This document shows positions 1 through 45,526 of a DNA stretch of 45,526 nt, piece after piece (positions within the stretch are counted from its first letter, which is position 1; every line of letters starts with the position of its first letter). The DNA lies in the NCBI GenBank assembly GCA_023249635.1, contig JAHFCH010000024.1:1-45526 (forward strand). The letters are read 5' to 3'. The translations under genes were made by a program, and so were the position numbers. Source of the stretch: Fibrobacterota bacterium. GTDB taxonomy: Bacteria > Fibrobacterota > Fibrobacteria > UBA11236. Below the pieces are notes generated by a model. It ran no database searches and had not been told where the DNA came from. It worked only from the letters and a program-made list of their open reading frames with translations.

Positions 1-414
1 AAGTTCTCGTCCCAGCGGCATTTCTTCGGCTACGAGGGCCGCGCCGCCGCCCCCTCCAACTTCGACGCCGACTATTGCTACAGCCTGGGCTGCGTGGCGG
101 CCATCCTGGTCCGCAGCGGCCGCACCGGTTACATGGCCTCCATCCGCAACATTTCCAAGGGCCCGGACCAATGGACCGCCGGCGGCATCCCCATCACCAT
201 GATGTTCAACATGGAACAACGGCACGGGCATATGAAGCCGGTCATCCAAAAGGCGCTGGTGGAACTGGACGGGCCGGCCTTCATGGCGCTGACGGCGAGC
301 CGGGCGAAGTGGGAGGTCGAGGACGCGTACGTGTATCCGGGGCCGATCCAGTATTTTGGGCCGTCGGAAGTCTGCGACGCTATCACCAAGACTTTGGAGT
401 TGGAGCAGGGCTGA
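1..414 (+). CDS. pfp: PPi-dependent phosphofructokinase, C-terminal part (5' end outside window)
   Basis: The reading frame is open from base 1 to a TGA at 412-414 and gives about 137 residues of a C-terminus. The segment HFFGYEGRAAAPSNFDADY followed by CYSLG and a Gly/Met-rich stretch resembles the sugar-binding C-terminal region of diphosphate--fructose-6-phosphate 1-phosphotransferase of the long beta-subunit type. That enzyme phosphorylates fructose 6-phosphate reversibly in the cytoplasm using PPi instead of ATP. The catalytic N-terminal half lies outside the window, so the phosphate donor cannot be checked from the active-site residues. No terminator with a U-tract follows directly; the downstream DNA is the structured non-coding region. 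An ATP-dependent PFK is less likely because of the APSNFDADY-type motif. Confidence 0.8.
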   Translation, partial: KFSSQRHFFGYEGRAAAPSNFDADYCYSLGCVAAILVRSGRTGYMASIRNISKGPDQWTAGGIPITMMFNMEQRHGHMKPVIQKALVELDGPAFMALTASRAKWEVEDAYVYPGPIQYFGPSEVCDAITKTLELEQG

Positions 415-434
415 GGCGGCTCTATCTATCCACT

Positions 435-754
435 GGCGCGGGGGTGGGAGCGGGGATGCGGGTGGGGCTCAGACAAGGCTCGGCGATGAGCTGGGTCGGC
501 CCGGCCCGCGAACGCTGCGACGCCCGCGTATAACTCTTCGCATTCTGTCCTCCCAGACGCGGACTACCGATGCTGAGGGTTGGCTGGCATCGTTCGCAGT
601 CCGTCCCCCTTGGATTGTCAGCGCTAACGCGCTGACGACTTCCAATGGCGCTTACGCGCCCGGGCGGGCCAGGTATGACCTGGACCGCCCCCGTGCGCAG
701 GGCGCCCGGATTTTAAGCTCACCCCACTCGCACCCCCGCTCTCGCCCCCGCGCC
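435..754. repeat. Imperfect 33-bp inverted repeat enclosing several hairpins
   Basis: The G-rich arm at 435-467 is complementary to the C-rich arm at 722-754 at 29 of 33 positions without gaps. The 254-base interior holds an imperfect stem at 561-603 with core CGATGC/GCATCG, a perfect 8-bp stem at 617-636 (GTCAGCGC, loop TAAC, GCGCTGAC), a 5-bp stem at 647-660 with a TTAC loop, and a 12-bp stem at 662-690 with one mismatch. This could be a structured RNA, a non-autonomous mobile element or an extended 3' region of pfp. No target-site duplication or transposase is visible. Confidence 0.6.
440..467 (+). other. Potential G-quadruplex motif
   Basis: Five G-runs of three to five G occur with loops T, AGC, ATGC and T. 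This satisfies the usual G3+ N1-7 pattern. The motif coincides with the left arm of the 435-754 inverted repeat and starts 26 bases after the pfp stop codon, so a quadruplex and the long stem would be mutually exclusive. Confidence 0.5.
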
Positions 755-1199
755 GCGGTCCACAGGGACGCCTGCGCAACGGCAACTCCATGGTCTTGGT
801 TCATTCGGCTTTCAGGTTGGTTGACCGGGGTCCTGGTTAGGCCACAGGGTTGGACGGGCGCGGGAGAAAACTGCGCGCCCCGGTCTAGAGGAGTGTCTCG
901 AGGAATCATCGAGTCGTGGCTTCGCTTGATTCGACGAAAAGCTTCGTGATTTACCATCTCAGCACGACTCATTTGCGACTCTGCCGCAGTCCTCGTTGTA
1001 AGGCGTTAAATGGGCGTAAATTCGCGAGTTTTCAACAAATTTTGTTCATAGGTGGGTGGGGTTTTCGGCGTGAAACAGGGGCTGAATTCACGTAACTTCG
1101 GCATTACCCCTGGGAACGGAATTGTCTAACCTTCGATGGTTCGGGAGCTTGTGCGGGTGGGCTCATGCAAAACTTTTCAAGACTTTTTAAACATGGCTG

Positions 1200-1228
1200 T
1201 TGATTAAGTGTTTAGAGTTGGATATATT
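1200..1228 (+). promoter_or_regulatory. Sigma70-type promoter of nrdR
   Basis: The -35 box TTGATT (1200-1205) and -10 box TATATT (1223-1228) are separated by 17 bases. Transcription would start near 1235, only about 9 bases before the nrdR ATG at 1244. No Shine-Dalgarno sequence fits in that leader. Confidence 0.65.
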
Positions 1229-1243
1229 CACTAGCAACTCACT

Positions 1244-1702
1244 ATGAAGTGCCCATTCTGTACATGCGAAGAGGACAAAGTGGTCGATTCCCGCTCCAGC
1301 CGGGAAGGCAAGGCCATCCGTCGTCGGCGCGAGTGTCTGAGCTGCGGGCAGCGCTTCACCACCTACGAGTACGTGGAGACCATCCCCCTGACCATCGTCA
1401 AGGCCGATGGGCGGCGTGAACCCTACGATAGGCAGAAGATTCTGGGCGGGTTGTATACCGCTTGCAAGAAGCGGCCGATTTCGACCGAGACCATCGAGCA
1501 GATGGTGGATCAGATCGAAAATGCCATGCAGGGCATGGCCGAAGGCGAAGTCCAGTCCAAGGTATTAGGGGAGTTGGCCATGAAGGCCCTGTTCCCGGTC
1601 GACGAAGTGGCTTATATCCGCTTCGCCTCCGTTTATCGCAAGTTCAAGGAAATCAAGGAGTTCCTGTCCGAGATTTCCGTCATGCAACAGAATCTCCCGT
1701 AA
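1244..1702 (+). CDS. nrdR: Transcriptional repressor NrdR
   Basis: This 152-residue protein matches NrdR over its full usual length of about 150. An N-terminal zinc ribbon carries Cys3, Cys6, Cys31 and Cys34 (MKCPFC and ECLSCGQRF), followed by an ATP-cone domain from about residue 49 to 139 containing VKADGRREPYDRQK. The family senses ATP/dATP through the cone and represses ribonucleotide reductase genes by binding NrdR boxes. The ATG at 1244 is the only start that gives the complete zinc ribbon. The promoter leaves almost no 5' leader, so translation may be leaderless or nearly so. No ribonucleotide reductase gene and no clear NrdR box lies in the window. It converges on the minus-strand gene that ends at 1747. 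Confidence 0.95.
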   Translation: MKCPFCTCEEDKVVDSRSSREGKAIRRRRECLSCGQRFTTYEYVETIPLTIVKADGRREPYDRQKILGGLYTACKKRPISTETIEQMVDQIENAMQGMAEGEVQSKVLGELAMKALFPVDEVAYIRFASVYRKFKEIKEFLSEISVMQQNLP

Positions 1703-1746
1703 GACTTCCCGGCTCTTAGCAGCCGACCGAAGCCCACTCCCTGCTT

Positions 1747-2079
1747 TTAGATCCGGCCTCTTCTCGCACCCCGCAGCAAGGCTTTCACCTGCTTGGGATT
1801 CAGTTCGTTCTCCACCTTCTTCTTCTTGGGCGCGCACTCTTCGCAAAGCGGTACGTACTCGTTGGAGACGGAAACAGCGCCTTCGGCGCGGCCGGTTTCC
1901 ATGATGGAGTATTTCAGGCAGGGGCGGACTTTTTTGCAGCGGTAACAGGCGACGAGCTCGGGCTTGACTTCGCCCTTGACGATCTTCTCTTTGACCTTGT
2001 CCTTCTTCTGGATATCGTAGGCTTTGGCCAAGGACTGATTCTTACGGAGGAAACGGTCGTGTTGATCTTCGTTTGCCAT
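1747..2079 (-). CDS. Small Cys-rich putative zinc-binding protein
   Basis: The product has 110 residues with a Lys-rich N-terminus (KKDKVKEKIVKGEVK) and five cysteines, Cys45, Cys48 and Cys54 (CYRCKKVRPC) and Cys79 and Cys82 (CEEC). Two CxxC pairs about 30 residues apart suggest a treble-clef or zinc-ribbon fold. The tail is basic (RGARRGRI), consistent with nucleic-acid or ribosome binding, but that is inference. A good Shine-Dalgarno AGGAGG lies about 6 bases before the ATG, which supports a real gene. I do not recognise a named family. It is followed at its 3' end by the convergent nrdR. Confidence 0.7.
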   Translation of the reverse strand: MANEDQHDRFLRKNQSLAKAYDIQKKDKVKEKIVKGEVKPELVACYRCKKVRPCLKYSIMETGRAEGAVSVSNEYVPLCEECAPKKKKVENELNPKQVKALLRGARRGRI

Positions 2080-2172
2080 GCATCCTCCTGGTAGCGCAAC
2101 CGGTGCGGCTTGTGCTATAAGTCCCGATTTATATAGGAAAATAAGCCTTTTCTGGCTATCGGCCGGCCCTCG

Positions 2173-2754
2173 TTACCCGGCGACCTCGGGCCATTCGATC
2201 AGATGGAAGGCATGATGAGCCAGGAACAGACGCCCCAGGGGCGTAAGGCGATTGCGGTCCAGGTACAAGGCGCGCTTCTCCCCCACACCCTGCTTATGCT
2301 CGGCGAGGAAGCGTTCCACCCGCGAGTCGATATCCACCAGTTCCACGCGGGGTCCTATGAGTTCGCGCATGCGCCGGTTGAGCGCATGACAGCGCTCCCG
2401 GTCCTCCCCTTCCGGAAAGAAGGAAGAAATCAGGGCCAAGAGGCAGACGCGGCTCTGGGTTTTCCCCAACATCAGGGTGATGACCCCTTGCGCCGCGAGG
2501 GCTATTTCGTCCGGCGTCCGGCCGGCGCCTAAATCAGAATATCCGAATCCCAGCACGACCAGGTCCGGCGCCTTCCCAATTACATGCAGCGGAGTGTTCT
2601 TCACCGCATCTTGCCAGCCTTCGGTTTCTCCTCCGTATAGTGAAGTGGAAACATCGGCACGGGGATGATGGAGGAATAGGTGATTCACCAGAAGTTCCGC
2701 GAATCCTGAAGGTCCCGATAGGATTCCATCGCCCCAAAAGATGATTTTCTTCAC
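2173..2754 (-). CDS. SGNH/GDSL-hydrolase-like protein with degenerate active site
   Basis: The 193-residue product begins MKKIIFWGDGIL, which aligns with block I of SGNH hydrolases, but the catalytic Ser of GDS is Gly10. Block III (normally GxND) reads GYSD at 71-74, and block V (normally DxxH) reads DRNR at 166-169 followed by LTPLG, the usual context of the catalytic Asp/His. The overall alpha/beta/alpha order and length fit the family, while all three hallmark residues appear substituted. It has no signal peptide. It may be an inactive binding or scaffold homologue, or a divergent member outside the esterases. The start is a GTG at 2752-2754 with a weak ribosome site. The gene begins 56 bases after tRNA-Met on the same strand, so read-through is possible. 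Confidence 0.6.
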   Translation of the reverse strand: MKKIIFWGDGILSGPSGFAELLVNHLFLHHPRADVSTSLYGGETEGWQDAVKNTPLHVIGKAPDLVVLGFGYSDLGAGRTPDEIALAAQGVITLMLGKTQSRVCLLALISSFFPEGEDRERCHALNRRMRELIGPRVELVDIDSRVERFLAEHKQGVGEKRALYLDRNRLTPLGRLFLAHHAFHLIEWPEVAG

Positions 2755-2810
2755 GGTATCTTATCCGGCGGCCTGGACGGCCATGCCTGAGTGGGTAAGG
2801 TTATTAAGCA

Positions 2811-2884
2811 TGGGCCCACTCCGGCTTGAACGGAGGACCAAGAGATTATGAGTCTCCTGCTCTAACCAACTGAGCTATGGGCCC
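2811..2884 (-). tRNA. tRNA-Met (CAU), elongator type
   Basis: The 74-base minus-strand sequence folds into a full cloverleaf. The acceptor stem is GGGCCCA with TGGGCCC, the D arm has GCTC/GAGC, the anticodon stem is GGAGA/TCTCT with loop CTCATAA, and the T arm is CTCCG/CGGAG with loop TTCAAGC. The discriminator base is A and no CCA is encoded. The first base pair is a normal G-C, unlike the mismatched initiator tRNA, and the loop context ACTCATAAT is typical of elongator Met. An Ile tRNA read after lysidine modification of the same CAU cannot be fully excluded. Confidence 0.93.
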
Positions 2885-2922
2885 GCGCCGGGCGCTTAAG
2901 GCACCTGGCCAAGGACCTGAAA

Positions 2923-2952
2923 GTTATAAAAAAGCCATAAATAGGCGCACAA
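2923..2952 (-). promoter_or_regulatory. Possible tRNA-Met promoter
   Basis: On the minus strand, TTGTGC (2947-2952) and TATAAC (2923-2928) are separated by 18 bases. They lie about 40 bases upstream of the mature tRNA 5' end. The match is moderate but sits in the only AT-rich patch of this intergenic region. Confidence 0.4.
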
Positions 2953-3010
2953 AAGCGGCCTGGATTACGCTATTTTCTGTCACGTCACTCATGTATGCAA
3001 AGGAAGTACG

Positions 3011-4015
3011 ATGACTACACCTAAGCTGACGCTATGCGCCGGTCTAACCCTTGCTTTCCTCCTCACCGGTTGCCGTTCGCGGCAGGAGGCCGCGGGAGAC
3101 AAGTACCGCAAGATTGGGGATCCGCTGCACTCCCTGATGAACTATGAGGAAGCCCTCAAGCGTGGGCCGGTCTCGAAGGAGTTCTACAAGAATTATACCC
3201 TGGTCAATATCCAGGCCATGGGCTTGCGCGCCAAGGAAGACCCGACCGCCGAGTTCCTGGACATCCTCAAGGATACCGTGGCCAGCCTGCTGACCCAGTA
3301 CCCGGATCCCCAGAACCAAACCCTGTTTGCCAGCACCCTGTCGAGCATCGCCAGCGCCCGCATCAAGATTGGATCGTCCGAAGCCATGGAAGGCGGTTTC
3401 CGCTTCCTACAGGCCGCGGAGAAGGCCGGCGCCGGTGGCGGAGCCGCAGCCAAGCAACAAGTGGTCGCGTCCAAGCTCAAGGAGATCGAGGACGATTACA
3501 ACGATGCGGCGAAAAACCCCACCTCGGGCATCGTGGCCGATTATAAGCTGAGCAAACTGTCCCTCATGACCGGCGGCGACAGCCCCGAGATGAATGCCCT
3601 GTGGTCCAAGGTCCGCAAGGTGAACCTGAACACCTACCTGATGTACGACAACGACGACGTGGCGGGCGAACTGGGCGAGCGTCCCGACTCGCGCATCAAC
3701 AAGTACGGCGTGCTGCTCGGCATCGTGAAATACGAACCCGGTTCCACCACCACAAAGATCCAGGTCAAGGCCTGGAACGGCGCTTCCGTGCTCTTCCATT
3801 ACCGCGGCGAAGGCTTCACCCTGTACGCCAAGGACGGCACCGCCTTCAAGCCCACCGCCAAAATCGGCGGCTTCGCGAAGACGGACAAGGACGTGATCCA
3901 GAAGAGCGACGAGTCGAAGACCGGCGGTCTTACCTTCACCCATCCCGCCGGGACCGAAGTCAGCTACTTGGAATTCAAGTGCGAAGCGGGCACCACCCGC
4001 AAGTACCTGCCCTGA
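3011..4015 (+). CDS. Predicted lipoprotein of unknown function
   Basis: The 334-residue product starts with a signal peptide ending in the lipobox LLTGC, giving lipidated Cys21. Residues 25-190 look alpha-helical, with a TPR-like character (YRKIGDPLHSLMNYEEALKRG). The C-terminal third, from about residue 225, is richer in beta strand and contains a stretch of the kind VKAWNGASVLFHYRGEGF. This suggests a helical N-domain plus a C-terminal beta-sandwich. AGGAAG precedes the ATG by about 5 bases. The last 52 bases overlap the 3' end of the convergent pectate lyase gene. A strong intrinsic terminator follows at 4093. I do not recognise a family; localisation at the periplasmic face of a membrane is the only firm inference. 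Confidence 0.75.
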   Translation: MTTPKLTLCAGLTLAFLLTGCRSRQEAAGDKYRKIGDPLHSLMNYEEALKRGPVSKEFYKNYTLVNIQAMGLRAKEDPTAEFLDILKDTVASLLTQYPDPQNQTLFASTLSSIASARIKIGSSEAMEGGFRFLQAAEKAGAGGGAAAKQQVVASKLKEIEDDYNDAAKNPTSGIVADYKLSKLSLMTGGDSPEMNALWSKVRKVNLNTYLMYDNDDVAGELGERPDSRINKYGVLLGIVKYEPGSTTTKIQVKAWNGASVLFHYRGEGFTLYAKDGTAFKPTAKIGGFAKTDKDVIQKSDESKTGGLTFTHPAGTEVSYLEFKCEAGTTRKYLP

Positions 4016-5142
4016 AGGTTTTGAAAGGTGCGCGCGGGGCCTGAGGTCCCGCCGTTATCCACCAGCGCTTTTCCGGATTGAATCCGGAGACGACGGCCCG
4101 CTTCCTGCGGGCCGTTTTCTTTTCCCCCGCCCCTCACTGCGGTGACACCGTCCCAACGCAAGTTGGGTCCCGCTCCGTTCGCCGCATCGCCAACGCGCGC
4201 CTTCACCTGGGCCGCAGGAAGTAAGGCCAGGGAATACGGAGGCGTGAATGCCGTGCCCGACCCCGCGCTATCGCCCGTCGCCTTCTCGTAGAAATTGTCC
4301 TGCAGGGTCACCGCCTTGGAATTCTTCTCGAACAGGTCGATGGGATTCTGGACGCCGATGAAGGCGCTGGCCTGCACGCGGATGTCCGCTTCCAAACCCG
4401 CGCGCACGCAATAGTTCGCCTCCGCGCTGGTGAACAGGCAGTTGGCCAGATGCACCTGCCCGAAGCGCACCCGCGGCATACGTTCCACCACCCCATCGCC
4501 CCACCAATCCGCCAGGAAGGTGATGCGCAGCTTGCCGCGATCGCCGGTTTTGGAATCGCTGGACCCGATCAGATTGCAAAAGGCGTGGTTGCCGCCTTTG
4601 GCGTAGGTCATGCGGGTCCAGGAAACCGTTACCAGATCGGCTTGGTTGGTGATATCCAGATTGCCGTCGAGGCCGTCGTGGATCCACATATGATCGATCC
4701 ATACGCGGGAAACGTTTTGCACGGTCACCGCGTCCACGCCGTTCACGTCGTTGGAACCCGGGCCTTCGATCTCGAAATTGCGGATGACCACATTGGAAAA
4801 CGGTTTGGCCGATGGGGCGGTGAGGTCGATTCCGCCTATCAGGCGCGCGCCCGGGAGGCCGAGCAGGCTTTTGTCCCCGGTGGGCATGTCCACCCTACCG
4901 GTGATGGTGCCCTTGATCCACACCACCCGCTTGCCGTCGGTTTTCAAAGCGGCGTTGAGATCAGCGAGATTGTCCACCGTGGTCTCGGGACCGCCGGCGC
5001 CGCCGGGCGCGCCGCCTTGCAGCGAAGCCCAACCCACGGGAAGATCATGGACGGATGCGGTATGACCGCGCGGCGCGGTCGAAGCAACGAGGACGAAAAC
5101 GGAATAGCGGAGCCATCGCGATGCGATCCGAGCTTGGATCAT
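3964..5142 (-). CDS. Secreted pectate lyase, PL1-like
   Basis: The 392-residue product has a signal peptide of about 29 residues (hydrophobic LRYSVFVLVA, likely cleavage after HTA). A right-handed beta-helix domain carries PL1 hallmarks: VWIDH at 147-151, DGLDGNLDIT at 156-165 in the Ca-binding area, and RMPRVRFGQVH at 221-231 with the candidate catalytic Arg at 224 or 226. It would cleave pectate by beta-elimination outside the cell. The recognisable lyase fold ends near RWDG at residue 332. The last 60 residues are encoded across the terminator of the convergent lipoprotein gene and into its coding end, so this tail may be a recent extension caused by loss of the original stop. No type IX-like C-terminal domain is seen. 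A G-rich stretch precedes the ATG. Confidence 0.85.
   Translation of the reverse strand: MIQARIASRWLRYSVFVLVASTAPRGHTASVHDLPVGWASLQGGAPGGAGGPETTVDNLADLNAALKTDGKRVVWIKGTITGRVDMPTGDKSLLGLPGARLIGGIDLTAPSAKPFSNVVIRNFEIEGPGSNDVNGVDAVTVQNVSRVWIDHMWIHDGLDGNLDITNQADLVTVSWTRMTYAKGGNHAFCNLIGSSDSKTGDRGKLRITFLADWWGDGVVERMPRVRFGQVHLANCLFTSAEANYCVRAGLEADIRVQASAFIGVQNPIDLFEKNSKAVTLQDNFYEKATGDSAGSGTAFTPPYSLALLPAAQVKARVGDAANGAGPNLRWDGVTAVRGGGKENGPQEAGRRLRIQSGKALVDNGGTSGPARTFQNLQGRYLRVVPASHLNSK
4072..4088 (+). other. Short hairpin just before the terminator
   Basis: TCCGGAT pairs with ATCCGGA around a three-base TGA loop. It lies about 55 bases after the lipoprotein stop and directly before the intrinsic terminator, so the mRNA probably ends in a double hairpin. 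Confidence 0.5.
4093..4123 (+). terminator. Intrinsic terminator of the 3011-4015 lipoprotein gene
   Basis: A perfect 9-bp stem ACGGCCCGC/GCGGGCCGT with loop TTCCT runs straight into a T-rich tract (TTTTCTTTT). Orientation is plus only, because the opposite strand lacks a U-tract. The same bases are read as coding sequence of the antisense pectate lyase. Confidence 0.9.
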
Positions 5143-5229
5143 GGTACCCCCGAATGTGCCCGCCGAACCCCACTGGGAATTTAGTGGGCTTCGCGAAGGC
5201 GCAGGTGCGGTATCGGGGGAGCGACGGAT

Positions 5230-8200
5230 TCAACGGGATAAGACGAGGATATTCCGCTTGGAACTGAGGGTACGGGAAGGGGAATCGGCGTTTCCGGCCG
5301 TGGGGGCCTGGCGCGCGATGACTTGGTAGAAATAGACCCCGTTCCCGAGCCCATTCCCCCAGGCGTCCCGGCCGTCCCAGCGGGTCTCGCCCGAACGCGC
5401 CCCATCGAACACGCGTACCAAACGGCCTGCCTGATCGAAGACGCGCACTTCGAATCCGATGCGCGCCTTGGCAGACGTGGGATCATCCAGGTCGGCGGCC
5501 CGCGCAGGCGCCACCGTGGAGAAGTAGAAGGTGGTTCCGTTCCGCTTCATGGGATTGGGCACGTTGTAGGCCGAGATGGTATTGAGGGACGAGTCCGCGT
5601 TGAGATCCATGCGCAAGGTACGTGAACTGAAATTACCGTATCCGTCCCGGGCCGAGACCTTGAGCAGCCGGATACCGGGCGGAATGGACCCCTTATCGAG
5701 AGGCAGGCGATATACCTTGCGGTATAATCCGTCGATGCCCGCATGGGGATGGAAGGGATCGCGCACCCCCGGGATTTCCAAGGTGGTGCCTTCGTCCGGT
5801 CCTTCGGCGGCAAGCACGCCGCCCAGCGAATCCTCCACGCTGATCTCCAGGCAATACGGTATCGGCAAACGCACCTGATCCGGGAAATCCAGGTTACCTG
5901 TTTCCGTCGGCTCGCAGCCGGTGATGCGGATGCGCGGACCCTTGCCGTCCGAATCCTTGGCGCATTCTCCCCGGGAAACCCCGCGGATGGCCAGGCCGGT
6001 TTTCGCGGCCGAACCTTCCCGCTCTTGCTTGGCATCCCAGGCGAAGGCCAGGATGCGCGCATTCGTGTCCCCGAAAGCGATTTGCTTGGGGATGAAATAA
6101 GCTGCCGAAAAGCGGCCATCCTTATAGGGAAATGTGCCTTCGAACATTACCGGACCGCGGAGCACGGCCCTTTGCGTATCCACATTGGATTTCTCGAAGA
6201 CCGGCGGCCAGAAGCGCGGTCTGGGTTGCGCCAAAATGCGGATGTTAATCGATCCGGAACCGCTACCCCCTTCGATACGGCCTTCGATATTGCCGCAGTC
6301 GAGGGCCTGCAGCGAATCCGGTGTCTTATCCAGGGAAACGGCCAGGGGCGCCTTGCGTAAGGCCAGCACGGGCTCACCCAACAATGCGTAGCGCGAAGAG
6401 TTATGCCGCGAGTCGCCCCGCACGCCCGCATCGTTCTTCGCCAGGCGCAAGGCCTCCCCCATGGGTACCGCATCGCCGAGGCGGGAGCGGCCGGCATGGG
6501 AATAGAACGCGTGGGCCAACGCGATATTCTCGCTGGGAAAGGATTCGCGTACCGCGGAAACCGCGGCGATGGCGCCGCGCTCCGGAGCGGCGACGAAGAG
6601 TTCGCTCATCCCCACTTGCGCGTAGTCGTCAAAGCGCCCCACCGTGCACGAGAACGAGTTGATCATGGGCGTGCGATCGGGATTGTGCATGCGGGCCAGC
6701 CCGTCATTGGATTGCAGCAGCACCTCGTCGGCCCATTGGTTATGCGATCCATGGCCAACGTAATTGACCAGTACGGTCCCCTGGTCGATGAGGGAAAGCA
6801 GATCCTGGCTGGCTTCCGGCTTGTGATAAGCGGGATTCATGGGATAGTCAACCAGGTAAATCTTGTCCGCGGCCAAGCCCGGTTCGCCCGCCTCCATTCG
6901 CCGTGCCACCGAGTCCGAGGAAGTGGTATGGCCCTGCTTGATAAGATCGTCATCCCGCGCATTGGCCCCGCGCTGCACGCCATCGTCTGCGGCGAAGGTG
7001 ATGCGGCCGCGCCAGGCTCCCGCCAACGCGGGATCCTCCCAGGCCTTGGCCTTGGCAAGGCAGGCTTCGGCCTGCGCGGAACTGTTCACAGGCAGGCGCC
7101 CGACCGCCACGTCCAACAGGGCCCCGGTCCCCACCGTCTCACCGCTATCCAGCAAGGCATAATAATCGTCGCTGGCCAGACCTTCGGCGCCATTGGAGCG
7201 GCCATCCAACCATTCGAAGGGCGGCACGCGGTTGCGGGGGGAATCGCGCCTTAACCCGCTGCGGACTTCGCGGTAATCGTAATGACCATCGCCCAGCAGC
7301 AGTACGTACCGTAACGGATTGGACCCCGCGGCGTCGCCACCCCAAGCCGACCAAGCCCAGCGGAGGAAATCCCGGATCGCGGGCGGCGAAAGGCGTCCGC
7401 CTGAATAGGCGCGGTAGATGTCTTCGGTGAACACCACCGCGGTCTTATACGGTCGGCCCCGCGCGGGATCCTGCCGGTATTTCGCCCAGGCCGCCGCCTG
7501 CTCCGCGAATTCGCCCGGGGCGATAATCAGGTACTCGGGCGCGGCGGCGGAACCGCCGGCCAGATCCCGAATGCCCAGCCCGGCCCTTCCTGGCTGTTCC
7601 AAGCTTAGCGCCGAAGCCGGAAGGGCGGACGGCACGTCATACAGCAGGTATTGGGCATCGGCATCGGCCGCCAGGCTGTCGCTGAACTCGCCGGCCCCAT
7701 CGAGAAGGAACCGTTTCAAGGCCACCCCGTCCTCGATACGCAAGCAGGCAAGGCCCGCGCCCCCTTCCACCCGGTAACGCGCGCGTTCCCCATGGATTTC
7801 CGGGAAGATGCGCAACGGGGTCCCGGACCATGCCAGACGACGGCGGTAACTTACGGTATACCCCTCGAACTTGGCGTCATGGACCCGCCATTCCACGGAG
7901 GCGAAACGGAATCGGCCTCCTGTTCCCAGGGGCGCGGTGGAAACGTACCAGTTACCCTTGCCCGTTCCGGATTCTACCCAGGGGAGCGGATCGGTTCCCC
8001 CTTCCAGGCGGATGGTGAAATCATCCGGGGACTGATACGGGTAGGGGAACATGCCCACGAAAACCGAATCGCCCCCGCCTTGCAAGGCATCCTTGAGCAC
8101 ATCGGTTTCGGGCATGGAGAGTTGTGAACCCGACAAGGTGCGCGGCTTTTCCGATCCCCTGCAAGACCCGCCCCAGATCCAGAACCAGGAGACGCCGGAA

Positions 8201-9492
8201 GCGGAATCCTCCCTTCCCCCGTCATTGCCGGGCTCGCAGGAAAGCATCACCAGGTCCCGCTCCGCGCGCACATAGTGCCTTAGACTCGCGCTGGTGGCCC
8301 CGCCCGGCGGGGACGCCGACACGGTCAAGCGCATTGGGGCATCGGAATCCTTGCCGGAGAAATCCAACCAATACCCATTGGCTTGATCATACGGATCTTC
8401 ATTGAAGGCATAGCGGATGGGGCCGGTGGCCTCCCTGAGGCGTCGCCACACGCTGGTACCGTGGCCATAGAAGGAGACACTGTCCCCGCCATCGAAGGTG
8501 CCATTGCCGTTGGCGTCGGTAACCCCCAGAGGGATTTGCCGTAACCGCCCGGGTACCGGTTCGCCTTGCGGAACGATGGGAAGGGTATCCCCAGGGCCCG
8601 TATACATGCGCAAGGCCTCGATGCGCGCTCCGACCACGCTGGGGGCAAGGCGGGCGATATCAGCGAAGGCGAGGCCATAGACCCTGTCTTCGGCGAAGGC
8701 CCCGGGATCGCCATCGCCGACACGGATACGCAGCAGGGAATCCCCAAGCAGAGGTTGGGAGGCTGCGCCTTTCGAAAGCGCCCGCGACGGATGGGGCCTG
8801 GCGGGAGAGGCGAAGGCGGCCCCCCCAACGGGATTCAGGGTTTCACCGCGCAGGGCGGCAGGCAACGCGCTCGCGCCATACGCTCCGCCGCGTACCGGAT
8901 ACTTTACGGTGATGCGCGCCTGCTTCATCCAGGTCAGGGTATGGCGGGCCTCATCCCACCTGGCGATAGGAACGCGGATGGAACGAAGGGTCCAGGCTCC
9001 CCGGCGCAGGGCCGGCCCGATTACCGCAGTCGGGGCCGCCGCGGCGCGGTAGGCCGAATCATTGCGTGCGAAGGTATCCCGGCCCGGCGCGAGATGGACG
9101 GGAACGGGAGCGATGCCACCAGGCAAGGCGCTGAACCCGGTTAACACCGGTGTTACCTCGGTCCGGGGCGCCGCAGGACCGCATAGGACATCGAAGGCCG
9201 CATAAGGCAAATCCGGTTCTCCGGGAGTCACACCCCGGCTGCAGCCCTCGCATTCGGCCCTCAGGGCCCCATCACTACCGGAGGGGAGAAGCCTCAATTC
9301 CCCGGCATCGATTTCCCCCACCAGTCTTCCCGGCTCGTCGATAAGGACTTGGAACGGATGTCCCGCCGCTTGGGAAAGGCAAGGCAGGCATGCCGTCAGG
9401 CCAAGCAGGGCTGCGGCGAAGAACCTACCGAAATTCACCCTATGATAGGGCCTACGGAAGGGCCGCGGGGCATGCAGAACAGGTTCGGGCAT
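5230..9492 (-). CDS. C25 (gingipain/PorU-like) peptidase with FlgD-like C-terminal domain, copy 1
   Basis: The product has 1420 residues. A hydrophobic export segment near residues 23-43 contains LTAC and CLPC; LTAC fits a lipobox, so it is either a lipoprotein or a cleaved secreted protein. A gingipain-like propeptide/beta region follows, then the C25 catalytic domain at roughly 650-1040. The catalytic pair is visible as His914 in NYVGHGSHNQW and Cys949 in NSFSCTVGRFD. The end carries an YNVPNPMKR segment and a FlgD-like Ig domain (VRVFDQAGRLVRVF, WDGRDAWGNGLGNGVYFY) closing with SSKRNILVLSR, typical of type IX secretion signals. C25 proteins of this size include PorU, the type IX sortase, and secreted gingipain-like proteases; the sequence alone does not separate them. 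It lies 92 bases downstream of a paralogue on the same strand. The ATG has only a weak ribosome site and an internal GTG (residue 19) is possible. Confidence 0.85.
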   Translation of the reverse strand: MPEPVLHAPRPFRRPYHRVNFGRFFAAALLGLTACLPCLSQAAGHPFQVLIDEPGRLVGEIDAGELRLLPSGSDGALRAECEGCSRGVTPGEPDLPYAAFDVLCGPAAPRTEVTPVLTGFSALPGGIAPVPVHLAPGRDTFARNDSAYRAAAAPTAVIGPALRRGAWTLRSIRVPIARWDEARHTLTWMKQARITVKYPVRGGAYGASALPAALRGETLNPVGGAAFASPARPHPSRALSKGAASQPLLGDSLLRIRVGDGDPGAFAEDRVYGLAFADIARLAPSVVGARIEALRMYTGPGDTLPIVPQGEPVPGRLRQIPLGVTDANGNGTFDGGDSVSFYGHGTSVWRRLREATGPIRYAFNEDPYDQANGYWLDFSGKDSDAPMRLTVSASPPGGATSASLRHYVRAERDLVMLSCEPGNDGGREDSASGVSWFWIWGGSCRGSEKPRTLSGSQLSMPETDVLKDALQGGGDSVFVGMFPYPYQSPDDFTIRLEGGTDPLPWVESGTGKGNWYVSTAPLGTGGRFRFASVEWRVHDAKFEGYTVSYRRRLAWSGTPLRIFPEIHGERARYRVEGGAGLACLRIEDGVALKRFLLDGAGEFSDSLAADADAQYLLYDVPSALPASALSLEQPGRAGLGIRDLAGGSAAAPEYLIIAPGEFAEQAAAWAKYRQDPARGRPYKTAVVFTEDIYRAYSGGRLSPPAIRDFLRWAWSAWGGDAAGSNPLRYVLLLGDGHYDYREVRSGLRRDSPRNRVPPFEWLDGRSNGAEGLASDDYYALLDSGETVGTGALLDVAVGRLPVNSSAQAEACLAKAKAWEDPALAGAWRGRITFAADDGVQRGANARDDDLIKQGHTTSSDSVARRMEAGEPGLAADKIYLVDYPMNPAYHKPEASQDLLSLIDQGTVLVNYVGHGSHNQWADEVLLQSNDGLARMHNPDRTPMINSFSCTVGRFDDYAQVGMSELFVAAPERGAIAAVSAVRESFPSENIALAHAFYSHAGRSRLGDAVPMGEALRLAKNDAGVRGDSRHNSSRYALLGEPVLALRKAPLAVSLDKTPDSLQALDCGNIEGRIEGGSGSGSINIRILAQPRPRFWPPVFEKSNVDTQRAVLRGPVMFEGTFPYKDGRFSAAYFIPKQIAFGDTNARILAFAWDAKQEREGSAAKTGLAIRGVSRGECAKDSDGKGPRIRITGCEPTETGNLDFPDQVRLPIPYCLEISVEDSLGGVLAAEGPDEGTTLEIPGVRDPFHPHAGIDGLYRKVYRLPLDKGSIPPGIRLLKVSARDGYGNFSSRTLRMDLNADSSLNTISAYNVPNPMKRNGTTFYFSTVAPARAADLDDPTSAKARIGFEVRVFDQAGRLVRVFDGARSGETRWDGRDAWGNGLGNGVYFYQVIARQAPTAGNADSPSRTLSSKRNILVLSR

Positions 9493-9584
9493 TTTGGACT
9501 CAAGGCGCGTGTCCGGGATAAATACAAAGGTGCCCAGGGCGGGTCACGCCAGGATGCAGAAGGAAGGCCCGGAAGGGCGGCTTT

Positions 9585-12500
9585 TTACCTGGAGATGACG
9601 AGAGTGTTACGCTTCGAGCTCAAGGTCCGGTAGCCCGGCTTGGCGTTGACGTCGAAGAGGTCTTGGCGCGCGGTGATGGAATAGAAATAGACGCCGTTGG
9701 CGAGCAGGTTCCCCCATCGATCATGACCATCCCATGTGGTGGTTCCCGAAGCGGCATCCTGGAATACCTTCACCAGGCGCCCTGCCTGATCGAAGATGCG
9801 GATTTCGAAGAACAACCTCTGCTTGCCGTTGTTCTCGCCCCCGTACTCCACCTCATTGGAAGGGATGGAGGTGGAGAAATAGAAAGTCGTGCCCTTGCGC
9901 TTCATGGGATTGGGAACGTTGTACGCGGTGACGGTGGTGATGGAGCTGTCCACGGTCAGGTCCATCTGCAATTGTCGCGCGCCGATATTGCCGTAGCCGT
10001 CGCGCGCGGAGACTTTCAACAGGTAGGCGCCGGGCCGGATGCCTTTTTTGTCGAGGGAGTACTGGTAGGTCTTGATATACAGATCGTCGACGCCCGGGGC
10101 GGGATGAAAAGGATCGACCAGTCCCGGGATTTCCAGGGTGGTGCCTTCGTCCGGGCCTTCCGAGGAAAGGACACCCCCGAGGGAATCCTCCACGCTGATC
10201 TGCAGGCAATACGGCAGCGGCAACTTCACGTGATCGGGGAAATCCACGTCGCCGGTTTCGGTCTGCTCGCAGCCGCTGATGCGGATACGGGGGCCTTTGC
10301 CATCGGAGTCCATGGCGCATGCGCTGCTGGTTCCGCTGATGGGCAGGTTCTGCCGGGCCATGGTGCCTTCCATCTCCAGGCTGTCATCCCAGGCGAACAC
10401 CAGCACCTGGGCATTGGTATCCCCGAAGGAGACCTGCTTGGGGATGAAATAGTCGCTCTCGAAAGCGCCGTTCTTATAGGGCAGGGTGCGCTCGAAAAGG
10501 ATGTTCCCGCGCTTCTCGACTTCCTGGGGGGTGAATCCTCCGGGCAGGTTGTAGGTCTTGTGCATTGTGCCGGCCACGATCTTGATGTTGACCTTGCCAT
10601 TGCCCAGGCCGCCCTGTACCGTACCCTTGATGGTGCGGCAATCCAGGGCTTTGATGGTGTCCATCACTTGGGTCAAAGCCAGCTTCAATTGCGGCTTGCG
10701 CATGAGCAGTACGGGCTCGCCCAGCAGGTTGTACTTGATGTCGTTGAGGTTGTCGGCATTGGTCTCGGAGGAATTCTTGGCTTCGCGCAAGGCCTCGCCG
10801 ACCGTCACCGTGATACCCGTTGAATCGCCCGGGAACACGCGGGCATAGAAGGCATCGGCCAGTTGGATGTTGGGATGGGGAAAGGATTCCCGCGTGGCGG
10901 AAACGGCTCCGATTGCGCCTACGCTTTTCTGCTTCACGAATTGCTCGCTCATCCCTTCTCCGGAAAGGCTCTCGAAGCGGCCCACGGTGCAGGAGAAGGC
11001 GTTCACCATGGGCGTGCGCCCTTCGTTGCGCATGCGCGCGATGGCGTCATTGGTCTGCAGCAGCACCTCGTCGGCCCATTGGTTGGACGCGCCATGGCCC
11101 ACGTAATTGATCATCAGGGTGCCGCGGTTGATTAAGGTGAGCAGGTCTTGCGCGGCCTCGGGCTTGTGGTAAGAAGAGTTCATGGGATAATCGAGCAGGT
11201 ACACTTTGTCGACGGTAATGCCCTTCTCGTTGCCCGCGATGGCCAGCCCGATTTGATCAGCATCCGTGGTATGGCCTTGGGTGATGGGGTCGTAGTCCTT
11301 CTCGTTGGCGCCCCGTTGGATATTGTCGTCCGCCGTCATTACGATGCGCCCCCGCCACTCCCCGGCCAGCTTGGGATCCTCGTAGTCGGAAATCTTCTTC
11401 AGGTAATCCTTCGCCTGCACGGGGTCCTGCACGGGCACGCGGCCCAAGGCGACCTGCAAGGCACCGCCCCCATAGCCGAATTCCGCCGGTTCCAGCAGGC
11501 CGTAGAAATCGTCCGAGGCTACGTCCTCGTGGCCGTTGTCGACGATGAATTCGTAGGGGGGCACCACGTTGGGCGGGCGCTTCTTCATCAGGGAAGCACG
11601 GATGTTACGGTAATCGTAATGGCCGTCGCCGAAGAACAGCACGTATTTGAGCGCGCCGGCCTTGGACTGGCTGCCCCATCCCCCGTAGGCCCAACGCAGG
11701 AAATCGCGGATGGCGGTCGGGGAAAGGCGGCCGCCGGAAAATTGGCGATAGATGTCCTCGACGCATACCACTTCGCTATTGAGCTTGAGCGCGCGCTTGG
11801 GCGCGTTGCGGTAATCGCGCAGCATCAGGGCCTGCGCCAGCAGGGAACGATCGGTGATGATCAGGTAATCCGGGGATTTGCCGTCGCCGGTGACGAGATT
11901 GCGCAGTGACGTAGCGGCTGCGGGCAGAGCGTCGGCTTCCAGGGCGGAGGCCGTCAAAGCCGCAGGATCCTGATAGACCAGATAGCGGGCATCCGAGCCC
12001 GCGGCGACACTGTCCGTAAATACTCCTTGGCCGTCCAGGACCATCAGCTTGCCCGCCACTCCGTGTTCGACGCGCAGGCACTTGGCCCCGGCCCCGCCCG
12101 TCACCTTGAAACTCACCGCGATGCCGGACCGCTCGGGAAAGAGCCACAAGGGTTCGCCGCGGAAGACGTGGTTGCGTTTGTACGCCACCGTATAGCCTTC
12201 GAACTTGTTCTCATTCCCGCCCCAAGCCAAGCCATCAAGCTGGAAGGCCGGCGCGTTCTTGATGCCGCGCGTGATCGCGAACCAGCTTCCCGGCGAAGCC
12301 GTCAGCCCGATAAAGTCGGCGGTGTCGCCGTCGCCGCCGTAGTAGGGTTTGAAGATGGTGGTCGATTCGGCGTTGGCGCGGAAGATATGGAAGCCGATGT
12401 AGACGGAGTCGCTGGGCGAGGTCAAATCGGGAAGGGAGTCGGTTTCCGCGCTCAACAGGCTGGCGCGGGATAGCAGGGTATCGTTGTTGGAACCGCTGGA

Positions 12501-13820
12501 ACAGCCGCCCTTCCAATGCCAATGCCAATCGTATCCGGCCTCTTCGTCCTTATGTCCCGAAGGATCGCAACCGGCGGTGGCCAGATCCTTTTCCGCGCGC
12601 AGATAGGCCAGGCTCGCGGCGACGGGCGTCCCGGTTGCGGGCATGGAAGCCGACTCCGAAAGGCGCGAGCCGTCCTGGGTCCCGGTCCAATCCAGGTAGT
12701 AATAGTTCTCGAAGGAATAGGTATCCTCGCTGAACTCCCAGCGGATGGGCCCGGGCGTGTCCGCCAAGCGCTTCCAGATACTGGCCCCGTGGGCGTAGAA
12801 CACGATACGGTCGTCATGATCGAAAGTGCCGTTGTTATCCGCGTCGATCACCTGGATGGGTATCTCCTTCAGGGTGCCGGATACGGGGGCCACCGCGGTA
12901 TCCATGCGGCGGGGCAGGGTATCGTTGGGGCCGCCGAACAGGCGCAGGCGGGAAACCCGGGCGGCGTTGATATCGGCGGTCACGGCGGAAAGCTGGGAGA
13001 AGGACAGGGAGTAGACCTGATCCTCCTGGAAATTCTCGACATTGTGATCGCCCACCTTGATGCGGACGAAGCGCGGTTCGATATCGGCAGCGGTGGCCGC
13101 GCCTTTGCGGAGAGCAGGGAGAGGCAGGCGTCGGGGCGCACCCGAGAGGAAGGCGCCGCCATCGGGATTAAGCACAGCCAGGCGGAAGGCGCCGGTGAGC
13201 CGCAAGGGCGAGGCGGAAGCGAAGGCTCCCGGGAATACGACTTCAACGCGCAGACGTCGGGCCGACAACAGGCTTTTACCGCCCTGGTCCCAGGCTGCCA
13301 GGGGCACTTCGATGCCGCGGATGGCCAGCCCGCGCAGCTTGCGTTTGGCCAACAGGCGGGCCTGAAATCCGGAGGCGGCGCGGTAGAGGGCCGCTTCGGG
13401 GCGGAAGACCTCGCGGTTGGGTGTGGGAGTTTCCGGAAAAGGCGCGATGCCTTCGGGAAGAATGCGGGAGTCCGAAGCCAGGGCTTGCACGGTGACGCGG
13501 GGATCATTCGCCCCGGTGAGCACATCGAAGCGGTATACGGGGAGGTCGGGTGCGCCGGCGCGACCGACGCTATGGCAGCCCGGGCAATGGACGCTGAACC
13601 CTTCGGCTCCGGCCACCGGGTGCAGGGACGCCGCGGGCAGGGTCAATTCCAGCACTAGGCGACCGGGGGTGTCTTCCACCACCTTGGCAGTCAGGGCGGC
13701 GGGTGCAGTCGACGGGGAAGAAACGGGAAGCGGGAGCGCGGCGGCGCGTGGGGCTCCCGGGCCCGGTAATACGGCAAGGCTAAAGCAGAGGATCCCGATG
13801 GGGGCGCGCATCGCCGTCAT
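9585..13820 (-). CDS. C25 (gingipain/PorU-like) peptidase with FlgD-like C-terminal domain, copy 2
   Basis: The product has 1411 residues from the ATG at 13818-13820. The frame stays open upstream to 14114, but that part is Arg/Pro-rich antisense of sppA and is excluded. The chosen start gives a signal peptide (MTAMRAPIGILCFSLAVLPG). The architecture matches the neighbour: propeptide-like beta region, catalytic domain with His909 (NYVGHGASNQW) and Cys944 (NAFSCTVGRFE), then MDSDGKGPRIRISGCE, YNVPNPMKRKGTTFYFS and a FlgD-like end (IFDQAGRLVKVF, LANGVYFYSITARQ, SSKRNTLVISR). Long blocks are nearly identical between the copies in the C-terminal 300 residues, with more divergence in the N-terminal half, as expected of an older tandem duplication. 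A possible promoter has TATATT at 13860-13865 (minus) with a 19-base spacer. GGGAGA lies about 12 bases before the ATG. Confidence 0.85.
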   Translation of the reverse strand: MTAMRAPIGILCFSLAVLPGPGAPRAAALPLPVSSPSTAPAALTAKVVEDTPGRLVLELTLPAASLHPVAGAEGFSVHCPGCHSVGRAGAPDLPVYRFDVLTGANDPRVTVQALASDSRILPEGIAPFPETPTPNREVFRPEAALYRAASGFQARLLAKRKLRGLAIRGIEVPLAAWDQGGKSLLSARRLRVEVVFPGAFASASPLRLTGAFRLAVLNPDGGAFLSGAPRRLPLPALRKGAATAADIEPRFVRIKVGDHNVENFQEDQVYSLSFSQLSAVTADINAARVSRLRLFGGPNDTLPRRMDTAVAPVSGTLKEIPIQVIDADNNGTFDHDDRIVFYAHGASIWKRLADTPGPIRWEFSEDTYSFENYYYLDWTGTQDGSRLSESASMPATGTPVAASLAYLRAEKDLATAGCDPSGHKDEEAGYDWHWHWKGGCSSGSNNDTLLSRASLLSAETDSLPDLTSPSDSVYIGFHIFRANAESTTIFKPYYGGDGDTADFIGLTASPGSWFAITRGIKNAPAFQLDGLAWGGNENKFEGYTVAYKRNHVFRGEPLWLFPERSGIAVSFKVTGGAGAKCLRVEHGVAGKLMVLDGQGVFTDSVAAGSDARYLVYQDPAALTASALEADALPAAATSLRNLVTGDGKSPDYLIITDRSLLAQALMLRDYRNAPKRALKLNSEVVCVEDIYRQFSGGRLSPTAIRDFLRWAYGGWGSQSKAGALKYVLFFGDGHYDYRNIRASLMKKRPPNVVPPYEFIVDNGHEDVASDDFYGLLEPAEFGYGGGALQVALGRVPVQDPVQAKDYLKKISDYEDPKLAGEWRGRIVMTADDNIQRGANEKDYDPITQGHTTDADQIGLAIAGNEKGITVDKVYLLDYPMNSSYHKPEAAQDLLTLINRGTLMINYVGHGASNQWADEVLLQTNDAIARMRNEGRTPMVNAFSCTVGRFESLSGEGMSEQFVKQKSVGAIGAVSATRESFPHPNIQLADAFYARVFPGDSTGITVTVGEALREAKNSSETNADNLNDIKYNLLGEPVLLMRKPQLKLALTQVMDTIKALDCRTIKGTVQGGLGNGKVNIKIVAGTMHKTYNLPGGFTPQEVEKRGNILFERTLPYKNGAFESDYFIPKQVSFGDTNAQVLVFAWDDSLEMEGTMARQNLPISGTSSACAMDSDGKGPRIRISGCEQTETGDVDFPDHVKLPLPYCLQISVEDSLGGVLSSEGPDEGTTLEIPGLVDPFHPAPGVDDLYIKTYQYSLDKKGIRPGAYLLKVSARDGYGNIGARQLQMDLTVDSSITTVTAYNVPNPMKRKGTTFYFSTSIPSNEVEYGGENNGKQRLFFEIRIFDQAGRLVKVFQDAASGTTTWDGHDRWGNLLANGVYFYSITARQDLFDVNAKPGYRTLSSKRNTLVISR

Positions 13821-13890
13821 GTGTCCGCAGGATCTCCCGGAAGAAGCGTAAAACCGTCCAATATAGGTACAAAGTCGGGGGAAAATGAAA

Positions 13891-13915
13891 CAGGAAAAGG
13901 GGCCTTCCGGACCCC
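13891..13915 (-). terminator. Probable weak terminator of sppA
   Basis: Immediately after the sppA stop, GGGG pairs with CCCC (with a U-G and C-G extension) around a small loop, followed by TTTTCC. The stem is short, so termination is likely partial and transcription into the downstream C25 gene is possible. Confidence 0.45.
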
Positions 13916-14832
13916 TATTTCCACATGAAGAAACTGCCCTGGCGCAGCTCCGGCAGCCAGGCTTGGGCCGCTTGGGCCAAGGATCCCAAGGAGCCCGCGT
14001 CGCCCTTGCTTTCAAAGAAGCGTTCCAATCGGGTCTTGGTCGGAGGCTCCGTGACCAGGGGCGGGTTCTCGCCCAGCTTCGCCACGGAGGCCAGGTAGCG
14101 TTCCGCCTCGGCATATCCGCCCAGGGTGTCCACCAGACCGTGGTCGCGGGCCTGCAGGCCCGTCATCACCCGACCGTCGGCGATGCGGAGCAGGTCGGCT
14201 TTGGCGATCTTGCGGTTGGCGAGGATATCGTCGATGAACTGCCCGTAGGTATTGTCGATGACCGATTGCAGGAAGCGGATGTCCTCGGGGGTGGAGGGGC
14301 GACCGAAATTACCCACGTCCTTAAGCGCGCCCGACTTTACCGTGTTGAACTTGATCCCCATCTTCCCCAACAATTTCTCGGCTTCGGGGTACTGCATGAT
14401 GACGCCGATGCTGGCCGTGAGGGTGCCGGGATTGGCGAAGATGCGATCGCCGGCCAGGGAAACGTAATAGCCGCCCGAAGCGGCCAGGTTGCCCTGGCTC
14501 ACCACGATAGGCAGGCCATGCGCCTTGAGGCCGCGCAGGGCCGAAAGGATTTCCTGGGAGGCGCCTACCGCGCCGCCGGGGGAATCGACGCGCAGCAGCA
14601 CGCCCTTGCAGCCCTTGTCCTGGGAAATGCGCCGGATGCATTCCAGGTATGCTTCCGAACCCATGATGGCGCCTTCGACGCGGAGCACGGTCAAGTGATC
14701 GCGGCGCTCGCGCAGGGCGGTTCCCTTGTCGGCGAGATGGCCGAACAGGTTGGCCATGGCTCCCATGAAATAGAAGATGGAAATGAAGGATAGGATCGAG
14801 AGGACAACGAGGATCTTCGCGAAGCGGCTCAT
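13915..14832 (-). CDS. sppA: Signal peptide peptidase SppA, short form
   Basis: The 305-residue product starts at the ATG at 14830-14832, with GGGAG about 6 bases upstream. Upstream codons in the same frame belong to the tail region of the preceding gene and are not used. An N-terminal membrane anchor (residues 7-28) precedes a single S49 peptidase domain. The Ser nucleophile is Ser119 in NLAASGGYYVS and the Lys general base is Lys171 in SGALKDVG, with the characteristic DSPGG at 83-87. The length fits the short Gram-positive/archaeal-type SppA rather than the 618-residue E. coli double-domain form. Such enzymes degrade signal-peptide remnants at the cytoplasmic membrane. It starts 20 bases after the LysM transglycosylase gene, so the two are likely co-transcribed. 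Confidence 0.92.
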   Translation of the reverse strand: MSRFAKILVVLSILSFISIFYFMGAMANLFGHLADKGTALRERRDHLTVLRVEGAIMGSEAYLECIRRISQDKGCKGVLLRVDSPGGAVGASQEILSALRGLKAHGLPIVVSQGNLAASGGYYVSLAGDRIFANPGTLTASIGVIMQYPEAEKLLGKMGIKFNTVKSGALKDVGNFGRPSTPEDIRFLQSVIDNTYGQFIDDILANRKIAKADLLRIADGRVMTGLQARDHGLVDTLGGYAEAERYLASVAKLGENPPLVTEPPTKTRLERFFESKGDAGSLGSLAQAAQAWLPELRQGSFFMWK

Positions 14833-14852
14833 GCGGCTCCCTTCTTGGGTAT

Positions 14853-17186
14853 TTATTTGACGCGGATTCGGGTGCCGGGCTTGAGGACCGGCGGCAGCCG
14901 GCCGTTCAGGTCCTTGAGCTTCTGCACCGTGGTGCGGTACTTGGTCGAGATGTCCCACAGGGTATCGCCGGCCTTGACCACGTAGTATTGCTTCTCCTCG
15001 GCGCGCGGCTGCGACGAACCGATGAAGCCCGCGGCGGCCACCGGGGACATGCGCGGGACTTCCGCCTTCGCCGGTTCATCATCTCCGGCGGGCACCTCGG
15101 CCCCGGGCGCTTCGCCCGCGGTCGCGTCCGCTTCCGCCTCCAGGTGTTTACCCGTCTGCGCAACCGGCTTGCCGGCCTCCGGGGTATTCTTGGGGGCCAG
15201 GTACTTCAACTTCTGCCCCGCTTGGATGCGATTGCCGGCGATGCCGTTCCAATGCCCCAGATCCTCTTCGCTCACTCCCAGTGATTTGCCGATGGAGTAC
15301 AAGGTCTCCCCCGCCTCCACGGTATGCACGCCGAATTTTCCGGGCGCAGGCGCCTTTACATTGGCGGTCGTGCGAGGGGCCTTCTCGCGCGGAACCAGGC
15401 TGGCGGCTGCGCGGGAATCGTCCTTATCCGCTTTTTCGGACTTATCGGCCTTTTCAGCCTTGTCCCCACCGCTGAACTTCTCCGGCTTCTCCCCGGGTGA
15501 AGACTTCATCGCCACGGGTTCGCGATGATTGTCCGATTCGTCATCCCCCGCAGCCGTGGCCTTGCCTCCCAGCTTCAGGCGCTGCCCCGCGCGGATAAGG
15601 GTTCCGCGCTTCATGTTGTTGGCGGCCAACAGATTCGAAACCGTGGTCCCGAAGCGCCTCGCGATGTCGAAGAGGTTATCCCCGGCATGGACCTTGTAGG
15701 TTCCGCCCTTGAACTTGGCGACCCGGCCCTGGCCCTCCGCAACGTCCGGTTCGTTGTAGCGACCCGCATCTCCGGGCGCCAGCGGTATCAGCAGGCTCTG
15801 GCCGCGGGAAAGCTTGTTCCCCTTGATCTTATTGGTGGCCTTGATGGCCGCCACCGACACGCGGTAGCGCGCGGCGATCGAGGAGATGGTTTCACCCTTG
15901 GCAACCAGGTGATGATGCCAATTGACAAGCTGGGTCTTATCCAGTGCGTCGTAGTTCTTCAGGAAAGTCTCGCGGGTTCCCGTGGGCAGGTTGACCGTGA
16001 ATCCGGTTTTGTTGGGCGGCGTGCACCAACGGCGCAGGGATGGGTTCAGGGAGAGAACGGTATCCTCGCCCACCCCGGCGGACTTGGCGATGGTGGCGAT
16101 GGTAAGGCAATGGACCACCGTGGCGGTATCAAAGACCAGGGCGGGCTCGGGATTATCGATCAGGAATCCGTAGCGCTTGGGATCATGGCTGATGATCATG
16201 GCCGCCAGGATCTTGGGAACGTAGAAGCGCGTCTCCTGGGGTAGCGGCATCTTCCAATACCCGCGCGTGGAATCCTGGGCCAGGTAGCGGCGGATTTTGC
16301 CTTCACCGCAATTGTAGGCCGCCATCGCCATATGCCAGTCCTGGAATTCGTCATGCAGGTCGCCCAGGTATTCCAGGGCCGCGTCGGTGGCGAGCAAGGG
16401 ATCACGGCGGGGATCGTACCACCAATCGTCCTGCAGCCCGTAGCGCCTTCCGGTGCCGCTGATGAACTGCCACATGCCGCTGGCGGCGGCCTTGGACCAG
16501 GCCTTGGGATTGAATCCGCTTTCGCACATGGCCAGGTAGATCAAATCCGGCGGCAATCCGCGGGCGATCAACTTCTGCTGCACCAGCGACTCGTAGCGCG
16601 ATTTGCGCGTCAGCCATTTGGTGAAATAGCCGCGGCCGGGACCCATGAATACCGACATGGCCTGCAGGATGCGCGGTTCCAAAGGCGTGGTAAGCGGCAG
16701 GGTGTATTTGGAGGGGTCGATAAAATGCGTAATGGAGTCCATGGCCTTCACGGACGAATCCGGCACGTCTTCCATCTCTTCGTCGAATTGCTGCGTGAAT
16801 GGCGCCGGTTCGCCCATCTGGCTGGTCATGGCCACGGTGAAGATCAATTGCTTCTGGACGCTGTCGCGGAAGGTCTTGATGCGGGAGTAAACCGAGGGGC
16901 TCAGGGAGTCGGTGGCCTCGAGGGCGGATAGCCGGACCAGGGCGCTATCGAAATCCTCGCCGGCTTGGAACCAGAGGGAATCGCGGATGCCTTCCTGGCC
17001 GAGCTTGACGTATTCGGAAACCTCGGAGAAGAGCATCTCTTCTTCGGGAACGAGCACGGGAGCGGCGGCGGAATCCCTCTTGGCAGAACCAGCGGCGGCA
17101 GCGGCGGAATCGGAGGCCGGTTTGGTCCCCGAGCATCCCCAAAGCGCTAATAAGGCCGCGGAAACCTGCAGCGCGCGTTTCAGCAA
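14853..17186 (-). CDS. Lytic transglycosylase (MltD-like) lipoprotein with four LysM repeats
   Basis: The 777-residue product has a signal peptide ending LLALWGC, with a probable lipid anchor at Cys18 (imperfect lipobox). An SLT lytic transglycosylase domain spans about 195-320, with catalytic Glu222 in AMCESGFNPKAWS and the motifs ASGMWQF and MAAYNCGEG. Four LysM peptidoglycan-binding repeats lie at about 425-468, 495-540, 618-664 and 733-777. Linkers 545-615 and 665-730 are low-complexity, charged Lys/Glu/Ala/Pro segments. E. coli MltD usually has two LysM repeats, so four is on the high side. It should cleave the glycan backbone of peptidoglycan to 1,6-anhydro products in the periplasm. 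The start is a TTG at 17184-17186 with GGAG about 12 bases upstream; no in-frame ATG gives the signal peptide. Confidence 0.9.
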   Translation of the reverse strand: MLKRALQVSAALLALWGCSGTKPASDSAAAAAGSAKRDSAAAPVLVPEEEMLFSEVSEYVKLGQEGIRDSLWFQAGEDFDSALVRLSALEATDSLSPSVYSRIKTFRDSVQKQLIFTVAMTSQMGEPAPFTQQFDEEMEDVPDSSVKAMDSITHFIDPSKYTLPLTTPLEPRILQAMSVFMGPGRGYFTKWLTRKSRYESLVQQKLIARGLPPDLIYLAMCESGFNPKAWSKAAASGMWQFISGTGRRYGLQDDWWYDPRRDPLLATDAALEYLGDLHDEFQDWHMAMAAYNCGEGKIRRYLAQDSTRGYWKMPLPQETRFYVPKILAAMIISHDPKRYGFLIDNPEPALVFDTATVVHCLTIATIAKSAGVGEDTVLSLNPSLRRWCTPPNKTGFTVNLPTGTRETFLKNYDALDKTQLVNWHHHLVAKGETISSIAARYRVSVAAIKATNKIKGNKLSRGQSLLIPLAPGDAGRYNEPDVAEGQGRVAKFKGGTYKVHAGDNLFDIARRFGTTVSNLLAANNMKRGTLIRAGQRLKLGGKATAAGDDESDNHREPVAMKSSPGEKPEKFSGGDKAEKADKSEKADKDDSRAAASLVPREKAPRTTANVKAPAPGKFGVHTVEAGETLYSIGKSLGVSEEDLGHWNGIAGNRIQAGQKLKYLAPKNTPEAGKPVAQTGKHLEAEADATAGEAPGAEVPAGDDEPAKAEVPRMSPVAAAGFIGSSQPRAEEKQYYVVKAGDTLWDISTKYRTTVQKLKDLNGRLPPVLKPGTRIRVK

Positions 17187-17281
17187 AACCGGGATGCTCC
17201 ACAGGGGGCCCGGGTGCCGGAGAGTATCGGAGACTGGGGTAATGGGGACGTGAAGGCGGAAACCTGGGGGGTCAGGCTCGC

Positions 17282-17301
17282 GGGTCCCTGGGACGGGACC
17301 C
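17282..17301 (-). other. Hairpin between the acidic protein gene and the transglycosylase gene
   Basis: GGGTCCC pairs perfectly with GGGACCC around a six-base loop. It lies 12 bases after the stop of the acidic gene. No U-tract follows, so it is more likely an mRNA processing or stability element than a terminator. Confidence 0.45.
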
Positions 17302-17312
17302 GGTTCACGAAA

Positions 17313-17525
17313 CTATTCCTCGAAATCCAAATCCTCAGCGTAGTCATTCCAAAGACCGGACTTCTTGAACTTGGGATTGTCGAAGTCGACCTCTTCGTTC
17401 TCGTCTTCTTCCTCATCGTCCTCATCGACGTCGTCTTCTTCGTTTTCAAACGGCTCCAAATCATCGAAGTCGTCGTGTTTCGGACGCCTACCCATTTCCC
17501 AGCTCTCGGGATTCACGGGGTCCAT
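17313..17525 (-). CDS. Small, extremely acidic protein
   Basis: The product has 70 residues, about half of them Asp or Glu, with a core made almost only of acidic residues (DDVDEDDEEEDENEE) and an aromatic/acidic tail (WNDYAEDLDFEE). It has no signal peptide and no cysteines. The evidence that it is real is its control region: a GGAGG ribosome site about 6 bases before the ATG and a near-consensus promoter with a perfect TTGACA just upstream. Such proteins are typically disordered and may act as DNA mimics, chaperone-like factors or regulators of basic partners; none of this can be assigned here. It lies 126 bases upstream of the transglycosylase gene on the same strand and may be its first cistron. 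Confidence 0.7.
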   Translation of the reverse strand: MDPVNPESWEMGRRPKHDDFDDLEPFENEEDDVDEDDEEEDENEEVDFDNPKFKKSGLWNDYAEDLDFEE

Positions 17526-17555
17526 TCTGCCTCCAATTTTACCATATTTTCCGCA

Positions 17556-17583
17556 AATATATCTTGGACTACAGGATTGTCAA
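17556..17583 (-). promoter_or_regulatory. Strong sigma70-type promoter for the acidic gene and likely the transglycosylase-sppA genes
   Basis: On the minus strand, a perfect TTGACA (17578-17583) and TATATT (17556-17561) are separated by 16 bases. The predicted start near 17549 leaves a leader of about 24 bases with a GGAGG ribosome site. Confidence 0.75.
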
Positions 17584-17658
17584 GCTATTTATCGGATGTG
17601 GCAAGGCCTTTCTTGGCCGGATAAACGGTGGCAGTCAGCAGTGCAATTTGAGGTAAGG

Positions 17659-17702
17659 TAAAAAAAGACAAAGCCCAGCGCCACGGCGAACCCCCCGTGG
17701 CG
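17659..17702 (-). terminator. Intrinsic terminator of the seven-gene signalling operon
   Basis: Directly after the stop codon at 17705, CGCCACGG pairs with CCGTGGCG around an eight-base loop. A run of seven T occurs about 13 bases later (after CTGGGCTTTGTC). The gap between stem and T-run is longer than ideal. Confidence 0.6.
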
Positions 17703-17704
17703 GC

Positions 17705-19300
17705 CTATTCCTTGTTGACGAACCGCAACGGGAATGAGACCGGGATGTCGCCGGTGGCGTTCGGGTCCTCGCGGAAACGCCATTTCCGGATGGTTTGCAG
17801 GACTTCCGTATTGAAACCGGCGTTATCGATGGTGCTCTTCTCGTTCACGACCCTCGCGTCCTTGACCGACCCGCTGGGATCGATAAGGATGCGGACGGTC
17901 AGATTTCCCTCAAACGCCGTCCCCTTGCGCATAAACTTTTGGTAAAGGAATTCCAGCTCGCCCTGGTTGTTCTCGATGGTGCTGAAGATGGCTTCCTGGC
18001 GCAGCGGGTCGGTCTGGATTTTGGCCGCCATGTGCTTGACCTTCACGTCCTTGATGAGCTGGGCCTTGATCAGCTCCGCCTTTTCCATCTTTTCCGCATT
18101 GGCGATCTTGGCGCTGTCCACCTTCGAACCGGTCAGATCCCCGACATTGAGCTTCTCCAGCTTCTCATTGGTCCCCATCCCGGTAGGATTGGTCGCCACC
18201 TCTTCCGTGGGCGCTACGGTCTTGGGCCGGGACTCGGCGGGTTTGGGCACGTCCAGTGATTTCAGGCTGTTGATGAACTTGAAGTCCTGGTACTGCTCGA
18301 TTTTCTTAAGCGCCGACTTGGCCAGGTCTTCGTCGTTACTGTAGAACTTGCCCAGCACGTACAGGCGGCGGTTGGCCTTTTTGGCCTCTTCGGAATTGGG
18401 AGCCGTCTGGATGACCTGGCGGTACGTGGTGACCGCGTCGCTGTCCTGGCCCAATTCCTCCTGCGAACGCGCGTAAAGGAAGCGGCTCTGGATCTTGGCG
18501 GCGGAATCGGTGGTGGTGCTCAAGATCGCCTTCTGCAGGCTCTTGGCGGCTTCGGCGTAGTTCGCCAACAAGAACAATTGCTTTCCCGCCTGGGCCGGCG
18601 CCGCGGTGCTGGACTGGGCGAGCTTCACCTGATCTTCCAGCCCTTGCGTCATTTCCCGCAGCTTCATGGCAACGTGCGCTTCTTCCGATTCCGGCACGAG
18701 CGAGGCGGCCAAGGCGAAATCCTCCTTCGCCTTGCGGTAATCGCCCGTCAAGCTGGAGCAGAAGCCGCGATGCAGGAGCAAAGTCGCGGAGACTTCATTG
18801 GACAGCTTATCGCCGCCCAACCCCTTGGAGTAGATCTCAATGGCTTTGTCGTATTTGCGGGAGCGCTCGAAGAAGTAGGCCGCTTCCAGGTCGCGTTGCA
18901 CCACGTTGGGAACGGCCGTGGCGGCGCGCTTCTTTCCGAGCACGAAACCTACCGCCCCGATGGCGGCGCCGATCACCTTGGACTTGATGCCTTCCGGCTT
19001 CGCTTCGGTCACCAGCAGCTTGCCCGAGGCCAGGGATTGCATCTTCAACTCCAGGGCGGTCTCGTCTTCCTCGGGCTGGTTCTGGCGCTGCTTGATGAGC
19101 TCGAAGCGCGCCAGCATGTTCAGCGCATGGCTGGAGTTGTAGGTCTGGGACAGGGTCTCCATGGCCCGGTTGTACTCGTTCATGCGGTACTGGATGATGG
19201 CTTCGTTGGTGTACAACGAGAACCCGATCAGCATGAGGATCAGGATGATCGGCCGGGTGCTGAACCAAAGCTCGGAGAATTTCGAATACTGGGAGCTCAT
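17705..19300 (-). CDS. Membrane-anchored TPR protein with TonB/AgmX-type C-terminal domain
   Basis: The 531-residue product has one N-terminal transmembrane helix (about residues 17-33, RPIILILMLIGFSLY) and a second short Gly/Ala-rich hydrophobic stretch (VIGAAIGAVGFVLG). A TPR region follows from about 135 to 340, then a Pro/Thr-rich linker, and a final domain (about 440-531) with LTVRILIDPSGSVKDARVV and VLQTIRKWRF, the signature of TonB-like or AgmX/PglI C-terminal domains. Such domains transmit energy or force across the periplasm or bind outer-membrane partners. No ExbB/ExbD homologue is nearby. It is the last gene of the operon, starting 13 bases after the GGDEF gene, and is followed by a terminator. 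A role in gliding or envelope transport is plausible but not shown. Confidence 0.8.
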   Translation of the reverse strand: MSSQYSKFSELWFSTRPIILILMLIGFSLYTNEAIIQYRMNEYNRAMETLSQTYNSSHALNMLARFELIKQRQNQPEEDETALELKMQSLASGKLLVTEAKPEGIKSKVIGAAIGAVGFVLGKKRAATAVPNVVQRDLEAAYFFERSRKYDKAIEIYSKGLGGDKLSNEVSATLLLHRGFCSSLTGDYRKAKEDFALAASLVPESEEAHVAMKLREMTQGLEDQVKLAQSSTAAPAQAGKQLFLLANYAEAAKSLQKAILSTTTDSAAKIQSRFLYARSQEELGQDSDAVTTYRQVIQTAPNSEEAKKANRRLYVLGKFYSNDEDLAKSALKKIEQYQDFKFINSLKSLDVPKPAESRPKTVAPTEEVATNPTGMGTNEKLEKLNVGDLTGSKVDSAKIANAEKMEKAELIKAQLIKDVKVKHMAAKIQTDPLRQEAIFSTIENNQGELEFLYQKFMRKGTAFEGNLTVRILIDPSGSVKDARVVNEKSTIDNAGFNTEVLQTIRKWRFREDPNATGDIPVSFPLRFVNKE

Positions 19301-19313
19301 CCGCGCGCGAGCC

Positions 19314-20627
19314 TCAGTTGGTACGCTTGTCTATGGCGTAACAGCTGCCTTCCATCTTCTTGACGTACTTCTTCATTTCCGCGGCGATGGACACGATGGC
19401 GCGATGGTCCTCGATGGGTCGGTAGTGGTTGCTGGCCACGGCCAGCGAGATGGTCATGAGGGGGAAACGCATGCGGCGGCCCTGGCGATCCAGGGATTCG
19501 ATGAAACCCGACTTCGCATCGGCTTCGTTGTAGAACTGCTTGACGTTCTCGTCGAAGGCGGTGGTGATGGCCTTGGAGACCTCTTCCCAATTCTCGTATC
19601 CGGTGACGACCACGAAATCGTCGCCGCCTTCGTGGCCCACGAAAGTGCTTTCGTTGCCGAAACGCTTGGCGGCGTCCAGGAAGCAATCGCGGGTATACAG
19701 AATGGCGTCATCGCCCTTCGAGAAGCCGTATTTATCGTTGTAGGCCTTGAAATTATCCAGATCGCCGTAAATCACGGCGAACACCTTCTTGTCGTGGATC
19801 ATCCGCTCTATCTTCGTCACGATTACGTTGTTGCCGGGCAGGCCGGATAGCGGGTTGGCGCCTTTGGCTTCTTCGGTGATGCGCACCAGGGCCAGCATCA
19901 TTTCCTTGAAAGCATTGGCCAGCAGGCCGATCTCGTCGTCCTGTTTGATATCGATCTGCTGGTTGAAATCGCCTTTGGACACCTCGTGGGTGACCTTTTC
20001 CAGCTTGATGACGGGCACGATCACGATCTTACGCAAGAACAAGGCGAAGATGAATTGCAGGACGATAACGATTACGGTGACCAGAATGCATAGGCGCAGG
20101 AGCACGTTCTTCTCGCTCTCCAGGCTCTTGATCTGGATGGGGAACTTGCCCACGATCACTTCCCCGGAAGCCAACGGCGTAGGCACGTACAGGTTGATCA
20201 GGCGATCCTTGATGTGGATGTCGTGGTAGAACTCCTTGTCCTCCAGCTCGCTCTTGGCGATGGCGCGGTTGATGACCACGTTCTCTTCCGCGTCCGGCTT
20301 AGGGGCCTTGTTGGGGCCGCGGTAGTAGAGGACCTCGCCCTTTTCGGTGTAGACGGTCAGCTCCTTGATGCCTTCCTGCTGCGCCGCTTCGGCGATGCGC
20401 TTGTAGGCTTCCGGGTCCCGCTTGTCCTTGATCTGATCCTTCTGCTTGGTGAACAGGTTCTTAAGCCGCACCGATTGGTTTTCGGAGATCAGCTGCTGGT
20501 TGCGCGTGATGAGATCGCTCTGGTTCTCCCAGATGATGAAATTGAAGATGGAGACGATGACGATGGTGAGGATGACGTACAGGATCGCGGTCTTATACGA
20601 CAGCGAATTCCTTCTTATTCCCAGCAC
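19314..20627 (-). CDS. Membrane HAMP-GGDEF protein with variant GGDDF motif
   Basis: The 437-residue product has two transmembrane helices (about 13-33 and 176-198) flanking a periplasmic sensor domain, then a HAMP domain (about 199-247) and a GGDEF domain (about 260-430). The active-site loop reads GGDDF at 334-338, preceded by GHE rather than the usual RYG or RFG. The substrate-binding region has YGDLDNFKAYNDKYGFSKGD, keeping the Asn and the downstream Asp that favour GTP over ATP. No RxxD inhibitory site precedes the loop. The domain entry reads NPLSGLPGN, a variant of DxLTGLPNR. It may make cyclic di-GMP or act as a receptor. The start is a GTG with GAGG about 7 bases upstream, 7 bases after the preceding kinase gene. 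Confidence 0.85.
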   Translation of the reverse strand: MLGIRRNSLSYKTAILYVILTIVIVSIFNFIIWENQSDLITRNQQLISENQSVRLKNLFTKQKDQIKDKRDPEAYKRIAEAAQQEGIKELTVYTEKGEVLYYRGPNKAPKPDAEENVVINRAIAKSELEDKEFYHDIHIKDRLINLYVPTPLASGEVIVGKFPIQIKSLESEKNVLLRLCILVTVIVIVLQFIFALFLRKIVIVPVIKLEKVTHEVSKGDFNQQIDIKQDDEIGLLANAFKEMMLALVRITEEAKGANPLSGLPGNNVIVTKIERMIHDKKVFAVIYGDLDNFKAYNDKYGFSKGDDAILYTRDCFLDAAKRFGNESTFVGHEGGDDFVVVTGYENWEEVSKAITTAFDENVKQFYNEADAKSGFIESLDRQGRRMRFPLMTISLAVASNHYRPIEDHRAIVSIAAEMKKYVKKMEGSCYAIDKRTN

Positions 20628-20634
20628 CTGGACC

Positions 20635-22164
20635 TCAGTTGTTGCGCTGCCGCCGGTCGAATCCGACGATCCCTTGCAGTTTATCGAATAGATCCTTGGG
20701 CGTGCAAGGCTTTTCTAGCAACTGGAACCCCAGGTAGCGACGCACTTCCCTGTCATCATCCGTCATGGCGGAATTGACCAGCAGCGCGCAGCGCGCGTCG
20801 GCGGAGAGACCGCTCAGGGCCAGCAGGTAATAGTCGCGGCCAAACTCCTCAAAACCGGGAGCTTCATTGATGAGCAGGAAATCGAAGCGGGGAAGCGGCG
20901 TCTTGTTCCAGTCGCGCAGGGGCGCGGCCACATAATCCACCTCGAAATTGCCCAACTCCGCTTCGGCCGCGGCCTCTTTGAGGCCCGGCATGTCCCGCCC
21001 CAGATCCAGGATCAACAAATGCCTGCGGGTCTGGCTGACGGCCCGGGCCTTACGCTTCTCCACGGGCAGGTGCACGATGAACACCGATCCCTTATGACGG
21101 GTGGACTCGACGAAGAGTTTGCCCCCGTGCAGCTCGACGAAAGATTTGCTGATGGCCAGCCCCAGGCCATGGCCCTTGCCGGCCACATTGCTGGCCTCGC
21201 CGGTATGGAATTTCTCGAAGATGGCTTCCAGATCCGCCGGGGCGATGCCGGGGCCGGTATCCTGGATGGACAGGGCCAGCACGTTCTCCTGCTGCTTGGA
21301 GCGGACGATGATCTTGCCGTTGGCCTTGGTGAACTTGATGGCGTTGCCCAGGATGTTGGAGAGCACGCGGCTCACCTTCTGCACGTCCAGGTACATGTCC
21401 TGCACGGGCTCGAGGGCGATATCCACGGAAATGTTCTTGGCGTTGGCCAAGCCTTTCAGGGACTGGACCGCCAACTCCACTTCCTTGTTGAATTCGACCC
21501 GTTCCAGCTTCAATTGCAGCTTGCCGGCCCCGATCTTGGCGGAGTCGAGGAGATCGGTCACCATGTCGATCAGGAACTGGCAATTGCGGTGGATGGTGCG
21601 GATGGGCTCCAATTGCGAGGACTGCAGGTTGCCCAGCACGCCTTCCATCAGCAACTCGGCATAGCAGATCATGGCGGCCAGGGGCGAACGCAGATCATGG
21701 ACGGCCATGTGCAGGAAATCGCTCTGATGCTTGATGTTGTTGCCCTGGGACTCGATGCGGGCGCGCAGGCGCCGGTTGACAATCTGCTGGGCCAGCAGCT
21801 TGGACTTGAGTGCCAGCAGGCCGTGCAGGCGCACGCGCAGGGAAGGCATGCAATCGGGGCCTTCGGAGACCAGCGAGTAGCCCATTTCGAAGAGCGCGAC
21901 CTTCTCCTCGATGCCCAGGGGCTCCGGGGAAAGCGTGACCGAGTTGGCCAGGACGAAGAGTACGTCCGCGTCCTTGTCGATGAGGGTCGGGAATTCGCGG
22001 GCGATGCGGGAGTCCACCAGGCAAACCTGGGTGGAATCGGAACCCGGAACCGTGCCCGGTTCGGCGAACGGGAACGCGTCCAGCGTCTTGCGGAAGCGCG
22101 CTTCCCACTCGGGATCGTGGGTGACTATCAGGACTTTGGGGGGCTCGGCGGCGCCGGTGCTCAC
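20635..22164 (-). CDS. Histidine kinase flanked by receiver-like domains
   Basis: The 509-residue product is cytoplasmic, with no transmembrane segment. An N-terminal receiver-like domain (about 10-115, KVLIVTHD, then VCLVDSR with possible phospho-Asp51) is followed by HisKA with phospho-His156 (HMAVHDLRSPLA). A HATPase domain shows the N box (SNILGNAIKFT, Asn274), G1 box DTGPGIA and G2 box GKGHGLGLAI. A C-terminal receiver-like domain (about 381-500) has Asn433 where the phospho-Asp is expected (FLLINEAPG) but keeps the KP pair at 484-485 (EKPCTP). The kinase core looks active while the C-terminal receiver looks unable to be phosphorylated. The start is a GTG with AGGAGA about 7 bases upstream. 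It follows the NtrC-like gene by 46 bases, the largest gap in the operon. Confidence 0.85.
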   Translation of the reverse strand: MSTGAAEPPKVLIVTHDPEWEARFRKTLDAFPFAEPGTVPGSDSTQVCLVDSRIAREFPTLIDKDADVLFVLANSVTLSPEPLGIEEKVALFEMGYSLVSEGPDCMPSLRVRLHGLLALKSKLLAQQIVNRRLRARIESQGNNIKHQSDFLHMAVHDLRSPLAAMICYAELLMEGVLGNLQSSQLEPIRTIHRNCQFLIDMVTDLLDSAKIGAGKLQLKLERVEFNKEVELAVQSLKGLANAKNISVDIALEPVQDMYLDVQKVSRVLSNILGNAIKFTKANGKIIVRSKQQENVLALSIQDTGPGIAPADLEAIFEKFHTGEASNVAGKGHGLGLAISKSFVELHGGKLFVESTRHKGSVFIVHLPVEKRKARAVSQTRRHLLILDLGRDMPGLKEAAAEAELGNFEVDYVAAPLRDWNKTPLPRFDFLLINEAPGFEEFGRDYYLLALSGLSADARCALLVNSAMTDDDREVRRYLGFQLLEKPCTPKDLFDKLQGIVGFDRRQRNN

Positions 22165-22210
22165 TCGCAGGTCTCCTTGGAGGGTGGCATCACCCTGCGA
22201 ACCGGATGCT

Positions 22211-23581
22211 TCATCCGGCTGGATCCTGCAATTTATATTCGTGCAGCTTGTTCCGCAGCGTACGGATGCTGATATTCAGCATTTCGGCGGCCTTGGTGCG
22301 GTTGTCGCCGCAGGCTTCCAGCGTCTTGATGATGAGGATGCGCTCGGCTTCCGCCACGCTCATGCCCGGGGTAAGCCCGCCCGCGGTATCCGAGGGAGCC
22401 GTGGGCACGGGTCTGGCGCCGTCCAGCCGCAAATGCTCGATGGAGATATCGCCTGCCTTGGCGAATACCACGGCCCGGTGGATCACGTTTTCCAGTTCCC
22501 GCACGTTGCCGGGCCACGAGTGCACCTTGAGACGGGTCATGGCGTCCGGTTTCAGCCCGGTAACCGTGAATCCGTTCTCCTTGTTGTACTTGTCGATGAA
22601 ATGCTGCGAAAGCGATTCGATATCGGACATGCGCTCCCGCAACGGGGGCACATCCAAGGGAATGACGTTTAGCCGGTAATACAAGTCCTCGCGGAAGGTG
22701 CCCTTCTTGACCTCTTCCTGCAGGTTGCGGTTGGTGCTACAGACGATGCGCACATCGATGGCGACTTCTTCGCTGCCGCCGATCTTGGTTATTTCCCGCT
22801 CCTGCAGCACGCGCAGCAGCTTGGACTGGGCGTACAGGGGCATCTCCCCGATTTCGTCCAGCAGCAAGGTGCCGCCGTTGGCCAGCTCGAACTTGCCTAT
22901 GCGGGTCTTGATGGCGCCGGTATACGCGCCCTTCTCATGCCCGAACAGTTCGCTCTCGATGAGGCTCTCGGGAATGGCGGCGCAATTGATCTTCACGAAG
23001 GGCAGGTTGGCGCGCTTGCTCTTGTTGTGGATGGCTTGGGCCAGCAGTTCCTTGCCCGTGCCCGACTCTCCCGAAATCATGACGGTGGAATTCGATCCCG
23101 CCACTTCCTCGATGGTCTGCATAAGGCTATCGACGGCGGCGCTTTGTCCCACGAACTTATAGCGCTCGTGGATGGCCTCGCGCAGGCGCTTGTTCTCGTT
23201 CTTGAGGCTGCCCAGTTGCAGCACCTGGGAGACCGTGTGCTCCAGCATCTCCACCCGGAAGCCCTTATCGGCGTCCTTCTCGATGAAATCCAGCACGCCC
23301 ACCTTCATGGCCTTTACGGCCGTTTCGATGGTGCCGAATGCCGTCATCAGGATGATGCAGGCCGTAGGGTCGGTCGCCAGGATTTTTTCGGCCATGTCCA
23401 GGCCGGTCATGCCCGGCATCTTGTAATCGGAAAGCACCAGGTCGGGCCGGGCCAGTTCGTATTGGTCGAAGCCTTCTTGACCGCTCTTGGCGGCGCGGAT
23501 CCTGTGCCCCAAGCGCGACAGGCTCATGGAGATGAGATCACGGATGAGGGATTCGTCGTCGACGACAAGGATGTCAGCCAT
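22211..23581 (-). CDS. NtrC-family sigma54-dependent response regulator
   Basis: The 456-residue product starts at the ATG at 23579-23581; the frame is open upstream but that part is antisense-like and has no receiver fold. The receiver has phospho-Asp52 (LSDYKMPG). The AAA+ domain has Walker A GESGTGKE (171-178), the sigma54 contact loop GAYTGA (218-223, a known variant of GAFTGA), Walker B LLLDEIG (239-245) and the arginine-rich [12 protein letters not shown] Fis-type helix-turn-helix ends the protein (about 427-448, [18 protein letters not shown]). It activates sigma54 promoters after phosphorylation, probably by the kinase encoded just upstream, whose gene it overlaps by 8 bases. I found no clear -24/-12 promoter in the window, so its targets lie elsewhere. 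Confidence 0.93.
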
Positions 23582-24830
23582 GGACGCTACCCCGGGAGTC
23601 AAGCCGGATCTCGAAGCGGGTCTCCCCCGCCTCGCTGGTAACCTGCATGTCGCCGCCGTGCAAGGCCACGATGCGCTGCACGATGGCGAGCCCCAGGCCC
23701 GTTCCCTGCTCTTTGGTGGTGAAGAAAGGATTGAAAATCTTGTCCTGGATGTCCTTGGGGATGCCCTTGCCATCGTCGATGACGGCCACCCGCAGGAAAT
23801 CCCGCTCATCCAGATCGGCCTTGATGGTGATCTTGCCTTTGCCTTCGATGGCCTGGATGGCGTTGAAGATGAGATTCAGGAAGACCTGTTGCAGCTTTTC
23901 GGGATCGATGCGCGCTTCCATGCGTTCAAAGCGGTAATCGCGCGCGATGGCGATCTCCTTGTTGTCCTTGGCGATCTCGACTTCGGCATAATTGAGGATG
24001 TCTTCCATCCAGTTCACGAAGTCGACGCGCTGCACGTTCAATTCCATGTGCCGGGTGTAGACCAGCAGGTTGGAGACGATCTTGTTGAGGCTGGAAACGC
24101 CCTGAACGATTTTCTTGACCAAGGCCCGGCGCGGGTCATCCCCCTCCAGGTCCCGCTCCAGCAGGCCCGCGAAGCCCCCGATTCCGGCCAGGGGGTTACG
24201 GATCTCATGGGCCACCGTAGCCGACATTTCTCCCAGCGCCGCCAAGGTCTTGGCATGCTGCATCTGGTTCTGCAATTGCTTGATGTTGGTCAGGTCGGTG
24301 GAGATTTCCACGGCCCCGAGCACTTGCCCTTCGTGGTTGCGGACCACGCAGGTGGTATACCCGATCGGTTTGCCCGCCCCTATCTTCCAGTACTTCTCGT
24401 GGCCCAGCAGGTTCTTCTGCTTGCGCAGGGTTTCGATGAGGGGGAAATGCGAATCGGCCTGGGCCGCGAACACCTGCGCGTAGGACTTGCCCATCGCATC
24501 CGCGCCTTTGAGGGCATAGATGCGCTCGGCGGAAGGATTGAACAGGGTGATGCGCTCCTCGGTATCGATCATGACCACGCTGGAATCCAAACTCTCGAGC
24601 ACGGAGCGAAGCTGGTTCTCGACGCGTTCCGTCACGCGGAATGAGGCTTCCAGCTTCTGGTTCTTCTCCTCCAACTCCTGGCTGATGTTGTCGAACTTGA
24701 CGCCGAGATCGCGGTACGCGCCCTCGAGCTTGGCCACGTTGGCGTTGAACCATTCGAAGACCTGATCGAGCTGGGCCCGGGTTTCGGGAGGAAGATCAGG
24801 TTGCGGGGTCTGCATCGTGGCGCGCACCAT
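23574..24830 (-). CDS. NtrB-like PAS histidine kinase
   Basis: The 418-residue product is soluble. A coiled-coil N-terminus (about 30-75, QELEEKNQKLEAS) leads to a PAS domain (about 72-185, VVMIDTEERITLFNPSAERI). HisKA has phospho-His208 (ATVAHEIRNPLAG) and HATPase shows Asn323 (NLIFNAIQAIEG), IDDGKGIP and FNPFFTTKEQGTGLGL. This is the layout of kinases that partner NtrC-type activators such as FlrB or AtoS. The next gene, overlapping by 8 bases, is exactly such an activator. The first ATG (24828-24830) lies 3 bases after the preceding stop; a second ATG at residue 6 is equally possible. Having no transmembrane helix, it should sense a cytoplasmic cue or partner. Confidence 0.92.
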   Translation of the reverse strand: MVRATMQTPQPDLPPETRAQLDQVFEWFNANVAKLEGAYRDLGVKFDNISQELEEKNQKLEASFRVTERVENQLRSVLESLDSSVVMIDTEERITLFNPSAERIYALKGADAMGKSYAQVFAAQADSHFPLIETLRKQKNLLGHEKYWKIGAGKPIGYTTCVVRNHEGQVLGAVEISTDLTNIKQLQNQMQHAKTLAALGEMSATVAHEIRNPLAGIGGFAGLLERDLEGDDPRRALVKKIVQGVSSLNKIVSNLLVYTRHMELNVQRVDFVNWMEDILNYAEVEIAKDNKEIAIARDYRFERMEARIDPEKLQQVFLNLIFNAIQAIEGKGKITIKADLDERDFLRVAVIDDGKGIPKDIQDKIFNPFFTTKEQGTGLGLAIVQRIVALHGGDMQVTSEAGETRFEIRLDSRGSVHG

Positions 24831-24833
24831 GGC

Positions 24834-25250
24834 TCACTGCAGGCCGCGGTAGAGATTGATGGTCTGGGAGAGATCGCGCGGGGGTTCTTCCTTACCGCCG
24901 GAAGCCCCGCCTTCGTCGCCGCCGTACATGGCTTGATGTCGCGCCTGGATCCCCTTGGCCACGCCTTCCAGGGCGTCCAGGATTTCCCCCGGCCGCCCCA
25001 AACGGAGGTTGGCCCGTTCCGGCGCCGGCAGCGCTTCCCATTGATCCAGATAAGGTTTCAAATCGCCCTTTTCCCGGGCGATGGCGGCCATGATTTCCTG
25101 CTGACGCACGAGCATGGCCGTCAGGCCTTCCAGGCCCTGGCTCTTCACGCCTTCCAGCGCCGCCAATTGCAGACGCTCGAACTCCCGGAACGTCTCCAAA
25201 TGCCGGGCCAAAAGCCCCGTGAAGGTCTCCAAGGGAAAAACGCCGGGCAC
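24834..25250 (-). CDS. Small helical protein, possibly FlgN-like export chaperone
   Basis: The product has 138 residues from a GTG at 25248-25250. The frame upstream overlaps the preceding TPR gene and looks non-coding. This start sits one base after the TAG of the TPR gene, with AGGAGG inside that gene's last codons, 12 bases away. The protein is predicted to be almost all helix. The central stretch LTAMLVRQQEIMAAIAREKG and the Gly-rich segment before the C-terminus (YGGDEGG) resemble FlgN-type chaperones in length and pattern. An NtrB/NtrC pair next door recalls FlrBC flagellar regulators. No flagellar structural gene is present, so the FlgN call is tentative; it may instead be an unrelated coiled-coil adaptor. 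Confidence 0.4.
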   Translation of the reverse strand: MPGVFPLETFTGLLARHLETFREFERLQLAALEGVKSQGLEGLTAMLVRQQEIMAAIAREKGDLKPYLDQWEALPAPERANLRLGRPGEILDALEGVAKGIQARHQAMYGGDEGGASGGKEEPPRDLSQTINLYRGLQ

Positions 25251-25251
25251 G

Positions 25252-27408
25252 CTAATCGAGAACCTCCTCGTATTCCTTTTGCCAAATGGTATCTTCGCGC
25301 TTCCACTTGGCTTGGGAAGACCAGTAACTATCGGGGTAATTATCAATTACCCTCTTATATTCGTTCAAGGCCGACTCGAAGTTCCCGGAAGCCCTATAGA
25401 TGTTGGCCATCTGGTAATGGACCCAGGCCGATTCCTTGTGTTCCGGGTATTTCGCGGCGAATTGGCGGTATTGCGCCATGGCCGCCTTCCAATCCTTCTT
25501 GCGGAAGGTCATATCGGCGATGCGCAACTGCGACTCGGCGCAAATGACCGCCAGGGCGCTGTCCTTGTTTCCCTTACCGTCGCCGCAGTCGACGGTAGCC
25601 TTGCGGAACCAATCCATGGCCTTTTCCATGCCCGCGTACTTGGAATGCAAAAGCCCCAGGCGTTGGGCGTATTCGGCTTTACGCAAGGGACTCTTGGCGC
25701 CGGCATAGGCCTTCTCCAGGTAGCCCGAATACTTCTTGCTGTCCTGCAGCAGCTCGCCCGCCTGGGTAAGCCGATATTCCACCTCTTCCCGCGTGGGACC
25801 ATTGGGGGCGTCCGGCTGGATTTTCAGCAGGGCCTTCTCGGCTTTTTCGCCATCGCGCAGCCCGAGATGGGAAACGGCCAGCAGGTATTGGGCGGCGTCG
25901 AAGAACTTCACCGAATCCCGGGGCGCAGTGCCGACTTCGTCCATTACCCGATCGCGCGCGTTCTCCCATAGCCCCAATTGCTGGTAGGCCGAGGCCAGAT
26001 TGAGGCCGGCCGCCAAGGCGTTGTCCGAGCCGCCGTAGCCCAGCATGGTTTCCTTGAGGGCATTGACGCATTTCTCGAACTTCTCGGCCTTATAGAGCAG
26101 ATGGGCCTCGTGCAGCTTCTTGCCCGAAGGTGATTCGCTATCCGGGATGAGGAAGAGGAAATCGCCATCGCGGCCGAGCACCAGGGCCTTGGCCTGGGCG
26201 ACCGGCACCGGAGTCGCTGGTTTTTCCGGCGCCTTGGCTTCACCTTCCTTTTCGGCGCTTTTTTCGCCGTCCTTGGCCTCCTTACCGTGCTTGCCCGCTT
26301 CCTCTTCGTGGGCCCCATGCTTGCCGGTGGCCTCGGTGACTTCCTGCGCGGGTTTCGGTTTTTCCGCCGGGGCGGCGGGTTTGGCGGCTTCCGAGGCGGG
26401 AGTAGCTTTGGCGTTACCCCCCATTTCGGCCAGGTAGCCTTCCGCCTGCTTGCGCCCGGCTTCCGACGGCGTATGCTTCAGGTATTCCTTATAGGCGGCC
26501 GTGGCTTCCGGGAAGCGTTCCTGCTTCTGGTAGATACGCCCCAGATAGAATTGCGTGTTGAAGCCGCGATCCGGGTAGGCGCTGCCTCGTTTCAGGTTGA
26601 ACAACGCCTTACCGTACTCGCCCATATCGTAACGCATCACCCCGCCCAGATAATAGGCTCCGGGATGGCCGGGATGCTTGCCCAGGCAACGGCGCAGCGG
26701 TCCCGCCATGGCTTCGAGCTTGCCCTGCTTGTACAAATCCACCGCCGCCAGGAAATCCTTGTCGGCATAGATGCCCTCGGACCCGTGCGCAGAGGCGGAA
26801 TCGAGCGCGGGAGAATAGGCTTCGTCGGAACCGGAAGCGCGGGCTGCAGGGCGGGCGGCCACGGGGGCAGCGGTCGCCTCCGGAGTTTCCTGATGGGGCG
26901 CAGGCAATTCATCATCCGTCTTCGCCGATGGCTTTCCCTGGGCGGGGGTCGCGACGGCCGCCGAAGCCGATTTCGCGCCGGGGAGCTTCTTCCGCTCTTC
27001 CTCGGCCTTCGCCTTGTCGCCTTGCTTCTCGTAGGCCGTGGCCAAGCCTTCGCGGGCGGCGGCCAGGTTCGGGTTCTTGCCCAGGGCGATCTTGTAATTC
27101 TCCCCGGCCAACTTGAAATTGCCCTGCTTCATGCGCATGCCGCCGATGCGGGCGTAGATCTCGGGGGAATCGGGATGCTCGGAAAGGTAGACGCGCAATT
27201 CCTGCACGGCCTTGTCGTACTCGCCTTTGGCTTCCCATTGGCGGGCGACCTCCAGGCGGAGGTCTTCCTTAGGCTTGCCCTTCGCGCCCGACGCTGCGGG
27301 GGCGGAGTGCGCGCCCGCGCCCGACGCTGCCGGAGCTGCGTATGCGACCGCGGCGAGGAACAGGGCAGCGCCCGCGAGGAGGGAAAGCGATTTGATTATA
27401 GCCGTCAT
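25252..27408 (-). CDS. Large exported TPR-repeat protein
   Basis: The product has 718 residues from the ATG at 27406-27408. The frame stays open to a TTG at 27483, but the promoter's -35 box covers that point, so the downstream ATG is right. A signal peptide (IIKSLSLLAGAALFLAAVAYA) is followed by TPR repeats at about 45-130 and 210-320. A low-complexity Ala/Pro/Lys/Glu linker (about 325-400) then leads to a second TPR block (about 420-715) with units such as YRQFAAKYPEHKESAWVHYQMANIYRASG (only key positions noted) resembling YfgC/BamD-like repeats. It is likely periplasmic and binds proteins. It is the first gene of the seven-gene operon. No Shine-Dalgarno is obvious and the leader folds into a hairpin. 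Confidence 0.8.
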   Translation of the reverse strand: MTAIIKSLSLLAGAALFLAAVAYAAPAASGAGAHSAPAASGAKGKPKEDLRLEVARQWEAKGEYDKAVQELRVYLSEHPDSPEIYARIGGMRMKQGNFKLAGENYKIALGKNPNLAAAREGLATAYEKQGDKAKAEEERKKLPGAKSASAAVATPAQGKPSAKTDDELPAPHQETPEATAAPVAARPAARASGSDEAYSPALDSASAHGSEGIYADKDFLAAVDLYKQGKLEAMAGPLRRCLGKHPGHPGAYYLGGVMRYDMGEYGKALFNLKRGSAYPDRGFNTQFYLGRIYQKQERFPEATAAYKEYLKHTPSEAGRKQAEGYLAEMGGNAKATPASEAAKPAAPAEKPKPAQEVTEATGKHGAHEEEAGKHGKEAKDGEKSAEKEGEAKAPEKPATPVPVAQAKALVLGRDGDFLFLIPDSESPSGKKLHEAHLLYKAEKFEKCVNALKETMLGYGGSDNALAAGLNLASAYQQLGLWENARDRVMDEVGTAPRDSVKFFDAAQYLLAVSHLGLRDGEKAEKALLKIQPDAPNGPTREEVEYRLTQAGELLQDSKKYSGYLEKAYAGAKSPLRKAEYAQRLGLLHSKYAGMEKAMDWFRKATVDCGDGKGNKDSALAVICAESQLRIADMTFRKKDWKAAMAQYRQFAAKYPEHKESAWVHYQMANIYRASGNFESALNEYKRVIDNYPDSYWSSQAKWKREDTIWQKEYEEVLD

Positions 27409-27421
27409 CCGCAAAGCGATA

Positions 27422-27450
27422 GCGAGCGCCGGCGGTATGCCGGTACTCGC
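27422..27450 (-). other. Structured mRNA leader of the signalling operon
   Basis: On the minus strand GCGAG pairs with CTCGC and, inside, CCGGC pairs with GCCGG around an ATACC loop, with two-base internal loops on each side. The hairpin occupies most of the leader between the predicted transcription start (about 27447) and the ATG at 27408. Confidence 0.45.
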
Positions 27451-27453
27451 CCC

Positions 27454-27483
27454 ATTATAGATAAACCGGAGGGCTGAATGCAA
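27454..27483 (-). promoter_or_regulatory. Promoter of the seven-gene signalling operon
   Basis: On the minus strand TTGCAT (27478-27483) and a perfect TATAAT (27454-27459) are separated by 18 bases. The -35 box begins at the end of the U-tract of the serA terminator, so terminator and promoter are directly joined. Confidence 0.75.
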
Positions 27484-27508
27484 AAAAGCCTCCCAGGGGG
27501 AGGCTTTA
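27481..27508 (-). terminator. Intrinsic terminator of serA
   Basis: On the minus strand AAGCCTCCC/GGGAGGCTT forms a stem of nine pairs with a three-base loop, followed by a run of T ending in TTTTTTG. It lies 38 bases after the serA stop. Confidence 0.9.
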
Positions 27509-27545
27509 TGGGAAACCGGAGGCGCCGTGGGAGCGCCCAGCTGAC

Positions 27546-28733
27546 CTATTTTTGCGCGAAGCGCAGTACGCGGACGCGCACCACGTTGCCGATGGCCTTG
27601 ATCTCGGTCGTCAGGGCCTCGGGCATCTCCTTGTCCAGGTCGATGATGTTGTAGCCTACTTTTCCGTTGCTGGCGTTCTGGAACGACACGATGTTCAATC
27701 CCGCCTTGCCGATCACCTGGGTGATCTGGGCGATCATGTTCGGCACGTCCTTGTTGATCACGACCACGCGGGTCTTGGTGTGCTCTTCGGGATAAGCTTC
27801 GATGATCGGGAAGTTCACCGAGTTGGCCACGATGCCGTACTCCAGGTAATTACGGAGCTGCTTAACCGCCATGACCGCGCAATTCTCTTCCGACTCGGCC
27901 GTGCTCGCGCCCAGGTGCGGGGTGCAGATGACGTTGGGACGGCCCAACATGGACTTGGCGGGGAAATCGTTGATGTAGAAAGAGACCTTGCCCGTCTCGA
28001 GCGCGGCCAGCACGGCCGCGTCGTCATAGATGCCCTTGCGCGCGTAGTTCATTAGGATCACGCCCTGCTTGGCCTTCTTCAACTGCGCTTCGCCGATCAG
28101 ATTCCGGGTCTTGTCGGAAAGCGGCACGTGCACGGTGATGACGTCCGCCTTGGCGATGATCTCATCCAGCTTGGGGGTGATCTCCACCCGGGGATTCAGC
28201 AGATGCACGTTGGCCACGGTCGGGAACGGATCGTAGCCGATGACGTTCATGCCGTGCTGCAGGCCGGCGTTGGAAGCCAATACGCCGATCTTGCCCAGGC
28301 CGATTACGCCCAGGGTCTTGCCCTGGAGCTCGAAGCCGGAGAAATTGGCCTTGCCCTTTTCCACCTTCTCCGAAATCGCCTTATCGTCGGCTTCGGCGGC
28401 GAGGCCTTGGGAGAATTCCAGGCTCTTATGGATCTTACGCGCGGCGATGCCGAGCATGATAAAGACCAGTTCCGCCACGGCATTGGCGTTGGCGCCGGGG
28501 GTATTGAAGACGCAGACGCCCTTGTCGGTGGCCTTGTCGATGGAGATGTTGTTGACGCCGGCGCCCGCGCGGGCGATGGCCAACATGCCGGGGATTTCAT
28601 CCGTGTCCACGATGGCGCTGCGCACCAGTACCGCGTCCGGGGAGGAAGTGTCGCCCGCCACCGCGTAATTGTCCCCGAAAAGCTTGAGTCCCTGGGGCGA
28701 AATGTTGTTCAGGGTCTTGATCTTGAAAGCCAT
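27546..28733 (-). CDS. serA: D-3-phosphoglycerate dehydrogenase, short ACT-containing form
   Basis: The 395-residue product has an N-terminal substrate domain, the NAD-binding motif GVIGLGKIG at 142-150, Arg232 (NYARKGI) and His273 (CTPHLGAS), and a C-terminal ACT domain (about 320-395, VVVINKDVPNMIAQITQVIG). It oxidises 3-phosphoglycerate in the first step of serine synthesis, and the ACT domain usually gives serine feedback. In the region that reads DVFPTEP in E. coli, this protein reads NDFPAKS, so the usual catalytic Glu is not at the standard place. Other short SerA proteins also carry a DFP variant there, so this is probably a subfamily trait. AGAGG lies about 8 bases before the ATG. 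It is followed by a strong terminator, so it is probably a single-gene unit. Confidence 0.92.
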   Translation of the reverse strand: MAFKIKTLNNISPQGLKLFGDNYAVAGDTSSPDAVLVRSAIVDTDEIPGMLAIARAGAGVNNISIDKATDKGVCVFNTPGANANAVAELVFIMLGIAARKIHKSLEFSQGLAAEADDKAISEKVEKGKANFSGFELQGKTLGVIGLGKIGVLASNAGLQHGMNVIGYDPFPTVANVHLLNPRVEITPKLDEIIAKADVITVHVPLSDKTRNLIGEAQLKKAKQGVILMNYARKGIYDDAAVLAALETGKVSFYINDFPAKSMLGRPNVICTPHLGASTAESEENCAVMAVKQLRNYLEYGIVANSVNFPIIEAYPEEHTKTRVVVINKDVPNMIAQITQVIGKAGLNIVSFQNASNGKVGYNIIDLDKEMPEALTTEIKAIGNVVRVRVLRFAQK

Positions 28734-28825
28734 CTGTCATCCTCTTTGGCGGTTGGGATAGCAAAGATAACTATTCCAAGGGGGTGGGGCTTGGGACCGG
28801 GAGCAAGGAGCAGGGACCAGAGACC

Positions 28826-28904
28826 AAGGTTTAAGGTTCAGGATGGGACGAAAATGGACATGAAGTGGGGCAAGCGCCCCCTTAGACCTTAAACCTTAAA
28901 CCTT
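28826..28904. repeat. Perfect 13-bp inverted repeat with nested hairpin
   Basis: AAGGTTTAAGGTT at 28826-28838 is the exact reverse complement of AACCTTAAACCTT at 28892-28904. Between them GGGGC pairs with GCCCC around AAGC (28867-28880). The right arm is itself a direct repeat of CCTTAAA units. The element occupies the gap between serA and the upstream gene on the same strand; it may be a terminator-like or repetitive extragenic element. Confidence 0.6.
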
Positions 28905-28912
28905 CTTCGTAA

Positions 28913-29572
28913 TCAGGGATGGTCCGGATAGACCGGAAGGAAGTCCACCGGCTTGGCGTCTTCCTTGTAGAAATACTTGTAACCCGCGTACCCGGCGCCG
29001 CCCAGGGCCATGAGGGCCAGGGGGAATTCCCAATAGATGGCGCGGCTCTTGGCTTTGAACTTCCGTTCCATCTTGTTGGACCACTTGAAATTCATGGTGA
29101 TGACGCCGTAATCCTCCTGGATATCGTATTCCAGATCGTATACGGAAAATAGGCTAACGCGCACAACATCGCGCACATCGGGCTTGAGGCCGGCCACGTC
29201 CTTGTTCAAATCGAGCTTGAACAATTCCACCGTGCTGTTGGTGATGGGGTGCTCATGGATGGGCTCCATGATGGATTCGCCGATATGGGTATCGTAGAAG
29301 TCGAAGACGACCGCTTTTTTGATGGGGTCGTAATAATTGAAGTAGGCGGAGGGCTTTTCCGTAAGCAGGAAGACGATGCTCAACTCTTTGGAGCCATCGG
29401 TCGGGCCCGGCTTCTTGGTGAATTGCACGCCTTCGATGGTGCAAATGACCCCTTCTTCTTCTTTGGTCCGGGTAGGCGCATCCGGAAAATCGACCAGATC
29501 TTCGTACTGGGCGACAGCAGGGAGTGCACAACACAATGTAAAAGCGAGGTAGACGGGAACCCTTAAGCGCAC
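28913..29572 (-). CDS. Exported protein with possible AMIN-like beta domain
   Basis: The product has 219 residues from the GTG at 29570-29572, which has AAGG about 7 bases upstream. The frame is open to 29620, but the promoter's -10 box and predicted start site lie inside that extension. The signal peptide (RVPVYLAFTLCCALPAVAQ) is followed by a beta-rich domain (about 35-160) with alternating hydrophobic strands ending YDIQEDYGVITMNF, reminiscent of AMIN domains that bind peptidoglycan. A C-terminal hydrophobic segment (EFPLALMALGGAGYAGYKYFY) with charged tail could anchor it in a membrane. I do not recognise a named family. It is probably monocistronic. Confidence 0.7.
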   Translation of the reverse strand: MRLRVPVYLAFTLCCALPAVAQYEDLVDFPDAPTRTKEEEGVICTIEGVQFTKKPGPTDGSKELSIVFLLTEKPSAYFNYYDPIKKAVVFDFYDTHIGESIMEPIHEHPITNSTVELFKLDLNKDVAGLKPDVRDVVRVSLFSVYDLEYDIQEDYGVITMNFKWSNKMERKFKAKSRAIYWEFPLALMALGGAGYAGYKYFYKEDAKPVDFLPVYPDHP

Positions 29573-29603
29573 AATCGACCTTTCCGGAGGAAGCCCCATT
29601 CCC

Positions 29604-29631
29604 AAGATACGCCAAATCACGTCGCTGTCAA
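29604..29631 (-). promoter_or_regulatory. Sigma70-type promoter for the AMIN-like protein gene
   Basis: On the minus strand a perfect TTGACA (29626-29631) and TATCTT (29604-29609) are separated by 16 bases. The predicted start near 29597 gives a leader of about 25 bases and fixes the GTG at 29572 as the start codon. Confidence 0.7.
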
Positions 29632-29716
29632 CCGACCGCTGAAAAGATATTAATTCAGCCTCCCCCTGCCCTGTTTTTCAATAAATTTCACTTCTCGGGA
29701 GGGCCGGATTCTGGCG

Positions 29717-31033
29717 ATGGCGTGGAAAAAAAACCGACCCCTGCTGGTATTTACCGGGTGCCTGGCCTTCCTATGCGCCTTGGGAGGCTGGCATTTTCTG
29801 GCGGACGGCATCGCGACCGGTCCCACCTTGGTCATCCTCACCCCCCACGGGGACAATATCCGCCAGGAGATCGGGGCTGCTTTCCAAGCCTGGCATCTGG
29901 CCCGCTTCGGCGCGGCCCCGGAATTGGTTTGGGTCGACCAGGGGGGCACGTCGGAAGATCTCCGTTATGTCGAGGCCCGTTATGCCAAAACCCCCGCCGG
30001 GATAGGCATCGATCTCTTCTTCGGAGGGGGCACCCCGCCCTTCCGTACCCTGGCCCGGGATACCCTGCTCGTCCCCCATGCCCTATCCCCTGCTGTCTGG
30101 GCGGGAATTCCCGCGACCTTGGCGGGCAGCCGCATCCTCTCCGATGCCGAAGGCTGGTACGGCTCGGCCCTCTCCGGTTTCGGAATTCTCTACAACAAAA
30201 CCCTGCTGGCGGAAAAAAACCTGCCGCCTCCTGATTCCTGGGAAGCGCTGGCCGATCCCCGTTGCGCCGGTTGGGTGGCCATGATCGATCCCCGCGGCAG
30301 CGGGTCGGCCCATGTCATCTACGAAATCATCCTGCAGCGGTACGGCTGGGAAGCGGGCTGGCGCCTGCTGACTGGCATGGCCGCCAACTCCGAGCACTTC
30401 ACCAAAGGGGCTTCGGCGGTGCTGCCCCTGATCTCGGCGGGCGAATCGGCATATACCGTCGCGATCGATCAGTACGCCTGGTCCCTGGTGGAAAAACTGG
30501 GAAGCGACAAGGTGGGCTTCGTGCTGCCGCCGGGGGCCTCGGTGACCACACCGGATCCCATCGCCATGCTCAAAGGCGCCCCGCATCCGGAAGCCGCGCG
30601 ACGCTTCATGGAATTCGTGTTGTCGGAGCCGTGCCAAAGGTTGTGGGTGCTCAAAGCGGGGGTTCCCGGCGGTCCCAAGGCGCAATCGCTCAATCGCATG
30701 AGCGTGCGTCCCTCCGTCGCCGCGCGTCTGGACACCGCCATCAGTTTCGTGCGCGGCGACCCCTTTTCCGAGGCCGATTCCATGGCCTGGCGCTACTCCG
30801 ATTCGCTGACCGAATCGCGTTGGGCCCTGGTCAACGATGCCCTGGGATTATGGCTGGTGGACAATCATGCCGCGGCCCGCGGCTCCCGCGCGGTGGCCCC
30901 GGACGGACCCCTATTCCGGCCACCGGGAACCTGGGAAGAGATGCGCGCGCTCAACGGGAACTGGAAGGACGATGCCTTCCGCAATCGGACCGTGGGCGCA
31001 TGGGCCGCGCGCTTGGGACAGGCAACGAGGTGA
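29717..31033 (+). CDS. ABC transporter substrate-binding protein, Fe(III)-type
   Basis: The 438-residue product has an N-terminal hydrophobic export or anchor segment (about 8-28, LLVFTGCLAFLCALGGW). A periplasmic-binding fold follows, with LVILTPHGDNIRQEIGAAF near the start, SGFGILYNKTLL, and GSGSAHVIYEII, features of the FbpA-like cluster that binds Fe(III) or related ligands. Length is greater than the usual 330-350 because of a C-terminal extension after about residue 335 that is not part of the classic fold. The ligand cannot be read from the sequence. It is the first gene of a three-gene import operon; the ATPase starts 4 bases later. Confidence 0.82.
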   Translation: MAWKKNRPLLVFTGCLAFLCALGGWHFLADGIATGPTLVILTPHGDNIRQEIGAAFQAWHLARFGAAPELVWVDQGGTSEDLRYVEARYAKTPAGIGIDLFFGGGTPPFRTLARDTLLVPHALSPAVWAGIPATLAGSRILSDAEGWYGSALSGFGILYNKTLLAEKNLPPPDSWEALADPRCAGWVAMIDPRGSGSAHVIYEIILQRYGWEAGWRLLTGMAANSEHFTKGASAVLPLISAGESAYTVAIDQYAWSLVEKLGSDKVGFVLPPGASVTTPDPIAMLKGAPHPEAARRFMEFVLSEPCQRLWVLKAGVPGGPKAQSLNRMSVRPSVAARLDTAISFVRGDPFSEADSMAWRYSDSLTESRWALVNDALGLWLVDNHAAARGSRAVAPDGPLFRPPGTWEEMRALNGNWKDDAFRNRTVGAWAARLGQATR

Positions 31034-31037
31034 AGAC

Positions 31038-32081
31038 ATGATCGCAGCCAAGGGCATCCATAAGGTTTTCGGCGGGCGCGGAGGTGCGGCCGCCTTGCGC
31101 GGGGCGGACCTGGAAATCGCCGACGGGGAATTCTTCTGCCTGCTGGGACCCTCCGGCTGCGGCAAGACGACGCTGCTGCGGATTGTGGCCGGCCTGGAGC
31201 AGGCGGACTCGGGAACCGTGCATGTTGGTGGGAGGGACGTTACGGCGGAGGCGCCGCATAAGCGCGGCTGCGCCCTGGTCTTCCAGAATTACGCCTTGTG
31301 GCCGCATCTAACCGTGGGAGAGAACATCGCCTACGGGCTGGAGGTGCAGGGGAAACCCAAGCCGGAGATCCGCGCCGCTTTGGCCGCTGCGCTCCTGACC
31401 TACCAACTTCAGGGCATGGAAGACCGATTCCCCCACCAGCTTTCGGGCGGCCAACAGCAGCGGGTAGCCCTGGCGAGGGCCATGGCGGTAAAGCCCCATG
31501 CCTTGCTGATGGACGAACCGCTCTCCAACCTGGACGCGGCCTTGCGCAAATCCCTGCGCCGGGAATTGCTCGAATTCCACCGCCGCGAAGGCTCGACCGT
31601 GTTGTACGTAACCCATGATCAGGAAGAGGCCTTGGCCCTTTCCGACCGCATGGCCGTGATGATGGAAGGCCACATCGTGGAGTTGGGCTCTCCGAAAGAA
31701 CTCTACGCCCGGCCGCGCACCCTGGAGGCGGCCTTGTTCCTGGGGGATATGAACGTATTCCGCGGGGACGCCGTGCCCGCGGCCTTGGGAAATGGCGGGG
31801 CCGGGGACAACGGCGGTAAAACCCTGTGCATCCGCCCCGAGAACGTACGCGCCCAGGCTGGGAAACCCGCAAGTGACGGTAGCGTACGAGATACCTCCCG
31901 GGATGCCGCGCTTTCCGGGGTCTTGGCCTTCTCCGAATTCGCGGGCACCCATGCCCTGCTGGGGGTAGAGACGGCAGCGGGCCGCGTGCTGGCCCGCGCG
32001 CCTTTAGCAGAGGCGGCGGCCTGGGAACCCGGCACCGGGTTGCGGCTGGAATTCCCGGAAGAGCACCTGTTATGGTATTGA
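31038..32081 (+). CDS. ABC transporter ATP-binding protein, FbpC/PotA-like
   Basis: The product has 347 residues from the ATG at 31038, with GAGGTG about 6 bases upstream overlapping the preceding stop. It shows Walker A GPSGCGKTT (37-45), the Q-loop FQNYALWPH, signature LSGGQQQR (135-142), Walker B ALLMDEP (155-161), and the His switch YVTHDQEEA. A C-terminal TOBE-type domain (about 235-347) includes CIRPENV, typical of the MalK/PotA/FbpC group. It powers import by the fused permease encoded next, whose gene it overlaps by 10 bases. Confidence 0.93.
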   Translation: MIAAKGIHKVFGGRGGAAALRGADLEIADGEFFCLLGPSGCGKTTLLRIVAGLEQADSGTVHVGGRDVTAEAPHKRGCALVFQNYALWPHLTVGENIAYGLEVQGKPKPEIRAALAAALLTYQLQGMEDRFPHQLSGGQQQRVALARAMAVKPHALLMDEPLSNLDAALRKSLRRELLEFHRREGSTVLYVTHDQEEALALSDRMAVMMEGHIVELGSPKELYARPRTLEAALFLGDMNVFRGDAVPAALGNGGAGDNGGKTLCIRPENVRAQAGKPASDGSVRDTSRDAALSGVLAFSEFAGTHALLGVETAAGRVLARAPLAEAAAWEPGTGLRLEFPEEHLLWY

Positions 32082-33742
32082 ACGCATCGCCGGCGCGCTG
32101 GGCGCAACGTATCGCATTGGGAGCGGTGCTGGGAGTATTCCTGGCGGCCCCGGCAGGCCTGATCCTGGCGCAGGCTTTTTTCCCCGGCGGCCGTTTCGGC
32201 CTCTCCTTGTTTACCACCATGGCCCGCAATCCCGTGCTGGCGCGGTCCCTGGTGAATAGCATCGTCATCGCCTTGGGGGCCACCGGCGTCGCGACCGCGT
32301 TGGCCCTACCCTTCGCGGCCCTGCTTGGCCGCTGGCGCTTGCCCGGCCGGGGCTTGCTCAAGGCCGGCGTCATGATTCCCCTGCTGCTGCCGCCCTTCGC
32401 CGGCGCCATCGCCATCCGGCAATTGCTGGGGCGCTACGGATCCCTCAACCTGCTCTTGCAGCATTGGGGCTTGTTGAAGCATCCCGTCGATTGGCTGGGC
32501 TCCGGGATGCCGGGCATCATCCTGCTCGAAGGCCTGCACCTCTTCCCCATCCTCTACTTCTCCCTGGTCAACCATTTCGCGGCCTTGAACGGCGAAAGCG
32601 AAGATGCCGCGCTGTGCTTCGGCGGGAAGGGCTGGCGCTATTACCGGAAAGTGCTGCTTCCGGAGATAAGCCCGGGCCTGTTGGGCGGCATGGCGCTGGT
32701 CTTCGTTTGGTCCTTCACCGATCTGGGAACGCCCCTGCTGATGGAATACCGTCAGGTGATTCCCTATCAGGCTTTTTCCCTGGTCACCGATCCCGATCGC
32801 AATCCCATGGGATTCGCATTGGCCACGGTGATGGGCGTGGTCGGTCTGGGCGGGTATGCGTTGAGCCAGGCCTTCAACCGCGGCCAAGCCCGCAGCGGCA
32901 AGGGCTTCCGGGCCGCGCCGGAAAAGGTGCCGGGCCGCATCGCCGGAATCGCGGTAGCCTCCGCGCTCGGGAGCGTGCTGCTGATCGCCTTCCTGCCCGC
33001 CCTCGCCATCGTCGCATCGGCGTTCGCCAAAGGCTGGTTCCTTTCCATCGCACCGCAAGGCTATACCCTGGATACCTTCGCGCTCCTGTTCCAACATCGC
33101 ATCACCCGCGGCAGCATCCAAACCAGCCTGTTCCTCTCCAGCCTGGCGGTGCTCGTCGATCTAGCCCTGGGTTGGTGGCTGGCGCGCATGGTACTCACGG
33201 AAAGCAAAGCCTGGGCGCGCCTATGGGAAACCTTCGCGGTGGCGCCGCTGGCGCTTCCCGGCATCATCCTCGCGTTCGGGTACGTGGCCCTGTTCGCGGG
33301 CACGCGCCTGGATCCCGCGGGCAATCCCCTGTTCCTGCTGGTCATGGCCTACGCCATGCGCCGACTGCCCTTCGCGTTCCGCAGCGCCTTGACGGGCTAT
33401 CGCAGCCTGCCCGATCGCATCGACGAGGCGGCGCAGACATTGGGCCAGGGCTTCTGGGGGCGGGTACGGGATATCCATCTCCCGCTTTTGGCCCCGTATC
33501 TATTGGCCGCGGGGATGCTGGTGTTCGCCTTTTCCATGCTCGAGGTGAGCGATTCCCTGGTGCTGGCCATGAAGGAATTCTATTACCCGATCACCAAGGC
33601 CATGTATTTCCTGACGACCCGAGCGGGCGACGGGAACAATCTGGCGGCGGCCCTGGCCGTGATAGGGATGTTGATACTGGGAGCGGCCATTACGGCCGCG
33701 AATCGTCTGCTCGGAAAAGGCTTCGGGGAGATGTTCCGGTAG
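32072..33742 (+). CDS. ABC transporter permease with two fused membrane domains, FbpB-like
   Basis: The 556-residue product contains about twelve hydrophobic helices in two similar halves. Each half has an EAA-type loop: GGKGWRYYRKVLLPEISPGL near residue 186 and GQGFWGRVRDIHLPLLAPYL near 465. This duplicated arrangement is the standard for FbpB/ThiP-type iron and thiamine importers. With the binding protein and ATPase upstream it makes a complete importer. Overlap of 10 bases with the ATPase gene suggests translational coupling. The transported substrate is likely Fe(III) but thiamine, phosphonate or a polyol is possible. Confidence 0.9.
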   Translation: MVLNASPARWAQRIALGAVLGVFLAAPAGLILAQAFFPGGRFGLSLFTTMARNPVLARSLVNSIVIALGATGVATALALPFAALLGRWRLPGRGLLKAGVMIPLLLPPFAGAIAIRQLLGRYGSLNLLLQHWGLLKHPVDWLGSGMPGIILLEGLHLFPILYFSLVNHFAALNGESEDAALCFGGKGWRYYRKVLLPEISPGLLGGMALVFVWSFTDLGTPLLMEYRQVIPYQAFSLVTDPDRNPMGFALATVMGVVGLGGYALSQAFNRGQARSGKGFRAAPEKVPGRIAGIAVASALGSVLLIAFLPALAIVASAFAKGWFLSIAPQGYTLDTFALLFQHRITRGSIQTSLFLSSLAVLVDLALGWWLARMVLTESKAWARLWETFAVAPLALPGIILAFGYVALFAGTRLDPAGNPLFLLVMAYAMRRLPFAFRSALTGYRSLPDRIDEAAQTLGQGFWGRVRDIHLPLLAPYLLAAGMLVFAFSMLEVSDSLVLAMKEFYYPITKAMYFLTTRAGDGNNLAAALAVIGMLILGAAITAANRLLGKGFGEMFR

Positions 33743-33785
33743 CGGGGAAGTTACGTCAGGGCGGTGCCGATGGCGTCCGTGCCGC

Positions 33786-34430
33786 CTATTTCTCCCAGCC
33801 CTCTTTGCCCAACAGCGGCACGAAGCGGCATTCCCCGAGATCGTCTTCGCGGAATCCCCCCGCAACGCGATCCACGCACAGCAGGTTCTGCGACTCGCGC
33901 CCGCCTGTAGGGATGAGCAGGCGCCCGCCCTCGGCCAATTGGAGCTTGAGCTTATCCGGGACCACGGGCGCACCCGCGGTAACGATGATGCGGTCGTAAG
34001 GCGCCCAGCTTTCCCAGCCCAGGCTGCCGTCGCCGGTCTTGTAGATGATGTTGCGGAATCCCAGTTGCTCCAGCAGGCCCTGGGCCCGCTTGGACAGGGC
34101 CGCGATGCGTTCCACCGTATACAGGCGCGGCGTATAATGCGCGAGAATGGCCGTCTGGTATCCCGAGCCGGTGCCGATCTCCAGGATCTTGTCGCCTTTG
34201 CGCGGCGCCAAGGCGTTGGTCATGATGGCCACCATGGAAGGCTGCGAGATGGTCTGCTCGGCGGCGATGGGCAGGGAAATATCCTGGTAGGCCTTGGCCG
34301 CCAGCGCGGAATCCACGAACAGGTGCCGGGGCACGGTTTCCATCACCGCCTGCAACTCTTCGTTGCGGAGGCCCTGCCGCTTCCACACCGCCTCGACCAT
34401 CATGCGGCGGGCGGTAGTCACCGCGTCCAT
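33786..34430 (-). CDS. pcm: Protein-L-isoaspartate O-methyltransferase
   Basis: The 214-residue product matches the family length. The N-terminal part has VPRHLFVD and the substrate loop LPIAAEQTISQPSMVAIMT. The SAM-binding motif I is ILEIGTGSGYQTAILA, and the later segments PYDRIIVTAGA and LAEGGRLLIPTG are also diagnostic. It methylates damaged isoaspartyl residues so that they can be repaired. Its start overlaps the end of the upstream glycosyltransferase gene by 13 bases on the same strand. Confidence 0.94.
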   Translation of the reverse strand: MDAVTTARRMMVEAVWKRQGLRNEELQAVMETVPRHLFVDSALAAKAYQDISLPIAAEQTISQPSMVAIMTNALAPRKGDKILEIGTGSGYQTAILAHYTPRLYTVERIAALSKRAQGLLEQLGFRNIIYKTGDGSLGWESWAPYDRIIVTAGAPVVPDKLKLQLAEGGRLLIPTGGRESQNLLCVDRVAGGFREDDLGECRFVPLLGKEGWEK

Positions 34431-35122
34431 GCGGCCTCCGGGGCGGCAGCCAAGCGCCGGTACATCTTCAGGAACCGCAAGGTATCGGAGGCAAGGCGCA
34501 TATGCGATCCATTATCCGTGTAGACGGTGGCGATATCCACCGGCACGATGGAAAAGCCGCGGCGGCCGCACAGGATCAAAGCCTGGGATTCCCATTCGAA
34601 GTGGCCCGAGGCGGGCAGGCCGGAAGCGCGCGCGGCGGATAGGCGATACATGCGGAAACCGCATTGCGCATCGAATACCGGCTTGCCGGCCAAGCGTGAA
34701 ACCATGCGCGTAGTGAGCCAATTGCTGAAGCGGCGATGCCAAGGCATACGCGAGCCGCGCATCCCGCGGCGGCCTACCACGACGGCGGTATCCTCCCCCA
34801 CGGGCGCGCTCCAAAAGCGTTGCAGATCTTCCGCGGTGTGCTGACCGTCGGCGTCCAGGGTAACGGCCCAGGTAAAGCCCCGGCCCCGCGCCCATTCCAG
34901 GCCGGTCATGAGCGCGCTGCCTTTACCGCGGTTCTCGGGATGCCGTAAGCAGGCCACCCCCGCGCGCTCCGCCACGGCGGCGGTCGCATCGCGGGAGCCG
35001 TCATCGACGACGGCGACGCGATCGGGTTCGGCATGGCGCAGAACGGCTTCCAAGGTGGCTCCCAAAAAGGCCGCGGCCTCATAGGCGGGAATGATGATGC
35101 CGGAATCGGCGCGCAGGTCCAT
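34418..35122 (-). CDS. GT2 glycosyltransferase, dolichyl-phosphate-mannose-synthase-like
   Basis: The product has 234 residues from the ATG at 35120-35122. Codons further upstream run into the preceding methyltransferase gene and add no fold. The GT-A start GIIIPAYEAAAFLGATLEAV is followed by VVDDGSRDAT, NRGKGSALMTGLEWA and the metal-binding LDADGQH, as in DPM1-like polyprenyl-phosphate glycosyltransferases. No transmembrane helix is present, so it would transfer a sugar on the cytoplasmic face of the membrane. Acceptor and donor are not evident. It overlaps pcm by 13 bases and lies 25 bases after the methyltransferase gene. Confidence 0.87.
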   Translation of the reverse strand: MDLRADSGIIIPAYEAAAFLGATLEAVLRHAEPDRVAVVDDGSRDATAAVAERAGVACLRHPENRGKGSALMTGLEWARGRGFTWAVTLDADGQHTAEDLQRFWSAPVGEDTAVVVGRRGMRGSRMPWHRRFSNWLTTRMVSRLAGKPVFDAQCGFRMYRLSAARASGLPASGHFEWESQALILCGRRGFSIVPVDIATVYTDNGSHMRLASDTLRFLKMYRRLAAAPEAAWTR

Positions 35123-35147
35123 CGCGGTCCCAATAGTAAAAATCGTT

Positions 35148-35846
35148 TCAGGGACCGGGAGCATCGGCCACGAGCGTGTAAATCCGGCCCGCTCCCGCCG
35201 GCAACCCGCCAACGGCGGGGAAAGCCGCGGGACGCGCAGCCACTACGAAGCCCCGGGCGGCAGCGGTTTCCGCGAAGCCTTCCGCGGCCGAGCGGCCCTT
35301 ATCGGCGAGCAAGGCGCGGCCGCCGGGGGCCAGGTGCCGGGACAGGAAGTCGAGCAAAGGCAAGTGGTTGGCGCGCGCGTAAAGCATTTCCCCGGCCAAC
35401 ACCAGGCCAAAGCGCTTGCGCGCCGGGAAGGCCCCCATGTCGGCGCAGAATACCCGGCCGCGCGCCGGGGTCGAGCCATTGCGCGCTACGTTCATGGCCG
35501 CGAGGCGGCAGGCATCGGAATTGAAATCGCAACTGTAGGGCTCGCGGTCGAAATGCGCCCGCAGCCAGGCCCCGAGCACTCCCGAGCCGCAGCCGAGATC
35601 GAGCACGGGACCGGGCCAATGCGACGGATCTTCCTCGGCCAGGGCATCGGCCAGGGCCCAGGTGGCCGGCCAATCTTCCAGCCAATAGGGCCAGGCGCGC
35701 TCCTGATGGCCCAGTAAGGCGGTAATCCGGTCCAATTCCGCGCCGGAATAGGGCACGGTGGCCAATTCCACGGCGGTTCCGGCCAATTCCACGCGGCGGT
35801 CGACCAGGGGAAAACGGGTCCCGGCTATGATAAAATGGGAGGGCAT
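35148..35846 (-). CDS. SAM-dependent methyltransferase (class I)
   Basis: The 232-residue product has the SAM-binding motif VLDLGCGSGVLGAWL, an acidic second motif (SCDFNSDACRLAAMN), and the post-motif DFLSRHLAPGGRALLADKG. The layout PYWLEDWPATWALADAL before motif I resembles the protein-lysine methyltransferases of the ETFB/METTL20 and Methyltransf_16 group. The substrate is probably a protein but this is inference. GGAG lies 4 bases before the ATG. Its 5' end touches the start of the divergent unknown gene at 35845. Confidence 0.8.
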   Translation of the reverse strand: MPSHFIIAGTRFPLVDRRVELAGTAVELATVPYSGAELDRITALLGHQERAWPYWLEDWPATWALADALAEEDPSHWPGPVLDLGCGSGVLGAWLRAHFDREPYSCDFNSDACRLAAMNVARNGSTPARGRVFCADMGAFPARKRFGLVLAGEMLYARANHLPLLDFLSRHLAPGGRALLADKGRSAAEGFAETAAARGFVVAARPAAFPAVGGLPAGAGRIYTLVADAPGP

Positions 35847-37458
35847 GCGCTCCAGTATCCCGACCCGCTCCCGCGGGCCAGTGTTTTCGCGTTCAGGCCG
35901 CCTGTTCCCGCTCTTGGCGGGACTGCTGCTTTGGCATTGCTCCCTGAGCCTGGAAAACCCCGATCAGGACGCGAAGGACAAGCTAGCAAAGGTCATCCCC
36001 ACGCGTATGGCATTGATGGTGGGACGCTGGGTGGCGGACTCCACCTACGACGTCGATGATATCCGCGCCACCATCTTTTCGAGCAACAGCGTGCGCATGG
36101 AAATACTCCCGGATACCACCTTCTCGCAATATGACACCACCAGCGTAGCCTTTCCGCTTAAGCGGACCGAAGGAGTGTTCTACCTCGGCGGCGACACCTT
36201 GATCGTATTCCCGATGGCGGCGCAACCCGATACCTTCATCGTGCATCTGCGTTTCATGGGGAATTTCCTGGAACTGACGAGGCCGGCGGATCAGCGATTC
36301 ATCTTCCTGCACAAGCTCAAGCCGCAAGATTCGGTGAAGACCGATTCGCTGCTCAAGGACAGCCTGTGGAACTTGCGCGGGATGCGCATCGACCCGGGTA
36401 TCTACAGGGCCGAATCGCTGATGGTGGATTTCAGCTATATCCACTTCTCCGGCGATTCCATGTTTTCCGATGTGCGCCATAACGGCATCATCCGCATAGA
36501 TTCCGGCAAGGTGGTAAAGACCGACAGCGAATGGATCTGGAAGGCCGCGGGCGGCGAACGCCGTTTCCTGGCCGACCTAATCAACCGGGATACTTTGCGC
36601 CTGTGGCCGCTGGCCGAAGGACGGAAGGATTCCGGGTTCTACCTGTACCAACGGGTATTCGGACACCATGATTACGACATCGACATGCGGAGGTTGATCG
36701 GGCATATGCGCGGCGACAGCCTGCGTATGCCGGAAAAATTCATCGAGAACCATTACGGCCAGTTCTACGATTGGATCCTGGGATCGGATCATAAAATCGC
36801 CATCGAGACCAACATGACCGGCGTTCCCATACTGGCGGGCTGGGGCCTCGATTCGGGACGGCTGGCTATACGTATCGACGGTAAGCCGCCGCAACACATG
36901 CGCGTCGACACCACTGGGGGGAAAGTGACTCTCTTCGCCGACACCGGGGAATATTTCCCCAAGGGTACCATCGTCTACCAGACCAAGGTCGATCCGACGG
37001 TATTCGCGGGCAAGCCCCTGGAACGTTTCGATAAAGCCAGCTATACCATGCTCACCATCGACGGCGACACCAGCTTCTACTTTTTCTTCGCCAACAACAT
37101 CAAGGACAAGTTTGAAATCGCCCGCTTGGATCACGATACCTCGCAATGGATTACCTATAACCTCAACAAATCGCAAGAGTCGTTCCAGAGCAGCCAGCCC
37201 GATTTCTTTTTCGCGTTCCAAGGCCGTAGTGCCCGGTTAGGCAGCTTCACGTGCCGTTCGCGGCCGAATAAGGATCTGGTCATCCGCCAAACAATATCCC
37301 CGGATCCCACCATTGCGGTCGGCCTGCTGCAGGGCGCTTGCGCAATCCAGAGGGCGGACTCCGCTTTCACCGATTCGACCGTGAATCTGGAAGGCTCCTT
37401 CAAGATGCGGCGCAAGCACAAAAGCGATCCCCAAACTACGCTTTGGAACCTGCCTTGA
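35845..37458 (+). CDS. Exported protein of unknown function
   Basis: The 537-residue product has a basic N-terminus and hydrophobic core (RLFPLLAGLLLWHCSLSLE). Cys32 could be lipidated, although LWHC is a poor lipobox. The rest is beta-rich, with repeated strands such as DTTFSQYDTTSVAFP and GDSLRMPEKF and many Asp-Ser/Asp-Thr turns. It shows no catalytic motif that I know. The start is uncertain: ATG at 35845 has GGGAGG only 2 bases away, and ATG at 35827 would add six residues and overlap the divergent methyltransferase gene. Its stop overlaps the next glycosyltransferase start (TTGA), suggesting coupling. Confidence 0.65.
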   Translation: MRSSIPTRSRGPVFSRSGRLFPLLAGLLLWHCSLSLENPDQDAKDKLAKVIPTRMALMVGRWVADSTYDVDDIRATIFSSNSVRMEILPDTTFSQYDTTSVAFPLKRTEGVFYLGGDTLIVFPMAAQPDTFIVHLRFMGNFLELTRPADQRFIFLHKLKPQDSVKTDSLLKDSLWNLRGMRIDPGIYRAESLMVDFSYIHFSGDSMFSDVRHNGIIRIDSGKVVKTDSEWIWKAAGGERRFLADLINRDTLRLWPLAEGRKDSGFYLYQRVFGHHDYDIDMRRLIGHMRGDSLRMPEKFIENHYGQFYDWILGSDHKIAIETNMTGVPILAGWGLDSGRLAIRIDGKPPQHMRVDTTGGKVTLFADTGEYFPKGTIVYQTKVDPTVFAGKPLERFDKASYTMLTIDGDTSFYFFFANNIKDKFEIARLDHDTSQWITYNLNKSQESFQSSQPDFFFAFQGRSARLGSFTCRSRPNKDLVIRQTISPDPTIAVGLLQGACAIQRADSAFTDSTVNLEGSFKMRRKHKSDPQTTLWNLP

Positions 37459-38369
37459 ATCCCGCCCCCGTTTCCATCGTCATTCCCACCTACATGCGCG
37501 ATCAGGTGCTGTGGGACAGCGTGCGGGCCCTGCAGCCGCAATTGCGCGAAGGGGACGAATTGCTGGTGGTCGATCAGAATCGGCCTCCGCTCCGCGTCCC
37601 CGCCGACCTGGATGGCGACTGGCTGCGACTATTGCACCTGGACCGGCCCTCGCTTACGCGGGCGCGCAATCTGGGCCTGGAGCATGCCCGCCGCGATCGC
37701 GTCGTCTTCCTCGACGATGATATCGTGCCGGATGCCGAACTGCTGGCGAGCCTGAAGCGCGCGGCCCTTGCCCACCCCGATCGCATCCTTACCGGAATGG
37801 TGGATCAGGACGACAAGCCCGAAGACGTGCCTACCCCCGGTTGGATGGATCTGCGGACCGGCGAAGTACGCACCAATTTCAGCCGCCCGGTAACCGGCGA
37901 GGTACCCTTCTTCCCCGGTTGCCTGTCCCTGGTGCCCAAGGCATGCCTGCCTCCCGCACCCTGGTTCTGCCCCTCCTTCAAAGGAGCCTCCCAAGGCGAG
38001 GAGATCGACTTTTCCCTGCGGGTGCGCAAACGCGGCACGGTGATCCTAGCCGATCCCGCCATCCGCATCTTCCACCTTAAGACGGTCGAAGGCGGTTGCC
38101 GCTCCCCGGAATTCCGGCGCCGGTTCTTCCTCGATCACGTCTTCAATCAGGGGCTTTTCTACGGTCGCCACGGCATCTTCGGCGGCGCGGGCGGCTTCCT
38201 CAAGCGCATGAAAGCCTTCGTGGAATTCCATTCGCGGATTGGTGCCGGTGCCGGGGCGGCGACGGTTTCCGGCGGTCGCAATCGGCATTCCCCGGTCCTG
38301 GTGCTTGCCGCAGGCCTGCGCCTGGCCGCGGGTTTCTGCTTCGGCCTACGCTACCGCTTCGCGGGATAA
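37455..38369 (+). CDS. GT2 family glycosyltransferase
   Basis: The product has 304 residues from a TTG at 37455-37457 that overlaps the preceding stop. This start places the GT-A fold right at the N-terminus (SIVIPTYMRDQVLWDSVRAL). The metal-binding motif is FLDDDIV, and the GEEIDFSLRVRKRG segment fits the acceptor/catalytic region of GT2 enzymes. No ATG start is available after the preceding gene. The C-terminal Gly/Ala-rich hydrophobic stretch (VLVLAAGLRLAAGFCFGL) may be membrane-associated. The donor sugar and acceptor are unknown. Its last 24 bases overlap the 3' end of the convergent HAD gene. Confidence 0.82.
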   Translation: MNPAPVSIVIPTYMRDQVLWDSVRALQPQLREGDELLVVDQNRPPLRVPADLDGDWLRLLHLDRPSLTRARNLGLEHARRDRVVFLDDDIVPDAELLASLKRAALAHPDRILTGMVDQDDKPEDVPTPGWMDLRTGEVRTNFSRPVTGEVPFFPGCLSLVPKACLPPAPWFCPSFKGASQGEEIDFSLRVRKRGTVILADPAIRIFHLKTVEGGCRSPEFRRRFFLDHVFNQGLFYGRHGIFGGAGGFLKRMKAFVEFHSRIGAGAGAATVSGGRNRHSPVLVLAAGLRLAAGFCFGLRYRFAG

Positions 38370-39194
38370 GTAGAACTTCCCGCCCTCGCAGAGGATCCAC
38401 ACCGGTACGGTATCCAGCTTGATGGGGTCCCCGGCCTGCAAATCCGCCAAGGCCGATTCCATCTCCGCGCTCCGCCGCGAATGATGATCCAGGATAATGC
38501 GCGCCGAGCCCGCGCCCTTGATGAGGGTTTTGCGCGCGGCCCCCGAATCCCAGAACTCCTGCAGGCGCGCCTTCCAGGTGGGATCGATAAAATGCGGCCG
38601 GTAGGCCACATGCGGAAAGGCCTGGCGCATCACCTTGAAGCTCTCCAGATTCTCACGGCTATCGTCGTAGAAGGAGATATCGTTGAAGCCCCGGCCCACC
38701 AAATCCTGGGCGATGACGAGCGCCTTGCGCTGCGAGACCGAGAGTTTGGAGAAGGGAACGCCTGCCGCGGCGGCGGCAGCGCGATCCTTATAGCCCGAGA
38801 AGCGCGCGTCAGAAACCGCGAAGATGTATTCGTTGGCCAGGCGCACCCCGAACAGGGATCGGAAGAGGCGGATGAGGAACGGGGCGTGGAGTTTCTTGTC
38901 GGCGCGCGCCGTCAGAATGCCGAATTCGCTGCGCGTACCGTAGCGGAGGATGGTATCGATGATCGTGCGCGTGTATTTCACTACGATACCGCGGGAAAGG
39001 ATCCCCAAATCCGAGAACTCGCTGAAATCGAGGACTTCGCCATCGGCGGGGCGGTAACCGGTGAATTCCGCGGTGGAAAGGACCCTTAAGGTACCGCCCT
39101 GCGCATCGCGCACCAGCACCCGGGCATTCGTATGGATGAGGGTATCGTCGAGGTCGAATAGGTGGATGCTTTTACGCGTCCGCGCCTCGTCCAT
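38346..39194 (-). CDS. HAD-superfamily phosphatase-like protein
   Basis: The 282-residue product begins with HAD motif I (HLFDLDDTLIHT, Asp14 and Asp16). Motif II is probably ILTARADKK, and the acidic motif FYDDSRENL comes near residue 175. These residues would support a phosphotransferase or phosphatase reaction through an aspartyl-phosphate. The C-terminal 100 residues (about 190-282) are an additional domain I do not recognise. Cytoplasmic. The substrate is unknown. It is transcribed divergently from the MMPL gene with 53 AT-rich bases between them, likely shared control DNA. Confidence 0.75.
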   Translation of the reverse strand: MDEARTRKSIHLFDLDDTLIHTNARVLVRDAQGGTLRVLSTAEFTGYRPADGEVLDFSEFSDLGILSRGIVVKYTRTIIDTILRYGTRSEFGILTARADKKLHAPFLIRLFRSLFGVRLANEYIFAVSDARFSGYKDRAAAAAAGVPFSKLSVSQRKALVIAQDLVGRGFNDISFYDDSRENLESFKVMRQAFPHVAYRPHFIDPTWKARLQEFWDSGAARKTLIKGAGSARIILDHHSRRSAEMESALADLQAGDPIKLDTVPVWILCEGGKFYLSREAVA

Positions 39195-39247
39195 ATAAGG
39201 TAAACTAGGAAAATATTATGCTAAATTGACCCACGGCACCCATCGCC

Positions 39248-41683
39248 ATGTTCACCTACCTCTGCAAGCTCTTCCACCACATGCACGCGCGCCCGCGCAC
39301 CGTGCTGGCCCTCGCGTTCCTACTCACCCTGGCTGCCGTGTTCCCGCTCAAGCGGCTGGAAATGCGTATGTCCATGGCGGATCTGTTGCCGCGGGAATTC
39401 GAAAGCGTGCGCGCTTGGAAGCAGATCGGCGAGAAGTTCGGCGGGCTGGGGCATTTGGCCATCGTGGTGCATTCCGAGGATTCCGCCGCCAACGGGGCCG
39501 CCGTCGAGTTCCTGGCGGAACACTTACGCAGCCATCCCGACGTGAATTTCCTGGAATACCGTACCGAAGCCGATTTCTACAAGGCCCACAAGCTGCTCTA
39601 CATATCCTTGCGCGATTTGCAGGAAGTGGACAAGCGGCTCGAAACCGGTTTCTACCTGAGCCGCAAGAAGCGTAACCCCCTTATCCTGGATTTGCTGGAC
39701 GACGAGGAAAAGGAGAGTTCCTTCGAAGCCACCAGCCTAGACGATTTGGAGAAGAAATATTTCGCCCGCCTTCAGGAGTTCCTGGGTACGCCGGACGGCA
39801 AGACCCGGGTGCTGCGCGTCTATCCCAGCTTCGATGTTTCCGACATCGCGCGCTGCCGCGCCTTCCACCGCGACGTGAAGACCGTGACGGATCAATTCAA
39901 GGAGATTTCACCCAAGGGACCCGAGCTCCTCTTCACGGGCGATATGATGCGGAATATCCAGAACGAGGGAAGGCTGTACTCCGGGATCATCGATTCCGCG
40001 AAAGGTTCCCTCTACCTGGCCGCCTTCCTGCTGCTGGTGTATTTCATCCGCATACCCTTCGGCGCCGTGCTGGCGTTGATTCCCCTGGCCATGGCGACCA
40101 TCTGGACCCTGGCCCTGACATCCAAGGCCGTAGGCTATCTGAGCCTGGTGAGCGGTCCCTTGAGCCTGCTGCTGGTGGGCATCGGACTGGAATCGGCGAT
40201 CCAGATGCTGGCCCGTTACCGGGAAGAGCGCCGCAAAAACCTGAGCGCGAGCGTGGCCTTCGAAACCATCATCCTGGAGACGGGACCGGCCATTACCACC
40301 GGCGTATTGGTAAGCGCCGCGGCCTTTCTCACCCTGATGGTCACCCGCTTTCGGGGCTTCGCCGAGTTCGGCCTGATGGCGGGCATCGGCATGCTCTGCA
40401 CCCTGGCCGCGGTGTTGATCGTCTTCCCCTGCCTGCTGATCGTCGTGGAACCCTGGGGCATTCTGCCGCCGCTGGGCAGCCGCATCTACAACTTCAACCA
40501 GTACCGTAGCCGACCCTACCGGCATTGGCGCTGGCATTTGGCCGCGCTGGCGGTGCTTACCCTGGCCGCCGTGCATCAAGGCATCCAGCTCCGCTTCCAG
40601 TTCAACTTCGATAAGCTTACCTTCCGCAACAGCAATATCCAGGCGGACAGCCTGGTGCAGGCCGCCGGCGAAGCCATCGTTCCGCCCGCCGTGGTGCTTA
40701 CCAAGGATCACGAAGAAGCGCAGGAAGTGGCCTACGCGGTACGGCGCATGATGCGCGAGGATACCCTTACCCCCACCATCCAATCGGTCACCAGCATGAC
40801 CGATCTGCTCCCGGCCGATCAGGCCGAGAAGCTGGCCATCATCGCCAAGCTTCGTAAGGCCGTGACCCCGGCCTTGATCGCCAGCGCCCCGCAACCGCTG
40901 CGCGGCAACCTGGAGAAGCTGGCCGACGCGTGGGAAACCCGTGCGCTCACTCCTGCCGATCTACCGGCCAATTACAAGCAGAAATTCCTGGGTCGGGATA
41001 CGCTCTCGGGCCAGTTCACCTTCATCTTCCCTTCGGTAAACCTGCGGGAAGGCTGGAACAACATCGCCTTCGCCGACGACGTGCGGGACATCCGCACCGC
41101 GGATGGGACCCTGCACCATGCCACGGGACTGCCGGTGGTCCAGGCGGATTTGCTGGCATTGATGATCCCGGATACCCGCCGCGCCTTCCTGCTCGCTTTC
41201 GGCGTCATCGCCCTGCTGGTGCTGCTCGATGTACGTAGCCTGCGCGGTACCCTGGTGCTGGTGCTGCCGCTGCTCTTCAGCCTCATCTGGACCCTGGGAT
41301 TCATGAAGGTGCTGGGCATCAAGCTCAACTGGTTCAATCTGGTGGCCTTCCCCGCCCTGGTGGCCTTCGGGATCAACAACGGCGTCCACCTGTACCACCG
41401 CTATATCGAAGAAGGCCGCGGATCCATGCTCTTCGTGCTACGGCGAACGGGTGAAACCACGGCGGTGGCCACCCTGGTGGGCATGGCCGGCTTCGCGGGA
41501 TTGGCCTTTTCGGCCCATCGCGGGTTGATGACGCTTGGGGTTACTGCGTTGTTGGGGTTGAGCATGAGCCTCATCGCGCCTTTGATCATCATGCCTATGA
41601 TTATCGGGTACCTGGAAGAGCGCGCGCGCGTCATACCGGAACCGGAGCAGGGGAGGAAACCCGCGCTCAGGGAGAAAACCTGA
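39248..41683 (+). CDS. MMPL/RND-type transporter with sterol-sensing-like domains
   Basis: The 811-residue product has the internal two-fold symmetry of the MMPL/HpnN group. It has a first transmembrane helix (about 15-35), a large periplasmic loop to about 250, five helices (about 255-405), a further helix near 430, a second periplasmic loop to about 640, and five more helices to about 790. Segments such as LLLVGIGLESAIQMLARY and FGINNGVHLYHRY match the RND proton-relay helix region. These proteins export lipids, hopanoids or siderophore-like molecules using the proton gradient. Length is typical for a single-subunit MMPL. No outer-membrane partner (TolC) is in the window. The next gene begins 7 bases later. 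Confidence 0.88.
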   Translation: MFTYLCKLFHHMHARPRTVLALAFLLTLAAVFPLKRLEMRMSMADLLPREFESVRAWKQIGEKFGGLGHLAIVVHSEDSAANGAAVEFLAEHLRSHPDVNFLEYRTEADFYKAHKLLYISLRDLQEVDKRLETGFYLSRKKRNPLILDLLDDEEKESSFEATSLDDLEKKYFARLQEFLGTPDGKTRVLRVYPSFDVSDIARCRAFHRDVKTVTDQFKEISPKGPELLFTGDMMRNIQNEGRLYSGIIDSAKGSLYLAAFLLLVYFIRIPFGAVLALIPLAMATIWTLALTSKAVGYLSLVSGPLSLLLVGIGLESAIQMLARYREERRKNLSASVAFETIILETGPAITTGVLVSAAAFLTLMVTRFRGFAEFGLMAGIGMLCTLAAVLIVFPCLLIVVEPWGILPPLGSRIYNFNQYRSRPYRHWRWHLAALAVLTLAAVHQGIQLRFQFNFDKLTFRNSNIQADSLVQAAGEAIVPPAVVLTKDHEEAQEVAYAVRRMMREDTLTPTIQSVTSMTDLLPADQAEKLAIIAKLRKAVTPALIASAPQPLRGNLEKLADAWETRALTPADLPANYKQKFLGRDTLSGQFTFIFPSVNLREGWNNIAFADDVRDIRTADGTLHHATGLPVVQADLLALMIPDTRRAFLLAFGVIALLVLLDVRSLRGTLVLVLPLLFSLIWTLGFMKVLGIKLNWFNLVAFPALVAFGINNGVHLYHRYIEEGRGSMLFVLRRTGETTAVATLVGMAGFAGLAFSAHRGLMTLGVTALLGLSMSLIAPLIIMPMIIGYLEERARVIPEPEQGRKPALREKT

Positions 41684-41690
41684 AGCGTTT

Positions 41691-42341
41691 ATGAAATTGA
41701 TCCTCACCGTTTTCGCCCTGCTGATATCCACCCTGTTGGTCACGCCGGCCCCGGCGGAGCCCTCACCGGATCAATCCCCCGCGACCGCGGACTCGACTCC
41801 AGCTTCGAAACCACCGCGCCTGCACCAGCCTGCGCCGCCAAGCATCGATACCGGTTATATCGGAGCCGAGTTCATTTGGAATTTTTCCACGGTGGGAATC
41901 GATGCGGAGTGGAAAAACCGGAAGGGCTACCTCTTACGGGGCGGGTTCCTGAATTACAATGAATTCCAGGGCATCCTCCCGAAGGATGAAAGCCTCCCCT
42001 ACGAGAGATACCTGGTCTACGACCTGGGCGTCGGCCGGGACGTCCGCACCGGGATTCTCGAAGCCGGAGCGAGCGTGGGTCTGGGCTATACGAAAGGCCT
42101 TATCCGTGGCAAACAAATCAGGGTCGACTCCGGAGGTTGCTTTTCCTTTTGCTTTGGCGATGACATTACCAGCTACTACGATTCACTTTCAATCGCGACT
42201 TTCGTCCCCACGCTTACCCTGAAATTCGGCTTGGATTGGGGCGGAATCGCGCTGCGGTGGGCCCCGCATATCTATTACGCGCGGCGCGAATGGTTCTACA
42301 ACCTGCCTCTGACCGTGGAATTCCGGTACTTGTACTTTTAA
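41691..42341 (+). CDS. Small predicted outer-membrane beta-barrel protein
   Basis: The 216-residue product has a clear signal peptide (MKLILTVFALLISTLLVTPAPA) and a Pro/Ser-rich linker. A region of alternating hydrophobic strands follows (GYIGAEFIWNFSTVGIDAEWK, LLRGGFLNY) and ends with the aromatic terminus FRYLYF, a typical C-terminal signal for barrel insertion. The pair of cysteines in GGCFSFCFGDD may form a disulfide. The family is not recognised. It lies 7 bases after the MMPL gene, so it may supply an outer-membrane partner. Ribosome site is weak. Confidence 0.65.
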   Translation: MKLILTVFALLISTLLVTPAPAEPSPDQSPATADSTPASKPPRLHQPAPPSIDTGYIGAEFIWNFSTVGIDAEWKNRKGYLLRGGFLNYNEFQGILPKDESLPYERYLVYDLGVGRDVRTGILEAGASVGLGYTKGLIRGKQIRVDSGGCFSFCFGDDITSYYDSLSIATFVPTLTLKFGLDWGGIALRWAPHIYYARREWFYNLPLTVEFRYLYF

Positions 42342-42370
42342 CCCGGGGTCAACCCGGGGTCAACCCGGCC
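42341..42370 (+). repeat. 11-bp tandem repeat after the barrel protein gene
   Basis: ACCCGGGGTCA occurs twice in exact tandem, followed by a partial third copy ACCCGGCC. It begins with the last base of the TAA stop and lies in the 111-base gap before the sugar dehydrogenase gene. Confidence 0.8.
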
Positions 42371-42436
42371 TCGCCCCGCCCCGTCCCGGTCCACTTCCCC
42401 CTCCCCGCCTGGTCTTATCTTAACCCCGGGTGTTGG

Positions 42437-42452
42437 GGGGCCAGGAGGCCCC
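42437..42452 (+). promoter_or_regulatory. Hairpin covering the ribosome site of the sugar dehydrogenase gene
   Basis: GGGGCC pairs perfectly with GGCCCC around an AGGA loop. The AGGAGG Shine-Dalgarno lies half in the loop and half in the stem, and the ATG at 42453 follows immediately. Folding would hide the ribosome site. Confidence 0.55.
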
Positions 42453-43859
42453 ATGCTTTCGTTTTTCCGTTTCGCGCGCCGCGCTGCCGTAACCGCCCTG
42501 TTACCTCTTTGCCTTCCCGCGGCTCTTCGCGCCCTGCCGGCCGATTTCGAGCGGGTCACCGTGGTATCCGGCCTCAATTTCCCGCAATGCATGAAGTTCG
42601 CCCCGGACGGCCGCCTGTTCCTGGGCATGCACGGCAAAGGCGAAATAGCCATCGTGAAGGAAGGCAAGCTCCTGGCGACTCCCTTCGCCAAGGTTCCCAT
42701 CAACATCAACCAGCGCGAGAACATCATCGGCCTGGCGGTAGATCCCGAATTCGCGAAGACCGGTCACGTGTACCTGTTCTACTATGCCGACGTAGGCGGA
42801 TCCAAGCGCATGCGCATCAGCCGATTCCAAGGCTCCGCCGCCAACCCGGACGTCTCGGACGGGACCGAGACCGTGATCCTCGACAGCATCTTCGTTGGCG
42901 TATATACGGGCGGCGCTACCTTCTTCGGCGCGGACGGGATGCTCTACGCGGCCACCGGGCACGGCGCCTCACAGGACTCCACCAACCTCGAAGGCAAGCT
43001 CATCCGCATCGACGCGCGGCATTGGCCCGACATCATCCCCAAGGACAATCCCTTCGTGGGACGGCCGCGCTGGCGCCCCGAGATCTGGGCGTTGGGATTC
43101 CGCGAACCCTTCACCGGGGCCGCCGACCCCGTCACCGGGCGCATCGTGGTCAACGACGTGGGCGAAAGCTTCGCCGAAGAGCTGGACCTGATCCAAAAGG
43201 GCGGCAACTACGGGTTCCCGATTTGCGAAGGCAATTGCGCCAAGCCCGGGATGGCCAATCCCTGGCAGGAGCTGCGGGCCGCGGATCCCCTCGGCCGCTA
43301 CAACGTGGTCACCGGCGGCGCTTTCTACCGGGGCGGGAAATATCCCCCGGAATACAACGGCGCCTATTTCTTCGGCGACCATGGCAAGCAGAAGATCCAC
43401 GTGAAGCGGGGGGACGACAGCGCCCAGGTATTCGACAGCTACAACCTGGCCCAGTACATCCAGTTCGACGTGAATCCCGTCGACGGACTGCTGTATATGC
43501 TGGACATCCGCAATACCGGTAATTCCACGGTGCAACGCCTGGACTACAAGGGCCAGGTGGGCTTGGCGCCTTCCGGACCGGCGCCGGGGATGCGCGGCCG
43601 CCTGGGGCCGGAGTTTGCCACCGCGGCCGGACGCTGCGCGGGTTTCCGTTTCCTGTTGGGAGAGGATCCGGTACGCGAGGCGCGCGTGGTCGTGATGGAT
43701 GTGGCCGGGCACGTTGTCGCCGATGAGCGGGGCGCAGGCAGGAGCGGCCTGGAATTGGGCGCGGGCGGGTGGCCCACGGGTACTTACGCCTACGCCTTGT
43801 CGGGAATTTCCGCGGAGGGACGGGCCTTCGCGAAACGGGGACTGCTCCACCGCCAATAA
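42453..43859 (+). CDS. Secreted PQQ-dependent sugar dehydrogenase-like protein with type IX-like C-terminal domain
   Basis: The 468-residue product has a signal peptide (AAVTALLPLCLPAALRALPA, residues 10-30). A six-bladed beta-propeller of the soluble glucose/sorbosone dehydrogenase family follows (about 32-365), with VSGLNFPQCMKFAPDGRLFL, GLAVDPEFAKTGHVYLFYYA, and GGATFFGADGMLYAATGHGA. These enzymes oxidise aldoses at C1 with PQQ. The last about 80 residues form a separate beta domain (ARVVVMDVAGHVVADERG, WPTGTYAYALSG, FAKRGLLHRQ) closely resembling type IX secretion signals. This suggests export across the outer membrane and surface retention. PQQ-binding residues were not verified. No PQQ synthesis gene is in the window. 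Confidence 0.82.
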   Translation: MLSFFRFARRAAVTALLPLCLPAALRALPADFERVTVVSGLNFPQCMKFAPDGRLFLGMHGKGEIAIVKEGKLLATPFAKVPININQRENIIGLAVDPEFAKTGHVYLFYYADVGGSKRMRISRFQGSAANPDVSDGTETVILDSIFVGVYTGGATFFGADGMLYAATGHGASQDSTNLEGKLIRIDARHWPDIIPKDNPFVGRPRWRPEIWALGFREPFTGAADPVTGRIVVNDVGESFAEELDLIQKGGNYGFPICEGNCAKPGMANPWQELRAADPLGRYNVVTGGAFYRGGKYPPEYNGAYFFGDHGKQKIHVKRGDDSAQVFDSYNLAQYIQFDVNPVDGLLYMLDIRNTGNSTVQRLDYKGQVGLAPSGPAPGMRGRLGPEFATAAGRCAGFRFLLGEDPVREARVVVMDVAGHVVADERGAGRSGLELGAGGWPTGTYAYALSGISAEGRAFAKRGLLHRQ

Positions 43860-43888
43860 AAAAGCGAGGCCGCTTACGCGACCTCGCT
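43856..43888 (-). terminator. Intrinsic terminator of xylA
   Basis: On the minus strand AGCGAGGTCGC pairs with GCGGCCTCGCT (11 bp with one G-U) around GTAA, followed by a run of six T. It lies just after the xylA stop and overlaps the end of the convergent dehydrogenase gene. Confidence 0.9.
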
Positions 43889-43916
43889 CCCCTCCAGCCC
43901 GGACCCTAAGGGTTAC

Positions 43917-45233
43917 TCAGAGATAACGATTGACCAGATTCTCGAGGGCTTCCTGGCGTCCCGAGCGGTGCTTGGGGTCCAGGTTCTGCGCCATCGCCAA
44001 GTCACCCAGCTCGGCCAGGGACTTCTTGCCCGAGAGGATGCCGCGGCCCAGATCGCTGTGCCAGCCGGCATAGCGTTCATCGAGCTTCTTCTGCAGGGCT
44101 CCGTCCTTGATCATCTTTTCCGCGATGATCAGGCCCCGGGCCAACACGTCCATGCCGCCGATATGGGCATGGAACAGATCCTCGGCATCGATGCTCTGGC
44201 GGCGCAGCTTGGCGTCGAAGTTCATGCCGCCGGAGGTGAATCCCCCGCCTTGCAGCAAGGTATACAGCATCAGGGCCGTAGCCGGCACGTCGTTGGGGAA
44301 TTGGTCGGTATCCCATCCCAACTGCTCGTCGCCGCGATTGATGTCCAGGCTGCCGAACACGTCGTTGGCCAATGCGTAGCCCACTTCGTGCTGGAAGGTA
44401 TGCCCGGAAAGGATGGCGTGGTTGGCTTCGATGTTCACCTTGAACTCCTTCTCCAGGCCGTGGCGCTGGAGAAAGGCGTAGACGGTGGCGGTATCGAAGT
44501 CGTACTGGTGCTTGGTGGGTTCCTTGGGCTTGGGCTCAATCAGCAGAAGGCCCTTGAAGCCGATTTTGTGCTTGTAATCCGCGACCATGGAAAGGAAGCG
44601 GCCCAGTTGATCGCCTTCGCGCTTCAGGTCGGTATTCAACAAGGTCTCGTAGCCTTCGCGGCCGCCCCACAGCACGTAGTTCTCGCCCTTGAGGCGTACG
44701 GTGGCGTCCATGGCCTTGCGCACGCAGGAGGCGGCGTAGGCGAAGACTTCGGGATCGGGATTGGTGGCGGCGCCGCTCATGAAGCGCGGATTGCTGAACA
44801 GGTTGGCGGTGCCCCACAGCAGCTTGACGCCGGTGCGGGCCATTTCCTTCTCAGCCTCGCCCACCAGGATGTCCAGGTTGTTATGGCTTTCCTTAAGGTT
44901 TGCGCCCTCCGGAGCCATATCGCGATCGTGGAAGGTATAGAACGGAACCCCGAGCTTGGAGAAGAAGTCGAAGGCATTGGCCAGCTTCAGCTTCGCGGCC
45001 TCGATGGAGGTCGGGTTCTTGTGCCACGGCCGGTCGAAAGTACCCGCGCCGAATACGTCCGCGCCATTCCAGGCGAAGGTATGCCAATAGCAGGCGGCGC
45101 AGCGCAGCTGATCTTCCATGCGCTTGCCCAGTACCATGCGGTTCTTGTCGTAATACCGGAACGCGAGAGGATTCTCGCTCTCCGGTCCCTCGAAGCGTAT
45201 GCCCGGGATGTCCTTGAAATAAGTGTCTGCCAT
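43917..45233 (-). CDS. xylA: Xylose isomerase
   Basis: The product has 438 residues from the ATG at 45231-45233, with AGGAAG about 5 bases upstream; this matches the usual length of about 440. Active-site features are FHDRD at 101-105 (His102), [12 protein letters not shown], the metal ligands in [18 protein letters not shown], and [16 protein letters not shown]. It is the class II (longer) type, with the extended N-terminus. It converts D-xylose to D-xylulose in the cytoplasm. It lies 63 bases downstream of xylB on the same strand, with no terminator between, so the two form a xylBA operon. Confidence 0.97.
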
Positions 45234-45296
45234 TCGGTCTTCCTTTCGAAATTCGCCGGGCCGCAACGGCCCCCCACCCTCAATCGTTGTTCGCCT

Positions 45297-45526
45297 TCAA
45301 ACCTTGGCGCCGAAGCGCGGCTTGAGATCCTGGTACAGCTGGCGATACAGCGCCAGCTTGCCTTCGTAGCGCGCGGACCATTTGGCCTCGGGCCCCACGG
45401 AATAGTCTACCGCCGGGGCGGTACATACGTCCGCCGGCTTCTCGTTGGTCAATGCGATGCGCGCCAGGCGCGCGGCGCCATAGGCAGGTCCCGATTCCCC
45501 GCCCTTGCGGTACAGCAGCGGACGCT
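45297..45526 (-). CDS. xylB: Xylulokinase, C-terminal fragment (5' end outside window)
   Basis: The minus strand is open from the window edge to a TGA at 45297-45299, giving the last 75 or so residues. The segment SGPAYGAARLARIAL followed by a charged helix and LYRQLYQDLKPRFG is typical of the C-terminal end of FGGY-family xylulokinases (the GAA.LA segment lies in the second ATPase lobe). It would phosphorylate D-xylulose made by the adjacent XylA. The catalytic N-terminal part is not in the window, so glycerol- or gluconokinase identity is excluded mainly by context. Confidence 0.85.
   Translation of the reverse strand, partial: RPLLYRKGGESGPAYGAARLARIALTNEKPADVCTAPAVDYSVGPEAKWSARYEGKLALYRQLYQDLKPRFGAKV

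Follow-up and report, generated by a model that had tools for sequence, protein, structure and literature searches.

The large inverted repeat that follows pfp in the window, by which we mean the whole 45,526-nucleotide stretch of DNA analysed here, is best explained as one single, long-form copy of a hairpin family specific to its genus. On balance, we consider this family to be probably a non-autonomous, mobile-like, palindromic and non-coding interspersed DNA element that has a layout like that of REP/BIME repeats without being a member of them. The window is contig C210 of a 6.75-Mb genome (G000), whose nearest named relatives as judged by NrdR are the Fibrobacteres/Fibrobacteria MAGs RYN_349, RYN_348, 336R_metabinner_36 and Chersky_265. 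The genes that we take to be nrdR, guaB and guaA were named from their sequence and from recall, and the name pfp was adopted from an initial annotation of this DNA.

That annotation had described two 33-nucleotide arms at 435 to 467 and 722 to 754, and the repeat was found exactly as located, with 254 nucleotides between the arms and 29 of 33 positions (88%) complementary. Dinucleotide-preserving shuffles of positions 415 to 1243 were used as a control, and the best 33-nucleotide inverted repeat reached only 18 to 23 pairs in all 300 trials, compared with the 29 observed. The RNA fold of 428 to 762 had an energy of -203.6 kcal/mol (z -7.7), a value that none of 100 shuffles reached, and the minus strand of the same segment gave a z of -6.8. 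The element lies between the pfp stop codon (412 to 414) and nrdR (1244 to 1702), and there is no called gene in the intervening positions 415 to 1243.

All of the parts of the window copy are given here on the plus strand. The two arms form the outer stem, P1, which was recovered by both the repeat search and the fold and which covaries across 62 copies. Inside its 5' arm, positions 468 to 480 carry a conserved motif, CTCAGA, and the 5' strand of P2, CAAGG, both found in a search with the family pattern CTCAGACRAGGCT. A junction strand (TCGGCGATGA...) follows at 481 to 507, as seen in alignments A1 and A2. The inner hairpin at 508 to 597, supported by the fold and by a third alignment, A3, consists of P3 (508-518/587-597) and P4 (522-529/557-564, with one mismatch); the corresponding helices 3 and 4 of A3 are paired in 94.6% and 97.9% of cells. 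In the alignments, positions 608 to 616 supply the 3' strands of P2 (CCTTG) and of the mismatched motif (GATT). P2 (474-478/608-612) and P3 are among further interior stems that the initial annotation had not listed. The four that it had listed were present in both the sequence and the fold, at 617-624/629-636 (a perfect 8 bp), 647-651/656-660, 662-674/678-690 (12 bp with one mismatch) and 691-698/702-709. Together they make up a four-hairpin insert at 617 to 709, which interrupts the motif on its 3' side and is confined, on sequence and folds, to the long form of the element, that is, to the window and two other G000 copies, on contigs C241 and C292. In a blastn search with positions 400 to 1000 as the query, the insert of the window matched that of C241 at 84%.

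The blastn search with the window region also gave weak matches elsewhere in G000 and in a congener, and these loci had the same layout, another stem sequence and a common motif beside the 5' arm. The pattern CTCAGACRAGGCT, with at most one mismatch allowed, matched eight times in G000, where seven of the matches were recognised as family members from sequence and fold; the reversed pattern, used as a control, had no match in G000 or elsewhere in this genus and one in G012. Among 16 pattern matches, L093, L094, L095, L100 and L102, the last being the eighth match in G000, were judged to be coding from their sequence, and L090 in G001 was without the 3' motif; these were excluded from later counts. 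Seven short-form cores were aligned, and RNAalifold reported double-sided change in 31 of 49 pairs. A covariance model built from these cores (R1) was searched over 31 genomes and matched 45 times in G004, 19 in G000, 7 in G002, 5 in G005, once in G003 and never in G001. A lone weak R1 match in G009 (E 0.088) had no counterpart at E 0.01 with a second model, R2, of 180 positions. R2 identified 20 copies in G000 and 48 in G004, all with E values below 1e-10 except for one match truncated by a contig end (E 3e-6), and, with 16 candidates scored per genome, 8 copies in G002, 6 in G005 and 2 in G003. Across 167 genomes of the phylum, R2 matched in only five, all of this genus; no copy was found in G001, which belongs to the same genus, or in the other 161 genomes. 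Dispersed homologous hairpins with strong covariation therefore exist in relatives, which supports the earlier suggestion of an old or constrained structure.

Searches outside the phylum gave no further members. A plasmid collection yielded no match, and five exact pattern matches in viral contigs were attributed to chance because none of them matched R2. At permissive thresholds, Rfam recognised no family in ten loci, the best scores being 17.5 and 27 bits against gathering scores of 48 and 150. In the parts of the literature accessible to us on palindromic repeats and structured RNAs of Fibrobacter(es), on REPIN/RAYT systems, on BIMEs and on template switching, no description of the family appears, which does not establish that it is unpublished. 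We could not match it to any described family and place it among the interspersed palindromic repeats. It was also observed that many copies are located close to a contig end, no more than a few hundred bases away (C134, C45, C108, C241 and C210 in G000, C26 and C59 in G004, and C77 in G002). Long palindromes seem to break the assembly, and the real copy numbers may be higher.

What the copies have in common is an architecture rather than a sequence: each is a dispersed hairpin of roughly 150 to 400 bases, in which the outer stem is long and nearly perfect and is followed by a conserved motif with mismatches and by three inner helices, arranged from the outside inwards as P1, motif, P2, junction strand, P3 and P4. 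P1 mostly comprises 25 to 57 near-perfect base pairs, and its sequence varies widely between copies. The 5' side of the motif falls into the classes CUCAGA, CUCGGA and GCGAA, opposed on the 3' side by A(A)UUC, AACUC or AAUGC. P4 is GCCCGCG/CGCGGGC, and its apical sequences are common to many copies in which P1 and P3 differ.

For the analyses of position, 63 copies were used (20 of 20 from G000, 35 of 48 from G004, 4 of 8 from G002, 3 of 6 from G005 and 1 of 2 from G003), with genes called by a custom hexamer-scored ORF caller rather than a standard annotator. None of the 63 overlapped a called gene. All 16 close neighbouring pairs were in +/- orientation, with their members facing each other. 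In 55 of the 56 copies that had both neighbours called, including 25 of 26 single copies, the nearer gene was the one at the element's 5' side. After a stop codon, 25 copies lie in sense, with a median of 40 nt to the model start, and 37 adjoin a gene start and point away from it, at a median of 133 nt. In the eight convergent spacers there is one copy each, whose orientation is in sense to one of the two genes. The idea that the elements belong only to 3' UTRs was rejected, because 37 of the 62 classified copies are beside gene starts. The polarity towards the 5'-side gene is the strongest feature of the family that has no explanation. A shared motif, ACTCT(A/C)AA, was noted in the space that separates the element from its neighbouring gene, for the most part where the copy adjoins a gene start. 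It lies beyond the 5' side of the model match, by 52 to 94 nt at L136, L137, L138, L139, L140, L141 and L164 and by 114 nt at L146, and its surroundings are similar in some G000 copies (87.5% over 56 nt between L136 and L138).

Flanking genes showed that certain slots are common to different species. Pairs occupy common slots at L136/L158, L137/L149/L174 and L138/L166, and single copies do so, in the same relative orientation, at L141/L162/L170/L175 and L145/L153. At several of these slots, the outer flanks align at 75-94%, and the hairpins are mostly without convincing alignment; the exceptions are L170 and L175, which are mutual best matches, and L149, where the right-hand copy matched its counterpart at L174 best. 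Four-fold sites of the neighbouring genes are 52-65% identical, compared with the 36-47% expected at saturation. Within genomes, 31 of 33 G004 copies and 17 of 20 G000 copies with a match had their best relative in the same genome, which points to spread or conversion within the genome. At the three pair slots, the whole pair was present in 7 of 19 genome-slots, and the other 12 had no model match. The slot between guaB and guaA holds a pair in G000 and G004 and none in G002, G003, G005 or G006, the empty spacers measuring 485 bp in G002, 204 in G003 and 98 in G005. The L137 slot is occupied in G000, G004 and G005 and empty in G001 (397 bp), G002 (400) and G003 (439), while the L136 slot is occupied in G000 and G004 and empty in G001 (442), G002 (676), G003 (237), G005 (357) and G006. 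The slots common to two or three species could also hold a functional element that was inherited vertically, instead of reflecting turnover.

At the pfp-nrdR slot itself, a copy was found only in G000: R2 found nothing there in four congeners (L005 to L008) or at L010 to L013. The family adjoins many unrelated genes. These two findings do not support the proposal that the repeat is a pfp 3' regulatory element, and it can be explained without any particular role at pfp or nrdR. In G004, a conserved TTTTCAACA block is located 14 nt after the pfp stop codon, and by eye the extra DNA of the window relative to G004 extends approximately from 415 to 1020. Positions 1184 to 1228, just upstream of nrdR, are 84-93% identical in four congeners and are probably the nrdR promoter region. 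Like spacers in G002 and G003 were observed to carry a different hairpin repeat, built on CGTCGGGCG / CGCCCGACG, at L217 and L218 (after a 497-aa gene) and at L011 (pfp-nrdR); it seems that a given slot is filled by one repeat family in one species and by another elsewhere.

The placement of the copies bears on the hypothesis that they are outward-facing transcription insulators, which as RNA would stop or shield transcription leaving a gene, the polymerase meeting each copy in sense either past a stop codon or antisense from a promoter. The polarity of the copies, their distances from stop codons and gene starts, and the single sense copy in each convergent spacer all favour this arrangement. 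However, in each of the three genomes with an occupied L137 slot a good intrinsic terminator already precedes the copy, the end of the window element has no U-tract, G.T is not preferred over A.C in the stems, and orthologous slots are empty in congeners, as in the 98-bp spacer of G005. We therefore regard insulation as unlikely to be what the family is for.

The covariation was examined in alignment A3, which contains 62 copies, the one truncated by a contig end having been omitted. Double-sided changes occurred in 39 of 41 pairs, and 93.4% of 2,517 cells were paired, compared with 65.4% after shuffling and 31-49% when the pairing was slid. Because A3 had been fitted to the model, its pair counts are biased in favour of the structure, which the slid controls offset in part. 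Among the same cells, 2,309 were Watson-Crick, 42 were G.T, 46 were A.C and 120 were other combinations. Helices in RNA normally tolerate G.U and not A.C, and this preference was lacking here. A separate count of the outer stems gave 2,149 Watson-Crick, 72 G.T and 53 A.C (p 0.11), superseding, together with the other strict count, a first and looser one (207 G.T, 128 A.C) that ran far past the stems. G.T exceeded A.C in P2 alone (14 vs 4, p 0.03) and fell below it in P4 alone (0 vs 6, p 0.03). When 15 tRNAs were treated similarly, 14 G.T and no A.C were counted, although this control is biased, with its stems picked by ARAGORN. Equal numbers of G.T and A.C imply either that both strands are equivalent for the conserved feature or that DNA synthesis restores the match between the arms, and the pairing thus looks to be kept at the DNA level and not as an ordinary RNA. 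The initial suggestion of a new structured RNA is improbable, the equal counts speaking against RNA folding as the conserved feature. The same equality would also be expected with an RNA function if DNA template switching homogenised the arms.

Symmetric and almost purely Watson-Crick stems, as well as inverted pairs at the boundaries of transcription units, would suit topological or protein-binding sites in the form of cruciforms, a role that has been suggested for BIMEs together with gyrase. Yet symmetry gives no reason for a polarity of 55 in 56, and neither G001 nor the other genera have the elements, which makes this reading improbable. It is also improbable that the copies encode a new structured noncoding RNA that acts in trans, for strong covariation, a conserved unpaired motif and the fold of the window (z -7.7) are opposed by the G.T and A.C counts, by a placement that follows gene boundaries and by the lack of any Rfam score near gathering in the ten loci.

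The mobile-like reading remains to be compared with known systems. In the parts of the sources accessible to us, REPs are palindromes of 20-40 bp (PMC3733652) and BIMEs have alternating orientations (PMC2817692). Like REP, BIME and REPIN sequences so described, the present elements are dispersed, extragenic and palindromic and occur as inverted pairs, with the alternating orientation of BIMEs in 16 of 16. They differ in their size of about 150 to 400 bases, with outer stems of up to 57 bp instead of 20-40 bp. Their structure is conserved and their sequence is not, and no PF01797 (RAYT/Y1 transposase) protein was found in the five element-bearing genomes (G000, G002, G003, G004 and G005); among the 10 genomes searched, only G001 and G010 had one. 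The family thus fails membership of the REPs on both the RAYT and the short palindrome, and only its layout is BIME-like. Integron attC sites are recognised by their folded single-strand shape and have variable arms, a likeness to the present hairpins. However, integron-type integrases that exceeded the TIGR02249 cut-off were found in G001, G002, G003, G005 and G010 and in neither of the most copy-rich genomes, G000 and G004, the elements flank ordinary chromosomal genes, and no attC core sites were noticed by eye. A search for a reverse transcriptase, which a retron, group II or DGR RNA would require, found none in G004, with its 48 copies, and one in G000, on C143. Because the genomes are incomplete (G000 95%, G004 96%), the absence of an enzyme is no proof.

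Of the three options in the initial annotation, the miniature mobile element comes closest, since the family is dispersed, restricted to the genus and present or absent at slots as whole pairs. As in MITEs, the units are non-coding with inverted ends. Unlike in ordinary MITEs, each end is a complex hairpin, and the interiors of the pairs have no detectable similarity (no match among 16). At the one slot where occupied and empty sites were aligned, the boundaries were too diverged for a target-site duplication to be defined. The dissimilar interiors, and the fact that no mobilising enzyme was found, count against the mobile-like reading.

Under the mobile-like explanation that we favour, the unit is often an inverted pair of facing hairpins situated between a gene end or terminator and the promoter of the next gene, and single copies may be the remnants of pairs. 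Copies would spread and be replaced within the genome by some enzyme or by gene conversion. The stems might be kept complementary at the DNA level, for example by template switching during replication, by conversion of one arm to match the other, by selection that acts on a cruciform or on folded single-stranded DNA, or by several of these, and the sequence would then drift while the pairing stayed Watson-Crick. Template switching is described, in the parts of PMC8794818 accessible to us, as creating and repairing stems through multibase compensatory changes that keep them perfect; that work concerns RNA genes, whereas ours is a dispersed element family in which G.T is as rare as A.C. More tentatively, the family may represent a new class of mobile or recombining bacterial DNA whose identity resides in a large folded shape and not in its sequence, with long, facing hairpins that are oriented by gene boundaries and occupy conserved terminator-promoter slots as whole pairs and with arms rewritten in concert by template switching or a hairpin-handling enzyme. 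More than 80 hairpins form a natural set in which stems change fast and stay almost purely Watson-Crick, so that the survival and matching of long palindromes in bacterial chromosomes become testable. The family also warns that strong covariation alone is no proof of an RNA, and it offers a repeat that seemingly spreads without the known REP transposase.

Finally, a GGGTGGTCTRGRCT...CCTTCGGGGGTGGGT unit that resembles the outer end of some elements was seen by eye as short direct repeats between the two copies at L136, at about 4600 to 4760.

Follow-up and report, generated by a model that had tools for sequence, protein, structure and literature searches.

A tandem pair of PorU-type peptidases in a Fibrobacterota genome: an ordinary PorU and an old, intact paralogue, likely a second sortase

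Two giant C25 peptidases are encoded side by side in a Fibrobacterota contig (C210), and the arrangement raises the question of whether both are PorU, the sortase of type IX secretion, and of what a second copy would do. The stretch analysed here (the window) is the whole contig, 45,526 nucleotides long, from the draft genome G000 (6.75 Mb, 341 contigs, 95% complete). Sorting tails on cellulases led to the proposal that Fibrobacter has type IX secretion (PMC6851124), and Fibrobacterota are listed among the phyla that may have it (PMC11285876). In P. gingivalis, cargo exits through Sov and is carried by PorV to PorU, where its C-terminal sorting domain (CTD) is cleaved and the cargo is either joined to A-LPS or released; PorU itself retains its CTD and stays attached to the surface (PMC10202324; PMC11285876). 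How PorU picks cargo for release or for attachment has been noted as unknown (PMC10202324), and we found no paper on duplication of PorU in the literature searched.

The two genes lie head to tail on the minus strand, with P2 (1411 aa, 9585..13820; its start was placed at 13820 within a longer mechanical ORF of 1509 aa) transcribed first and P1 (1420 aa, 5230..9492) second. The 92-bp gap between the P2 stop and the P1 start (9493..9584, minus strand) matched neither a sigma-70-like promoter nor a terminator and appears compatible with co-transcription of the pair. Both reading frames are intact and, as the first-pass annotation had described, both carry a His/Cys dyad, which consists in P1 of H914 (codon 6751-6753) and C949 (codon 6646-6648) within a C25 catalytic domain at 6358..7533, and in P2 of H909 (codon 11094-11096) and C944 (codon 10989-10991) within a C25 domain at 10707..11867, all on the minus strand. 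The last 115 aa of each protein form a sorting-like domain, located on the same strand at 5233..5577 in P1, where a Foldseek alignment to 6za2 over 857 columns pointed to the retained-CTD type known from PorU, and at 9588..9932 in P2; for both, Foldseek was combined with C-terminal comparison. Profile matches in these domains stayed below their cut-offs (CHU_C and FlgD_ig in P1; TIGR04183 at 19.2 bits against a cut-off of 23 in P2). The sorting-like domains had been singled out as informative, an expectation that we dropped, since PorU normally carries a CTD that stays uncleaved (PMC11285876, PMC10202324). The gene for SppA (S49 peptidase; 13915..14832, minus strand) is the genus-conserved upstream neighbour of PorU, and a gene of unknown family (w3011; 3011..4015, plus strand) and nrdR (1244-1702) together identify the downstream side of PorU, likewise conserved across the genus. 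A pectate lyase gene (3964-5142) stands between P1 and this conserved downstream gene in G000 only, and overlaps the convergent 3011-4015 gene by 52 bp.

Pfam Peptidase_C25 (PF01364) was covered over the whole model by a single domain in each protein, with 264.5 bits for P1 and 270.8 bits for P2. The cut-off of the PorU equivalog model NF033707 (420 bits) was passed by P2 (448.4 bits) and by the congener copies 79a, 84b and 92u, and P1 fell below it (380.6 bits). A match over this cut-off was found in just 33 of 168 Fibrobacterota genomes and most PorU orthologues of the phylum score under it, which suggested that the threshold is tuned to Bacteroidota; we file P1 as a PorU paralogue and not as the orthologue. 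The nearest solved structure by sequence was PorU 6za2 of P. gingivalis (phmmer E 2.2e-39 for P2 and 5.1e-31 for P1). The C25 family fold and dyad are common to P1, P2 and the gingipains RgpB and Kgp; a gingipain identity was rejected on the far weaker phmmer matches (E 0.17 for P2 and 4e-4 for P1) and on the separation from RgpB in the tree described below. PorU2 (NF052324, cut-off 450), which has a C25 core related to that of P1 and P2, was rejected as well, the two proteins reaching only 85.7 and 115.4 bits, respectively, and lying outside the PorU2-like clade.

The dyads of both proteins aligned with H655/C688 in the chain numbering of 6za2, which we take to be H657/C690 of P. gingivalis PorU, and the dyad was intact in every Fibrobacterota PorU-like row aligned. 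Elsewhere, in the congener G090 (contig C44), a short C25 protein (L120:3262-5013) has neither the His nor the Cys of the dyad (GTG, SAS) and is likely an inactive C25 homologue. The alignment behind the AlphaFold models of the C25-to-end parts contained only ten sequences, and model confidence was low (pLDDT 57, pTM 0.34 and 0.51); we used the Foldseek rank order and discarded the TM-scores as evidence. The best Foldseek match of these low-confidence models was PorU 6za2 for P1 and P2 alike, over about 825-857 columns, and, together with the C-terminal comparison, it placed Ig-like domains and an own C-terminal domain downstream of C25 in both proteins. The likeness to PorU of P. gingivalis (6za2; NF033707) extends over the C25 domain with its His/Cys dyad, the Ig-like domains and the C-terminal CTD. 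P1 and P2 differ from that protein in being about 250 residues longer upstream of C25, and the locus differs in having two tandem copies where P. gingivalis has one; no porV stands beside them, whereas porU and porV are adjacent in Parabacteroides.

A tree of 65 C25 domains, with RgpB as outgroup and with Bacteroidota PorU rows taken from a Parabacteroides record and the PDB, placed P1 and P2 within the Fibrobacterota PorU group (43 rows, support 84/64) and inside it within the clade of their own family (14 rows, 100/99), apart from RgpB and from the PorU2-like rows, which formed a separate clade (100/99). The side shared with Bacteroidota PorU had a support of 93/87 and also contained a few short non-PorU C25 proteins; at both of these deep forks (84/64 and 93/87) support is moderate. 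Where a clustering of both proteins with non-PorU clades had been considered at the outset, the tree put them, with this moderate deep support, on the PorU side. Judged from the sequences, P1 and P2 are both PorU and not gingipains, and P1 is an intact member of the family. The earlier proposal that one was PorU and the other either a second sortase or a specialised protease survives in part, with P2 as the ordinary PorU and P1 as a sortase-type paralogue; its specialised-protease option is very improbable.

P1 and P2 are 49% identical over their full length, a figure that climbs from about 35-40% in the N-terminal part to 60-72% towards the C-terminal end. The greater N-terminal divergence seen on first inspection was borne out, and so was the higher similarity of the C-terminal blocks, although "nearly identical" is true of short blocks only. 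The same N-to-C gradient was found between PorU proteins of different species, for example between P2 and its G079 orthologue, which argues for differential constraint and not for recent exchange. Gene conversion of the C-termini was rejected, P1 being there no closer to P2 than to its G079 orthologue.

PorU is normally a single-copy gene in Fibrobacterota: at E 1e-79 it was found in 159 of 168 genomes, mostly as one match and as two in 13. Six genomes of the genus share the gene order around PorU (NtrC, histidine kinase, GGDEF, TPR/TonB, LysM transglycosylase, SppA, PorU, a second copy where present, w3011, nrdR), with one or two PorU copies at the same place. Two adjacent copies were present in G000, G079 and G084, and a single one in G059, in G090 and at the syntenic site of G092, which carries another PorU copy elsewhere, unlinked. 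In the full-length tree P1 was sister to the second copy of G079 (100/100) and P2 grouped with the other syntenic copies; the PorU copies follow the flanking-gene tree, which joins G000 with G090, and G079 with G084 and G059. By synteny and trees, P2 is the ordinary PorU of the genus. A union of P1 and P2 as sisters was rejected (p-AU 4e-104), as was that of the two G079 copies (p-AU 3e-35). A recent duplication within the source genome is thereby firmly rejected, and, with P1 sister to the G079 copy, the P1 lineage predates the split of G000 and G079. The trees date the duplication that gave rise to P1 to the base of the genus or near it, and the lineage is possibly older than the split from G092 (p-AU 0.23).

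A P1-type copy beside P2 was found only in G000 and in one (G079) of five congeners, and the reconstructed history has the P1 lineage later lost in G059 and G090. These are draft genomes, in which single absences may reflect assembly gaps; at the syntenic sites of the genus such a gap is unlikely because both flanks are present there. The second copy of G084 is a younger P2-type duplicate (83% identical, with a synonymous distance of about 0.6 over the whole length). Independent tandem PorU pairs, in each of which the two members are mutual closest kin, occur in two other families (G109:C366, locus L074; G070:C257, locus L083), and unlinked duplicates occur in G008, G040 and G058. By these relationships, PorU was duplicated in tandem on at least three further, independent occasions in other lineages.

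P1 has been conserved to a considerable extent: of the positions at which all P2-type proteins of the genus agree, it retains 118 of 137 in C25 and 139 of 164 downstream of it. Over the C25-to-end part, dN/dS was about 0.25 between P1 and its G079 orthologue and about 0.21 for the P2 pair, rough values with dS near saturation. The P1 proteins of G000 and G079 are both intact at 52% identity, and in the full-length tree the P1 branch has about double the length of the P2 branch (0.81 vs 0.43). This pattern fits a constrained yet diverging second sortase. The absence of P1 from the locus in four of the six genus genomes indicates that it is dispensable in the genus.

We favour, with a probability of about two in three, the reading in which P2 is the ordinary PorU and P1 an old intact paralogue that likely works as a second CTD peptidase/sortase with a shifted preference. 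P2 would be exported and kept at the surface as a Cys/His peptidase, cutting the C-terminal sorting domain off type IX cargo past the Sov translocon and then joining the new C-terminus of the cargo to a surface acceptor or releasing the cargo. P1 preserves all parts of the PorU architecture (N-terminal domains, C25 dyad, Ig-like domains and a CTD of the retained type), evolves at about twice the rate of P2 under continuing purifying selection, and would most likely act as a second CTD peptidase/sortase with a shifted cargo or acceptor preference. Family membership, the age of the duplication and the intact state of the genes follow from the analyses above, whereas the enzymatic activity of both proteins, with its reaction and acceptor, and any division of labour between them we infer by homology to P. 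gingivalis PorU; P1 probably serves a different subset of cargo, or may pair with P2. The novelty is modest, type IX secretion having already been proposed for Fibrobacterota, and consists of a tandem copy, probably a second sortase, that is ancient yet intact and evolves faster than P2. The repeated tandem duplication of a normally single-copy PorU provides material on cargo and acceptor choice, and one duplicate kept intact over most of the history of the genus is natural material for studying what sets the choice made by PorU.

Among the alternatives, P1 could be a regulatory or structural partner of P2, forming a heterodimer that tunes P2 activity or PorV docking, with its own catalysis secondary. 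This seems unlikely, even though the two genes follow each other on one strand across a 92-bp gap that matched no promoter or terminator, the non-catalytic C-terminal part is strongly conserved, and latent PorU dimers, in which the hairpin of one subunit blocks the other, have been described in P. gingivalis (PMC10202324): the dyad, which a partner with a structural role only could afford to lose, is retained in both P1 proteins, and the second copy is unlinked in one congener (G092). That P1 is instead a redundant dosage duplicate, which has lasted through chance and drift without a role of its own, we consider improbable. Its scattered presence (it was lost in G059 and in G090, and at the syntenic site in G092) and the repeated independent duplications agree with redundancy, but the P1 proteins of G000 and G079, intact and constrained at 52% identity, have outlasted what would be expected of a neutral duplicate. 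A specialised secreted protease in a gingipain-like role, with the sortase function left behind, is very hard to credit, since the faster evolution of P1 (branch 0.81 vs 0.43 for P2) and its score under the PorU cut-off are set against a best structure match and tree placement with PorU, a complete PorU C-terminal architecture and the retention of most PorU-invariant positions.

A second sortase, as preferred here, would work within a type IX system, and Sov, the PorV family and CTD cargo were checked in G000. Sov/SprA is present there with 635.8 bits (cut-off 200), as are a PorV/PorQ-family barrel that passes its cut-off (179.2 bits), additional PorV-family matches and 30 type A sorting-tail matches, 26 of them over cut-off. 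The first-pass annotation had left room for a genome devoid of type IX machinery, and had named porV, sov/sprA and porK-N as the genes to look for; Sov/SprA and PorV-family barrels were found, and the Bacteroidota models of GldL/M/N, run without a positive control, gave no match over cut-off. The GldL and GldN models had no match over cut-off in 11 Fibrobacterota genomes including G000 (no positive-control genome), another GldN model and one for a GldM domain had none in 8 genomes (one of them single-contig), and the full GldM model had none over cut-off in G000. PorU, by contrast, occurs in all of these genomes. Either these parts are too divergent in Fibrobacterota, or the motor and ring differ. 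It is doubtful that the locus represents a two-sortase pair splitting cargo or acceptors within a Fibrobacterota system in which Sov, PorV and PorU are combined with a motor and ring that differ from the PorKLMN of Bacteroidota.

Several other genes related to this system were observed. A PorV/PorQ-family barrel of 886 aa in G000 (L133:9462-12122, contig C310) has its PorV match split by an insertion of ~500 aa, which contains a weak PorZ-like stretch. A third large C25 protein of G000 (L007:2377-7410, contig C337), 1678 aa long and with its own type A sorting tail, was placed in the PorU2-like clade of the C25 tree; this clade is found across Fibrobacterota, and none of its members was seen in the family-f2 genomes checked. 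Finally, a phylum relative (G022) contains 38 C25 matches, several of them in tandem, representing a large expansion of C25 peptidases.
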